The position numbers and the translations under genes were made by a program. From contig JALLLS010000085.1 of assembly GCA_025094145.1 (NCBI GenBank), positions 62,001 to 126,000 on the forward strand: a stretch of 64,000 bases of DNA, given 5' to 3'. Position 1 is the stretch's first letter. Each line of letters opens with the position of its first letter. The notes under the pieces were generated by a model. That model saw only the letters and a program-made list of their open reading frames with translations, was not told the origin of the DNA and did not search any database. This DNA comes from Spinellus fusiger (taxonomy: Eukaryota; Mucoromycota; Mucoromycetes; Mucorales; Phycomycetaceae). Positions 1 through 64,000 of this stretch are shown here, in pieces.

Positions 1-496
1 CGGTTCTTGTTGCGGTCCTGTTCTGCAGTGTGAGCCACTCTCCTCCCAAGAAAACAAGAAAAAAACACAGCCCCACCCCACCCCTTACTTACACGCATAA
101 TGCCAGTACAGAATCCACGGGAATAGGTAGACACTCTCATGTCTAATCGGGTGGCCTCTTCAATACCCTCTCCACTTCTTTTCTCTTACCAATAGAACGC
201 GCATAGGGGTCGATATTGCCAAGAAGAAGAGCAAACAGTCTTGGTCGGTACAACTTCACTAGTGGCTTGGCCAGCTTCTCCCACATCACCAGAGGCTGTC
301 GAGAATGACGCAGAGTAATGATGAGGTAGACAATATACCCCATCGTGGCAAGAAGAACACCTCCTATCAGACGTGAGAAGATAGTCCACTCGAGTTGCAG
401 TGCCACTTGAATAAGCTGCAGTGTCGCCTGAAGCTGCTCATAGAATGCAGCTATCAGAGGCGACAAGGATGTGTTGGAGACAAGTGAAAGGCCCAT
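1..496 (-). CDS. DUF4442-like (thioesterase-fold) membrane protein, 3' end outside window
   Basis: The ATG is at 496-494. Exon 1 (496-190) encodes about 102 residues with one hydrophobic segment near residues 38-60, followed by a basic amphipathic stretch ending in the motif PYARSI. Continuing past the splice site reaches a stop at once, but a GTAAGA donor lies at 189-184 and an ATTAG acceptor at 143, giving a 47-nt intron. Exon 2 (142-93) and the likely exon 3 (17 downward) continue the frame as a strand-like segment ending in a DRN motif. The PYxxSI...DRxxNR pattern resembles the N-terminal part of PF14539 (DUF4442, hotdog/thioesterase-like) proteins; this is my reading of the family, not a search. 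It is divergent with the ABC transporter gene, and about 470 bp separate the start codons. The catalytic half lies beyond the window edge, so no function is shown here. Confidence 0.5.
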
Positions 497-965
497 AAAG
501 TGGAGTGAACACTAGGACGCATGACTCTAGGTCCATTGTATTTTCGATACGGAGATTTAAAAAAAAACACTCTGCCTTTTAGGAACACAGTCCTCTTCTC
601 AGGCACAGTAAAACAGCAGGCACAGTAAAACAGCAGGCACAGCAGGCACAGCAGGCATGACGCAACAAACCATTCATCCCTCTTTTTTTAATAAATTTAA
701 TTTGTTAAAATTGTTATTTCCCTCTTTGGCAGACAAAAGAGGACTTTGTGGAGTGGATTTCTCCATTTTCACATGCTTCTTCATAGCCCTCTCCCCTCTC
801 TCTTTTTGAAACACCGACGACACAATGCTTTACAATCCACTCAACCTAATCCACCTTTACTACTCACTCACCTTTTAGCCCTCCTCCCCCCTTTCTTTCT
901 TTTTCTTTTTCTGTTTTCTTTTCTTCCTTCTCTTTTCATCTTCCTTCTCTTTTGGTAGACGTGCC
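497..965. other. Divergent intergenic region with short minisatellite
   Basis: This is the shared promoter region of two divergent genes. It holds a small direct repeat at about 600-657 built on AGGCACAGTAAAACAGC and a shorter AGGCACAGC unit, followed by long CT-rich tracts (about 785-955) that lead up to the ABC transporter ATG. Pyrimidine-rich leaders recur before several genes in this window. I see no gene here; the apparent ORFs are low-complexity. Confidence 0.5.
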
Positions 966-3891
966 ATGACCAACGTCCTTTCAAAACTAGCCACGGTACC
1001 ATGGCAACAGTCTCTTTTGCTATTATTAAAGCAGTGTGCGGGCACTTACAGCACACACCGCCTGAGTGTTCAGCGCTCCATTCTCCTCTTCTTCCTACTG
1101 CGTTTTGTGTTTTCTGTCCGCCGCCTTTTCCGTAACTATCACCACCAAACCAAACCAAAAGCAGCAGGTGTGGATCCACAGACCACGGACAAACGCAAAG
1201 TGGAGGTGGGTTGGAGGTAGTATACACATGGCCTCTGTTCTTACTCGAGGAAGTTGTTGTTGCTACTGCTGCTGTTGTTGTTGTTATGGGGGAAAAAAAA
1301 AGGTGGATGTTCATTTTCTACGCCAATTTGTGCGTGTTCTGAGGATTGTTGTGCCTGGGGTCAGGTCCAAGGAATTTGGCATGTTGGCTGTGCATTCTGG
1401 GTTCTTGGGTAAGTCATTGACGGTGTTGCTAGGGTAGTGTTCATGAGCCTCTAGTGTTTAGAACGATCTTGTCAGTGTACATTGCTTCATTGGATGGCCG
1501 TATTGTCAGTGCATTGGTAACCCTCCATAGAAAACACTTGCGGGTGGAGAGGGATCAAGGCGACTCATTGCCTCATGTTGATATAGGTGCAAGGGAAAAT
1601 GAAGGAGTTTTTGTATGGGATTGTTTGGTGGATGGTGGTGGCAATTCCTGCCACTTATACCAACAGCATGGTAAATCATCCTCCTCCTCTTCCTACTGTA
1701 GTATGACTATTTGCTATTGCTATGACTTACTTATTCCTGTGCTGGTTAGTTGACATTTATGCAAAGCAAATTGGCCATTCAATTCCGCACACGCCTCACC
1801 CGACACACCCACGACCAGTACCTCAAAGACATGACATTCTATGCTGTAGGCAATCTCGACGACAGAATCAAAAACGCAGATCAGTGCATCACAGTAGACA
1901 CCAACAAATTCTCCCAGTCCCTGGCAGAACTCTACTCTAATCTCGCCAAACCCATTCTAGATGTGTTCATCTACAACTACCAGTTGGTACAGAATGTTGG
2001 ATTTGAGGGTGTGTTTGTATCGAGTATGATTGTCCAGCTGTCCTCTGTTGCCATGCGGAAATACACACCTTCTTTTGGTAAGATGGCAGCGGAAGAGCAA
2101 CGTCTGGAAGGAGAGTTCCGCTTCCGACACTCGAGAATCATTGAGAATGCAGAGGAGATTGCTCTGTTCAATGGACAGCAGATCGAGAAGGAGGTGCTGG
2201 ACCGTAGCTATTATGCACTGATCAAGCATATGAACCGCATCTTCCGTGTGCGTATTCCTCATGGCATGTTGGAGGACTTTATTGTAAAGTACTTTTGGGG
2301 TGCGTGTGGGCTTGCTCTTTGTGCCTTGCCAGTGTTCTTCAAGGTGCCTGGAGTGAGTCTTGGGGATGCAGGAGCACGCACAGAAGGTAGGGTTTCTAAC
2401 AGTCGCAGTGGGTGGTAGTCTCACACCAGGGATATTTCTATAGGATTTGTCACCAATAGACGCTTGTTGATGAGTTCTTCGGATGCAGTGGGTCGTATCA
2501 TGTATGCCTACAAGGAGATTGCTGAGTTGGCAGGCTACACCACACGTGTAAGTGAGGAGCAAGTGAGGAGCAAGTGAGGAACAAGTGAAAAGGGGCTAAG
2601 AGCAAGAGGTATAGGTGGTGGATTTGCTGGATGTGTTTGAGGATGTCAAGGCAGGTCGATTCCAGAAGAACCTTGTCTCTTCCATTTCCACTGACAGTAA
2701 TGCCAAATCATTACTAGGAAGAGGCACTGTGATTGAGAGTGAAAACATTGAGTTCTCTGACGTACCTATCGTCAGTCCCAATGGTGATGTTCTTGTTCCT
2801 AAACTCTCTTTTCATGTCAAGCCTGGGGTAATGTCCATGTTTGTGTTTGTGTTTGTATGAATCTCACTCTCTGCCTTCAACAGATGCATTTGTTGATCGT
2901 GGGTCCTAATGGGTGTGGCAAATCCTCCCTCTTCCGTATCCTGGGTGGATTATGGCCAGTGTATGGTAGGCACCCCTTCATCTTGGGCGGCCTTATTCTT
3001 ATCTTTTGTGGAATCTAGGCGGTACTCTCCATAGACCCAGCCATAAGGATATCTTTTATATTCCTCAGAGACCCTATCTCTCTCTTGGCACCCTCAGAGA
3101 TCAGTAAGAAATAACACACTACAGACACAGATATTCACTTGTTTAGGATTCTTTATCCTCATACTGTGGAAGAAATGCACAAACGTAAGCACCGTAGTTC
3201 ATCGACAAGACTCATTTCTTATGTTTAGGCAATATTACGGATGACCAACTCTTGGATATTCTTGAGGTTGTCCAGATCAAGCACATTGTGGAGCGTGAAG
3301 GGGGCTGGGATGCTGAAAAGGAATGGACCCTGTCCCTCTCTGGTGGTGATAAACAGCGTGTAAGTCCCTCTCTTCCAGCATGAGACTGATATTGTATCTT
3401 TAGATTGCCATGGCCCGTCTCTTCTACCACTCTCCTCGTTATGCTATTCTTGATGAATGTAACTATTGATTATCTACAGCCAGAAGACTCATAATTTAGG
3501 TACAAGTGCTGTGAGCATGGATATTGAGAAGATTATGTATACACATGCAACAGGTAGAAATGGAGTCCTATAGAGTAGCATGGCACAGTGTCACTCATGC
3601 ACATAATATAGCCCTTGGTATTTCTCTCCTCACCGTATCTCACCGCCCTTCCCTATGGAAATACCACAACTACATCCTCCAATACGATGGTCAGGGTGGT
3701 TATGTATTCACCAAACTCGACGCAGAGAAACGTCTTGCCTTGCAGGAGGAAAAGACAGCCGTAAGTGTACCCCTTCTCTCTTCTCTCTCTCTTTCCTAAC
3801 ACACCCATAGATCGAGCAACGCCTATTGGAGATCCCAAAACTCAAGGCTCGCTTAGAAGAACTCAAGGAAATCCAGCAGGAGAAGCCCTAA
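966..3891 (+). CDS. Peroxisomal ABC half-transporter, ABCD family (Pxa1/Pxa2/ALDP-like)
   Basis: Fifteen exons join in frame: 966-1205, 1303-1408, 1455-1516, 1587-1670, 1750-2386, 2444-2547, 2615-2827, 2884-2965, 3019-3103, 3147-3184, 3229-3359, 3404-3458, 3500-3553, 3612-3760 and 3811-3891. The product is about 706 aa, the usual size of an ABCD half-transporter. The transmembrane half contains [16 protein letters not shown] and the family EAA-like loop [18 protein letters not shown] (near residues 297-314). The nucleotide-binding domain has Walker [10 protein letters not shown] (about 489-497), signature LSGGDKQR (about 587-594), Walker B AILDEC and the switch histidine in TVSHRP. Family knowledge: ABCD dimers import long- and very-long-chain acyl-CoA into peroxisomes for beta-oxidation. 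All introns are GT-AG and short. The start has no competing upstream in-frame ATG. Whether it is the Pxa1-type or Pxa2-type subunit is undecided. Confidence 0.93.
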
Positions 3892-4527
3892 TCTATGTCT
3901 TAAGAAAAAAAAAAATAAAAAAAAATAAAAATGCCTGTGTTCTCTATCTCTATCTATTGCTTATGCATGGATTCTGTTGAGACTATGCCGGAGATAAAAT
4001 GTGTCCGGTGATTATCTCTAGAATTCCGATGCTTTCAGTCACACTGGTCCGAGAAACGACCCCGATGTGCCGGAGATGCACAAACAAGAGCCACCAAAAT
4101 AAGCATTGTCGATGTGCACGCCAAAGACTCCCTCTCTTTCCCCACCAAAGGGTATGTAGTGTGTTATTTTTTTTCTATAGGCAGGAAAACACCATCAACA
4201 GCGACAAAACAAACATCCAACAACAACAAAAAAGAAGTATAAGAAGAGAGAAAGGAGAGATGGATGGATGAAAGGACAGATAAGAGAAGAAGGGAAAAAG
4301 GAGAAAAGAAAAGAAAAGAAAAAAAAAAAACAGGAAAATAGACTTGAGCTTTCTATATGTACACACCTATATGTATATATATACACCTATAGGTGTGTAT
4401 GTACAAATTATATACAACATGTCGGCTATGGAAAGAGTGTCTTTTCTCTTTATTATTATTATTATTACTATCATTATCTGTGCATAACTGTTCTTCTAAC
4501 CAAACTGCTCTTGTTTAGAACATCGCC
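3892..4527. promoter_or_regulatory. Intergenic region and 5' leader of eL34, with probable leader intron
   Basis: The stretch contains the 3' flank of the ABC transporter gene and the promoter of eL34. The bases just before the eL34 ATG read as a pyrimidine-rich tract ending in TTTAG then AACATCGCC, which looks like a 3' splice site in the 5' UTR. Leader introns are common in fungal ribosomal protein genes, so I infer one here, but its donor is not assigned. A purine-rich tract (about 4220-4330), a TAT microsatellite (about 4452-4466) and the palindrome listed separately also lie here. Confidence 0.4.
4359..4404. repeat. Imperfect inverted repeat with perfect inner palindrome
   Basis: The arm GTACACACCTATA at 4359-4371 faces TATAGGTGTGTATGTAC at 4388-4404, which is its reverse complement apart from a few inserted bases. 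Within it, ACACCTATAGGTGT at 4383-4396 is a perfect 14-bp palindrome. It lies about 125 bp upstream of the eL34 ATG. It could be a dimeric protein-binding site or simple AT/CA-rich slippage DNA; the sequence alone does not decide. Confidence 0.55.
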
Positions 4528-4866
4528 ATGGTTCAACGTGTCACATACAGACGCCGTCTTTCCTACAACACTCGCTCCAACCGTGTCCATGTTGTAAAGA
4601 CACCCGGTGCTAACCTTGTCTACCACTACGAGAAGAAGCCCGTCAAGGCCCCTCGTTGCGGTGACTGTGGTGATGCTCTCGCTGGTATCAAGGCTCTCCG
4701 TGCCCGCCAGTTCAGCAGTGTCTCAAAGTCCAACAAGAACGTCAGCCGTGCTTATGGTGGTTCTCGCTGTGCTCACTGTGTCAGAAACCGCATTGTCCGT
4801 GCCTTTTTGATTGAAGAGCAGAAGATTGTTAAGCGTGTCCTCAAGTCCCAGACTGTCAAGAAATAA
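4528..4866 (+). CDS. RPL34: 60S ribosomal protein eL34
   Basis: A single coding exon of 112 residues starts [18 protein letters not shown], the conserved eL34 N-terminus. Four cysteines in two CxxC pairs (CGDCG near residue 46 and CAHC near residue 84) match the zinc-binding pattern of the family, and the C-terminus is lysine-rich as expected. The length is typical. The ATG context (CGCCATGG) is strong. Role from family knowledge: structural protein of the large ribosomal subunit. The coding part is richer in GC than the flanks. It is convergent with the ESF1 gene. Confidence 0.97.
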
Positions 4867-5125
4867 ATAAGCTTGAATAAAGGAAGCATCTCTTGTTAAA
4901 AGATGTGTATGTGTGTAATTGATGTAGGACTGGATAGAGTGTATAGTATGTGTAATATATGGCCATAGAGTGTGGTTGTGGTATGTCGTCGATAAAAACT
5001 ATAGCGTGTTTATATGTTTATGTTTATATTTATATGTTTATATATAAAAACCAGTGGGGTACAGTCTCTTTCTCTTTATTATTCTTTGTATGCTGGTATT
5101 ATATTACAATGGAGTCATAAACACA

Positions 5126-7615
5126 TTATGTCTTTTGACGTTTGCCTAGGGCTTTGGCAGTGGAAATAGCTCCCTTGCGCTTAACAGCACTCACCAACTG
5201 CGACAAGGACGCCTCTTTGGTCTGTTCTGTAGGTTGGCTGGACTGGACAGAGGACTTCTTTGTCCATGTGTCTTTATCAGCACTGCCTTGCTGCATCTTA
5301 TCCTGTCTAGCATCCAGGAGCTTCTTCATGGATTTTGTCTTTTTGAACTGTGGATTTGTGGGATCAATAGCAAAGTGGTGAGATTCTTGGAGAGCAGAGA
5401 AACGAGGATCTGCCACATCAATCTCAAAGGTATCAGCAACAATGTCCTCACTGCCCTTGTTCTTCTTGTTCTTCTTTCCCTTTTTCTTCTCCATCTTCTC
5501 TTGCTTGAGGATCTGCTTCATATCGAAACCCTCTCCCTTGTCATTAGCATCTGCCATAAGAAGCTCAAGCTCAGCCTTTTGACGCTGTTGTTCTTCACGT
5601 TCTTCCTTTGAAGGCTTCTTCTTTTTCTTGTCCTTCTTGGCTGACTTGGCTAGAGAGTCGAGGGTGGAGAGGATAAGTCTATTGTCTTTCTTTTTCCCTT
5701 TTCCCTTTTCCATCTGCCTGTTGACTTACCTTTTGGCTCTACCAAACCATCTTCCTCCATCTCTTGGAGAGTCTCTTTAAAGTAAGGATCATTCATCTCT
5801 TCCTCCATATCAGCCACCTCTTCCACATCAGACACATCGTCCTTTTGTTCTCTCTTATCCTTCTTGGCCTTTCTCCTTTCCTTTTGTTTACGCATATACT
5901 TCTCAATGGAGGTTTCTTCCTTGTCAGCTGCCTCTTCTATAACCCCCTTCTTCTCACTAAGACCGGGTGTGAATGAGATCTCCATGTCTCCCTCTGCATC
6001 ACTCTCTTCCTCTTTTCCGCCATAGACAGATTTACCACTGGATCCACTCAGCAGTTTTCGGTATTTCTCACGCATTGACTCGAGATCCTCTTCCTCCTCT
6101 TCCTCATCTGAAGAAGCAAGGTAGGCATCAAAATCAAGCTCCTTGATGTCTTCCTGTGTGAATTCTCGGCGGGTCAATTGAATACGATCCAAATCATCAT
6201 TGTCCCATGTCAACTTGACTTTGGTGTGTTGTAATGCCTAGGCAAGAGTCAGTACACCGGCCATGAACTTATATGACCTACTTCTGTAATGAACTTGGTG
6301 GGTTTGTGGTTCTCAGGCACAACAGTCGCCACTTCTTTAGGTGCATCCTCAAACACCATGTCCTCGGGAATATAGCGTAAATCGAAAAAGTTGGCACTGC
6401 TCTCGTACTCATTACCATCGCAAGCATTGTAGATGACCTGGGCTGTTGCTGCAGTATCGCACTCAATGACAGCATAGTAATATCTATCCACACGTCAGCA
6501 TAGATAGCACTGATAGACACAACTTACTTGAGTCTGTCTCTTTGGTATTGGCGCAGGGCTTCCTGATCAAACTCCTTACCATCTCCCTCTTCCACCTGTT
6601 CACGAATAATAGATGCTTCTGTCACCTCCTCCTCTTCTTCAGAATCCGACGCATCTCCTTCTTTTCTATCGTTGAAAATCTCCTTGGGAGGTCCTTCGAT
6701 ATCCTCACGCGCAAGACGCTCTTTACCAAACTCAGAAGGATAGATGGAGACACTTCTAATAACAGCAGTATTGGGTTTAAATCCAGTAAGGACCTTGAGA
6801 ATATCCACGGCCTTGATCTTGTCCCAGTCCATATTCACAGCAGCTAAGCGGCGTGTTTCTTCTCCTGTAGAAATATACTGGCGGTTTTTGTGAGCTCTTT
6901 TTCTTTTTCTTTCCCCCCGTCTTCTTCTTCAGATGATATACTTACAGGCTGATCTTCTGTCTCACTATCAGAATCACTCTCTTCTTCATCTTCACTCGAT
7001 TCATCTGAACTGGACATGGCACCCTTTCCACGCATATAATCGGAGGTGGTGAGGGCAGACTGAGATTTTTCTTCTTCTTCAGAGTCACTGTCTTTCTCGT
7101 CTTCTCTGTTGCCTTCATCTTCCATAATTGCTTTTTCAAGTAACTCGAGGTTTTCTTCTCCTTCTTCATCCTCATCCTCATCCTCATCATTGTCATTGTC
7201 ATTGTCACTGCCGTTGTTTTCATCGTCAATACGGTAATAGCGTTTCAACTCTTTCTCGGCTGTGTTTCCTTCTAATCGACGTCCATATTTATCCACCTTG
7301 GCTATTCAACAGCATTGAGTTGATTCTGCAAGTATCTCTCTTTTTTCTCTTTTTTTCTCTCTTTCTCTCTTTTTTTTCTTTTCTTTTTTTCTATCACTAC
7401 TTACGTCCACTGCCAAACTCCTTTGAGTTGAGCATGCCCGAGAAACGCTTGTCTATTGATACTTTCATATCCTTCTTCTTGGGACGCAAGAACCGAGGGT
7501 CTCTCTGAAGGTGCTTGAATCGAGGGTCACTGGTCACAGGCGCTACTGGCCCACTTGGCCCAGTGCCAGACACAGGCTTTGTGGGTGCGTTGTTTTTCTT
7601 CTTTTGCGGTGGCAT
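5126..7615 (-). CDS. ESF1: Pre-rRNA-processing protein Esf1 (NUC153 domain)
   Basis: Six exons join on the minus strand: 7615-7405, 7301-6946, 6877-6528, 6483-6282, 6237-5730 and 5649-5126, giving about 716 aa. The N-terminus has the Esf1 pattern DPRFKHLQRDPRFLRPKKKD and then VDKYGRR. A long acidic region follows, then EETRRLAAVNMDWDKIKAVD, which begins the conserved core, YYYAVIECD, and KVKLTWD. The C-terminal exon carries DPRFSALQESHHFAIDPTNP, the NUC153 motif, in a lysine-rich tail. Esf1 acts in the nucleolus in early 18S rRNA processing (small-subunit processome). The start was set at MPPQKKK because this codon begins the recognisable N-terminus; an in-frame upstream ATG at 7663 adds 16 hydrophobic residues and seems less likely. 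The last intron (5729-5650) was chosen from its GTAAGT donor and CTCTAG acceptor. It is divergent with the RNA-binding protein gene. Confidence 0.93.
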
Positions 7616-8733
7616 CAACAGGAGAAAAGGGGCGGGGGCAGAGAATAGAAAGAGTAGAGCCAAAAATTATCCCATCAAGACATACCAAGCCACTTCACAA
7701 GCCACGGAGGAGGGGCATGAGTGCATAGAACAAATGTTTTGTGACTCTGTCTTTGTCACGTGGTAAAGTGTCTTTAGGCACAGATGGGTAGTTCATCATT
7801 GGACCTATAGGAAAGAAAGAGAGAGAGAAAAAAAAAGAAGAAAAAGGAAAGCGATCTATAGAGCACCAATCATCGGTAGGTGATTTAGAGTCACCTCATG
7901 CTTGTTTGTCTGTTGCTTGGCAACTACCAGAAATACATGTGCCACGCGACAAGACTACACACTGATATTTCTACAAAGTTCCTTTTATAGTAATAGAAAG
8001 AACATGGCCTGTCATTTTAACTGTCAACTTAGCATGTCACTTTGGAGAGTGATTCTTGTCAGTGATTCAGTGATTCAGTGATTCTTCTAGTGGGTCATTT
8101 GGACTGCCCTTTCTCCTTATCTTTTTCTTTTTCCCCTTACCCACCCTTAAAGAATGGAAAAAAAAGGGGGAAAGGGAGATGAATAGGACGGTACCTGTCA
8201 AACCACTTTGCTGCATTGATTTTCATCTCCGCCATTGTCTCTCATTCTCCACAAAAAGTCACACCCCTTCCTACCCAGCAGACTTTTTTATTTGAACCCT
8301 TCCATCTCCGCCAATCCACTCTCTTGTTATCTCTCTTGTTATAGTCACTCCTACCCACCGACAGAGACAGACAAGCAGACAGACAAGCAGACAAACACCC
8401 CTCCTTCTGTTCCTTCTTTGTTCCTGCCCACCCACAGAACACGTCAGCCATAAAGAGGAAGTAAATCAAGAGAAAGACAGTCATAGACAGTCCTATCCAC
8501 AGAACAAAAGACAGTCATAGACACCCACCTACACCTGCAGACACCTTTGCACTCACTGATACAAAAGAAAGAAAGAAAAAGAAAAACACTACTCGACAGG
8601 CATTTCTTCCCGGCCATCTGATATTGACTACCAGCCCCAGAAAAAGAAAAGAAAAAGAAAAAGACTTTCTTCCTACCTCATCATACACACACACACTCTC
8701 TCTCTCTCCTCTCCCCTTTATTGTTTTGATAGA
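7616..8733. promoter_or_regulatory. 1.1-kb divergent promoter region with short tandem repeats
   Basis: This lies between the ESF1 start and the RRM protein start. It contains the direct repeat TGATTCAG (about 8059-8083), the AGACAAGCAGACA repeat (about 8367-8395), and pyrimidine tracts ending in CTCTCTCTCTCCTCTCCCC shortly before the RRM ATG. I recognise no gene in it. ORFs here are low-complexity frames. Confidence 0.45.
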
Positions 8734-11647
8734 ATGCGAGAAACATACTCGTACACGCCTATTATCAAACTGCCCAAAAGCAAGGGCAGTTCTCCCCGCT
8801 CCATGGTAGAAGAACTGCAGATGAGCACGTGTGACCCAAAGGACTGCCTTGTGTCAGAGACACTGTTTGTGGATGATGTTCCTAACAGTATCAGAGACGC
8901 AGATATCCGCACTCTACTCCAACACTGCATGCCCCAAGAGTAAGTGTGGAGGCTGTTTTCTTTCTTTTTCTTTCTTTCTTTTTCTTTCTCTTTCTTCTGA
9001 GGAACGGCCATACCATAAAGACACTAACACGGGTGTGTTCTGGGTGGACTGTGCAGTATGCATATCAACCGTAACCAAGGCAATGGCTATTTACGTTTCA
9101 GTCATCCAAAATATGGTAATTTCTCGCTGTGGATATAGAGTGTGTAGTGTAGACTATAGATAGGATGCCAGTTCACTGGGTTAACGCTGACACTCCCATC
9201 CTTCTTCTTCCCTCTCCATGACAACTCATAGCGGACAAGGCCTATGCACTCTACAATAAATTCACCTTTACCAACGGCGCCACCCTTCAACTCCGGATCC
9301 ATAGAGACCCCTTGCTCGAGCCCCAGCCAAAATCAAATGTTCTGCAGGTGAAGAATCTCCCAGACTATATCAATGAAACCATTCTTTACGACGTGTTCCG
9401 TCCATTGGGTCCATTGAGTCTGTGTCGACTGTACCCAGAACCCTCAGGCCACCAACCCACAGCCTACATCCGGTACTTTTCTCAGAAGCATGCGAACCAG
9501 GCACAACGGGAATTGGTAATGCCAATGATAATAATAAGAAAAAAAGAAAAAAGAAAAAAAGAAAAAGAAAAAAGACACCTAACATTCTGCTGGAGAATAG
9601 AATGAAAAATCTCTTCAGGGCCGTGTGATGTAAGTCCTTGGACACAAAGAAGAAGAAGAAAAGTCATTGAGTTATTAGATCTGTCACTGTCGCCTTGACC
9701 TACACACCCTCGGAAGGGATCAAGCGAACAGAGGCAAGTCATGGGTGTTTGAGTTTAGAAGAAGAAAAGGGCCTACAATGATGATGATAATAATAATGGG
9801 GAAAATAGAGTACACAAGAAGAAGTCGAAGAAGTAGAAGAAGCAGAAGAAGCAGAAAGAGAAGAAAAAATAGATCCACACAACGTCGACTTTCTTAATCT
9901 TTATATTAAAAATCTGGACCTCAGCATCAACAATGACGATCTTCGAACCCTGTTTGGAAAATTCGGTCGCATTGTATCAGCAAGAGTGATGAGCAATCCC
10001 TCCACAGGTATTTCAAAGGGCTATGGGTTTGTCAGCTTCGGAAAGAGCGAAGAAGCACAGGCAGCCTTGTCCGAGATGAATGGATTTATGGTGGGCGGTA
10101 AGCCATTGTTGGTGGCTTTTCATGAACCCAAGAAAAAGCGACAAGACAAACAGCCTCAGAGGAGTCCTCATGGAAACACACACAACTACTCTCCTCCCTT
10201 TGCGAGTCCAATGATAAATATGTCTCCTCAGTCTTCAATAGGATATCATGGGAAGATGGGACGACCCGAAGTGTCTTATTTTGCTTCTGATATAAAGCAG
10301 GCCCATGAGATGCACAATGGTCCTTATGGGCATGGTAAGTAGAGAAGAGAAAGCCTGTGGATGTGTCTGCTAATCTACGGACTCACTTAGCCATCCATGG
10401 AAATAGAATTGATATGGATTACAAGGACACTCTAGTAACACATCTCAAGGAACTTTCTGTAGGCTCACTACAATCTCCTGCTATTCAATTACCCAAACGA
10501 AAGGTAATCTACCCATACCTCATCTATCTGTCTTTATGTAGAATGAAGAAGAAAAGGAGAAGGAGAAAAAGGCGAGAATGCGTTGGATTAAATATTATCT
10601 TTAGCCATCCACAGTGGATCTTCATGGAATCCATTCAGGCCCACATCCTGGCGTGCGCCATTCACCCCAATTCTCCTCTCCTTCTACTTCTGGCGTCAGC
10701 ACAGGCCTTTTGACCAATGCCTCCTTGGGCCTGGCTGTCCCATCTGCACATTACCGTATGCCCCACAAGGTAGAAATGCCGCCCAGCTTGAAACGTCGCG
10801 ACTCGATTGATTCTGTCAGCTCTTATATAACAGAATCCAACTGCAATATTCAGCGCCAACGACTAGCAGAAGCCGTGATGCAGTGCGGTGATTATAGCAA
10901 ATACATGCCTGATCTTGTGGATCTCCTCTTGACTCTCAAATGCAAAGAACGATCCCTGTGTCTGTTTAACCAGGACTTTTTAAGAGGAAAGATTTCACAG
11001 GCCATTGAGGCCATTGAGATATTTGATGAAGCAGAAGAAGAATCCCCAGAAAAGAGGTAAGGCCAAGAGTATTCTGTGTGCACGTTTCTTAAGGTGGGGT
11101 CTACGTTCTAGTACACCCACCCCCATGCCTCCAGTAGCAGTAGCAGCAGCAGCCTATTCAACCACAGCCTATCCACCTACAAATTACTCACCCGCAGCCT
11201 ACTCACCCGCAGCCTACTCAGTCGCCCCCTTCTCTACACCTTTGCCTGGTATGATCCTCCCTCCACGTCGTGGCTCCAAAGCCATTCCTATTGTGGCTCC
11301 TCCTCCAGAAGCCAGTCCACAGCGTGCTCTTGATATTTCAAAAGAGAGTGTAGAAGACAAGGCTGCTAAATTACTAAAATCATTGGAAGGCAAGGCAATC
11401 ATCGAAAGCAAACAATTGCTAGGTGATAAACTGTTCCCCCTTGTCAAAGTAAGCTACCTTGTTCAGAGATAGAGACAAGAAAAAGAAAAATACTGACCTT
11501 GTCTTCTTTAAGGCTACAGGCACAAAACAGGCACCCAAAGTGACCATTCGTTTGTTGGATACGCTTGACCTTCATTCCCTTGCCCATATCATGTACAATC
11601 CATCTGCATTGAAAGAGCAGGTCTCCATGGCATTTGCTGCTCTTTAA
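8734..11647 (+). CDS. Cytoplasmic-type RNA-binding protein: RRM repeats plus MLLE/PABC domains
   Basis: Ten exons join in frame: 8734-8939, 9057-9115, 9232-9515, 9619-9629, 9679-9733, 9809-10334, 10391-10503, 10605-11056, 11112-11448 and 11513-11647, about 725 aa. RRM1 (about 42-113) and RRM2 (about 118-200) are divergent. An acidic linker (EEVEEVEEAEEAEREE) leads to a canonical RRM3 (about 235-312) with NLYIKNLD as RNP2 and KGYGFVSF as RNP1. Two C-terminal segments look like MLLE/PABC modules: about 500-560 (DLVDLLLTLKCKERSLCLFN) and about 660-725, with LLGDKLFPLV and VTIRLLDTLD replacing the usual KITGMLLE. Family knowledge: poly(A)-binding proteins combine RRMs with one MLLE, which binds PAM2 peptides, so a role in mRNA fate is inferred. 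Exon 4 is only 11 nt, and intron 5 starts with GCAAGT instead of GT. It is not a standard Pab1, which has four RRMs. Confidence 0.8.
9619..9629 (+). other. 11-nt microexon inside the RRM protein gene
   Basis: The sequence GGCCGTGTGAT sits between a TTCAG acceptor and a GTAAGT donor. Including it keeps the frame between exon 3 (ends phase 0) and exon 5 (begins with one base completing a codon) and adds G-R-V plus two bases. Skipping it would shift the frame. This is therefore the simplest reading, although no transcript evidence is available. Confidence 0.65.
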
Positions 11648-11943
11648 CAGTATATGTCTCTCTCCCGAGACTTTTCTCTTTTCTCTTTTCTCTCTCTCTC
11701 TCTCTTATATATATTTATATATATATATATTAATTCTAAATACTTTGAATTACCCATTATTACTTTAGTGCGCTTTTATTTAACATTTTACATACATTTT
11801 TTTGTTCCATTCGAAAGAAAAGAAAAAGAAATATGTTTATTATAGGTGTAAAAATAAGTGAAAAAGAAAAAGGATTCTATGGTTTATAGAATAGAAAGTC
11901 ATGCTGTGAAAAGGTCAAGACAAACACTCTCGACATCTATGTT

Positions 11944-13236
11944 CTAAAGCAGACGATCCTTGTCTTGATCTGTCATGCGAAGAGATCTGGCTTTGCTCTT
12001 ATAGTCATCCCATGGGAAATATGCACCACACAATTGACGATCTCCTGTATAAGCACTTCTACCATGCATCACACGCCAATTGTCAAATATAACAGCACGA
12101 CCTGGAGTCAATGGCAACCACAGTTCATTCTTCTTGTCTGTGATGATACTCTTCCACATGAAAAGAGCGTCATAGAATTGCTCCACTTCATGAGAGGTGA
12201 AGTGATTCAGAGTGGAGCGATCATTGTTATTGTAGCGCACTTGGAACAGCTCTCCTCTGGGCGTAAGGTTCAGTATAGGATTAGCACGCGGGCTAGGAAT
12301 CATAAAGATGTCCTTGTCGCCTGCTGCATGGGCAGGGACTCTCAATTGACTCAGTGTGCGGTAGGCCTCGCTGGAAATCTGCTTCAATTGGTGGGCAGCA
12401 GCAAATCCATCCACAAACAACGAGTCTCCTCCTGTGCCTTGGGATTTGATCTTGTGGAACATCTGCAGACCAGAAGGCTCAGTGAAATAGGTATTGTCGG
12501 TATGAGCAGGCAGGGCTTCGGTGGTATAGGCTGTGTCGGCATGGGAAAGATCAGCACTCATCGACCACATGCCTTGGGAGTAGAAGGTTTGTCGCAGGTA
12601 AGTAAGGCGTCGGGCCAGTGATTCTGTTCCTTCCACACTGACAGGTACATTGTCCACAAAGGAGAGACCGTAGACCTCTATCTGCTCCAACCAGGAGGCG
12701 AGCCCCTCTTCTGTGTTCATCACTTGCTCAAAGTCCATTGTAGGCAGGCGGCTGGATAGACTGGCATCCCATAAACTAGGCTGTCTGTCCTGGAGGGGCT
12801 CTGATGTGCGTAGAATAGGACTGTAGGAGTGGGTATGGAGCCAGTCCCAAGGGTAGGTACTCTTGTGGCCATCTGCCCATACAAGGTGCATGCCACTCTC
12901 TGTGCTCTCAACTGATACAGGCTGGATGTCTTTTGGAATGCTAAAGGTGTCCACAATACGCTGACGTGTTAATGGATGGAAGCATTGGTCACAGCGGCAG
13001 TGGTCTCTGAGCCAAAAGTGGTGGAACAGACTTGTTTTTCTGGAATTCCAATCGACAAAGACCTGCTTTTCGTTGGCAAGACCTGTTCTCTGGGGTGCTG
13101 CTCCTGTGCCTTGTAATCTTTTGGTGGCATTGGGCTTATGGCCTATCACAGAAGAACTCGAAAAGGAACGAGCACCCAGAGACTTTCCCTGTGAAATGAG
13201 CGAGCGAGGGACAATAGATCGTAGAAGACGAGACAT
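11944..13236 (-). CDS. TMLH: Trimethyllysine dioxygenase (TMLH), carnitine biosynthesis
   Basis: One uninterrupted exon encodes 430 aa, the usual length. The N-terminus is basic and Ser/Arg-rich without acidic residues, consistent with a mitochondrial presequence. A zinc-binding N-domain follows (C80, C82, C85, H87 in RDHCRCDQCFH). The double-stranded beta-helix carries the Fe(II) ligands H245 and D247 in HTDNTYFTEP and the distal H391 in NWRVMHGRSAYTGDRQLCG; R393 is the expected 2-oxoglutarate anchor. TYFTEPSGLQ and RQLCGAYF point to TMLH rather than gamma-butyrobetaine dioxygenase. Reaction from family knowledge: N6-trimethyllysine plus 2-oxoglutarate plus O2 gives 3-hydroxy-trimethyllysine, the first step of carnitine synthesis. 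The lack of introns is notable beside intron-rich neighbours. It is convergent with the RRM gene, about 300 bp apart, with a TA-repeat at about 11706-11730 between them. Confidence 0.92.
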   Translation of the reverse strand: MSRLLRSIVPRSLISQGKSLGARSFSSSSVIGHKPNATKRLQGTGAAPQRTGLANEKQVFVDWNSRKTSLFHHFWLRDHCRCDQCFHPLTRQRIVDTFSIPKDIQPVSVESTESGMHLVWADGHKSTYPWDWLHTHSYSPILRTSEPLQDRQPSLWDASLSSRLPTMDFEQVMNTEEGLASWLEQIEVYGLSFVDNVPVSVEGTESLARRLTYLRQTFYSQGMWSMSADLSHADTAYTTEALPAHTDNTYFTEPSGLQMFHKIKSQGTGGDSLFVDGFAAAHQLKQISSEAYRTLSQLRVPAHAAGDKDIFMIPSPRANPILNLTPRGELFQVRYNNNDRSTLNHFTSHEVEQFYDALFMWKSIITDKKNELWLPLTPGRAVIFDNWRVMHGRSAYTGDRQLCGAYFPWDDYKSKARSLRMTDQDKDRLL

Positions 13237-14090
13237 AGGGGAAACCAGACTGTGTAAGATAATAATCTGGTTTATGCTATTTGTTTTTCATATTTTGTTT
13301 CTATTTGTTTTATATCTACGGAAAATTTGTTCGCCTATTGTTCTTTATCGTCCGAGAATTGTCCGATCAGCCAGTCATGCGTAGAGTCCACCAATAAGGT
13401 ACTCTTGAAATATCTTGTTATCTTTCACTTCAATTGTTCGTTACCATGTCGGAGATTATATTGATTTCCATGGTGAATATTGTACGGAGAAAGTTATTTC
13501 TTTAATTAGATTAGCTTTAGTTAATAAGTTTCTATCTTGAACACTTTTTATTTTATTTTACAAAGTATCCGTTCACTTTTTGATTAAGACATTGTCTATT
13601 TATTTATTTATTTTGAATAATATTCTATTCAAAATAAATTATTTGTAAAGACAGTATACAAGTGTACTATTTGTAAACATGGCCTTTCATTGAAATAGGA
13701 TTGGCTAATAATGTTTACTATTTCATACATTATTGTTCAAAATTATTTCATAGAAACAGTCTCATGTAGGTACTATGACAGAAACAAAACACTTTTTTTC
13801 CCAGAAAGATTGATTATAGTTTATGCTAAAAAAATTCTCTATCTCACTTGTAATGGAGAGGTACAGTTTCCTTGTTAGTTGTTAATAACATGTAAATGAA
13901 TAGAACCATACTGTCTGCCTTGCACCAAGTCTATTTATTTAATATAGCCTAGATGTGTACTATTTTGAAGAAAGATAATGCATAAACTTTACAGTATATA
14001 GTGTATTTTAATCTATTGCTGTTTTATTCTTTAGAATAGCTGCAGCAAGTTAATAATAATGAAACACTATTTGTGTACTCCCTGAAAATA
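13237..14090. other. AT-rich border between gene block and repeat island
   Basis: Beyond the TMLH promoter the base composition drops sharply to AT-rich DNA with no credible ORF. I see nothing codable here up to the first transposon end at 14091. Confidence 0.5.
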
Positions 14091-15444
14091 CAGTGGCTTT
14101 CAAAATAATAAGGAAGATTTCAAATTTATACCATAATTTTACTCTTGAAAATTTTTTTTATATATTAAACATTTTTCATTTATCGCTTTTTTACTCTAAT
14201 GTCTACCACATCTAACACCACTGAACAAACCAAAAAACCTCTTGGAAACAGAAAAAATAAATAATGAAGACTATAATCACTGTCTCATTGATCAAGAGGC
14301 CAATGCCAATGGGACCACTCATGTTGCCATTTCTGCTAGGTTTGGAGTTAGTAAGCAGTCTATCTCCCGTATCGTAAAGAGATACAAAGAAACTGGTTGC
14401 TTCAAGGCCAAAAGAAGCACCGGGATTAAGCTCATTCTCGGTTAGAGAGACTAGAGAGAGATCGGACATACATTAGAAAGAGATTCATTTCAGACAATAG
14501 CTCAGCTTCACAAGCAAATGACCACCCAAGTGTCCATGAACACTTTTAGAAAATTGATGAAGAAGCTTGACCTGTTTTCTTGCAGGGTAGTTAAGAAAAC
14601 TTCTCTCACTACTAAGCACAAGAAGTTAAGACTTGCTTGGGCTAAGGCTCATCTTCACTGGACAGAAGAAGACTGGAAGACAGTCATCTAGTCCGATGAG
14701 TCAAAGTACCAACTGATGAGAACCAATAACTGCAACAGAGTGGTGCAAAGAAAGGAGTAGGAGCTTCTCTCAGATAATGTTAATCCCACTAGAAAGTTTA
14801 GTGGCGGTAGCATGATGGTGTGGGGTTCTTTCTCTGGTGAAGGTGTTGGAAGGTTGGTGGCTGTGACGGGTAGTATAGACAGTAGAAGATGCATTGAGAT
14901 TTTAAAGAAGAATTACTGCCCTGATCTGGCTTGACTCAAGGCACTGAATCCAGAAGTGGATTATGTTCTTCAAGAGGACAATGCTAGCTGCCATAAAAGC
15001 AAAGAGTCCAGGTTGTGGAAGGCACAGGAGAGCATTGCCACTATGGAGGGGTGGCCCTCACAAAGCCCCGACCTCAACCCCATAAACCATTTGTGGGAGG
15101 AACTTGACAGGGCCATCAGAAAGAGAATGACCCCAAGAAGTACTCAATAAGATTTAGAGGTACTTTTATTGGAAGAATGGGAGAATATTCCCAAGGACAC
15201 CACAGACACCCTCATTACCAGCGTGGGACGGAGATGTAGGGCTGTCATTGAGGTCAAGGATAGAAACATTAAATACTAAGGGTTTCCACCCAATAAATTT
15301 TTATATAATATCCTGTTGACCTTCTTTATACTCTATCTTATTTCGAAGTCTCTACTGTGTGTTTTTATGACAAAGAATAAGTATTTCCTATTAAAGAAAC
15401 ATACCGGGACATCAAAATTTTCTTTATTATTTTGAAAGCAACTG
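14091..15444 (+). mobile_element. Tc1/mariner element (subfamily 1) with intact inverted ends
   Basis: The left end CAGTGGCTTTCAAAATAATA at 14091 mirrors the right end TATTATTTTGAAAGCAACTG finishing at 15444, with one mismatch in this stretch and similarity continuing inward. Both ends are flanked by TA (14089-14090 and 15445-15446), the standard Tc1/mariner target duplication. The length is 1354 bp. The transposase frame inside is broken by stop codons, so this copy is not autonomous. Confidence 0.9.
14242..15284 (+). pseudogene. Broken Tc1-type transposase
   Basis: The N-terminal helix-turn-helix (ARFGVSKQSISRIVKRYKET) is readable from 14242 to a stop at 14443-14445. Further downstream, frames carry WTEEDWKTVI, a GGSMMVWGSF strand, and the C-terminal DDE region SQSPDLNPINHLWEELDRA (about 15058-15111). 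At least three in-frame stops interrupt the reading frame between them. The order of parts is that of a complete Tc1 transposase, so this is point-mutation decay and not truncation. Confidence 0.85.
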
Positions 15445-15446
15445 TA

Positions 15447-16010
15447 GAAACACCATTATCAGTTACTGCAATCAGTTAAGGTTCAGATCTTTTTCTGTAG
15501 GCCACAATCCAGCCTTAACTAAAAAAATAAAAGGAGAAATGGCTTTGTTGGGCAAGTGTGCTGGATGTCATAATGTGGCCTATGCCAAATGGTGAAAAGA
15601 GATACATCAGATTCGAGGCTTTGATTAATATCACACACAAAGCCCTGACTTGAACTCAATTGAACATATCTGGTGTGCATTTGAAAAACAAATTGAAGAA
15701 GGGTGTCTATTACCAATATTGAAATTTTGAAGGCTCTATTTGCAGAGGAGTGGGTGAGAGATGATGTTGAACTTGAATAACAATAAATTCAGAGTATGAC
15801 AGATAGATGCCAGACAGTCATTGATACCAAAGGAGACCATACAAAATACTAACTGTATTATTATTATTATATTTTCTACAATTAAAGATGTTGATCTTTA
15901 TTGTGTAAAAGTTTGAAGCTTCTATATCAGATGTAAGGTGTTTTTATTTAATGTTAAACATGGCCTAAATATTTCATCCTGATATTAATTTTCAAAAGTA
16001 TTAAGTTCAA
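15447..16010 (+). mobile_element. 5'-truncated Tc1/mariner relic (subfamily 2)
   Basis: From just after the TA flank of the preceding element the sequence matches the relic at about 27570-28385 closely but with many gaps (for example ACACCATTATCAG, AAATGGTGAAAAGAGA, TGAACTCAATTGAACAT). Translation gives the DDE C-terminal motif QSPDLNSIEHIW (about 15641-15676). The 5' part and much of the middle are missing. The match continues past the coding part to about 16010, marking the element's non-coding 3' end. Confidence 0.7.
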
Positions 16011-16139
16011 TTGGGTATGACTATACACTGTTTACTTGTTTTGTTAGCTAGAGCTACTTACATCTAACATACCTCTAACACCATACATGCATGGCAAAAA
16101 TGCCGACTATCCATACAATAGCCAAGGCTATATCACAGA

Positions 16140-16246
16140 TACTTTCAAATCTTTGATTTTAAAACACAGTCCATGAAAGTGAACTTTTTTATTGTAATGA
16201 AAAAGGAAGATATAACCGCTTAAAGACCAGAAAATCTTTGGGTGTA
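16140..16246. repeat. Solitary copy of the 'R' terminal-like motif of the large transposon family
   Basis: The sequence CGCTTAAAGACCAGAAAATC followed by TTTGGGTGTA at about 16217-16246 matches the R motif at 23634-23662 and 40741-40773, and the 70-80 bases before it are also similar to those before R in the two full copies. No matching partner end is seen nearby, so this is a truncated remnant. Confidence 0.55.
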
Positions 16247-17400
16247 TACATTTCACATTGTAATTTAAAGGTAGTATATCTCTCTTGGCTTCAAAGCAAT
16301 AAAGCTTCTACTGACAGGAGTAACCGCGTGAAGGTGGAGATAATTCTACTCCCAGCCCCAGATCCCAAAAAAAAAGTCAGGACATTGTGGTTACGCTACG
16401 TCTCAAGCAGAAGTACCACCTGGCCGATTTACACGGTTTAACAATGAGCTGAAGAGAAAGGAAAGGATGAAAAGGATAAAGATGCCTATATGTTTCTGAA
16501 CTCAAAATCAAGCCTTAGGTGTTTCCGCATATACAGGACTGCTTTTATTATTCTGATAAATATTATGGATTGAATCATCAGTCAATTTCTCACACAATCA
16601 TTTTAAAATAAGATAAGGAACTCCAAGAATAGAAGCCTGTGATTGGCTGAATGGGAGAAAAATTGAGCTTTTATGCAAGAGAAACGATAGTTTATTCAAG
16701 ATGATAAATTGTATGTATTTATACTATTCTATTTCATATGTTCAGTAAATTTGGTTAGCAGTTACTACAGTTTACTAAAACTATGGCACCAAGTGCCGCG
16801 GTGGCCATGGAAGATTGTTTAAGGATCAATCGATATTCTGGTTGATGACGAGCTCACAACAATTTCTAGGCTACTGTTTAGTTTCTATCTCTATTATAAT
16901 GAAAGGCACTGGTTGATCTAAGAGACATGTAGATCTCGAGAGAGAGCCGCTACTAACACAGAGATCACACATATAAAAGGAAATGGAGAAGAGATAGTGG
17001 TAATAATGAAAAGAAGAAAGAGAAAAATAAGAGAAAGTACTGTCTGTTTCAATATTTAGAGCAAGTTTAGTCTCTACAACGATTCAGAAAATACAAAAGA
17101 AGATGATTGTTTATTAGAGAAGTCTATTCTATGGTATATACACAATATTCTCTAAGATATGCTAGTGATATGTCTCTATCTATTTCGTTTCAAACTTGGT
17201 AGCATTCATTATGTTCCGAGCCAACAGATAAGTATTTGTACCTATCACTACACTGCTTTCTTTTCTATAATCTGAAGATCTTGTATGACTATTCCCCGTA
17301 TATGGCTCTTCCCGCTAATAATTCGGACTTACTAAGTGGTGCACATAGCCCACACAATACCCTTCATGAACGAAAATAACAACGTAAAGCAATACCTTTT
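16247..17400. other. Unassigned repeat-island DNA
   Basis: The stretch has no convincing protein. It may include the 5' UTR of the LINE that follows, since readable LINE ORF1 codons begin near 17410. I see no tRNA or inverted ends here. Confidence 0.35.
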
Positions 17401-17550
17401 CGTTTGTGCTCGGCAGTGGTAAAGTACAAGACTGTTTCTCTTATACCACCAGTGGACAATCCCTCAAAAGCTCCAGCCTCATTACCTTGAGTCTGGCGTC
17501 AGACTTCCAGTAAGAAGCATTGTATCTTCTATGATGTCACCAACACCAAA

Positions 17551-18094
17551 GTGATGTCCTCTCAATTTTACAGGGAGGCTCGTAAGGCCTTTCCTATTGA
17601 TATTGGCTTGGCCATGACCACTCATAAAGAAGAATCCCGGACAATCGTGGAGGTCATCGTTCAGTCAATAGAACGGTGCTCCACTCACCCTAAACGGATG
17701 TGTTATGAGTGTCAAGAAGAAAGACATGCAACAGTCAGTTGTCCCAGAAACAGAGATGACTTGGGCCACAAGTGCCCTAAGGCTGTGCAGTCAGCACCCA
17801 CCATAGAGCCTATTGAAGCCAGTAAGAACAGGCCTGTCGCCACCAGTACCTCTCTCCAGACAGAGCAGGATATTGGAAAAGAAGAGGAGGTTAAAGAAAA
17901 AGCCTTGGAAGAGAGAAAGAAGAGGGAAAGAAGAGGATGACTCTGATGACAATAACATGGAGTGCTTTGCTGATGCCATAGATAGGGCAGAGGTCTCAAT
18001 ACCACCAACACTGGGTACAATTTCCTCAATTAGAACAAACAAGTCTCTTACTGTTGTAGAGAAGACAAAGATGCCAGCCAAGACCCAGACTTAG
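17551..18094 (+). pseudogene. LINE ORF1 remnant with zinc knuckle
   Basis: The frame 17551-17940 carries CYECQEERHATVSCP, a C-x2-C-x4-H-x4-C zinc knuckle with Arg in place of the usual Gly before His, and a second cysteine shortly after. The continuation switches frame at about 17930 (overlapping frame to 18094), so a one-base indel lies near the acidic tract. Upstream codons in the 17551 frame extend back to about 17410 with a stop in between. Such knuckle proteins bind element RNA in LINEs. Confidence 0.75.
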
Positions 18095-18199
18095 AGAAGG
18101 TCAAAAAAGCCTCCAAGTATGCTCCATTGACATATACAAAGATTAGAAGTGGTTGCTCTATTAAGATACCAAGCCATTTAGGCATATATGTCTAATAAC

Positions 18200-20640
18200 C
18201 TTCTTAGGATCGGCAGCCTGAACTGTCAAAGTCTTGTCATATCTTTTGATATATCTGCTAGGTGAGGTCTTGTTTGTTTTTACAAATGCAGGATCTTCAT
18301 TTAGTGGCTCTTCAGGAGACAAATGCTTCTCCCAACTTTGTTCCTACTCTTGACCTTGAATTCCAAACCACATCTAGCCTGTGGTCTCAACATTGCGGCT
18401 TAGTGTCTTTGGATTCTTCAATAACACATTCTCCTGTTTTTTCTTCTTTAGATTTGGATGGTTGTGCACTACAAGCCACTGTCTCTCACTCTAACAATCT
18501 CTTTGATCCATTTGATCTTCTTGTCATCTATGCTCCAGCACAACCTGGACCCAGAAAGAACTTTTTTCAATCTCTTCTACAACAAATGTCTGATCCAAAA
18601 AAATCTGACAGCTTTAAACGTCTGGTCCTTGCTGGAGATTTCAATTATTCTTCTTCTTTCTTGTCTCCTGTTCGTGGTGTGCCTTCTTCTTGGATTAACA
18701 CACTAGCATCACACTTCTTGGACTGCCTTACAGCTCCAAGTATACTTCATCCATGTACTTTTTGTTGAGTAAAGTCTAGTTCTTGCATTGATGGTATGTT
18801 CTCATCCAACGACATGGCACCTTGTGCGCACTCTTCAGATGTGAAACTTATCTCTTCTGCTTGGACAGATCATGCTCTTCTTATCACAGTCTTTTCTTTT
18901 GGCCCGACATCTCACGGTAAAGGGATTTATCGTGCTAGCCTAGCTTTGGCTGCAAAACCTACTTTTCAACATGAACTTTTCTCTGTTTTGTCAGATCTTT
19001 TTTTTTCAGCTTAGTGCTTTGGATACTCAAAGTCAGTGGGAAATAGTAAAGAAATCTGTTAGACAGACAGCCCAGCAATTTGGTCGCAAGCAAACTACTT
19101 GGTGCCAACAGTATTGAAACTGCCTCAATGCAAACGTAGCTGTATTCTTCGTAACTATTGCTACACCTCTTATCTCACTACTCTTCTTCCTCCTGTTGAA
19201 ACACAGATTGTTGTGTTCCAGCAAGAGATGGTGGAGATTGCTGCTTTGAAGACTGAAAAGCATTGGAGGGAGGATGCCCAGAGATGTGGGTCTTCTAGCA
19301 TTGGTGTGATGATGAATCAGGAAAATGCGTACAATCATATCTACCCCTCTATCCATCTTCTGTTCTTCTTTGGTTTGGCTTTCCACCACAGTTAGTCAAT
19401 TCTATCACAACTCTTTTCTTTGGAACCAAGATACATGGCAATGTCAATAGGTTCTTATCCTTACCAGTACCCCAAGACAGAGACTTGTTTCAGGGTGATC
19501 CACCATCCTCTGTACTATTCAACTTGGCCTTTGAGCCATTATTACGCTGTATCCTCAACAATCCTCAGTTTAATGGCTACTTTCTTGTTCATACCAACCC
19601 ACATTCTTTTAAGCATATTTCTGCTCCTGTCAAACGACTGGCCTATGCTGATGATGCCCTGATCTTTTTACGGGATCAGCATGATTTGCATAGACTGTGG
19701 ATTCATTTGGGTCTATACAGTAGGGCATCCAATGCCAAAAGCAATTCTGCAAAGACTCAACTCTTTTTTTTTTCCTTCTGGTACTTCTTTGCCCTCTTAG
19801 CAACCTGCTCTTGAACAGCATATAATGGCCTGTTGGTATAGCAAACACTATACTCATCCATTGGTCTATCTTGGGCTTCCACCGTATACATCTGTGGCAC
19901 AGAGAGATGTCTTTTTCCACTCGGCTGCTGGATGCTATCAGTATGGCAGCGTCAGATTCATTCACAACATCAGATGTCTGTTCTCGAGAGAGCAACTGTC
20001 ACTAACACTCTTGATCTTTCAAGGGCATGGAATGCTCTCAGAGTGATCCCTGCTTCTAAGCTCTTCTTTCGTCAACTCTAGTCAATCATCTCTTCTTTTC
20101 TTCAACACCGCATGTTTCCTGTTGTTCGTTATTCTTTTCTCACTGTAGCTAAAGGTAAAGAAAGACTGGTTGTATTAGATCTTCCTAGACAGCAATTAGT
20201 ACTTTAATGGCATTGGCTTGTACTCTTACCTCTACCTTGTGCCGGTGGTTCTTTTGCTACTGTCTATATCAGACATATATTTCAGTCTCTGTGCAATGTT
20301 GGTGACTATTTTATCCCACTTTTCTTTCCTTCTTCATGCCCTTTCTTTTTTACATAATGGCCACAGTTCTCCTGCTACTATGATTAAGGCCATGGATGCC
20401 TTGCTTCGATCCCTCTTTGACTGTTGAGTTCAATGAACACAGATCAGACACTTACAATCTTAGTCCAGTGGTGAGTTTCTTGGGAGTAGGAAATATTCTG
20501 ATCCACAAGCTAAACTCTCACTCCTACCACCGCTTAGTTTTACTTGTTCAAGCAGTTCCTTCTTTCAGCAACCCTCTTACAGAAGTACATTGCAGAGACT
20601 TCTGGCACTTTCTCATGCAACACTCAGTGTAAAATGTGTG
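18200..20640 (+). pseudogene. LINE ORF2 remnant: endonuclease plus reverse transcriptase
   Basis: Readable pieces in order: RIGSLNCQSL (about 18208), the endonuclease start; LVALQETNA and LVIYAPAQPG and LVLAGDFNYS (18262-18768), the catalytic E and D/N motifs of APE-type endonucleases; then, after stops, GDPPSSVLFNLAFEPLLRCI and RLAYADDALIFL (19485-19814), the reverse transcriptase core with YADD; and near 20610-20720 a cysteine-rich tail. At least four disruptions separate these pieces. Confidence 0.85.
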
Positions 20641-20847
20641 AGTCTGCCTACTTTGTAGTAAACTGCCTTGCCACCAACGGCTTTACTCTTCTGTTCCTTC
20701 AATTTCTACCTCCAGCTCTTGTGTCTTGTAAAACTACCCTATTGAAGATCTTCCTCATTTCCTATTTCAATGCTTGCCCAAGTGGTAGGTCTGGTTTGAT
20801 GTGTGGTCGTATAGTTTTGGGCAATTAGTATCTTATTAAAGTACATA

Positions 20848-22080
20848 CAGTGGGGGAGAACAAAATAATTGGTGATTTTAAAAAATCCGATTGATTTCAT
20901 ATCATTGATATAGTGTTTTTCTTATATCAAGAGAAATACAATATATTTTCTACTGTAATAAAGTCCGTGTTATGTTAAAGAAAGGCTCTAGAATACTTAT
21001 ATGTAATTTATTTTTAATTTTACTTATAAAAAATTATTACAAATGTAGCTTTAGGAATGGGTACTCCCACCCTTGTTCTTGATGACTTTTTGTATTCGTA
21101 CTGGCATTGTCTCAATCAAAGAATTCCATGTTTTTGGCTCAAAAGAATCCCAGGCCTCTTGTATAATATTTTTAAGCTTGTCCATCTTAACAGAACCATT
21201 GCATCTCTCCTGGACCTTGTCTTTCATCTGAATCCAAAGGTTTTCAATGGGGTTCATATCGGGTGATTGAGCAGGCCACTCAAAACTATCAATTCCTATC
21301 TCTATTTTCTAATCACTTGCTACAATACTTTTGTGAGTGGGTGCTTCATCTTCCATCAATATCAAGTGGCACTCTAGATCCTAGAAACTTAACAATGACT
21401 CTTCATAGACTTTCTTGACAAAATCAACAGCCTTTCGTTCATCCTTCTCAAGCATCACTAGTTCCGACTTCTCACCGTGACGAATGGCTCCCCAAACCAT
21501 AACTGAGAATCTTCCACTCTTGAATGTGGGAGCAAGACAATCTTTTTTGTAAGCTTCTCCATCTTTACGCCAAACGTGAACCACTCGACTGTTCTTGCCA
21601 ATTTCGAAACTACTTTTGTCTGTCTATATAACCCTTTTCCACATATCAACAGTCCAGTGGAGATGCTCTTTGGCAAACTTGAGTCTTCTTTCTTGATGTG
21701 TTTTATTCCAAAAAAGGTTTCTTCTTTGCCACTTGGCTAAATATACCCTCTTCATGCAGTACGTGTCTAACAGTGTGCTTGCTGCATTCTTCGGGTATTG
21801 CTGCAACTATCTCAAAGTCATTCGTCTGTTCTTGCCAACAACTTTTAGAAGGTTTCGTATTCCTTTTTCACTGAATATTTTGGGTCTTCTTGAACCTTCT
21901 TTGCGTTTGGTAGTTCCTCTTGTCTTTTGTTGATTTAGAACATTGTAGATTGTTTGCAGCTTTACTCCAGTTCTTTCAGCTATTTCCTTTACTTTCATAT
22001 TTTCTTGTCGAAAATTAACAATATTAAGTTTTTGATTGTCTGTTATTTGCATTGTAAATCAAATATGGATATACTTTTAT
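20848..22080 (-). mobile_element. Tc1/mariner element (subfamily 3), one end lost
   Basis: The end CAGTGGGGGAGAACAAAATA at 20848 is preceded by TA. The minus-strand transposase is readable in pieces: HTH (22052-21807, EIAERTGVKLQTIYNVLNQQ), linker and catalytic strands (21806-21624, HLHWTVDMWKRVI), MVWGAIRHGEK (21584-21381) and NPIENLWIQMKDKVQERC (21257-21051). Stops and frameshifts separate them. The expected mirror-image end after 22052 is absent; the sequence instead runs into the large transposon copy at 22124. The lost end was probably removed before or during that insertion. Confidence 0.85.
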
Positions 22081-22604
22081 TAAGAAAAAAGGAAGAAAAC
22101 TGTAACAAGTGTCTCATGTAAGATACACACCCAAAGATGTTTGAGATATAAAAGGAAATATACCGAGAATTAAACAGCAATATTCTTATGATTGGCTAAT
22201 GTGTTTAAAAGAGCTTTTTCGATGTGTAAATGGGCTGTTTCAAACTCTACTTGCCTGTTTAAGCAGTGACGATTGACTTTGCAATTAAAAAGTATAGAAT
22301 TGGCTGTAAAGACAAGAAATAGAACAAGAATCACCCCAAAATTACAACTCAGTCACTGCATTTATTGTTTAACATAATGTGTTATCCTTAAGCCCACAGT
22401 ATTTACAGCGTAACACTGCTTAAGAAAGATGTATTACAGAACTTATAGAGTTAACTCTAGTGGTCATTGTTCATAAAATAGAACCAAATACAATTATATT
22501 GAGAGCTTTATAGCCATTCATTGACTCAATATTCATAATCACTTCAACAGTCTCATTGTAACTGGTATTAACAATAGTACTTAATGATTACAAAGTATTG
22601 TTTG

Positions 22605-22722
22605 ACTTGTGGATTTCTACTTGTGAATTCTACTTGTGAATTTGACTTGTGGATTTCTACTTGTGAATTCTACTTGTGAATTCTACTTGTGAATTTGACT
22701 TGTGAATTTGACTTGTGAATTT
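22605..22722. repeat. Nine tandem ACTTGTG(A/G)ATT units
   Basis: The 11-base core ACTTGTG(A/G)ATT recurs nine times with 13-14-base spacing, forming units ending in CT or TG. The large copy has only one such unit (about 39650). The array lies exactly where the transposase region was deleted, so it expanded in or with the deletion derivative. Confidence 0.85.
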
Positions 22723-22994
22723 TATGAGTGAAGGCTAGTGTATACGCTACCAGTATATATAGAGAGAGAAATTATTATTTGTTTTGATAATCCCGTCCTT
22801 TTGTTATTTACTATACTATCCATACAACTTAACGCCCAAGTACTCGTCAAGATGAGCATAAATAATCAAGGTAATGTGCCATTATTAAAAAAGAGAAACA
22901 ATAGAAAGAAGTTGTAGGCACCACCAAGGACTATTCTAGTGATAAAAAGGTAAATAGTGTCTTCATCTGGGCTTGATCTCATTGTATTTTAACA

Positions 22995-23252
22995 CTTGTC
23001 GTGAAGACATTTTCCATATTTGGATGGATCACTTCTTTTGGAACGAGCACTCATTTATTACCAAACTAAGAAGGAGACTTTATTGAATATCAAGGGATGT
23101 CGATAGTTCATAGCATTTTCGATAGTTAGCCCCTGAATCTATACGATTAGAAAAGTATAAAACACGTAGTAATTCCATTTAATAAACAACAGAGTTTAAC
23201 TACACGTTCTACTGTTTCGTATACCTTTGGCCTAAAAACCCAAAGACGACAC
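22995..23252. mobile_element. ~260-bp MITE, copy 1
   Basis: The segment begins CTTGTCGTGAAGACATTTTC and ends CCTAAAAACCCAAAGACGAC, with short inverted tips (TTGTCGT / ACGACA). A near-identical segment occurs at 40290-40550 but at a different position within the host transposon, which shows independent mobility. There is no coding capacity. The flanks contain TCATTGTATT on both sides, offset by a few bases, which may be a target duplication. Confidence 0.75.
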
Positions 23253-23786
23253 ACTCATTGTATTGTTATTAGGCAAGTAAAGACACCTTTCAAGTCAGTC
23301 TTAGGTGGTCTTCTATACTGTCTAGGGTCTCTAGGGTATACTCCTGAGCATATTTATCTATCTCCCAAGGATAAAGCACAAAGCTTTTAGGGTGTAGATT
23401 CTATTGCTATGAGGGAATGCACTTGGGCAGTAGCTATAGTCATAATATAGTATTAGCTACATTATAATAAACAATTTTATTCATAAACAATATATTTTAC
23501 TGATAATACAATTTGATATTGAGGTATCCACAAAAAGAAATATTATTTTTGATATCCGCAAACCTTTCGTTTTAAACATAGTTCCATAAAAGGCAATAAA
23601 TTTTCGGTTTTAAAAGGCAAATATATCATCGCTTAAAGGCCAGAAAAATCTTTGGGTGTGTAGAGTTTGAAACTGTATATTTACACAGCGAAAAAACATT
23701 TTTAAACAACTTAGCCAATCACAAGAATGCTACGATTTTATTCTTAGGATATCTTCTGATATATCTCAAACATCTTTGGGTGTGTA

Positions 23787-24109
23787 TCTGTTTTACCTTT
23801 CCCCTCTTCCCCTGTATTTGTATTATCTTTTTTTTTTAGCTAGTTCTGTTTTCTTTAATTTAATTTTCCATTTTCTGAAAGTGACTTATGTCCATTATGT
23901 TTTCCCAGTAAGACCTCTCAATGTGAGGTGTGGCTGCATAAAGATGATTAATAAAGTGTCTTATACAAAGAAAAGATCAAAGAAAAGATCAAAGAGAAGA
24001 TCACAACTTTCTTTGTCTACTGTGACTTCCTAAAAGCTTATTCCTTAATAAATAAGATCAACAGTCTTTTTGCATTTTGATTTTCATATCAACTTCACTC
24101 TTTATACAA
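23787..24109. other. AT-rich gap before the ~500-aa family gene
   Basis: Apart from a short direct repeat AAGAAAAGATCA (about 23968-23990) I see no feature. The promoter of the gene starting at 24110 must lie here. Confidence 0.4.
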
Positions 24110-25910
24110 ATGTCTGGATTATCAACAGAAAGCAACATTGACTTGGCATGGAACACAGAGAGTAATGTCTATACTCATAACCCCATAAAGTTGTACATTC
24201 TGATTGTATAAAATAGGAATCAGAGAGGCTATTCATTCGTTGGCGGCGGCTGGGATACCTCTTACAATAAACAAAATCACAAATGAGTTGACCGACTATA
24301 TTGTAGAAAACCATGACGGAAGAACTTCATTGTTTGTATACAAGTCCAATTGGTGTGCTGACATTGGTCATGTTCTGACCTCAATGGACATTAATTATGT
24401 ACGATTAGTATTTACAGTATGCTGCATATAATTTTACTGACTTTTTCTATCTCAGAGCAAGAGCCACATAAACTGGGAGAAAATTGCTATGTTAATTTAC
24501 GATGAAAGTTTAGGAATTGTCCATTCTACTACACCAGCCCCGAGTCTCTATAGTCATGTTGGCAGAATCAGAAACACACCAACAGCTATAACTGAAAGTA
24601 TTGGATCATCCAGTACTATCAATACCAGAAAGAAGCAGTTGAAGCTATTGCCAAACGATAAAACAAAAATAATAGAGATATTTGAAAGTCTGGATTTGGA
24701 GAATTGTTGGACGTTATCTACAGGAACAATTGTAGAAAATAAAATGAAAGAGTATTCAATTAGCTGCAACTACGAACAGTAAGTATCATTAAAGATCATT
24801 AAAGTTAGTGATATGACAATAACTTTGTTTTAGCCCCGTACATTCCTTAATTTTGGATACAAGCGACAAGATCTGGAAAAAGTATTTTGCTGAAGAAGAG
24901 CTTTTAGAGATCAAAACTTATAACAACAAGAGGTTGGATGACTTGCCTACATCGCTTCAAACCTACATTGACCATCTCAAAACATCAACAAACAGCATTT
25001 CTTTGAAAAAGAAATTAGTCCAAGAACAAAAGTCTCCTGCCTGCGAGTGGCTAAGAAATACCATTTTGGAATATATCAGGCTATTCAGATGGAACTATCT
25101 ACCTCTCACCGACCAGTTGGAAGGGGATATTATTAGACGAGTATGGAGATTTGTGGATACTGTTTTTGATGACTCAAAGATCAAGTGTAGAGGGTACAGT
25201 ATGCTTGTAACCTGAATAAATTCATGGTTATACTGATTTTCTTTGTACAATGTATTTTAGAGTTGAAAAAGTAAGCAAGTCATCATCAGCTAGTATGAAT
25301 AATGAGAGGACTCTGGCCGGAATTGACAAGATGGAACGCAATTTGACTGGTAGAAAGCTGGACTTGATCTTTTTTCGTCAATTACTAGAATACGGATGTT
25401 ATGAATGTGGTCGGAATGATGACCAGACGAAGGAGCTATATGACGGTGGATTTAAGATGGCCAAGGTATTGAAGGAAATGATGTACACATTATATCAAAA
25501 ATCACCCGATGCCTTGCGTGAATTGGCTCTTGTTGGCTTTTTGCTCTTTGGTAAGTATAGTTATGCATATGCCTTACGCTTCTTGTTGTTAATATTTTTA
25601 TCTCTTACCTATAGAAACAAAATTCACAATGGTGCTATGTGACTCACCTGCTGGTTATGTGTGCCGCATCAACCACACAAAGACTGCAGACTTGCCCGAA
25701 GAAGCGGATGATATCTGTAGTGAGCTGTTGCCGGTGTTAAAAGCTGTATACCAAGCTAGATTGATGATGGAGAACACTAATAAGGTTGTAAAACAACAGC
25801 CAGGTGACATTGGGGTTGATCTTGATCAGAACAAGAAAATACTTCCTGGTTTTACTAGTGAATTAATCAAGAGAAAGAGAAGAAGAACTAGCGATTTTGA
25901 TGAAGAATAA
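24110..25910 (+). CDS. Uncharacterised ~500-aa protein of a fungal (mucoralean-type) multigene family
   Basis: Six exons join in frame with no defect: 24110-24161, 24217-24398, 24456-24778, 24834-25193, 25261-25550 and 25615-25910, giving about 500 aa. All introns are GT-AG, and four of the five are 55-67 nt. The central part has TGRKLDLIFF..., CYECGRNDDQTKELYDGGFK and AKVLKEMM, and the end has GYVCRINHT and a basic tail KRKRRRTSDFDEE, a possible nuclear localisation signal. I recall this pattern from many unnamed proteins in Mucorales genomes, but I know no function. A decayed relative of exon 5 lies on the other strand at about 54718-54959. It is surrounded by transposons yet intact, so it may be a transposon-linked or recently duplicated gene. 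The start is the first ATG giving an open exon 1. Confidence 0.7.
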
Positions 25911-26109
25911 CTTAGTCACCTCCAATAAATAAAGTGACCCTCAATAAGTAACCGCTTTTTTTTTCTTTCAAATGTAATTTCTTTCAAATGTAAATTTTCT
26001 TTTTTGATTCACACTTTATCTTAATAGTGTTATAACTTTATGAATTCACTATATAAAGACATAAAACTCTCAATAGATACATAGAATAGTGTTTAAAATA
26101 CAAAAGAGT

Positions 26110-27030
26110 GGGTTTATTTGTAGGTTAACTAATAACCACTGCTAGTCTTTAACATCAACAACAGTCTGGCATCTCCGCCCTATGCTGGCAATGAGGGTGT
26201 CTGTTACTTCTTTTGATATATCACCCCATTCCAGCGTCAGGGTAGCATCACCACTGAATCAGACCTATACCATTCCTCTACCACCTCCAAACTTCTTCAA
26301 CTCCAGGATATTCCTAGGCTTAAAGGCCATACCACACTGCCTGTTTAATCTGGTCCCCCTGTCATAGCTCATGAGCTCCACCCTGGACTCATCGGACCAG
26401 ACAACCTCTTACCACTGCTAATAGATCCAACCAACATGCTTATGGGCCCACTGGATTCTTACCTCCACATGTTTCTTGATGAGAACAGGTTTGACTATCA
26501 GACTGAATACATAAAAGCTCATTCCGTCAAGTCACTTCTTCAATATTAGTCTTGAAACTGTGGTAGCCATGTCTGCTATGATGGCTACTTTGGTCTGGTG
26601 GGAGTTGCTCTACTGTTCTTCTCAGCCACCAGAAAGCCCTGTTGTCTAGACTTTTCTTTCTGCCACTCTTGGGTGAGGACTCAAATTGGTTGGTTTCCTT
26701 GTAGTGCTTCACTATATTTCTCAAAGTGTTAGGAAGTATGTTAAATAGACGAGATGCCTCGACCTGAGTAGACTTCAGGTTCAGCACCTTGTGCATGATG
26801 GCTAAACGTGTCTCGTGGCTGGTATATTTACTATACATTTTATGAGTCTTGGTGAAGATTTTTACAATGTTAGATGAGTCAGACATTATATGAAAAGAGG
26901 TTTTATGAAGAAAAAAATAGTGTATGTTATTTTTCAGTATAAAAATAGCCCAGAATGTGAAAAAAATTTGATTTTTTCTTTTGGTTACTTTATATAAAAT
27001 ATTAAAGTTTGCTGGATGGCCCAAAACATA
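26110..27030 (-). mobile_element. Decayed Tc1/mariner copy with internal deletion
   Basis: The minus strand begins with a readable HTH (26527-27024, KSTQVEASRLFNILPNTLRN and IVKHYKETNQFE). Further along are VVWSDESRVELMSYDRG (about 26350-26410) and, near 26165-26200, a short stretch matching the C-terminal end of the subfamily 1 element at 34022. The DDE core between them is missing. No clean inverted ends were found. Confidence 0.7.
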
Positions 27031-27249
27031 CTCTATTTATTTTAGTTTTTTTTAGATAGTAGTATAATTACTGAGAAATCACTTTTTAAGAAGCGTGAAT
27101 CCGGCCATTTGATTAGTTGATGCATAATGCACAGTCGCCCTCATTGAATTTGTTTAATATTTGTTTGGAAGCATGGTGATAAAAGGGAAAAAAAGAGACT
27201 TATTTATATTGTATGAAGCTCTGTTCTTTATAGATGTTGACAAGTCAAC

Positions 27250-28390
27250 ACAGTATTTCAGATGGATATTCAGAATATTACATTTTTAGGGAATAGGACA
27301 AGACAAAATATGGAAGACTGTGGGGTATTTATTGTCTGTTTATGACTAGATTAGAGTTGGCTGTGATTGTGAGGAAAATGCCTATAGTTTAAAGTAGTGT
27401 TAGAAACATCAAAGAGTGTGGATCACTATTGCATTTAGAGAGTTATTGAAAACATAGAAAAGTGAATGAGATGGACCTCAGACACCTGGAAAAGGTCATT
27501 AGAAAGGGTCCATTTGCCTCATACAATCAACTGACATTGGGAATATTGAAGTTTGAGGTGATTGTATGTAGAAACACCATTATCAGCTACTGTAATCAGT
27601 TAGAGTATGTATCTTTTTCTGTATACCATAAGCTAGCCTTAACTGAAAAACACACAAAGAGAAACAGCTTTGTTGGGCTAAGGAACATGCCAGTTGAACA
27701 AGTGATTAGTGGAGAGGTATCATTTAGTCTGATGAGTCAACATACATTATGAAAAAGAGCAATAGAGCTGCATGTGTCATTAAAATAGTTAGAGAGCGAT
27801 ATAGTTATAATCCTATTGTTCCAACAATGTAGTTTGGTGGTGATGGTGTGATGTTTTAGAGCTGTTTTTAGGTGGATTGAGTTGGCTCATTAGTCGTTGT
27901 TAATAGCAGTGTAAACCAAGACGAATACATCATAATTTTGCCTTGTGAGTTTCTATTACAAGAAGAGGGTGCTAGCTGTCATACTGGGGCCTATGTTAGA
28001 TGGTGAAAAGAGACACATCAAATTAAGGACTTTGAGTACTAGCCTACACAAATCCCTGATTTGAACTCAATTGAACATGTCTGATACGCCTTGGAAATAT
28101 GAATTGAAGAAAGAAGGGTATCTATTATCGATGTAGAAATTTAGTGTTGAACTTGCACAACGATAGGTTCAGAGTATGAAGAACAAATGCCAGGATGTCA
28201 TTGATGCCAAAAAGGCCATACAAAGTATTAACTGTATTATTATCCTATTTTCGATAAATAAAGATATTGAGCTTTGGTATGCTTAAGTCTGAAGCTTATA
28301 GATCAAATGTAAAATGTTTTATTTAATGTTAAACATGTCTTATCTGTTTCGTCCTGATATTTATTTTCACAAGTATGTTAATCCAAATTA
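27250..28390 (+). mobile_element. Tc1/mariner relic, subfamily 2 (longer copy)
   Basis: From about 27330 the plus strand reads pieces of the second HTH and linker (MDLRHLEKVIRKGPFASYNQ, 27468 on), a VSFSLMSQHTL segment and, after many stops, the TGAACTCAATTGAACATGTC stretch that encodes LNSIEH. It is homologous to the relic at 15447-16010 along its 3' half and the non-coding tail. It is heavily mutated. Confidence 0.65.
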
Positions 28391-29400
28391 TATACCTAAT
28401 AACTTTTCTTTAGTAAGCCATCGTCAAAATAGATATACAGGCTGTTATGAGTATGGCTATTTTTGCAAATTTCATTACAATTGTCCAAATAATGATAAAT
28501 ACCAAACAGAAAGTAGAGACATTATGATATGATCAAGAAATGGCAGCTTACTCCAAAGAATGAGTAAAATGAATCAGTCATACAATCCTATGAGCTAAGT
28601 ACTTTTTTTTCATATAGGATAGTTAGGTTTGGAATATAAATACATACTTATTCAATAACCAAAATGTTAAGATAAGCACAATAAAACACTACTACTTCAG
28701 ACTAATGCATAGAAAAATAAATCTCTCGCATTTATTTGGAAAGCCCTTTTGTCAGTATGGAGTAGACATGCATGCTAACATTGAACAAGATTGTCTGAAT
28801 TTTATACGGCACAACCAAGACACATTGAGAAGAGATATACTAAGTGGTGTACAGAATACTGTTACTCCAGGTCTTAGACACTAAAAACGAGAAACTAACA
28901 GTTAGCAAATCGTTTTTTTTTAAAAAATAAATAAAAAAACAAAACAAAACAAAAAACAGCTACACAATCAATGGTTTATGATAAAGCATCTATGATAAGT
29001 TGTAGTATATTTGAATACAGTGGATCGATCTTTCAGAGATAATATAAAAGTACAACAGCCTGCATTAGAATGCACGCCTTTTGGTGGTGACTTCTGCCAA
29101 GTTTTTATATTTGTAGTAATCATTAAAGTATAAAAGAAGTATAAAAGAATAACAAACAAGTTGAATAAATGAGAGCAGAGTTAATTTTACGTTAACTAAA
29201 CCAATACCTTTGGACCTAAAAAGCTATTGACAACACCATCACATCAATGGATGATAAATAATAGCTGATACTATTCAGTGTTGCTAATAAAATAAATATT
29301 TATTTCCTCTTTTTCACTGCATTTCTATCTATTCTTTCTGAACTAAATATTTTAATGAGGTAAAGAAGATACAATATGCTTATAGATTCAATCTAGGATT
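28391..29400. other. AT-rich island DNA without recognisable gene
   Basis: A poly-A/AAAC tract (about 28910-28955) is the only structure seen. The short ORFs have no family features. Confidence 0.4.
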
Positions 29401-29419
29401 CTTGCATGTATTTGATTTC

Positions 29420-29830
29420 TGTAGGAGCCTATAGCAAGTTATTCAGGTGCGAATCCTACCAGAAGAATGGCAATAAAGGGAAAAGACATGTGGAGGATGT
29501 TGAGGAAAGAAGGATTCAAACTCTATTTTATCAATGAATTCAAAACATCGAGCCTGTGTCTTGGGTGCAAGTACTCACCTTTGGAAACATTTAAACATGT
29601 CAAGAACCCCAGACCCTATCAACGAATAAAAATACTCTAAGTTAGATGTCATGGTCTTCTCAGGTCATCTCTTCTTAATTTTATATCAAAATAAGACTCA
29701 TACTTCTTTCTCTTCAAATAGGTGTTCAAACCAAAATTGTATGAAAGACAAGACATTGACGCTTTGGGAATCGTAATCTAGCTGCTACATAGAACTTTAT
29801 ATATATTCTAATGTCTCCAAGGGAAAATAG
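29420..29830 (+). pseudogene. Fanzor (eukaryotic TnpB-like nuclease) relic 1
   Basis: The frame from 29464 reads GKDMWRMLRKEGFKLYFINE, then FKTSSLCLGCKYSPLETF. This is the Fanzor/TnpB RuvC-II block (here asparagine-glutamate NEF, in place of DEF) followed by the first CxxC of the zinc ribbon. After a stop, RCHGLL and a CSNQNC pair (about 29645-29740) give the second half of the ribbon, interrupted by what looks like an intron with a CAG-like donor region and an AATAG acceptor near 29720. RuvC-I and the N-terminus are not recognisable. It is degenerate in several frames and clearly related to the relic at 41760-42558. Confidence 0.65.
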
Positions 29831-30738
29831 TACCCGCACAGAGCACTTTTGTAGATATAACAAAAGAAAGCATGACTACAAAGATACACCTAGAACCAAA
29901 AAAAGGTCCAAGCCTTCTTATTTATCCTTCTCCTCCCCATTTATCGCTGGAGCCTCGGTTGACTAACTGACAGAAACCCATGATACAGGTAAACTATCTA
30001 AAAAGTGATAATGAAGTGTATCTTATTCGATTTTGTCATGCAAAAAGATATTATAATGTCTAGTAGTATAATTACTAACTAATAGGATTTTATGTATATC
30101 ATATTGTTTACAACACCTACTTTGTCTACAAGGTATGTATAAAATATGATAGACTTTATAATATATGTAATCAGATTAAATAATTATTAATAGTATTATA
30201 AGTGTATATAAATACATTTCATTTAACTAAATTTCTCTCTCTCTCAAGATAGTTGATATTTCTTAGTTTTGAATTCAAGTGTCAATATAATTCTTAAAGA
30301 TCCTCTAAAAAACATTGTAGTCTTTTTTCTGAAACAGTGCATATTGCTTCCAGAGATGGTGTAAAGTGATCCGAAGAAAGTAACTCACTTTTAAAAAAAC
30401 ACACACTTTCCTTTCTAGACTCATACTTTATCTTGATATTTTTATGGCTTTATGAATTCTTTAAATGCAATGAGTACGGTACCAATCAATGTCTATGAAG
30501 TCCAAACATATGTATTCTATGATCTATTAACATAATAATATTTTTATTTCTCTTGCCATAATTTAAAGTGGTTGTTTATTTAAGCATTTTGAAGAGAAAA
30601 AAAAATGACAAAATGATAAATTGGTTTTCTTATGAATCCAGAGGAACCTTATTAAATGTCTAAGCAATTCTTGTAGACATATTTTTATTTTATTTTATCA
30701 CTGAACTTATTATGTCTGACTCTGTTATTGACAATAGA
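29831..30738. other. AT-rich DNA, no gene seen
   Basis: A stretch near 30400-30470 resembles the 3' flank of the ~500-aa family gene (about 25980-26060: CACTTTATCTTAATAG and CTTTATGAATTC versus similar words here), which may be a scrap of another family copy. Otherwise nothing is recognised. Confidence 0.3.
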
Positions 30739-31206
30739 CTATAAATGCTCAGTAGGCCTGACTACAGGTGAGTAGAAAGGGGGGTATACATATCTATGAC
30801 CTATAACTGTCATCAGAATGACAATCTCTTTATGAGTATGGATAGATGAATTCTCCATAACACGATAAAAGTCTTTCAATTCAGGGTGTTTATCTAGTGG
30901 ATCTACTGTCCCGCTCAAAAGTTTGGTATAATATCCAGTAATGCCTTTTTTCTTTCCATTTTTAGTATTTACAGTCATTTTCTTGTGACTACCAGCAACT
31001 CTGATTCTTTTGTTCATTTGGAGAACTATAGCATCCACATTAACGACATCTACTACCGAAATTGCTCCTAAAAAATGTGATTCATATTTGATGGTTGGTG
31101 TTGTCTTTACAATGGGAGTGCCACAGGAAGATTGATTATAACACAGTCTCATGTTAATATCAAAAGCATATGCATCGATGAAAGCACAGTTTTGAAGATA
31201 GTCCAT
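30739..31206 (-). pseudogene. IS630/mariner-type DDE transposase fragment
   Basis: A 155-aa open frame contains CAFIDAYAFDINMR, where DxxxF/GF is the first catalytic block (normally FIDEAGF), CGTPIVKTTPT, HFLGAISVV, then FYRVMENSSIHTHKEI (second Asp replaced by Glu in the usual MDNAPIH), and GHRYVYPPFYSPVVRPTEHL, equal to the PPYSPxLNPIE block with its Asn changed. The domain order is that of an IS630-like DDE endonuclease. The catalytic residues are altered, so it is inactive. The frame starts inside the domain, so the 5' part has been lost. Confidence 0.75.
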
Positions 31207-31964
31207 ATCGGTTGCTTTTCACTTTATAGCCCACTCATATCTTACACTGATATATTTTTCATTATTTTGAGCTAAACGATAGCAAGCCAGTTTAAGTTTC
31301 TAATATTAAACTGTTCTCTTTTCTCAACAATCTAATTCATGGCGTGATTATCTTTCTCTGTAGTCATTCTAAATTGACCATTTTCCATTAAGGACGGCTG
31401 TCTATTGCTTATTTCATAATAGATATAAATTAAACAAAAGAAGAGCTTTTTGGCAAGTGAAGTCTACGGTTTATATTTCAGAAAATCTGCCATTTAATAC
31501 TGTACAGACTGTACTTTTGAAAATTATTGTATTATGTTTTGCAATGGTAAAAATGCAGTGTATAATTTATTAGTTAATTAAGTCTTTTATTCACAATGCT
31601 ACAGACTATGTTTATGGACCCTCAAGTTTTTTTTCGTGGTGGTATAATTCTTATCCACACACACACACACAATATATATTATTATACTCGTCCAATATAT
31701 TTATCACGAATAGTAAACGCTACCGACCACTGTTAAATAAACAGAAAAATCGCTTTCATTGAGCGTATCCTTCTTTGATAAAACTATTCAACACAGAAAA
31801 TAGGTATCATGGATTGTAATACGATTAATTTAGTCGTTATTTATTGAATGTAAATTCAACTATAGAACATCGATGAGTAATCTCTTTTTTGTATTATTTT
31901 TCTATGTGCCCCTTAGAGAAGAGGCATGGAAATCAAAGAGGGAGAAAATAAAATTAAAAAATGA
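31207..31964. other. AT-rich gap with CA microsatellite
   Basis: A (CA)8 run at about 31655-31670 is followed by TATATATT. No gene is visible. Confidence 0.4.
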
Positions 31965-32614
31965 CTATGCGTTGCTGTTAACGTTAATGAGTGATGGGGT
32001 TGCGTTGATAGTGAATAACTCGGATTTAGCCAGCGTGTCAGTGCCATTAAAGTCAGTGCCCTCGAGAATAATCTTATATTCACCATAGAAAATGGGTTCA
32101 AGGGGAAGATTGTATTCATAGAAGCCAGTACTGAGAGGAATATCAGTGCCAATATCCATATCTGAGAAAATATATCGTTAGAACAAGTTACACACATACA
32201 CCCATTCACTTACAGTGTTTGAATCCACTACGACTCGAAAACGCAATATGCAAAAAGCCACTAAACACAGAATTATGAATAAAGGCTGGTTATGACTTTT
32301 TCATTTATTACCGGGCATCCTCAGGGATATTAACTCCACCAGCATTTGTTTCCCTAAATAGTCAACAAAATGTCAATTTAATACAAATCAAGTGCATGTT
32401 GAAGACTTACCATGTAATATTACGTGTGTCGCCAAATGTCCATACTGTGCCACTTGTAGGATAGGTGCTGATTTTTTTAGAGTAATTTAGTAAGAGAACA
32501 GGTATTTGAACAAACAAAAAAAAAGTCCTACATTGGGTTACTCCAGGTAGACTCGTCAGAGGCATAAGCTAAAGAGACTAAGGCAAAAATAGATATCAGA
32601 ACTGATTTAACCAT
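31965..32614 (-). CDS. Small secreted Kre9/Knh1-like (PF10342-type) cell-surface protein
   Basis: Five exons on the minus strand join in frame: 32614-32532, 32467-32411, 32353-32312, 32260-32214 and 32161-31965, about 141 aa. The N-terminus MVKSVLISIFALVSLAYA is a typical signal peptide. The mature part has ITYPTSGTVWTFGDTRNITW, the signature opening strand of the Kre9/Knh1-like Ser-Thr-rich repeat (PF10342), then PLSTGFYEYNLP and YKIILEGTDFNGTDTL and ends ELFTINATPS. I see no C-terminal GPI signal or Ser/Thr-rich tail, so it should be a free secreted single-domain protein. Family knowledge links such proteins to beta-glucan assembly and the cell wall; a direct function is not shown. All four introns have GT-AG ends. 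It is intact inside the transposon island, which is unusual. Confidence 0.7.
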
Positions 32615-34019
32615 AGTAATATAGAAGATTGAAAGGTAAGAAAAACTTTTAATAGATAAATAAAACTAGCCTTCAGACCACCTTTTATACAAGTTTCTTT
32701 ATATTTAGCTAAAGACCTATAGCTGCATCATTCACACTTTTTTGACTTTATTAGATATCCTTATTTCAGGGCCTATCCCTGTTGTTGAATATTTGCCGTT
32801 TTGAACATTTATTTTTATTAGCGCTTCTTTGCTTTCATCCATTTATCTAAAGATAATGATATTAGTAAATGCCTGAGTTTGTTTACATATTACTCTCTAC
32901 ATATCTTTCTTTTGAGTTTTATATTTGCATGTACTTTTTTTTTTTGGATACAATTCTTTTTATGGATAATTCTATTGGCCATATTGATATACTCTGTAAC
33001 ATATATCTTCAATAATTATCAATAATTATTATTTATCGTGCTGTTTAAAGATTACTATGGTATTATGTATGTTGCCTATTCTCAATCTTATTATTACTAT
33101 TATTATAGGCCTATTATCTTAATATATTTACATAGACACCATGATACAATATTTTAAAGAAATATTCATATTCATATTATAAGATTTTTTCTATATTTCT
33201 ATATTCAAAAACTAACATTATTTTCTGTAATTCACTTTCTTTTTTTCTTTTTTTCTTCTAAGGCTCTATTTTATTTATCTGTTTATAGACTATAGGAAAG
33301 TTTCATGTAGAATTCACTTTTTCTTTTCCTGAAGCTACTATTTTAGCTTATTTTTTTCAAAAAAGAAAAAATATGTATAAATAGAAATCAATAGAAGTAT
33401 ATCCACAATAAATATCAATACAAATGGTACAAAGTATTATTCTTAACAAGTGAACTCAATCAAAATTAAGCCGATCAGTCATTATCTGTCTAGGTATCAC
33501 GAACTATTGCACCGTGAGTGTGTCTGTGTTACTTTATTTATGCAATAAGCCTCATTTAATTTCACAACTAAATAGCATATAGTATAGCACTTTATCATTA
33601 TAATAGCTATATTTCCATTGTTATTTTTTTTTATGATATCTACATATGAATAGTTAATCAATGTCTAAATATGCAATAAAGCCACTATTTAAATGATTAG
33701 AGAATTAGCAATATCACTAATATGTATAACATTGATATTCTATATTAAGAAGGTGCGGGCTAATAGATTATAGATATTAGGAGTAATGATAGCGAAGAAA
33801 AGGCTTAATTACCATACTTTAATATGTATACAAGTATGCAACTTTTCATAAATGGAAACCATATTCAAATATTAATTATTTTCAAAATAACAACCTCTTA
33901 GAGTCACAAGTTTATTTACTAGCTTTATAAGAAAAGAGAAATATAATGTATATTATTTTTTTGGTACATTAATAGCACAGTTTAAGATAACTGGCTTTTT
34001 TGCCCTATCACTTTACTTA
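32615..34019. other. AT-rich DNA, no gene seen
   Basis: The first part must hold the promoter of the secreted protein gene. The rest is A/T-rich with poly-T tracts, and no ORF of family character is found. Confidence 0.4.
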
Positions 34020-34021
34020 TA

Positions 34022-35295
34022 TAGTGTCCAGCAAGATAGATATAAACTATTTCATTTTCCGATATGATTCTTGTATGGGGAAGTACTTATTATTTATCAT
34101 AAAAACATACATTAAACACACAGTAGAAACTTCAGAATAGGATAGAGTATAAAGAAAGTCAACAAGATAATAAATACAGGTTTACTGGGTGGAAACCCTT
34201 AGTATTTGGTGTTTCTACCCTTGGCCTCTATCACAGTCCTACATCTCCAATGTATGCTGGCAATGAGGTTGTTGGTAACTTCTTTGGTGATTCTCTCCCA
34301 TTCTTGGACCAGGAGAGCCTTCAAATCTTGTAGGGTGCTTGCTTGGGTCATCCTCTTGCAAACTGCTCTGTCCAGCTCCTCCCAAAGATGCTCAATTGGG
34401 TTCAGATCAGGGCTTTGAGAGGACCACTCCTCTATCGTGACTATGCCTCTCTCATCCTTCCATTTCCTAGTCTCCTTACTAGTATGGCAACTGGTATTGT
34501 CCTCTTGAAGAAGATGGATTCTTCTACCCCAGCAATTCTACCAACACCCTCACCAGAAAAGAGAACCCCACACCATCACCCCACCATCACCACCACCACC
34601 AAACCTCATTGTTGGCTTCACATTCTTTGGGAGAAGACTCTCCTTCCTGTGAACCGCTTTGTTGCGGTGGTTGTTGCTTATTAGCTGGTACTTTGACTCA
34701 TCGAACTAGATGACTGCCTTCCAGTCTTCCTCAGTCCAACGAAGGTAAGTCCTAGTCCAAGTAAGCTTCAACTACTTGTGCTTGTTGGTGAGATCAGGCT
34801 TTCTAATCACCCTGCAGGAAGACAGACCAATCTTTTTCATCATTTTTTGGAATGTCTTCATGGACACCTGGGTGGCCATTCTCTGATGAAGCTCCTTCAT
34901 GCTCTGGAAGGATTCCCTTGCCACTTTGCGAGAAACTTCCCTCTCGTCTCTCTCCGTCAATACAGGCTTGCGCCTAGAGCTCTTCCCTGATTTGAAACAG
35001 CCAGTTTTCCTGTATTTCTTCATGCTAAGGCTGACAGCGGGCCGACTGACGCCAAACATGGCTGCAACATTCACTTGACTGGTACCATTTATGGTGGCCT
35101 CGTGGACTATGAGTTGACGAGTGAGGTCATCATTATTCTTCTTTCTTGTTTCCAATAAGCTTGGTGGGTTGTTCAGTGATGTTAGACATAATGGATGTTA
35201 TAGTGAAAATAGAAGGAATAAGGAATAAGTAAAAAAAATTGAGCAAAAAAAAGGTCAGAAAATGAAAAGAGTTATATCTATTTTGCCGGACACTG
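34022..35295 (-). mobile_element. Tc1/mariner element, sibling of subfamily 1 with different ends
   Basis: The right end, read inward, is CAGTGTCCGGCAAAATAGAT (35295 down); the left end is TAGTGTCCAGCAAGATAGAT (34022), with TA just before it. The internal 34190-35160 part is homologous to the element at 14091-15444 (same HTH, SQSPDLNPIEHLWEELDRA), yet the tips differ, so it belongs to a related subfamily. The right flank is AA in place of TA, so the target duplication has decayed. Confidence 0.8.
34206..35155 (-). pseudogene. Tc1-type transposase, nearly intact N-terminal half
   Basis: The open frame 35155-34772 encodes 127 aa with the paired HTH: VNVAAMFGVSRPAVSLSMKK, then GKSSRRKPVLTERDEREVSR, a second HTH, and QKMMKKIGLSSCRVIRKPDL. 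Downstream, stops and at least one frameshift break the DDE part, although DNTSCHTSKETRKWK and QSPDLNPIEHLWEELDRAV can be read (about 34530-34340) and the frame ends at about 34200. It decayed less than the other Tc1 copies. Confidence 0.8.
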
Positions 35296-35541
35296 AACTA
35301 TTTAGTGATGTACAGTTTTATGGATTACTCTTTAAAAATCTTTGTTTTCAATTTATTCTTTGTAAACTGCACTCATTCTTTATATTATCAAGATACTCAC
35401 AGTAAGATAATAAACAAAGGTTTATTTAGTGAAGACTATTGGTGTTATCACCTATCATACTCATTTCATACAGAGAAGTACTATTCAATATCTACATTCA
35501 TCAATGAATATAGGGGAAACCACAATTCTTTATAGAGAACT

Positions 35542-36315
35542 TCAAGTTTCATCATTTGTTTGAAGATCAAGTGTACAGCTGGATTGATTCTGTTCCTGCT
35601 TGATTTCTTCATTGTCTGTGATAGATTGAGATTCTACTTGCAAGTTAACCTCAACTTCTTCGGTAATTATGGGCTTGGTCACAATGTCAGTTATGGGCTT
35701 GGTCTCAATGTCAGTTATGGGCTCAAGAGAGACTCTTTCCCTGTATGCCTTCAAGATTTTATAAAAAGTCGATTCGCTAATACCAACTACAGCAGCAATC
35801 TTCTTTCTAGTAAGGCCATTGACAGTGTGCTCGTGTATAACAGTATTGCGTATGTCTTCATTATCAACTTTTCTTTTTCTATTATGTTTAATACTCTTTC
35901 CAGTACTAAGTGCATGTTTCTTCAATATATTGTAAACAGTCACTTGGCTAGTACCAATCATAATAGCAATCTTCTCCTGACTGAGGCCATTGACAGTGTA
36001 TTCATGTATAACAGTATTGCGAATGTCTTCAGTATTAATAGTTTGTTTATTAGAGTCTGTTTCCTTGATAGTGGCTGTCTTCTCGATAGTGTTTTCCTGT
36101 TCAGTAGTGTTTGTTTTTTCTATAGTGACAATCTTCTCGGTGCTAGCTGTTTGTTTGATGATGGCTGTTTCTTCAGTCGCGTCTACTTGTTCAATAGCAG
36201 TTTTTTCTTCATTCAATTTTTCTTCATTAGTGGTTGCTTGTTAAATAGCAGTTGTTTCTTTATTAGTGGTTGCTTGTTCAATAGCAGTTGTTTCTTCAGT
36301 AGGTGAAATAGACAT
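35542..36315 (-). CDS. Protein with two tandem Tc1-type helix-turn-helix domains and no catalytic domain
   Basis: The clean frame 36216-35542 encodes 224 aa. The upstream start at 36315 (MSISPTEETTAIEQ) would join it, but a single TAA at 36241-36243 interrupts a tandem repeat (TTAIEQATTNKE / QATTNEEK), so either translation starts at 36216 or the stop is a recent mutation. The N-terminal third is Thr/Glu repeat-rich. Then come two near-identical modules: DIRNTVIHEYTVNGLSQEKI followed by MIGTSQVTVYNILKK, and DIRNTVIHEHTVNGLTRKKI followed by VVGISESTFYKILKA. Both resemble the HTH of the neighbouring Tc1 transposase (LIVHEATINGTSQVNVAAMF). The C-terminus has ITDIETKP / ITDIVTKP repeats and a Glu/Gln-rich end. 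No DDE part is present. It lies just outside the large transposon's left tip (36393). A DNA-binding role is inferred. Confidence 0.6.
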
Positions 36316-36699
36316 TAGGTGGTGGAAGTAAGGAGTTGATATAGCTACGTTTGAATGTAAATAACCACTCCGGAGTTTAAATAAGCTCCAAGTACACACC
36401 AGGAGATTTTTGGGATATAAAAGGAAATATTCTGAGGATAAAATCATAATCTTCTTATGATTGGCTAATGTGTTTGAAAATGCCTTTTTGTTGTCCAGAT
36501 GGTCGATTTCAAACTCTGCCTGCCTATCAGAACAAAGATAATTGACCTTGCAATTAAGAAGTATAGAATTGGCTGTAAAGACAAGAAATAGAACAAGAAT
36601 CACCCTAAAATTATAACTCAGTCACTGATATTCCTCTCTTAGCATAATTTGTTATCCTTAAGCCCACAGTATTTGCAGCATAACAATGTTTAAAAATAT

Positions 36700-39613
36700 T
36701 TATTGTGGGACTCGCACTGAATTGACTCTAGTGGTCATTGTCCAGAAGAGAGAGCCAAACTTGCTCACATTGAGAGAAGTATAGCCATTCATTGACACAA
36801 TGTCCACAACTTCTTCAACAACAACATCTTCAAGCTCTACCTCAATAGTAGTGCTCAAAGAAAAGATAACATTGGAAATAATGTTATCCTTTACGCCCAA
36901 GGCAAAAAGAGAGGAAAAGTTGTGAGTTTCTTTGGCAGAAGCCAGATGTTGTGGGTGGGTGGGAATGTTTTGGCCAGTGGCAAGATGGAAATTGTATGGT
37001 ACAATAACCATATTACCCTTCTCAATGGCAACAATCTTACCAAAGATGGGAGAAGCACCAGAAGAGAAAGAAAAAAGACCAGCCAGACCAACAACAATGC
37101 TTTTTGAGCTGCTGTTGTTATCAACAAGCTCACGGGAAATGGTGAGGGGGCGCATCTCTTGAGAGAGCTTGACCTCAGCTCCAGCAGTGAGCAGACCATG
37201 GTAGCCAGGCACATGCCAGTACCCACCTTGGAAGACGTGTACCGACATGTACTTCTTCCCAAAGGAAACAGCAACATCTCGAGAGGGCGAGCGTCTGTTG
37301 GTAAAGATTATCCTTTCACGGATAAACTTGTTGAATTGTTCGCCTCTCTCTGTTTCATAGTGAACGGGAGGGGCAAAGCGAGAAATGTCTTCACAAAGAT
37401 GGCTCAGGAGATGCATCTTCAGAGTGCTGCCAGTCTTTGGTTTTTTTGTAGACTTGCCAAGTGCTGCCACCTTATCATACTTGGCAATTGCCCCGGTCAG
37501 TTCTCCAACAACAGACTCCACATTGTCTAGATAGACATGCAAAGATGTCTCGACTCTTTGCATATATAACAGCGACACAAGAGAACCAAGTTTGACAAAG
37601 CAATCAAAAATGATTGCCTTGGTGCTGTTCATGGTAATGAGCCGATCTTGAATCAAATGATTCAAGATGGTGGGCATCTGCTGCACAATGGTTTTATAAT
37701 CTCTTCCGAGATATGAGCCACAACGGCGGAAAGGAGTGTGGTGGTTTCGTTTGAAAGCTTTGCTGTTGTAATTGAAGAAGCTTTCTTCTAAGTGCTTCAC
37801 TTCTGCTTCAGTTAAGAACGGCACCATGCCAATCACAAGGCTCTTGGCGACACCGAGGAGGACAGTGTGGAGTATCTCCACTGGGCAATCCTTGGAGGGA
37901 TCCCACGACTGCAAGGACAAAAGTGCTTCACCGCCAGTCAACTTGCATCCAGTGCTGGTGTTGGTTTTCAGACTGGTGTTGTTGGGGTTGTTGATACAGT
38001 GTTGGTGCATTTCCACCAACTCTTCTTTTGTTCGGGCAGGGGCATCACCTTCCTGCTCCACTCCTCCACTTCCACGTTCATTTATCCAATGGCATTTCCT
38101 GCATGGGAGTCTAGCCTTGGGACCAAGACTACATGCAATCGCCGCATGCATGGGATTGTCTGCCATGATGAAGTGAAGAACACCAACAACAAGGACAGAC
38201 TCTCCAAACTCCACATCGAACATCACCATGCCTCTCTCCAACGCCTTGAGGTCTTTTACAATGTCAGGAAGCATTTCAACTGCTGAAAGCTTGTTACTGG
38301 TGCAGAGAAAGAACATGTTCTCAACCCCATTCTGCTCTTTGAAGGGCATAGCAGCAGGGGACAGCACCCAACTCTCAAACTTGTTCCACTTTTTCGTGGT
38401 ATTGCCACTTGTGTCGTCCGAAAACAAGTTCATAGGCACAATCTTGACTGGCATGAACTGTCTGTTAGAATTGATGGCGGCTCTCTTGAGAGGATGGTGG
38501 GTGGTAGAGTTGGTGTGGGAGTGAGAAGGAAGTTGGATATTCTTTACAATATCTAGTATTACAGTGCTGCCAAGAGAGAAACCAGTTGCCTCCTCGTAAG
38601 CCTCAGCCATCAGTCTACCATGTTGCATGAAGAAAGAGGCAAGCTTGTATGTTGTTGTTGTTGTTGTTTCACCGGGAGAGGCGCACACTACATCTCCAAC
38701 CCAGAGATCAACAGAAGTATCATTGATGGTAACAGTGACCATGGGGTGCTGAAACAGCGGGTGAGTTCTCCACTTCTCTCCCTGAGTTACAGAAACTCAT
38801 TGATTTGGAGTTCTGTCTGGCAGGGCAGAGAGTATCTTTGTCTTGAGGGGGTTGGCAGTGAGGAGCCTCAAATGCTCAGAAGGCTTGTTCATAGAGAACT
38901 GGTGGATGGTGGTGGTGGGGGGCAAGCCTTTGCAGGTTTCAACCACTGTAACATCATGGGTGGTGGTGGGGAACTTGGGGACATGGCTTCTCACCCTCTT
39001 CTCGAGGTTAAGAACCCTGTTTAAAGCAGGGACTTTCTCCTGAGGATTGGCAAGACAAGCCTCTCTCACATCTTTGCACAAGGTGATGATCTCCCCTGCA
39101 AATCTTCTCGAGATACGTTCCTCATTTTCAGTAAAGAAACGATACATGATCATCTCCAGCTTTGTCGAGAATGGGAAGATATCATCTACAAAGGCAGCCT
39201 CCTCAAAGGTGTTGTTGCTGCTGTCAAAATTATCTTCCCCGGTAACCCAAAGAGGTTCTTCTTCAAGAACTTCCTCATCTTCAACAACTATCTCCTGGTC
39301 ATCATCACCTTCCTCTTCTACACGGAAGACTGTGGTGATGGCGGGGAGAGGTCTGTGAACAATAGCAATAAAGCATGATTAGTTTGGTTCTTATTATTCT
39401 ATGCCTCTATTTCTACGATAAATACCCAGAAGAAGACTCAGGCATGGAACTATTCATAGTAGAGAATGAGCAACATTACTTTTAGACTTGAGATTATCCT
39501 TATATTTTATTAGAAAAGTGTGATTTCAGATTTCCCTTTGTTTTGAATGTTTTTTTGCAGACAGTGCAGGTGGGAATTTCACTTTTCTTGAAGTTGATGG
39601 TGGTGAAAGACAT
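36700..39613 (-). pseudogene. Plavaka/CMC-like transposase with zinc finger and one in-frame stop
   Basis: The frame from 38742 to 36700 is open for 680 codons. It is continuous upstream to beyond 39153 except for one TGA at 38799-38797 (between TPNQ and VSVTQGEKW), and the acidic stretch before that extends to about 39357. A separate start at 39613 encodes a C2H2-like finger (CTVCKKTFKTKGNLKSHF), typical of an N-terminal transposase finger. Core motifs include WRTHPLF, LWVGDVV, LFSDDTSGNTTKKWNKFESW, HFIMADNPMHAA, CRKCHW, and CPVEILHTVLLGVAKSLV, which I recognise from fungal Plavaka-type (CMC superfamily) transposases. The intron joining the finger exon to the rest was not resolved. With one nonsense codon this is a recently dead gene, or one read through. 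Confidence 0.75.
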
Positions 39614-40289
39614 GGTAAGGAAGATTTCAATATAAGGAGTGAGTTATTTGACTTGTGAATTTTGACTTAATTAATTATAGGAAAGTAGCGGCTAGAGTGT
39701 ATACTTCACCAGAATAAAGATATTTTTTATTTTTTGGTCTGTTATTATTTTGTTATTTCTTGCACTGCCCCTACAACTCAACGCCTAAGTACTCATCAAG
39801 ATGAACATAACTGAGCAAGGTAATGTACTATTATTAACAAAGAGAAACAATAGAAGGAGGTGATAGACACCACCAAAAGCTATTCTAGTGATAAAAAGGT
39901 AAGCAGTGTCTTCATCTGGGCTTGAGTTCAATGTAATCCACAAGACATAGTACTGACTCTTCTTCTAATAGATGATATATGACTCATTATTCTCAAGACA
40001 GGTGTTAAGTACAAGGTAAGCATATTATCTCTCTTTATTGAATCATTACTAATACACTCTTCTGTTATTAGATAAGTTAAGACTCTTCTTAAGTCAGTCT
40101 CAGGTGGTCTTCTTCCTTCTATACTGTCTAAGGTGTCTAGGCTGTCTAGGGTATACTCCTGAGCATAGTCATCTATCTCGCAAGAACAAAGTATAAGGCT
40201 TTTAGGTTGTGGAATCTTTTGCTATGAAGGAATACGCCTAGAACAGCAGTAGCTATAGTAATAGTATATTATTAGCTACAGTATTATTA

Positions 40290-40550
40290 GCTTGTCGTGA
40301 AGACATTTTCCATATTTGGATGGATCACTTCTTTTGGAACGAGCACTGATTTATTACCAAACTAAGAAGGAGACTCTATTGAATATCAAGGGATGTCGAT
40401 AGTTCATAGCATTTTCGATAGTTAGCCCCTGAATCTATACGATTAGAAAAGTATAAAAGACGTAGTAATTCCATTTAATAAACAACAGAGTTTAACTACA
40501 TGTTCTACTGCTCCGTATACCTTTGGCCTAAAAACCCAAAGACGACAAGC
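40290..40550. mobile_element. ~260-bp MITE, copy 2
   Basis: The tips GCTTGTCGT (40290) and ACGACAAGC (to 40550) are perfect 9-bp inverted repeats. The interior is nearly identical to 22995-23252. The flanks are TATTATTAG on the left and CTATATTATTATTAG on the right, a possible but low-complexity duplication. The insertion point within the host transposon differs from copy 1. Confidence 0.8.
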
Positions 40551-40823
40551 TATATTATTATTAGCTATATTATTATAATAAACAATTTTATTCATAAACA
40601 ATATTTTTATTGATAATATAATTTGATATTGAGGTATTCCATAAAAGGTAAGAGAATTTTGGATACTCGCAAACCTTTGATTTCAATTACAGTTCCATAA
40701 AAGGCAGAAAATTTTCGGTTTCAAAAGGCGAAGATATCATCGCTTAAAGGCCAGAAAAATCTCTTAGTGTGTAAAGTAACAAATAAAAAGAATCAGGGCC
40801 TTTTAAACAAATGTCCTTCTTTA

Positions 40824-41534
40824 CAGTCCCATGTAATAGGTGACTAGACAAAAGATAAATATTTATTTTTTATTCTTCAAAAATAAAAGAGGTCTTTTTC
40901 TTTTCTTTTATAACTTATTCAAAAGATGACCTCAATCAATAAAAATCAGCCAACTGTTAGCCAAGAACATAAATATAGTCTCATCAAAAGAGAAGAGCAT
41001 GATGTGTTTATTAGAGGTCAAATTATAAGACAATGGAGAAGACATGCTAACTATCAAGGGATTTCTGACGATCTTGACATGCTAAAGAGTACAGTGGGCA
41101 GGATCGTCTTATTGTATAAAAACAAAGGCACAATTCAACTCAGAATACGTACAGGAAGACCTGAAAAGGTTTTATCTACTTCAGAACTGGCTATCGTTTT
41201 GTCTATTCGCAGAAACACTATACAAATAATTGCATATGATTTAAGAAATATGAGTAATGTAGAAGCAAGGTTGTTTGATCTGACGAATCCTATTTTACAG
41301 TTGTGAGCAATGATAAAGAGACTAGAGTGATTAAAGATAAAGACTCTGCTACAAAGCACTGAACAATATTTTTATAATAAGAATGTGGACAATCAGTTAA
41401 AGAACAACTATTCCAAATCCTGTGTTATTCCATTAATCTTTTATTATGAAAATCTTAGACTGATAGATAGACCTTTATTTTTCAAAATAAAATAAAAATA
41501 AAATTGATGTCTACTCACTTATTGTATGGGACTG
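40824..41534 (+). mobile_element. 711-bp Tc1/mariner derivative encoding only an HTH protein
   Basis: The left tip CAGTCCCATGTAATAGGTGA (40824) and right tip TCACTTATTGTATGGGACTG (to 41534) are inverted repeats with few mismatches, and both are flanked by TA (40822-40823 and 41535-41536). The only ORF is the 126-aa HTH protein at 40926. The DDE domain is absent, so this is an internally deleted element, nested inside copy B of the large transposon. Confidence 0.85.
40926..41306 (+). CDS. HTH-only Tc1 transposase N-terminus (intact ORF)
   Basis: The 126-aa product has a first HTH around GISDDLDMLKSTVGRIVLLY, the linker IQLRIRTGRPEKVL containing the GRPrK-type minor-groove motif, and a second HTH-like segment ending NMSNVEARLFDLTNP. 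This is the complete paired DNA-binding region of a Tc1 transposase, followed by a stop. It could bind the element's own ends without cutting; a repressor role is inference only. Confidence 0.7.
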   Translation: MTSINKNQPTVSQEHKYSLIKREEHDVFIRGQIIRQWRRHANYQGISDDLDMLKSTVGRIVLLYKNKGTIQLRIRTGRPEKVLSTSELAIVLSIRRNTIQIIAYDLRNMSNVEARLFDLTNPILQL

Positions 41535-41759
41535 TATATGTGCATAGAAAACCCATAGGATTCACAGTTTCCATTGATAGATATACAAGCTTTATGCTTT
41601 AACACAACTTCTTAGTTTTCAGATCACGGATTGAATCAATGGCATGTAAAACCCAATTATAAAACAGAAATAGTATAAAAAGAAAAAAGGTCAACTCATC
41701 TTTATTTTATTTTCTTCATGGAACCTGCTTTAAAGATGATAGCAATGAAAAGGTCAATC

Positions 41760-42558
41760 ACTGGTATTGAATAGAAGCCGAGTTATCTCTATCAGGACAT
41801 ACATCTTCAACAGTTAATTGTGAAAGGTTTGCAAGATACCTCGAGGAGAGAGCCGTAGTTACCTCAGTATTGCATAACTTTTATTCAAATGAAGATACTG
41901 CTGCTGTGGAAAACCAGAATGTCAATAGCTTGATCCTATTTCTTAGAATGAAGCTTTTGATCTTTATGAATCAGCAACAATCAGACAAACGGCTAGCTAG
42001 AAATCTTTGAAGAAAGTTTGGCGATGGTGCTTTAATGGTGATTGACAATTGGTCTGTAGGAAACACAAAATTCCATGAACCAGTGAGAGGTGTTGGAATA
42101 ACAAGAATGGTGAAGAAAGAAGGGTTCAAGGTATTCCTTATTGATGAGTTCAAAACATCCAGTCTTTGTCCTTTCTGTGAGAACGGTGAGCTTGAGAAAT
42201 TCAAGAAAATGCAAACCCCAAGATCCTTCAGAAGAAAGAAGAACCCCACAGTGACATGTCATGGTCTTTAAAGGTAAAAAGCTTATATATATATATAAAA
42301 AAGTCAAAAAAAAGGAATAAGTCTATTATTATTTTATTTAGGTGAAAAACCCAACAATGTTTGAAGATCATGACCAAAACTGCTGGAGCTTCTGATGAGA
42401 TGATTTTTCAACGCTTTTGGAATCAGGACATGGCAGCAACATTGAACTTTCGTCATGTTCGTTTTTTGGGCTACGAGAAGAAGGCAAACAACCCAAACGC
42501 TTTTGTCGATCCAAGACAGTACAGTCTGTTGGTACCAAAAGAAAGGAATCGCCATTAG
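41760..42558 (+). pseudogene. Fanzor relic 2, cargo of the large transposon
   Basis: The readable order is RLARNL, then KFGDGALMVIDNWSVGNTKF (about 42000-42075), HEPVRGVGITRMVKKEGFKV, FLIDEFKTSSLCPFCENGEL (RuvC-II Asp-Glu plus the first CxxC), RRKKNPTVTCHG, an apparent intron (about 42271-42342; GTAAAA donor, TTTAG acceptor), QQCLKIM, and FWNQDMAATLNFRHVRFLGY (about 42416-42475), the RuvC-III block with Gln in place of the usual Arg in WNRD. Stops in place of Leu and Cys flank the intron, and a TGA lies before KFGDG. The N-terminal and RuvC-I parts upstream are unreadable. This matches the Fanzor C-terminal half closely. As it stands it cannot make a full nuclease. Confidence 0.75.
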
Positions 42559-42864
42559 CTAGTAGTAGTCGATCCACCAAAACATAAAAAAAGAATCCGG
42601 TGTAGTTATCACTGTACTAAACTAAGATACACGTAAGTCTTTTTGGAACCATACTACATTTCTATACTATAATTTCCCCAAAGATGCACCAATACTTTAT
42701 GAAGATAGTGTAGCTATTGCTAGAATAGGCAGACAGAGTTTGAAATTGTTCATTTAGACAGCGAAAATACCCTTTTAAAACACATTAGCCAATCATAAGA
42801 ATATTGCGATTTTATTGTCCGTGTATTTACTTTTATATCCCAAAAATCTTTAGGTGCGTAACTC

Positions 42865-43440
42865 ACTAACAAGAACAGAAACAGAGTAGTATGAAAACAA
42901 TTGAAAAGCCTTTACGTAATCCTAACAACTCCATTAAGAAGTTTGGCGGTAGTAAGGTAATACTTTAGGATTTTTTTCTCTGGTAAAAGGATAAGAATAT
43001 AATTTTCATTGAGGGACAGTATTAATTCTATCAAATATATTAGTATATTGAAGAAGGCCTATTGTCTTAATCTGCTATGTATGTATGCACTGAATCTAGT
43101 GATGCGTTATATATTTCAAAAAGACAATACTAACGGCCATAATATATATATCTTGTTAAGGAATTTTAGAGAGCATAATTATAATGAAGAACTAGCTCTC
43201 CCAATCCCCTGACCTAAAGTTAATTGAGTGTCTTTAGGGCCTTCTGGACTATGAGATTTAAAAGAAAGTGACCCTGAGAAGCACTCTTTTGAATCCAAAG
43301 ACTCCTGCGATACATGAATGGTAAAATACACCTATTGACGTTACAAGTAATCCCATTTCTAGCATGATATGGAGGTACAAAGTCGTCATTGATACCAACA
43401 GTAGTAGTACCAAGTGCCTAACCTCTGAACTCAATAAAAA
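42865..43440 (+). pseudogene. Decayed Tc1 transposase segment
   Basis: Just right of the transposon tip the plus strand reads NRNRVV, then a KKFGGSKV-like stretch, FQKDNTNGHN (about 43115-43145, the second catalytic Asp block), SPNPLT, LKLIEC-like words from CCTAAAGTTAATTGAGTG, and near 43260 LKRK...RSTLL. The order is that of the Tc1 DDE domain, but stops occur throughout. It is the most degraded Tc1 copy in the window. Confidence 0.5.
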
Positions 43441-44727
43441 AGTATATCTCATTCTATTGTTCTTATTTATATTTTATCTAAGTTCAAGGTCTCTACCCTA
43501 TACATTTTATGTTCTAGCACGGTAAAAAGAAATAATTGTACTATTAACAGGAGTAAATTGGAATATAAAATACTTCTTATCGATTCAACAACGCATTGTA
43601 CATGATGAAAAGTTTTATTCTTATACTCCTCCACTCTCATCTTCCCTATCCCCTCATCTTTCTCCTCGTTTAAGAATGTGTATTTTCTCCTCTACATTCT
43701 ATTTTCCTGTGTATTTGAAGTGTTGCTATATGTATATCTTATACTACAATAATAGCTTACAAAGGATGACAATAATGCCCCATGCATAATTAATAGCTCA
43801 AATGCCTAAAATCACAATACATTGAACTGAATAAAATAGAATTAAGGCCTGACATTAAGCACCAAGAAAAGTCAAACATCAATTTTATAAAGTCATGACT
43901 ATACATAAGTCTTATTACACTTGGACAAGCATAACCATTGTCTACTATTCAACTCATCAAAAACACAATTGTTTTTTATTTGTATATTTTCTCTGTGAAA
44001 TGTAGTTTTTATGTCACCTTACTCTTTATGGCATCAAAAACTAAACTGTTGCAGCATAAGTGACTAAGTTGATAGTAACAGCATTCAAGGGAGCCTACAT
44101 TGCTTTTAACAAGCAAGAAATGTATACTTTGTTTAGTGAGTATAGAGAGAATGTAGGTGCTATCTGATATTGATACAAATAGAGTGAACCAGTGTATCTT
44201 CTACATCTTCTACTCAACATAATAGTAAGTGGATGCATGTATTTGAAGAAGCAAGCATTTCGCTTGTATTGCTCACAGCAGAATCTCCTGATCTAAAAGG
44301 TAGGAACAAGATGAATCATTTAACGGACCTTACTATTCGCCGTCGACCTATTTAGACATACATTTACGAGTATTTTTATTTTTAGTTTATAAAAAAATAA
44401 TACGAAAATGGAAAATTATGTTTATTAAGATCAAACAATATTCAAATTAATAATAGTATGTACTGTATATGAAAAAGAAAAAGAAAAAGAGACACTTCCT
44501 ATAGAGCAAAAGTATTTCTTGTGTCTATGGCTGTTAACAAGTTAGTATGGCAAGTCAACATGTACAATCAGTCTTATCCAGAAGACATAAGTGAAATCTG
44601 AACTTTATGTTTATCAACATTCTAGATATATATTTACAAGTAAGGCCTTTTTATCAACACTTTGATTCATTTCAAGTGGATTGAAAGGAGCATTATGCAC
44701 TGGAAGAAACAGGTCAGAGGCTGGTAT
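43441..44727. other. AT-rich DNA, no gene seen
   Basis: No ORF with family character and no inverted ends are visible. It marks the right edge of the transposon island. Confidence 0.4.
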
Positions 44728-46269
44728 TCAGGGCCGAAGAGGCCAAATACGAACTGTTTTCTTCTGTCTTGTTGTAATATCATCAGAGACACATTTACTA
44801 GCACAGCTACAGGCAGGAAGAAGTGGCTTGCTGTGAGATGATATAGGAAATGTGGTGTGAGAAGGTTGTGGTTGTGGTGGAGGTGGAGTGTCGCCATCAA
44901 ATTGACAAGAGCAGCAGTCTTTGTCCTGCTTTAGAAGATCGTCGAGTGTATCTTGTGATGAGTCAGCCTCTAATGCATCGGTCTTTGGTTCTAGTTCGTC
45001 ATAATGCTGCCCAATAAGTGTGTCACAGTCGCTACCATCGTACAAGTCAGGGTCAGTATCGGTGTCTTGATCAGACATGTCTTCAGAGTCACTATCATCA
45101 CTGCTATCAATCCATTCAACAAACTTCTGGGAGACATTACGTAGTTTAGAAGCAATGGCTTCTGTCTCTGGGCGTTGAGCATGCCACCATGTTGTAATGG
45201 CCTCTGCCTCTACAATATCGTATTTGTAAAGCATGACTAAGAGACGATGAAAATTATCAATCACTACTTTAGAATTACTGGCTGTAAGCGTATTTTCTGT
45301 CTGCTGAAGAAACTGGTACTGCTGATCTTCCTCATGAATATGCCGCTCTAAAATGGCCTTCCAAAACTGCAGAAAATCGGTCTGGATTCGAGTATTAATC
45401 AGTTTTGCAGTTCCTTCAGTATCAACATTGGCCCTTTGCACTGTTTCCAATAGCCACCCTATGAATGTACTAGCCAAGCTACGTAGAATAACAGGATGAG
45501 AAGGATCGTATTTAATCATCAGATCATCCAATTCCAGATTCGCACGTGCACTTGTTAGTCGAGAAACAAATGCTTGTCGTAAATGAGAAGAAGCTAAGCA
45601 TTCGAACTTTGCTTCGTCCGAGTGCATGGATTTGTCAGCTTCATCGTCGTCGTCCTCTTCTTCTTCGTCACTGCCATTGTTACTGTTATTATTAGCACTG
45701 CGAGTATTACTATTTTCTCTTTGCTCAAAAATTGAATTGATAATGTTTGTGTCTTCTTCAGTTTGAAAAGAACAACCTTCCATCTCGTTTTTATCGTCTT
45801 CAGTGGAATAAGTCTCTACACTGACTGTGGTTTCTATTGTAGTAGATTGTTTGGCCACGGGAGCCATTTCTGTATCACTGTCGAACTCTAGGCAGCCCCA
45901 AAATTCCGAACGCTTTTTAAAGTAGGCTGCATCATGGTAAGACATTCTGCTGCTGCTGCTGCTAGAAGAACTTCTGGCTTCTTCCAGTGCATCTCTCAAA
46001 ACATCAATCTGTTCTTGCTTCTCTGTTACTTCATTTTCTAGCTTGATCTGTTGCTCAATGGCCTCATTATAGCTTTTCAGGTGACATTTATCTGATATTT
46101 CTCTTGATTCTCGCTCTATGCGGAGGTCATCTTTCAGCATGTGAACACTTTCAAGCAGACTGTTGTTTTCGGAGCGAAGGCGGCGCACCTCACGCATCAT
46201 GAAATGATAAGAACTATGTTTGTTGTTGCTCATTATTGAAGCAGAGAATAGAGTTGAAGATGCCAGCAA
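44728..46269 (-). CDS. W2-domain protein resembling only the C-terminus of eIF2B-epsilon
   Basis: This is one exon of 513 aa (or 501 from the second ATG at 46233, MSNNKHSS). Residues 23-100 are a heptad-rich coiled coil; a Ser run follows, then an acidic Asn/Asp/Glu linker (about 185-215). Residues 235-390 read as a W2/eIF5C HEAT-like domain: LELDDLMIKYDPSHP, FLQFWKAILERHIHEE, FHRLLVMLYKYDIVEAEAIT and TWWHAQRPETEA ending FVEWIDSSDDSDSED, the same aromatic/acidic ending as in eIF2B-epsilon. The C-terminus adds a Cys- and Pro-rich segment (CCSCQ, PPPPQPQP, CSCASKC). There is no nucleotidyltransferase or left-handed beta-helix domain. Family knowledge: W2 domains of eIF2B-epsilon and eIF5 bind eIF2-beta and act on eIF2. 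A translation-related role is inferred only. Confidence 0.7.
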   Translation of the reverse strand: MLASSTLFSASIMSNNKHSSYHFMMREVRRLRSENNSLLESVHMLKDDLRIERESREISDKCHLKSYNEAIEQQIKLENEVTEKQEQIDVLRDALEEARSSSSSSSSRMSYHDAAYFKKRSEFWGCLEFDSDTEMAPVAKQSTTIETTVSVETYSTEDDKNEMEGCSFQTEEDTNIINSIFEQRENSNTRSANNNSNNGSDEEEEDDDDEADKSMHSDEAKFECLASSHLRQAFVSRLTSARANLELDDLMIKYDPSHPVILRSLASTFIGWLLETVQRANVDTEGTAKLINTRIQTDFLQFWKAILERHIHEEDQQYQFLQQTENTLTASNSKVVIDNFHRLLVMLYKYDIVEAEAITTWWHAQRPETEAIASKLRNVSQKFVEWIDSSDDSDSEDMSDQDTDTDPDLYDGSDCDTLIGQHYDELEPKTDALEADSSQDTLDDLLKQDKDCCSCQFDGDTPPPPQPQPSHTTFPISSHSKPLLPACSCASKCVSDDITTRQKKTVRIWPLRP

Positions 46270-49200
46270 TATAAGAATGTGTTGTGTACGCTAGAAAAGG
46301 TGTTGGTCCTTGGGCTGTGAAATAAGAAAGGTTGAACAATAAGAAGCATAAATCTATTTGCACTAGGTAGCCCACAGCTTTTGCTCCCTAGCATTCAACT
46401 TACGTCACTACTATGACTAATTTTTTAAACTGAGTCACAAGAGAGTGAATTTCCCATGAAGAAAATAAAAATAAAAATAAAACTACTGTCACTATCTTGG
46501 TAACAATACTGTTTGGGATCCTCATGGGTAAGACAGAGAATAGCAGTGATTGGAGGAAACAAAACAGAAAGAGTGAGTTTCATTCAAATGTCTATAGTCA
46601 ATAGAGTCAATAGAATGGACTGTTTCTGTGGGGTTCATTAGAATGTTATATTCATGACAGGAAGGGAATTACCAGCCCACATGTCTCCAAGCTGTAGTGG
46701 GCTCATGTCTTTTTTATTGGTGGGTATTTTTAGGGGTAGATGAAGGTGTGTACAGCAATAAATTATAATCATTGCTATGGTCACGTCTATTACTATGGCA
46801 TTCTTCATAGGATCACCACTCGTGCTTAATGATTTGTCTTGTAGAATAAAGCAAATAAGAATGGACTCTAGTCCAAAGAAAATGGTTTGATCACCCGAAA
46901 TTCATGGCTATATTTAGGTCCTGTTATTGAGGCAGAACATCGCACCACATGAAAAGATTACAGTTGCCACAAGTCCATGGAAACATTCTTAGGCTGTCAT
47001 TTATTGTTTGGTAATAGACTTTGTTAATCTAATGATTAGCCATACAACAACAAACTCAAAGGGAAATAATAGAAATAAGGGACACAAGACATATTCATAC
47101 ACAAGACATATTCATACACAAGACATATTCATACACAAGACATATTCAAGATAACTTTGTCCAGATGAAAAGTGATAAGATCATTCTCTCTGTATTTTAG
47201 TACCGCCAAGAAATTGTTAGTCCTTATACATGCTATGCTATGCTATGCTATTGTTTGTTTTGTTTACTTGGTATGGTACTCTTTCTTTTCTCTTTCTGAA
47301 GACCTGTTAAGGAGAATAAAAGAATCTGCAGAAGAACTTGAGATAATATTCTATTGGAACCAGAGACTACAGATTCAATGCAGGCCTTCTCTATGGGGTA
47401 GTTGCGAGTTTAACACCAGAACTCCTGCAGATGTCAAAAAAAAAAGAAAGTCAGGGTGCAGATCACTCAACATTAGACTATTCTTCATATAAAAGATCCT
47501 TCAAGACATCATTTCTCTTGTACCAACATAAGAATAAGTAAATAAAAATACATCTCAAAGTGTGAATGGATCTATGGGCATGAGTAGACCTATATGCATG
47601 TTACTAGGGATTTTATTCTCTTTCTTTCTTTCTTTCTTTTTATGGATCAAGCCAACTCTACACTATAATGAAATGTCGGTACATGGAATCCTCGGTGTAT
47701 GGATAGGTTGTATGCGGGCAACCATCCTATTGGGGGTGGCATCTGAAATAGAAGTAATCTTCTTGAACGACAATCCTCGTGTTCTTATTGTTTGTTCTGT
47801 GTCCACTCATATAAATACAAATTACTAAGGTCATGGGCTATATACTAAGCATGAGTGAGATGGCTATGAGTAGAGGCAAAGGGTTTATTTGAATAGAAAG
47901 ATCCTCATCTACTTTATAAGTATCGGGGTTTTTTGTTCGGGTGGGTTTGCTTCTCATCCATGTCATGCTCAGTACTAAAAGCACATATATTTGTTAATAT
48001 AAGAATGAACTGCCTTTCGAAACCATTTTATGGTGTGATGTATGGATCTAGCAAAATATTCATTTGTAATAATAGTCACTATAGTATTGATAGGAAACAA
48101 CCAAAATATTAGTATTAGACTCAGGCAGTTTGGTAAAAAATAATAATCAGTGAATGACAATGAGTAGGTGGATGCTGATATCTTGAGTAACTTGGAGAGT
48201 AGAATGGTTTGTACTTTACCATGGAGTGCATGATAAAAGACAGTACAGTGAATAAGAAAAAAAAAGTGTGTTTTGTTGTTTTTATTAGCTCAACGGCAGG
48301 AACAAAGGTTTTGGTCAGCTCATGGATCTTCATAGACTCTTACTGACACATGATAAGGAGCCTTTGACTCTATCGACACAAGCTCAGTGGCTACAATGCA
48401 CAGTGAGAGGCTTTCTGCTGTACAAGGAAATCGTGGCATTTATAAACTGTAGTGGTGGTCTCATTGGCTAAAATACCAAAATAAAAGTATATTTTCTCCG
48501 TTCAAACAAAGTAAATCCCAAATTATTTTTATTTTATTTTAGCCAAAAAGGATATTGGCATCTCTTCAGTGTTAAGACTCGAAATGGAGAAAGACAAATA
48601 TAAAAGGAATTAGTGTAAGCCTTAGCACTGTTCACTATTCCAAATTAGACGTTCACTTTAGCCCACGTTAGTGCAAGTATGCTAGAAATATAGCTGTAAA
48701 TAGTCTTGCACTACTGACAAAAGGTATTGAGAAGTTTTTTGTGTCGTGTCTAAAGATATATAAAAAAAAACGCGCGCTAAAGAGTAATAAACTATAGAAC
48801 AGAAAGACCCCAGTGTATTTGACTTTTATGATATAAATGATAAATTGAAATCTATAACTGAAGATGATAGAATAGATTAATGTAATGTAATATAAAACAA
48901 ATAATATAAAACACAAAGGGATATAAGTAATGTCTAAAGTATATTTTTGTAATCATAAAGCAACATTTTTATTTATCCGAATCAGCTTCATTTATATCAA
49001 TCATTTATTGTTTTTTTTCCGATAACAAAGCTATTGTGTATCATACTTTATTCCTCCAGTTGTGTTAATAAGACAAACTCACTGTTTACTAGTCACGGTT
49101 CAGGTGAAAAAAAAAACTAGCTCTCTCTCTTGCATTATTTTAATATAGGATCTATGGACCTTAATAGAGAATACATGCTTGTTTCTTTGTGATAAAGAAT

Positions 49201-50636
49201 GAAGCCTTTGAGATGTGAAGCCTACTATCTCTATAGTGTGTTCTTTGAACAACAATATCTAAAATATGAGCCATTATTGGCCAGTTTTTTCGTATTCTCT
49301 AAATTAACCTTCTTAAACTGTGCTAAGAAAGGCGGTGCTATCTTGTTTTTATTCCGATGCGGGAACTATGGAGAGTCCATTTTAAAAGTCAAAAAATATA
49401 CTTTGGGTGTGCAAGAGGTGTCCATATTGACTGTATTTAGACGATTCATTGAATGGGTTCGTCATGACTTCAAACTCCATAGTGAACACAGCATACTGAC
49501 TTAAAGGCAATTGTTTAGTAAGAGCAGAAGATACCCCAAAGAGTATGTTTTTATAACTGTTTAGGTGGATGGCTTTACGCTAAACCCCACAAGCTACTGA
49601 ATAATCCTCTTCAATGTGCCCTTTTATCGGCCCCACACGGAGAACATCCTGTGGTTACGTAATCCAGAGCACTTGCTATTGACTGTTCTTTTTGTGTCAG
49701 TCTTTATCATCTCATTAACAACTGCTTTTGGGATGTGGAAGAGAACTGAGTGCTCTGTTCTTTTTCCTGTTTGCTCTAGAGACTGTAGACACGCACTTGT
49801 TATTTGCTATTATTGCTACTAATGTTTGGAAGGAGATTCCAGGCCTCCTATTTCTTCATACGTATGATTTTGCCATGATCCTATCTCTCTAGAGTCTTCA
49901 GTAAAAACGTGGACAGTTCATGACATTTTGATCACCAACCTGTTTGTAGTCGTATGGATCTTTTCTTGTCTTGATCTTCTTTACCACGCGAGATATCTTC
50001 TGGTGGACCCTAGACTACTCAATAGGAATGTCTGCTTTCTGTGTACTGTTATCAATGCTCTCAATGTCGATAAAAAGGTGACTTGGGATCACTTGTTGGA
50101 ATGCTGCTAAAGAGACAAAGGAGGTCTTTTGTTGTAAAAGAGTGTTAAGTACTCATCAAAAGTTCATTTCACAAAAGGCTGCATATTATAAAAGACTGCA
50201 TATTCTATTCCCAACAAGCTTAAATACTGTTATCGATATAGAACCTTCTCATCACAAAACACCTTCCATTACTATTTATGTTACTCATTTCATTCTATTC
50301 TCACTATTCCTTTCCTACAAAACAGCAGATAAGGGTAAGATGATACCCACAGACCACTACTAATGTGTATTGGTAACACGGTAGGCAAAGACTTGTTTCC
50401 CAGCAATGATTCTAGGAGACTGTAAAATAAAGTCGGTTACTATGCCTCATGTGGTTCTCATTTATTTGACTGAGAAATTAAGCGGAACCATCCATTTTGC
50501 CATAAAGTAATTGAGCTTTGATATTTCCTTCCTTCTTGTCTTGTTTACTATCTTTTCTTTTTCTTCCCTATTTTCTTTTTTCTTCTTTCACTGGTTTTCT
50601 TTGCCAGTGTGTTATTACGACAATCTCATTCCTCCT
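46270..50636. other. 4.4-kb gene-poor region
   Basis: I see no supportable gene. Short ORFs at 47172-47492, 47562-47828, 49199-49504 and 49616-50110 lack family motifs; the last has scattered Cys residues (NVCFLCTVINALNVDKKVTW) that might be a LINE tail, too weak to call. The W2 gene promoter lies at the left edge and the RasGEF promoter at the right. Confidence 0.4.
47082..47149. repeat. Tandem repeat, 4 x 17 bp
   Basis: The unit ACACAAGACATATTCAT is repeated four times almost perfectly. It lies in non-coding DNA. Confidence 0.9.
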
Positions 50637-50640
50637 ATTT

Positions 50641-50664
50641 CTATATTTCTATATTTCTATATTT
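50641..50664 (+). repeat. Three CTATATTT units directly before the RasGEF start codon
   Basis: Three perfect 8-bp copies end one base before the ATG at 50666. They lie in the 5' leader, so copy-number change would alter leader length and could affect initiation. Confidence 0.85.
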
Positions 50665-50665
50665 C

Positions 50666-53600
50666 ATGACAACCGAGTATAAAGTTATTTGCTCTGCACA
50701 AGCCTTGTATAGCTTCACATCAACAGAAGATTCGACACTTGAGTTCCAAAAGGGAGACCATATTGAGATTCTTTACAAACTAGAATCTGGTTGGTGGGAT
50801 GGCTGGTACACATTCTATTTACACTTCATGTATTGACTCTATGGTGACAGGTGCAACAATAAGCGGGGATGGTTTCCTAGCAACTACGTACAGGTGGTAG
50901 AGGACTATGACAACATGATTTCACAAGATCGACAGCAAGACCTGACAGAAGAAACTTTAAAAGTAATAAAAAAAAGCACAGATGTGTGTCTCACACTTTT
51001 AGGAGTCTTCATTTCCACTTTCTCCCAGTGAAAAGGGTGTTGAGAGTCAGCAGCCACTCGATACTGGCGCACACTGGATAGTACCATCAGAACAGACAGA
51101 ACCCTACTTTTACAGGCAAAATGACTTACGATTATCCATGTTGGACAGATCAGAGTCGGAATCTGAAGATGACTTTGTGTCTTATAGTGTCAATGACTCT
51201 ATTCATAGCCATTGGAAACATGACTATAGTGAAACACCGTCATCCTATTCATCTGCTCAGAAAATATATCTAGAAAATATTATGTCGGGTGATATGGAAA
51301 ACTCCCCTGAAAAGGTAGATAGAAAAGAGAATACAAATAGATAAGGCATCTATAGTGTAGAAATAGACTATAGTAGAGCCCATCTGGGATGTAGGGCAAC
51401 AACTGATAAGACAGATAACTCATTCTTATCTCTGTTTATAGGGCCTGTCACTATTAACTCAGGACTTATCCATTGAAGATCCTTTATTTTTAGATACGCT
51501 TAGATCTCCTACAGATCTTTGTTCCTCCATTCACAAACAACCCACATGGACTAATTTACTCTACAACATTCTACTCGCCATCCAAGACCTCAAAACTGCC
51601 TTGGCCCATGTTGAAACAACTTCAATCATGCCACTCGTCCAAAAAGTAACAGACACCATTCGACTGATGCTTCTCTCTTCTAATGCCATGGATAAGGAGT
51701 CAAATCACATGAAAGAAAGCACCAGTCTACGTGTTTACTATCGGTCTATGATGGCCAGCATGTCTAAATTGACTTTATCTGTTAGAATCTGCTCAGACAA
51801 GGCAGAAGAAACTATCCAACACATTGAAACAAACGCCAATGAACTAATGAAGGCTGCTCATCTATTTGTAGCCACCTCTCAGTCACTGAATGTACCCATT
51901 GTCCCTGTAGAAGACTTTTTAAACAGTCATCTAGTGAATGACACTTCAGCCACTTCCAATTCTACAAAAGAAAAGGGTCTACTTGATGATGTTAGAGCCA
52001 AGAGGATAAAAATACACGGAAGTGGAGTAAAAGAGTCTATCAACAATTTCCTCGCCAGTTTGACTACAAAAGACACACCACAAGAAACAAGAGATCCTCT
52101 TGCTACTATTCTTTTCTCACATATCACAAGAATTGTAAATCAAATGAATCAGTTTTCTGCTGCTATTGATGACACAGATTTTGAAAGAGTTGCAGACAAT
52201 CTCGAAATAACACACCTTAACAAAGAAAGACAGATCGTGGTGAACAAATTTGGCTTATTGTTCTGCTATCTTCAAACCTTGACAAATGAAGACGAAGCAC
52301 TAGAAAGAGTCATTCAAGACATGAGCAACACAGCTAGAGCCATGGAACATCCCATTGACAGTATTTGCCACTATATCACTGTGCTTTCGATAAAGAACTA
52401 CGTACTAGTAGAAAGTCCGTTGTTACTTCCCTCTACAGATTCTACACCTCATTCAAATCGGCCAGATAGAAGTATACAAAGCACTGGAACACAAAACGAA
52501 AAGAAATTTAACACAAAAAATAGAAGAATAGAAGGATCATTAAAAATAGAAATAGAAATAGAAATAGAAATAGAAACAGAAACAGAAACAGAAACAGAAA
52601 AAAGTTTAGAAGACGATGATGATGAAGAAGAAGATGATGAGAGTCCTGTATTCTCAGATGAAGACCCCGAGTTTCGGTTACCGAGACAGTACAAAAATAA
52701 CACCACACGGCATAATACTCAAACGATGAGTAGAAACAGCTTAAATAGAATGTCTTCTTCAACAAAAACACAGTCCATTCACTCATCAGCAAAACTCAAA
52801 CGCTTCTTTGGTGACGATGCTCCTTTATCGCCCACAGAAGACCCAACTATGCTATTTACAGAGTGTCCTTGGTACCTTGAGCCAGACTATGATGCCAATG
52901 AAGTAGTATTTACAATGGAAAACAGTATCAAAGGTGGAACATTACGAGCACTTATTGTTCTACTGACAATGCACAATTACTTGGACTTGAAGTTTATCAA
53001 AACATTTCTTCTCACTTACCGGTCGTACTGTTCAACCAGTCTACTCTTTGATTCACTAGAAGCTCGATACAATATAGCACCTCCCGATAATCTTAGTGAC
53101 GAAGAGTACTTGATCTGGGGAAAAAAGAAACTTCAATTCATTCGGTTGCGTGTTTCCAATGTACTAATGATGTGGCTGGAGAAGTATTATAGTGAAGAAG
53201 ATGCAGATGTGCTTGATCGTCTTCTTGACTTTGTCAATAGAGATATTCGAGTAACTCTGAGTTTTTCAGCCGAGCAACTGGAACGACTCATTATAAAGCG
53301 AAAACAGCTATCGACCCAACCTTGTGGACTAAGGAAACTCATACTTACTAAATCAAATTGTCCATTTCCTATTGTTCCACGCAACCTCAAAAGACTTCAA
53401 CTGGCTGACATTGACGCTTTGGAGATGGCACGGCAGTTGACAATTATGGATTTCAAACTTTATAGTAACATACCACTTATAGAGTGTCTTGACAAGGCAT
53501 GGTCCCGCGATCCTGGAGGTAACAAATCTGTTGCCATTAATATCCGGTCTTCCATTGAGTATTGCAACAATGTCACGGCCTATGTCACCGATGCCATTCT

Positions 53601-54253
53601 AAGCCAGATCGATGTAAAGAAGCGTAGCCTAATGATCAAATACTGGGTTCTCGTGGCTGAACGGTGTCGGTACCTCAACAACTTTAACACTTGCATGGCT
53701 ATTCTGTCTGCCTTTGATAACAGTGCTATTGGTCGACTCAGTCGTTCATGGGAGTTAGTTGGCACTCGCATTCAGCATATCCTGGCATGCATACGAAAAC
53801 TCATGGGCACCGACAGAAACTTCAATGAGTACAGAGTATTAACCCGTACCATCCACCCTCCATGCATACCTTTCTTGGGAATCTACCTGCAGGACCTGAC
53901 ATTTTTTGAAGATGGAAATCCTCACTTATTGAAATCTTCCAAGAACCTGATTAATTTTGCAAAACAGGCCAAGATAGCTGATGTCATTGAGGAAATACGA
54001 CAATACCAACTGGTGCCTTACCAACTCAAAACAATTAATGAAATACAACTGTTCATTCAGATAAACCTAAAGAATACACGCGATGAAGATGCACTTTACT
54101 TGGAGAGTCTGAGATTAGAGCCAAAGTGAGTCATCTATTCTTTGTTTAATTAAATGTATACTGGAGAAGCAAAACAAAGGTCTTACTCGCTTGTATAGAG
54201 AGCGTAACGATGAAAAGGTTGTCAGAACGTTACAAGAGTCTGGATTTTTATAG
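50666..54253 (+). CDS. SH3-RasGEF protein (Cdc25/Ste6-type Ras exchange factor)
   Basis: Five exons join in frame: 50666-50805, 50851-50962, 51003-51314, 51442-54125 and 54199-54253, about 1100 aa. An N-terminal SH3 domain (about 5-65) has ALYSF, WWDGW and RGWFPSNYV. A possible degenerate WW-like stretch follows (HWIVPSEQTEPYFY). RasGEF_N begins near residue 680 (KGGTLRALIVLLTMHNYLD), and the Cdc25 catalytic domain spans about 842-1078 (DALEMARQLTIMDF, VLVAERCRYLNNFNTCMAI, PFLGIYLQDLTFFEDGNP). The frame has a TGA straight after LRLEPK, but a GTGAGT donor there and a TATAG acceptor at 54198 add a final ERNDEKVV...SGFL exon. Role from family knowledge: GDP-GTP exchange on Ras upstream of cAMP signalling. 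A hexanucleotide repeat encodes (IE)n(TE)n in the linker. The ATG was chosen because SH3 starts just after it. Confidence 0.93.
52545..52600 (+). repeat. Coding GAAATA/GAAACA hexanucleotide tract
   Basis: About nine hexamers switch from GAAATA to GAAACA in mid-tract and encode alternating Ile-Glu then Thr-Glu dipeptides at about residues 556-575 of the RasGEF protein. An acidic D/E run follows. The periodicity keeps the frame, so length change would be tolerated. Confidence 0.9.
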
Positions 54254-54717
54254 ACCAGTGCATGTTTGACATGCTGTATAGAATCAATGTTTATTATTTA
54301 TTTATTTTGTTTATTTTGTTTAACTATGTTTTCATTTAATGTCTTTATAACTTTTACTTATTCTATTTATATTTTCACAAAGTTCGTTGAAAGAAATATT
54401 ATGTATTATATCCATTCATCAATATTTTTTTTTAAAAAAAAAGAAAGTCTATTTGATTATCATATTCATGTTGTGGCATTATTGTAGGCATGCGACACAA
54501 ACAGTGAAAATGGTATACTTATGGTGTTGTTATTATAGGCTATATGTGCTTATTCACAATTAACAAACTCATACTAAACTATTCTTCAGATATAGTGTCT
54601 CCTCTTTTATGCGACCACCTCAAAAGTAGGATAGCAAGAGAGTGGATTTAGTTTCTAATAAATAGTTAATAGTTTTGTTTGAATAGCTTTTGGCTTTTTT
54701 TTTCTCTCACTCTTTAT
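54254..54717. other. 3' flank of the RasGEF gene
   Basis: T-rich and TTTATTTATTT-like sequence; no gene. Confidence 0.4.
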
Positions 54718-54959
54718 ATACCTAAGAGTATGAAACTCATCATAACTAAATCTCAAAGGACTGTTGGTACAGCTCCATACAATACATAGAGCACATCTTT
54801 GAGTATGAATGGCATCCTTAATCCACCATTGTATAATCCTTTAGTTGATGCATCGTATCTATCACCTCCAGCACAATCATAATCACTGCTTTGTCTTTTA
54901 AGAACCAAGTCGATCCTTCTTCTTACTAGTCTTCTTTCCGTAGGACCAATTTCAGTCAT
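54718..54959 (-). pseudogene. Fragment of the ~500-aa family (exon 5 homolog)
   Basis: The minus frame reads VRRRIDLVLKRQ, then DCAGGDRYDASTKGLYNGGL, RMPFILKDVLYVLYGAVPTV and, beyond one TGA, DLVMMSFILLG followed by a GTATAT donor-like site. This parallels exon 5 of the gene at 24110 (GRKLDLIFF, TKELYDGGFK, KVLKEMMYTLYQ, ELALVGFLLFG). The other exons are not seen around it. It is a relic or a very divergent partial copy. Confidence 0.7.
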
Positions 54960-56480
54960 GATTCTTATCTGACTTTGTAGTATGAAGAAGTGTTTGATTT
55001 CTCACCACTTAAGGTGAAAGAGAATTGTTACTATAAATTATCATTACTGTAGTAATATAAACCTACTGTTAACAGCTGCAGTCAAGAGCTTATTTTATTA
55101 TAACTATGGTTCTCAAAGAAAAGGTCTATGTCCTGCTAACATTCAAGCAAATGTTTCATGGCTTGATGTTTTTATTTTTATAAAATAAAATAAAAAATAA
55201 AAACCAACTGGTGGTAGTAGATTGCTTCTGATACTAATTGTACTTGGATTGTAGAAGCGTATACTGTTAGTACTGGTAGGGGGTTTGTCTTGGTAGGGAC
55301 TCAATACAGAATAATGCTGGATTGCTATATTCTGTAACTATAAAGGAGTTCAACGAAGACATAGTGCTGTTCGTGCTAGGTGCTTAGTTTGCTTCAATAA
55401 TCTCAGTGGTTGCACTGGCAATTTCTATATGCTTCATATTAGCTTTATGATGATCTAAAAAAGAATAACTATAATAACCACACCTTTATTTCATATTGGG
55501 ATGTTCATGCCTATTCCTAGTTGAATAAATGAAAACAAAGCAGAAAATGGGATATGGTCCTATACACTAGTATTTCTATGTGATGCAGCTCTTTATACTT
55601 ATTCTTATTTGTTATCTACTAAAGTGTTCTAAGGAATACAAAGAAATCAATGTTTCATAGGTCATCCAAGCATACAGAGAGTGAATAATCACTGTCAATG
55701 ACTGTTTAGTCCAAACATATCTGTTCATTAACCCTACCGGAACACTTCTCATTCTTCATTCATCTGATTTACAACTCTTATACACTTTCTATTGCCTATC
55801 TTTATTATTGTTATAAGTATAAGTACAATGTAATTATAATTCAAATATCTTTAGTGATATAACTATTTATTGGTAGTGCATCCTTTTGGTATAGCCTGAG
55901 TTTGGGATTGTTAATTGCTTGAAATATTATGTTGAACAAGTGACTTTAAGACACAGGTACAGAGCAAACACTTTCTTATATCTATTCATTGAGTTTTTTA
56001 TCTCATTCAACAGTTCCACTCTTCTCATATTACAGATTTGTGAGGGTCAATAACCTTTTAGCTACTCTATAAACTCATCATAGCATCAATGTGTTGACAA
56101 AAGGCAAGAAAATAAGGATAATTTGCTTTCGAAAAAAAAAACTACCATCTTGTCCACTCTATTCTAAGCATTCTGGAATTATGTGTCACCTGATTTATTT
56201 AACCGTTACTTTCAGAATTATCTTTTGCAACAAGCTATTTGAAAGACCGGCATCATTAGAACATCCAATAGAAAAACAAAACAATGAAAATATCTCTCCA
56301 TCATGGGTATTCATTAGTAGACTATGCTTTAAAATAAAACTAATCTATAATAAGGGCCTATATATACCATACCTTAGTAATAATTATGTGATATATATTG
56401 ATTAGGCTATAGAATAAACAGTGAATAGATGGAAATAATGAATAAAAACCACAAGTTGAACAAACCTTCCAAAAAGGCGG
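54960..56480. other. AT-rich DNA, no gene seen
   Basis: ORFs here are short with A/T-driven composition, and no family feature is found up to the U6 promoter. Confidence 0.4.
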
Positions 56481-56489
56481 GTTAAATAG
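56481..56489 (+). promoter_or_regulatory. TATA-like element of the U6 gene
   Basis: GTTAAATAG lies about 30-35 bases upstream of the inferred U6 5' end (56516). This is the spacing expected of a TATA box at a Pol III external-type promoter. The AT-rich DNA upstream makes chance occurrence possible, but the local GC-rich context (GGCGGG just before) makes it stand out. Confidence 0.5.
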
Positions 56490-56515
56490 CTCCAGCGAGC
56501 TTTCAAAATCGACAA

Positions 56516-56538
56516 GTGTTTACACCTCTGTCGCATAT

Positions 56539-56570
<32 letters not shown>

Positions 56571-56632
56571 GGCCCCTGCACAAGGATGACACTAAACTTC
56601 TGAGATGGAACGCTCTACGGAGCAATTTTTTT
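56516..56632 (+). ncRNA. U6: U6 spliceosomal snRNA
   Basis: The core TTGGAACGATACAGAGAAGA then TTAGCATGGCCCCTGC then AAGGATGACAC is the nearly invariant U6 sequence: the ACAGAGA box (about 56554) that pairs with the 5' splice site, the AGC triad, and the catalytic internal stem-loop. The 5' end GTGTTTACAC can fold into the short 5' hairpin. The 3' end carries GCTC-TACG-GAGC and a run of seven T, the Pol III stop. The length is about 115 nt, as expected. The 5' end is inferred from the hairpin and the TATA spacing. It would serve the many introns seen here. Confidence 0.9.
56612..56632 (+). terminator. 3' hairpin and T7 terminator of U6
   Basis: A 4-bp stem GCTC/GAGC closes the tetraloop TACG, a member of the stable C(UNCG)G class, followed two bases later by seven T (56626-56632). 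Confidence 0.8.
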
Positions 56633-56854
56633 GGCTATTTTTCCTCCCTTCTTTTTTAACTTGTACTTGTTCTCATTAAGCTCTCATTAGACTCATGCCA
56701 CTCTAGAGTTACTCTCAACTAAAACAACCATTTTATATTCTAAAAAACTCTTCTTTTTTCTTCTTCTTTTGGACAAAGAGAATATAACACAAGTATTCAT
56801 TGTCATACTCATCTGCTCATCACTTGCCACAACATAAAATATTCACAGTAATAC

Positions 56855-57364
56855 TCACAGCACAGCCCCTCCCAGCCAAACAACATTCTCTGGTGTGATC
56901 TCACTAGAGCATGTCTGAGTCTTATAAAAGTAGAGTAAGGCTTCATAACAGATAGCAATGCCAAGATCATGAAAGAAATAGCGCTGCTTATCTACCAAAG
57001 CATTATAGCTGTAAATGCGTAAGGCAGTGTCATTGTTCGAGTGTGGCCTTGCTTCATTGGAGAGGGTGGTTAAAGACAACATGAATAAGGTCCATACTAT
57101 AATATCTTGGAGATATACTTTCACAAACTCCAGTGACTATTAGCCAAAGATATATATATATATAACCCATAAGTAGAGTATTGCTTCCAAGAAGATAACA
57201 GCAGTAGGCATACATGAAGATATAAAAGAGCATACAGACTTCCTCACTGTCAACATGAGATTGAAATAGAAAGCAGTGATAGATACCAAAGCTAGCTTAA
57301 TGTAATGACTAAGCAGCCCATAATAAAGACTATAGGTATTAGTACAAAGCATTCTTTTCTTCAT
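56855..57364 (-). other. Possible multi-span membrane protein, unrecognised
   Basis: Two minus-strand frames adjoin: 57364-57140 (hydrophobic; ALVSITAFYFNLML and AILYLWVIYIYIF segments) and 57124-56855 (IIVWTLFMLSLTTL, then a polar loop RPHSNNDTALRIYSYNALV and a further hydrophobic part AICYEALLYF). A GT...AATAG pair between them would be only about 31 nt, too short for a usual intron, so they may be frameshifted or unrelated. I do not recognise the family. Confidence 0.25.
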
Positions 57365-59010
57365 GTATTATGATTTAGGTATCTTTAACTGTTGAATTCA
57401 CATAGTTATGGCTATAGCAATAGATGGTATAGAGACAAAGAAGCCTTACTCTGAATTAGAAATGGTGTGCTTTCCTCGCCAACGTACTATGGTATGATAG
57501 TACAATAGTACTGTAAAGAAGAATGTATAGTGCAAATTACTCACAAGGTGTATCTTCTGCATGTGTTTGTTTTCATATTTCTTCTTTGTCTTTGTCTAAC
57601 CTTCCCCAGTCTTTCTTGTCATAAGCATCACTTCAAAATAAGACTTATTGGGTCCTCTTGATTATCTGCTCTTTTATCCGCTGGTTTGTATTTATCTTCT
57701 GTTTAGACTTCCTGTAGATGGTGAGTTCATCCCAACACCATGACTATTCTCTCTCCCTCTCTCTCTCTCTTTTAAACTGACCCATATCAGCTTCTATCAC
57801 CAAGACCCTTTTTCTCACTCATTAAAGACAACACGTATGATGATTACTATTGGATATCTTGTCTATAGTCTAGCTCATATTTTAATAGAACTAGACATTA
57901 GTATGCTTATAGACTTCATTGACAACCGTAAATACTAAGTAGATTGTTCAGTCACCGTTTATCTGCTGATAGTGTATATTGAGTCTTGTCTCATTTCTCT
58001 CAGTTACTGGTGCCTGTGTATGATAATACTATCATGGACACTAGGAGACATTTAACGGAAGATAGAAGGTGATAAAAGGTGATAAAAGGTAATAAAAGAC
58101 CTTGGACAATACTAATCAGAGTGTCTAGTTAGGAAGACACTATACCTGATCTTGACTTGTTTAAATGATTCCAATAGGCTCATTCATAAAATACATATAA
58201 TACTATTTGTACCATCTATCCTACTCTACCATTGAATATGCACCTCAGTATGTTTATAGATAGTTTGCAGTAGGAGTAGGCCCTTTCATGTCTATGTTCT
58301 CCCTGTGCTCTTTGTTCTTTTATATTTTAAATTATTCATCCATGTTCATGTGTAATTGAGACTTCTTCATTGACTCTTATCCCTTCTACCCATCCGTTAG
58401 CTTTTAGATATACTGAGAAACAACTACACTGCATACAACTTATATTATATATCATAAATGCAGTATATTTATAGAAATCCTTGTTTATAATAACTGTTAC
58501 TATACAAAGTTCATCAATCAGACATAATATATATTAATAATTTTTTTTTCTATTTAACTATATTTTTTTAAGAAAGTATAAGTTCCTCAATACTAGTGAT
58601 GACTATAATATATGTTATGAGTAATACATATATCTATAGAGCATATGGATTGGGATAATTACTCTTACAAACAAAATAAACTAGATATCAAATGTATAGT
58701 ATTAGTTTTTTTCAGAGTTCGATTGGCTGCAATAGCCTTCAGACGGCTGTATCGATCAACTGATGGCTGGTGTTGGCTCTGTACTCTAGGAGATAAAGAG
58801 TTTGAAAATATCCTATCTGATATAAAAAAGACATGCGGTTCTTTATAGCACAAAGACATTGGCTATTTTAATCTTTGTTCTAAATGCTGCCCAATACATC
58901 GGGCTATACTTTCTTTGAAAGGATCCTGAAAACGCTTTATCATCAAGTATTCACATTCAATATTCTTCATGTTTTGACTTTGACTTTGCTGATAGGGTAT
59001 TGAGTTGAAG
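57365..59010. other. AT-rich DNA with GATAAAAGGT tandem units
   Basis: Apart from GATAAAAGGT-type units at about 58068-58098 nothing is recognised. The ORF at 58645-58848 has no family features. Confidence 0.35.
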
Positions 59011-59391
59011 TTAAACATATCTCTTAAATGTTGTTGTTTGTGTATCTTGTTCCTGAAGCTTCAGAAAGTAAGCACTGCATGTTTCAGGTGGGTTTATGAT
59101 GGTGAGTATGTCAGATAGAAATTTAGGGTGAAAATCCAACCGAGACCGCACCGGTTCATATCTAGATGATTTTGAGGATTGAAAAGGCATGATCACCTCT
59201 CTCATCATTGTAACTGCTTTGCCGTTAGGTGCTATAATAGTAGATCCACAAGTGTCAAATATTTTTTCTATGAGGGCAGCTAGTGCTATAGAAGCCAATG
59301 AAATTGGGTTGTTGCAGCTGAAACAACTTTCACAATAAGTATCCAGAAAAGCAATTTCTACGAGTAACTTTTCAAGTGACATGGGCTTCAT
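59011..59391 (-). other. Unrecognised 126-aa ORF
   Basis: The frame encodes a balanced, non-repetitive sequence: MSLEKLLVEIAFLDTYCESC, then FSCNNPISLASIALAALIEK, TCGSTIIAPNGKAVTMM, SRYEPVRSRLDFHP and ILTIINPPETCSAY. The composition is more protein-like than other island ORFs, and 126 codons without a stop is long for DNA this AT-rich. I know no family for it. It could be a small gene, one exon of a larger gene, or a transposon fragment. Confidence 0.3.
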
Positions 59392-60578
59392 TGAGCTTTC
59401 ACTTTTGATGTTTTCTTCTTCTGTGGATCAATAGTATAAGTTCATAGTTTAAAATGCTATTTATGGCAGGCTTTTATTAATAAATGAGTGCCAAAGAAGT
59501 GACCATCCACAGTAAGATCGGCGCAAGTCTATTCTAGACTTGTCTGAATCTATTTTAATTCATCTATCAGTGTGACATTAGCTTATTTTTGTTAGATAAT
59601 ACTAGCAGTTCTATATGTGTATAGATTGTTAAAGTTAGCTCTGAATAATATATGATTAATTGATTGAGTGAAGTTGATGCTAATGTTGAACGAGGTATTG
59701 ACAGTGTATAATCTTTCTGTCAACATATTGGTAGCAGAAATGATATTACATAGCCTATTGATGCTTTTAGAATTTGACAGCTAATAGTTTCATTATAACC
59801 ATCACTCATGTTACTTATCAATAAGCTGGTATAGTTTAAGGATTCTCCATAGACTGTAAATCTAAAATGTTTAATGTATATATTTAATAACTAATTTTAT
59901 TTGATGGCATAAAAGTCAAACAAGGGGAATAGTCATCTTGGTTTTATAGTGTCCAATTCAATCAGTATTATATAAGGTGAAGCCCCTTTATTTTCTTACT
60001 GATTCTATAGTTTTCCAATACATCGCGTTTTATACTGCCCTCACAACTACTAAAAGCAAATAAAAGAACAGATACAGCTACTAATACTTTTATTTATTAT
60101 TACAGTTTTAGAGTTTTCATACAGTGGTTTTATATTTAGTTTTAGAAAGAATATTTATAAATAGAATTAAAGTCTTTATTTTACCAAATGTGTAGATTGA
60201 TATTTTCTATCATCTTTCTATTTTTCTTTAAACCGTGCATTCATAATGGTTTGTACATTTTCAATTTCAAAGTTAACTCTTTTATCCCCATACTATGTTT
60301 TAGATAGAAAGTCTGAAACCTTTCTATAAACAATAGACAAAGTGATTATATATAAGAAGATTAAAGTATATATATGAAGATATGGTTATAGAAAACTATA
60401 GTATAGAGATAAAGAAGACCTTTTAGGACTTGAAAATTTAAATAGCATATTTTTCCTTAGTTTCAACCCAAACAATATTCTCATCTTTCAAATAAAAATA
60501 AAAATAAACCAAACTACGGTTTATCTTGTTTACTCTTATATTATTATTTATTATTCATTATGCTCTATCTTATATTTT
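59392..60578. other. AT-rich DNA, no gene seen
   Basis: No ORF or RNA signal was recognised. Confidence 0.4.
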
Positions 60579-60979
60579 TTGTATTATTCAAAAACAATTA
60601 ACACCAAGAAAAAAGATACTGTTGATAAATATGATTCTATTAAGCAAATAGACACTACTGATAAATCTGAAACTATTCAAAAAGCAGCTCCTGATAAGAA
60701 AATAAACATCGAGCAAATAGGCACTACCAAAAAGACAAACAACAATAAACATAATCTTAATGTTATAGATGCCTATAAGACTATAAAAAATGGAAATCTG
60801 TTAACAAATATATACTTAACATCATTCTATACGAGAACAAGGTCAGTGATCTCAGCTCAACAAAGATAAGTGTTATGGTTGACACTGGTGAGTCGATTAT
60901 TGGTAAGATCCTGAAAGTATTTAGAACTAATAAGTTTCTTAGACCTATGAGAGGTACAGAGAATATCTATGAGTGTTAG
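60579..60979 (+). pseudogene. Possible LTR-retroelement Gag/aspartic-protease remnant
   Basis: A Lys/Thr-rich ORF (60579-60869) ends near TRTRSVISAQQR. In another frame, from about 60869, the sequence continues ISVMVDTGESIIGKILKVFR to a stop at 60977-60979. VDTGES fits the VDTGAS active-site motif of retroviral-type aspartic proteases. A frameshift separates the two parts. No reverse transcriptase or LTR pair was recognised nearby, so the call rests on one short motif. Confidence 0.35.
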
Positions 60980-61615
60980 AAGAGATAGGCTAGAATTAAC
61001 TTGCGAGTGGAATCAGAATCCATTTTGAAAGCACCAAGTACCAATAGTTTTCACCGAATGAGTGTTTGTTTATTATTTTACGGGTTCTCTTTGTGTCCTA
61101 TCTAAGATCGAATCTATCACTATGAATACTAGGAGTATCTTAATAATAATAAGAAATGAGTGCCATTTACAAAGGATAGATTGAAAGTTCAAAGATTCTT
61201 TTCAAGAATATTCGTATAATATAAAGCTAATGGGATATCATAATAGCCTAGATGGATTAATGGCAGGTAAAAAGATTAAACAAAATGAGTTATTTGCAAT
61301 GTCTAAACCTAGCCAATAAACAAATTCTAAATCTTGAAATATAAATACTTATTTATTTTACCTTAGTTTGATATTTTCAAATACTTATATATTAAAAAAA
61401 CGTTCCTTAGCAGTTAGCAATTCGTAAAAAACAGTCACGTGTCCTTTTGTTGGACACCCTCTTTTTGCCGGACATATAAGCCTTATTTTGAGCAGACAAG
61501 TGGATAGTTGATATGAATTTTGCCGGACATGTCAGCATTTCTTGAGTGAGTGAGCGAACAGGGAAGTAGGAAGTCATCTTAGTACTCTTCTTTTTTCTCT
61601 TCTAAAGTTATTTAA
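60980..61615. other. AT-rich DNA with two TGCCGGACA motifs
   Basis: TTTTGCCGGACAT occurs in the same direction at about 61463-61475 and 61522-61534. The core matches the tip of the Tc1 element at 35295 (GTGTCCGGCAAAATAGATAT), so these may be scraps of such ends. They lie just before the zinc-knuckle ORF. Confidence 0.35.
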
Positions 61616-61918
61616 ATGCCAAATCAAAACGTATACTGCACAAGCTGCTCACAGCCTGGACATTCTCGCAGAACTCATCGCAGTTGCCCTCTTAATTCTG
61701 TAAACCAACAGAATGAGCAAATGGAGGTTGACAGTGAAGAAATTGACAGTGGTATACAAGAAGCTGAGACATCAAATATGGTCATTCGATGTACTAGCTG
61801 TCGCAAATATGGTCATTTGCGCAAAAGTCATCGTAACTGTCCAAACATATTACAATTAAAAAAACAAAATCAATACAAAGCTCCAGGCCTTCTTCTTCAA
61901 GAAGCACATCAAGTTTAA
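61616..61918 (+). CDS. Small protein with two tandem zinc knuckles
   Basis: The 100-aa product has CTSCSQPGHSRRTHRSCP at residues 9-26 and CTSCRKYGHLRKSHRNCP about 54-71. Both are C-x2-C-x4-H-x(7)-C, a long-spaced CCHC variant, with a Glu-rich linker between. Similar CxxCxxxGHxR...CP modules occur in fungal transposon proteins (Helitron- and Fanzor-type) as I recall them; this is not verified. Codons after the stop still look gene-like (MDFEIMQICRRYNI near 61988), so it may be the first exon or a truncated N-terminus. About 0.5 kb downstream lies Fanzor relic 3. Confidence 0.5.
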   Translation: MPNQNVYCTSCSQPGHSRRTHRSCPLNSVNQQNEQMEVDSEEIDSGIQEAETSNMVIRCTSCRKYGHLRKSHRNCPNILQLKKQNQYKAPGLLLQEAHQV

Positions 61919-62389
61919 AATATCAAAGAAGACTTGGTACAAATGATGTTCTAAGTCTTAGCAATGTACACAAAAATATAAAAAAAATGGATTTTGAAAT
62001 CATGCAGATCTGTAGAAGATATAATATATAATACATCAAAATTATTCACCTACGAACAGTAAGTATTTATATGTTATAAAATGAAAGTTTGGAATGTCGA
62101 TAAATTTTGCGTTACTACTTTACCGTCTTAGTCCCTGACATTCTTACATTGTTGACTTGTCTTTATTAAATAAATAGAATCGATGATCTACGCAATAGTG
62201 AGTATAGGTTTATTATGTCTGACATGTTAGTCAGTTTCTATTTTATATTCTTTTACTATAATAAACCCAGTGAATCCGTTACAAAGACAGGAAAGTGCCA
62301 GTGCAAGGGTAATACGACACACACATAGAGAGTACATTAATACATCTCGAACTAATTGTTTTTACTATTATTTTATTATTGAAAAGGGG

Positions 62390-62815
62390 TATTGGCACCT
62401 ATAAGGATTGGAGTATGATCCTACCAAACTGCCTTTAATTGCTTATGGCACAGGAATAAAGGTAAAAGATGCTGCCAAGTTCAAAGGCCATTGTGTTGGT
62501 TTGACGAGAGTTTTATATCAATCATTGAAAAAGAGACAAAAAGATGGTGATCTTCTTCTGGTTGATGTTGATGAGTTCTTTACATCAAATTTAAATATGA
62601 TTGACCTCTCACCCAATATGAAAAGCTCTTTTAACAGTTACTCTGTTTTGTTTTCTTTTTTTGTTCTCAAGATCTGCCATACTTGCAACACAAATATCCT
62701 CACTGAGGTATTAGTGAATTTCAACACTATCCACGCTTGCCAAAGTTATGGAATTGTTTAGAACAGAGATGTGAATGCATTCATATCATATATCGCCACA
62801 TCGAAAGTGGTTTCC
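62390..62815 (+). pseudogene. Fanzor relic 3
   Basis: The frame from 62408 reads TKLPLIAYGTGIKVKDAAKF, then GHCVGLTRVLYQSLKKRQKD, GDLLLVDVDEFFTS (RuvC-II with D-E). The expected continuation KICHTCNTNILTEV (first CxxC) appears only after about 80 nt that interrupt the motif and end in a pyrimidine tract plus CTCAAG, so this is an intron whose donor has decayed. Then come HACQSYGIV, a TAG in place of the Trp codon, and NRDVNAF, the RuvC-III block. The catalytic Asp and Glu codons remain. A terminus of the large transposon family lies about 120 bp further on (62935-62976). Confidence 0.7.
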
Positions 62816-62934
62816 TTCGGGATTCAGATATTTACAGGTAAATTATAATAATAATCTTTATTTAAGAACTAACATGAATACATAATTTATTTTTGCTCCT
62901 TTTCAAATCTATGTCATTTCTAAACAATTGTAGT

Positions 62935-62976
62935 TTGACTATTTCCTTTTATATCCTAAAGACCTCCTGGTGTGTA
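62935..62976. repeat. Truncated L'-type terminus of the large transposon family
   Basis: The stretch TTTCCTTTTATATCCTAAAG then ACCTCCTGGTGTGTA matches the outermost ~40 bp of the L' end at 42860 and the inverse of L at 36393 (TACACACCAGGAGATTTTTG). No partner end was found upstream within the window. Confidence 0.55.
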
Positions 62977-63280
62977 GATAGCTGTAAAGACAACTATTTA
63001 TTTATTATTGTCCAGTCTTTCTACTCTAATGGTTAGAATCAACAAATATTATTATCAGTTCTATATAGATAAATAATATAAATAGTCTTTGAATAACTTT
63101 CGGTCTATGCCTATTTATAATACCAGCAATAATACATATCCTTAGCCTTTCCAATACTACTAGCTCACTTCAAGCATCTCACCTAAAGAGTGTATTTCTA
63201 ATTTACAAACTCAGAAGTGCCTTTCTTTTGTCATTCCCTTATTTTTCTTCTGACCAAATTATTGTTCAACTCATGAAAAC
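62977..63280. promoter_or_regulatory. Promoter region of the WD40 gene
   Basis: AT-rich at first, then CT-rich toward the ATG at 63281 (CATGAAAACATGGAATC; the first ATG here is out of frame). Confidence 0.35.
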
Positions 63281-64000
63281 ATGGAATCTAAACAAAGCTC
63301 AACTCATCGAATCCTTCAGCAGACAACAAAAGGACAAAAATCCCCAGAACCTGACCTTCGCCGAAGAAAATCAGATTCTAACATAAATGCCCCAACCAAT
63401 TCACGCTCTGACGCTCAGAACACTGCTCAAATGCGTGGTCGTCGTCGACAATCACAAATTGTCAGCACCATGCCAAACCATCAGGACTTTCCGATAAAGT
63501 CTATTTCAGCTCTTATTGCACAGCGACATCAATATCGACAGCCAAAACGCACAGATTCACCACTTGCCCTTTCGCCGCCATCACTGCCACCGCCACCACC
63601 TTCACTATCACCACCACCCTCACAGACACAGGGAGATACGTTTTATCAAACACTAGAAATACGATTACACCATTCTGTGGGTAGTATGAGTATCAGTCCA
63701 ACATGCAGAGATGTCGTTTTAGCAGGGCAAGTCTATGATCCAACGGACATTTCTCTTATTGTCTTTATAACTTTAGGCGACAGGGATTAGTGATTATTGA
63801 CTTGGAAGATCCATGGCTACCACCCCGTATTCTTCCTCATATGTCTAAATGGGAAGTAGCTGATGTTCAGTGGAGTCCTTATGTATCACGGGAATCATGG
63901 GTGGCATCTACAGTAAATAAACAAACACAACTGTATAAAGGTTCAAAACTCACAGGGTGTGCACTTTTTGACCTTTCTTTTCATAGTCCAACCAAAAGCT
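63281..64000 (+). CDS. WD40 protein of the SEACAT/GATOR2 group (Wdr59/Mtc5-like), 5' part only
   Basis: Three exons are visible: 63281-63726, 63777-63912 and 63987 to the window end. The N-terminus is polar and basic with a Pro-rich tract (PPSLPPPPPSLSPPPS), presumably disordered. The first WD40 blade then starts: MSISPTCRDVVLAG, QGLVIIDLEDPWLPPRILPH, MSKWEVADVQWSP and ESWVASTSNQK. The KW(D/E)...VQW(N/S)P...AS(T/S)SNQ pattern is that of Wdr59/Mtc5, a TORC1-pathway regulator at the vacuole membrane. Wdr24/Rtc1 is the main alternative. The first intron begins GCAAGT, a GC-AG intron of 50 nt; a GT reading would not keep the frame. The remaining blades and the RING-like end lie outside the window. 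Confidence 0.65.

Follow-up and report, generated by a model that had tools for sequence, protein, structure and literature searches.

In the genome of Spinellus fusiger (GenBank GCA_025094145.1), a transposase and the RNA-guided nuclease Fanzor1 are, on the evidence of their surroundings, alternative cargoes within one CMC-type transposon family, since whole units of both kinds have the same ends and separate contents. Transposase units (T-units) have the order L-transposase-R and measure about 4.1–4.4 kb; Fanzor units (F-units) have the order R-Fanzor1-L and measure about 3.9 kb when whole, many being shorter. The best explanation of the data, to which we assign a probability of roughly two in three, is that these are sister units of a cut-and-paste family and that the AC/TTAC flank of the F-units results from Fanzor action. 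We observe that the ends are the same and the cargoes separate, that the TA is duplicated, and that a particular flank goes with the Fanzor cargo. The window, by which we mean the whole stretch of DNA analysed, comprises 64,000 nt of contig JALLLS010000085.1 (positions 62,001–126,000 of the forward strand), and its features are collected in Table 1.

Table 1. Transposon features of the window (positions are those of the window)
Feature	Position	Strand	Basis
T-unit, end-to-end complete	36393–40773		TA borders 36393–36394 and 40772–40773; empty sites
L-type end	36393–36530	+	genome matches to L core
Transposase, main open stretch, 698 aa	36700–38796	-	in-frame stop divides it from the next stretch
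Transposase, upstream open stretch, same frame, 193 aa	38797–39378	-	counterpart uninterrupted in L039
Probable first exon with C2H2 zinc finger (MSFTTINFKK...CTVCKKTFKTKGNLKSHF)	39503–39613	-	exon borders inferred
R-type end and subterminal region	40052–40773	-	common to left part of F-units; genome matches to R core
Host repeat, resuming the sequence left of 36393	40774–40821		flank matches at unoccupied TA
Tc1-like insert, 53-nt inverted arms (75%), Sleeping Beauty-like HTH frame	40822–41536		inverted repeat I3
Fanzor gene start (MEPALKMIA...), large internal deletion next	41718–41788	+	translation; L041 comparison
Fanzor1 C-terminal pieces 41771–42010, 42011–42271, 42346–42558, broken	41771–42558	+	L041 comparison
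L-type end of truncated F-unit (L')	42725–42860	-	terminus as in 29 of 30 fetched Fanzor loci
Copy A: L-R unit, neither gene	22124–23662		left border is TA of abundant repeat
Copy A: L' fragment abutting R	23662–23786	-	right flank leaves target unrestored

Two neighbouring units in the window

The original prediction held that 36393–42860 is a single DNA transposon, bounded by inverted arms of about 130 bp (L and L'), with a Plavaka/CMC-like transposase on one strand and the C-terminal half of a Fanzor on the other. The arms are real: L (36393–36530) and the reverse complement of 42730–42860, aligned as had been proposed, are identical at 105 of 130 positions (81%), and a repeat search recovered them as two inverted pairs. 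However, they do not bound one unit, as the T-unit ends at R. The flanks of 36393–40773 match an unoccupied host repeat at C116:49600–49720 and C109:6430–6530, with one TA in each, and on the basis of these two copies the T-unit was inserted at a TA that became duplicated. In L124 and L125 the left flank and the start of 40774–40821 are joined at the TA with the unit absent, and C116:49690–49802 matches the host repeat through to 40880. The empty sites thus put the right border of the T-unit at R (40773), with host repeat to the right of it, and rule out L...L' as one transposon. The window copy itself terminates at R and shows the target duplication there, an arrangement that the original prediction had named as speaking against it.

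Besides the inverted arms, a composite element holding both genes would draw support from copy A, with its order L-R-L', and from C127:27604–27739, which lies some 1.1 kb away from an L end and matches across the R-L' junction of copy A (76%). Against it, F-units elsewhere run from R to L, the two that were read whole contain no transposase, and among 40 scored matches at the Tc1-like insert the window is the only one to extend across the junction to its R side, 36 of the 40 covering the arm side alone; such an element is very nearly out of the question. Copy A has the order that had been described. On its left it is bordered by the TA of an abundant repeat, yet the target is restored at neither R nor L'; copy A is therefore, as far as its borders tell, a rearranged copy, and does not prove L...L' to be a mobile unit.

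The L...L' segment is, then, two neighbouring units, the second truncated, and the remnant at 40822–42860 is the right part of a separate F-unit. The pair probably arose when a T-unit inserted 48 bp away from an F-unit truncated at its Tc1-like insert. The insert, which occurs in whole F-units too (L040, L041), has a frame with sub-threshold matches to HTH_23 (E 5e-5) and HTH_SB (E 9e-5). The predicted C-terminal half of a Fanzor opposite the transposase is borne out by the plus-strand pieces 42011–42271 and 42346–42558. The gene matches L041 up to position 3071 and again from 4312, and the Fanzor pieces are 80% identical to L041 residues 313–479 (E 1.5e-85). The region of the first RuvC aspartate is deleted, the third RuvC motif is FWNQD, and only part of the second cysteine pair is present.

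Shared ends and separate cargoes

The ends of the family are far above chance level, because the L and R cores have 703 and 725 genome matches, respectively, and the reversed control patterns have 0; cargo was read in a minority of these ~700 copies per end. Among the matches listed for the L-type end, 40 of 41 cover positions 1–138 at 95–100% (40 of 1199 candidates scored). Most listed units have the termini CACACC..GGTGTG, and a TA target duplication is seen at two sites, one for a T-unit (two empty sites) and one for an F-unit (one).

Locus L039 is a whole T-unit of 4111 bp, 85% identical to the window T-unit across a 3915-bp alignment, and loci L040 and L041 are whole F-units of 3896 and 3906 bp. 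In a comparison of L039 with L041, some 0.7 kb are alike at the R side (76–86% identity) and 144 bp at the L side (79%), and beyond both ends nothing else matches at E 1e-3. At their left ends the F-units carry the R end of T-units in reverse complement, and the right terminus is the L end in 29 of 30 fetched Fanzor loci. The two kinds of unit therefore have both ends in common, as in an autonomous/non-autonomous pair.

The main stretch of the window transposase has at least 74 genome matches (64 of 849 candidates scored). The protein and the 915-aa open frame of L039 are members of one family, and the translation of its probable first exon is similar to the N terminus of P0001 from S. fusiger. 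Of the original classification of this minus-strand gene (36700–39378), the CMC part stands and the name Plavaka does not. The residues follow the order D-D-C(2)C-H(3)H-E (DTSGN 319, ADN 403, CRKC 423, HLLGH 650, TERGE 670), which fits the CMC/CMCT group; all five parts were found in 4 of 11 family members, the other seven being truncated, lacking a part or missed by the regular expression. The CA..TG ends and the TA duplication agree with the group as well, for which relevant passages give a duplication of 2–5 bp (PMC12730594). Plavaka in the strict sense was dropped: PF18759 (Plavaka) has 0 matches to the window transposase and across the 11 members reaches at best 16.6 bits (E 0.005), below the curated cut-off of 26.3, and the family ends differ from the termini TGT..ACA or CATCA..TGATG given for Plavaka in the same passages (PMC12730594). 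Pfam yielded nothing for the transposase even at E 10, and its predicted structure has a mean pLDDT of 45.7.

The 479-aa frame of L041 is identified as Fanzor1 by its relation to proven Fanzor1 proteins, with matches to the solved proteins of Parasitella (E 6.4e-128) and Spizellomyces (E 1.3e-44) and to that of Guillardia (E 2.6e-7). The RuvC triad D-E-D and a C4 zinc finger can be recognized by eye in the L040 and L041 frames (IDPGRRD, LIDEFKTS, FWNRD, CPSC, CKNQQC). Mean dN/dS among seven Fanzor copies is 0.45, compared with 0.81 in a shifted frame; none of the fuller copies of this type is free of frameshift or stop, so their present activity is uncertain. The proposal that Fanzor is carried as cargo by a DNA transposon holds for this CMC-like family, with a different anatomy, in that Fanzor and transposase lie in different units with both ends alike.

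A flanking motif associated with the Fanzor cargo

AC stands directly outside the R-side TA in 16 of 21 F-units (TTAC in 11 of these), as against 3 of 21 T-units and 6 of 35 units whose cargo is unknown, a small sample. On the F-units' own L side it occurs in 3 of 29. Further out than the AC, positions -3 and -4 follow a looser T/A-rich pattern. The counts leave out 11 of 32 Fanzor loci and three transposase loci (L101, L107, L110) with no R end in the fetched DNA or locus, respectively, and L105, which repeats the flank of L096; L099 (AC, at an edge, 3 mismatches) was set aside, and its inclusion gives 4 of 22 (p 1.7e-4). One of the 35 units of unknown cargo (L058/L059), without AC, encloses a transposase match and is countable as a T-unit. 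The sole F-unit with a clearly T-like R end (L044) lacks AC, which counts against the explanation that we prefer; L033, its R end weakly typed T, has AC. The flank, with ACTA as its core, resembles a target motif for Fanzor; it would be distinct from the TA target of the transposase.

The flank might instead record the target choice of a transposase variant that spread in a burst with its own preference, Fanzor being a passenger. The transposase copies are diverse, most of the matches listed being 62–85% identical to the window's; C at -1 is common in T-units too (8 of 21), and the F-units could stem from one period. Yet when the F-like R-end type alone is considered, AC occurs in 14 of 18 ends with Fanzor and in 3 of 20 without a known one (5 of 22 with two F-like ends beside transposases added). 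The motif is, moreover, limited to the side expected for a target-adjacent motif, and SpuFz1, whose motif was tested, is arranged in the same way according to passages of PMC10432273. We regard this explanation as rather unlikely. The idea that AC merely accompanies this type of R end was rejected, the F-like ends among 20 further R ends having AC in 1 of 14; these 20 were taken in list order, passing over those already fetched, one known F-unit and C2:420 near a contig end.

The frequency of AC in F-units would also be expected if AC were two extra terminal bases carried along at transposition. However, the unoccupied relative of one F-unit site (L011, a single case) already reads CTAC-TA-AT, the positions further out show the looser pattern, and AC is absent from most units that have similar R ends but no known Fanzor; this possibility seems very slight. 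The L011 relative was the one junction match when 18 joined F-unit flanks were compared with the fetched DNA, and genome-wide searches with 7 of the 18 gave no empty site (40 of 96 candidates scored).

Comparison with known systems

In bacterial IS200/IS605 elements with TnpB, the RNA-guided nuclease lies beside one transposon end and its motif outside the other, and this motif is the transposase's own target site. The Spinellus transposase, in contrast, seems to require TA alone.

In passages of Saito et al. 2023 (PMC10432273), SpuFz1 of Spizellomyces punctatus has the tested motif CATA, with a conserved CA outside the 5' repeat. The Spu-1 elements described there resemble the Spinellus units in having Fanzor1 between transposon inverted repeats and many gene-less 'ghost' elements; they differ in that no transposase was found within the Spu-1 repeats, whereas in Spinellus the ends of the F-units also bound T-units. 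Spu-1 ghosts have CA, while the motif is absent from most Spinellus units in which no Fanzor is known, which counts against our explanation, as does the screened motif ATN of the solved relative PpFz1 in the relevant part of PMC11423790, unlike the Spinellus candidate.

Fanzor1 genes of Rhizopus, Phycomyces and Mucor likewise lie within DNA transposons, and some of these mucoromycete elements have no transposase but share their ends with a family that has one (MuDr). Unlike the Spinellus family, they are filed as Mariner, Sola, IS4, Helitron, MuDr or unclassified (MCi-2, MCi-5), and the relevant passages of Bao and Jurka 2013 (PMC3627910) name no CMC-type partner. With CMCT (Plavaka, EnSpm, ESTA), as outlined in part of Kojima 2025 (PMC12730594), the Spinellus family has in common the order D-D-C(2)C-H(3-4)H-E and the CA..TG termini, with ESTA the 2-bp TA duplication, and with several transposon lineages, in which TET/JBP rides, the presence of a cargo gene; it differs from the members described there in a transposase without Pfam match and in CACACC..GGTGTG, which departs from the two Plavaka types (PMC12730594). 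Our literature search returned two records each that mention Fanzor together with Plavaka or with EnSpm, no record joining Fanzor with Mucoromycota and none on transposons of S. fusiger. Jiang et al. 2023 may contain more Fanzor-transposase pairs.

A possible role of Fanzor in unit persistence

The explanation that we prefer, sister units with a flank left by Fanzor action, would add to the observations an identity for the Fanzor motif, a position for the guide and the cutting of unoccupied alleles. T-units would provide the transposase. F-units, which carry Fanzor1 in its place (with the Tc1-like insert before the gene in whole units), have no transposase and have T-unit ends, and should therefore move in trans by the T-unit enzyme. 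TTAC plus TA, with core ACTA, would be the Fanzor target-adjacent motif, and the sequence immediately outside L would be the guide. Fanzor would cut unoccupied alleles that have the motif, and F-units adjoining the motif would thereby be kept or recopied. RNAalifold, run against 100 column shuffles each, gave no signal of a conserved RNA fold in the L end (z -0.13, -0.53, -1.73), and no covariation signal was found there.

Because units with Fanzor cargo are strongly enriched for TTAC-TA on the expected motif side, and their sister units are not, there is a somewhat better than even chance that the genome records natural RNA-guided Fanzor action and that Fanzor, by cutting empty sites, determined which of its copies were retained. 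The family bears on what Fanzors do for their transposons, with a likely partner transposase at hand and a built-in control in sister units that have the same ends and another cargo. It offers a candidate motif (ACTA/TTACTA) and a transposase with a matching donor, and suggests how homing footprints might be sought in further genomes.

Alternative cargoes of one transposon shell

The transposase and the Fanzor1 nuclease are alternative cargoes of one transposon shell, since whole units fetched from the same genome share their ends, match nowhere else and carry their genes in the same direction. The transposase unit L039 (contig C1) runs from R to L over 4111 bp and holds a single 915-aa transposase frame, while the Fanzor units L040 (3896 bp) and L041 (3906 bp), also running from R to L, contain the Fanzor gene and no transposase. 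L039 and L041 are 76-86% identical over two R-side stretches (138-582 and 698-945 of L039) and 79% identical across 144 bp at L, with no further match at E 1e-3; in both kinds of unit the gene points from R to L. The R-side sequence common to Fanzor units and the window's transposase unit extends over ~0.7 kb. In fourteen more Fanzor units both ends fall within a single locus, and these units measure 1.2-2.7 kb. The start of a Tc1-like insert in the Fanzor unit (position 2157 of L041) is the exact limit of the shared R side, and this coincidence may mark how Fanzor was captured. The insert, which lies upstream of Fanzor in whole units, has a helix-turn-helix frame; no catalytic domain was seen in it.

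In the 38-Mb assembly (197 contigs, the window being C182:62001-126000), the L-end core has 703 matches with at most two mismatches and the R-end core 725 with at most one, each reversed control giving 0. The outer L border was seen in 29 of 30 fetched Fanzor loci, the exception being L020, where the match ends 23 bases before it. The left end of the Fanzor unit, found in 21 of 32 loci, reads TACACACC...AGATTTTTCTGG or a near variant, matching the R end in inverted orientation. Family ends also lie repeatedly tens of bases apart (L'-then-L, L'-then-R, R-then-L'), a pattern that points to insertion next to older copies or to recurrent rearrangement.

Features of the transposon family and of a second Fanzor1 family
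Feature	Location	Strand	Remarks
Transposase unit, L to R	36393-40773
L end	36393-36530
Transposase	36700-39378	minus	one in-frame stop
Tc1-like insert	40822-41536
Fanzor pieces	41771-42558	plus
L' end	42730-42860
Extra L-type end	62976	minus	same family
Closely spaced family ends	22124-23786; C127:26407-27739; loci L016, L033, L036
Empty sites of the transposase unit	C116:49600-49720; C109:6430-6530
Second Fanzor1 family, fetched loci	L071-L073, L076-L082, L086, L087, L090, L091
Second Fanzor1 family, copy of right end	29847-30065

Borders of the window copy

The original prediction took L and L' as the arms of a single transposon holding both genes. The arms (105 identities over 130 aligned positions between L and the reverse complement of L') and, on opposite strands, the transposase and the Fanzor pieces proved real. 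As a single unit, the L...L' arrangement is refuted for this copy, because empty sites set the border at R: the joined flanks of the transposase unit match C116 in 106 of 118 aligned columns and C109 in 91 of 101, a two-base gap in these alignments being the AA at 40774-40775 that was left out of the joined query. The empty sites read ...GCTCCAAG-TA-AAGTAACAAGG... and the occupied site ...GCTCCAAG-TA-unit-TA-AAGTAACAAAT.... When the window's junction was searched (40 scored matches, including the window itself), C116:49690-49802 began at query base 42, where the R border has its TA, bases 42-102 were covered by C109 and C19, and 36 of the 40 began at base 72 or later, covering the Tc1-like arm. 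It follows from this pattern that the Fanzor remnant sits in a host repeat joined at a Tc1-like arm, with the transposase unit 48 bp away.

For the Fanzor unit L011, the joined flanks match locus L025 across the junction (227/273; empty ...TATCTAC-TA-AT..., occupied ...TATTTAC-TA-AT...), the one success among 18 joined Fanzor flanks compared with fetched loci. Seven others searched genome-wide gave no cross-junction match among the best 40 of 96 candidates scored.

The two proteins

The transposase has no Pfam match, and its fold model was too poor for use. An alignment search that scored the 7991 candidates with most shared words returned 18 relatives, 16 from Mucoromycota and one labelled Albugo. 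The query carries the residues D, D, C(2)C, H(3)H, E in this order, and 4 of 11 family members have the complete set; this order is the layout given, in the portion of the source consulted, for CMCT transposons, which have CA..TG termini and short duplications (PMC12730594). The relative P0010 from Choanephora cucurbitarum shows a very weak C-terminal match (residues 988-1031, E 1.6) to a Cas12f/TnpB zinc-ribbon profile, perhaps by chance or through a neighbouring Fanzor piece fused by annotation.

The 479-aa frame of L041 matches Fanzor1 of Parasitella (E 6.4e-128), Spizellomyces (E 1.3e-44) and Guillardia (E 2.6e-7). A search found 243 relatives, and the named ones among the 120 listed are mostly from Mucoromycota, with some Syncephalis and Coemansia. 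Since mean pairwise dN/dS over seven copies is 0.45, against 0.81 in a frame shifted by one, the gene was probably under constraint during its spread; each of the fuller copies of this type is broken by at least one frameshift or stop. A second Fanzor1 family, 40-51% identical to the L041 protein (14 loci fetched), includes two loci with 641- and 663-aa frames that are stop-free inside the match, and has a sharp right end, TATAATATCTAGTA.

Flanking sequence of the Fanzor units

At R, the two bases just beyond the TA are AC in 16 of the 21 Fanzor units, and 11 of these read TTAC. The corresponding counts are 3 of 21 for transposase units, with cargo assigned from the position of the transposase match rather than from whole-unit reading, 6 of 35 for units of unknown cargo (3/20, 1/8 and 2/7 in three sets) and 3 of 29 at the L ends of the Fanzor units themselves (one-sided Fisher tests against Fanzor units, 6e-5, 2e-5 and 3e-6; against all 56 others, 9 with AC, 1.4e-6). 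Across the window AC precedes 5-6% of TA. Because Fanzor detection scored the best 89 of 693 candidates, some "unknown" units may carry Fanzor.

To see whether the signal follows end type, R ends with sufficient inner sequence were typed as resembling Fanzor or transposase units. Among Fanzor-like ends, AC is found in 14 of 18 Fanzor units versus 3 of 20 without known Fanzor, or 5 of 22 if two beside transposases are added (one, L099, an edge case). The two Fanzor units with transposase-like ends are L044 (clearly typed), which is without AC, and L033 (weakly typed), which has it.

The OMEGA model, as described in the part consulted, places the motif beyond the element end that is upstream of the nuclease gene and draws the guide from sequence beyond the downstream end (PMC10711439). 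SpuFz1 elements have the geometry used here, with CA conserved outside the 5' repeat and CATA as the tested motif (PMC10432273, in part). Applied to the R flank, this geometry yields a predicted Fanzor motif of ACTA, often TTACTA, which differs from the ATN screened for PpFz1, the nearest solved relative (PMC11423790, in part).

Fanzor1 is already known in transposons, including mucoromycete ones, of the Mariner, Sola, IS4, Helitron, MuDr and unclassified types (PMC3627910, in part). The portions of the Fanzor transposon literature consulted mention neither a CMC-type partner with matching ends, a pairing that may be in print, nor a cargo-specific flank.

Three points weigh against selection by Fanzor as the source of the flank signal: no conserved RNA fold was found, the flank sample is small, and a transposase variant with its own site preference may have moved the Fanzor units. 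The extra A and T are best read as a trace of such selection, because the transposase's own units show TA alone with some preference for a preceding C. Fanzor copies able to get empty sites cut would have been kept or recopied.
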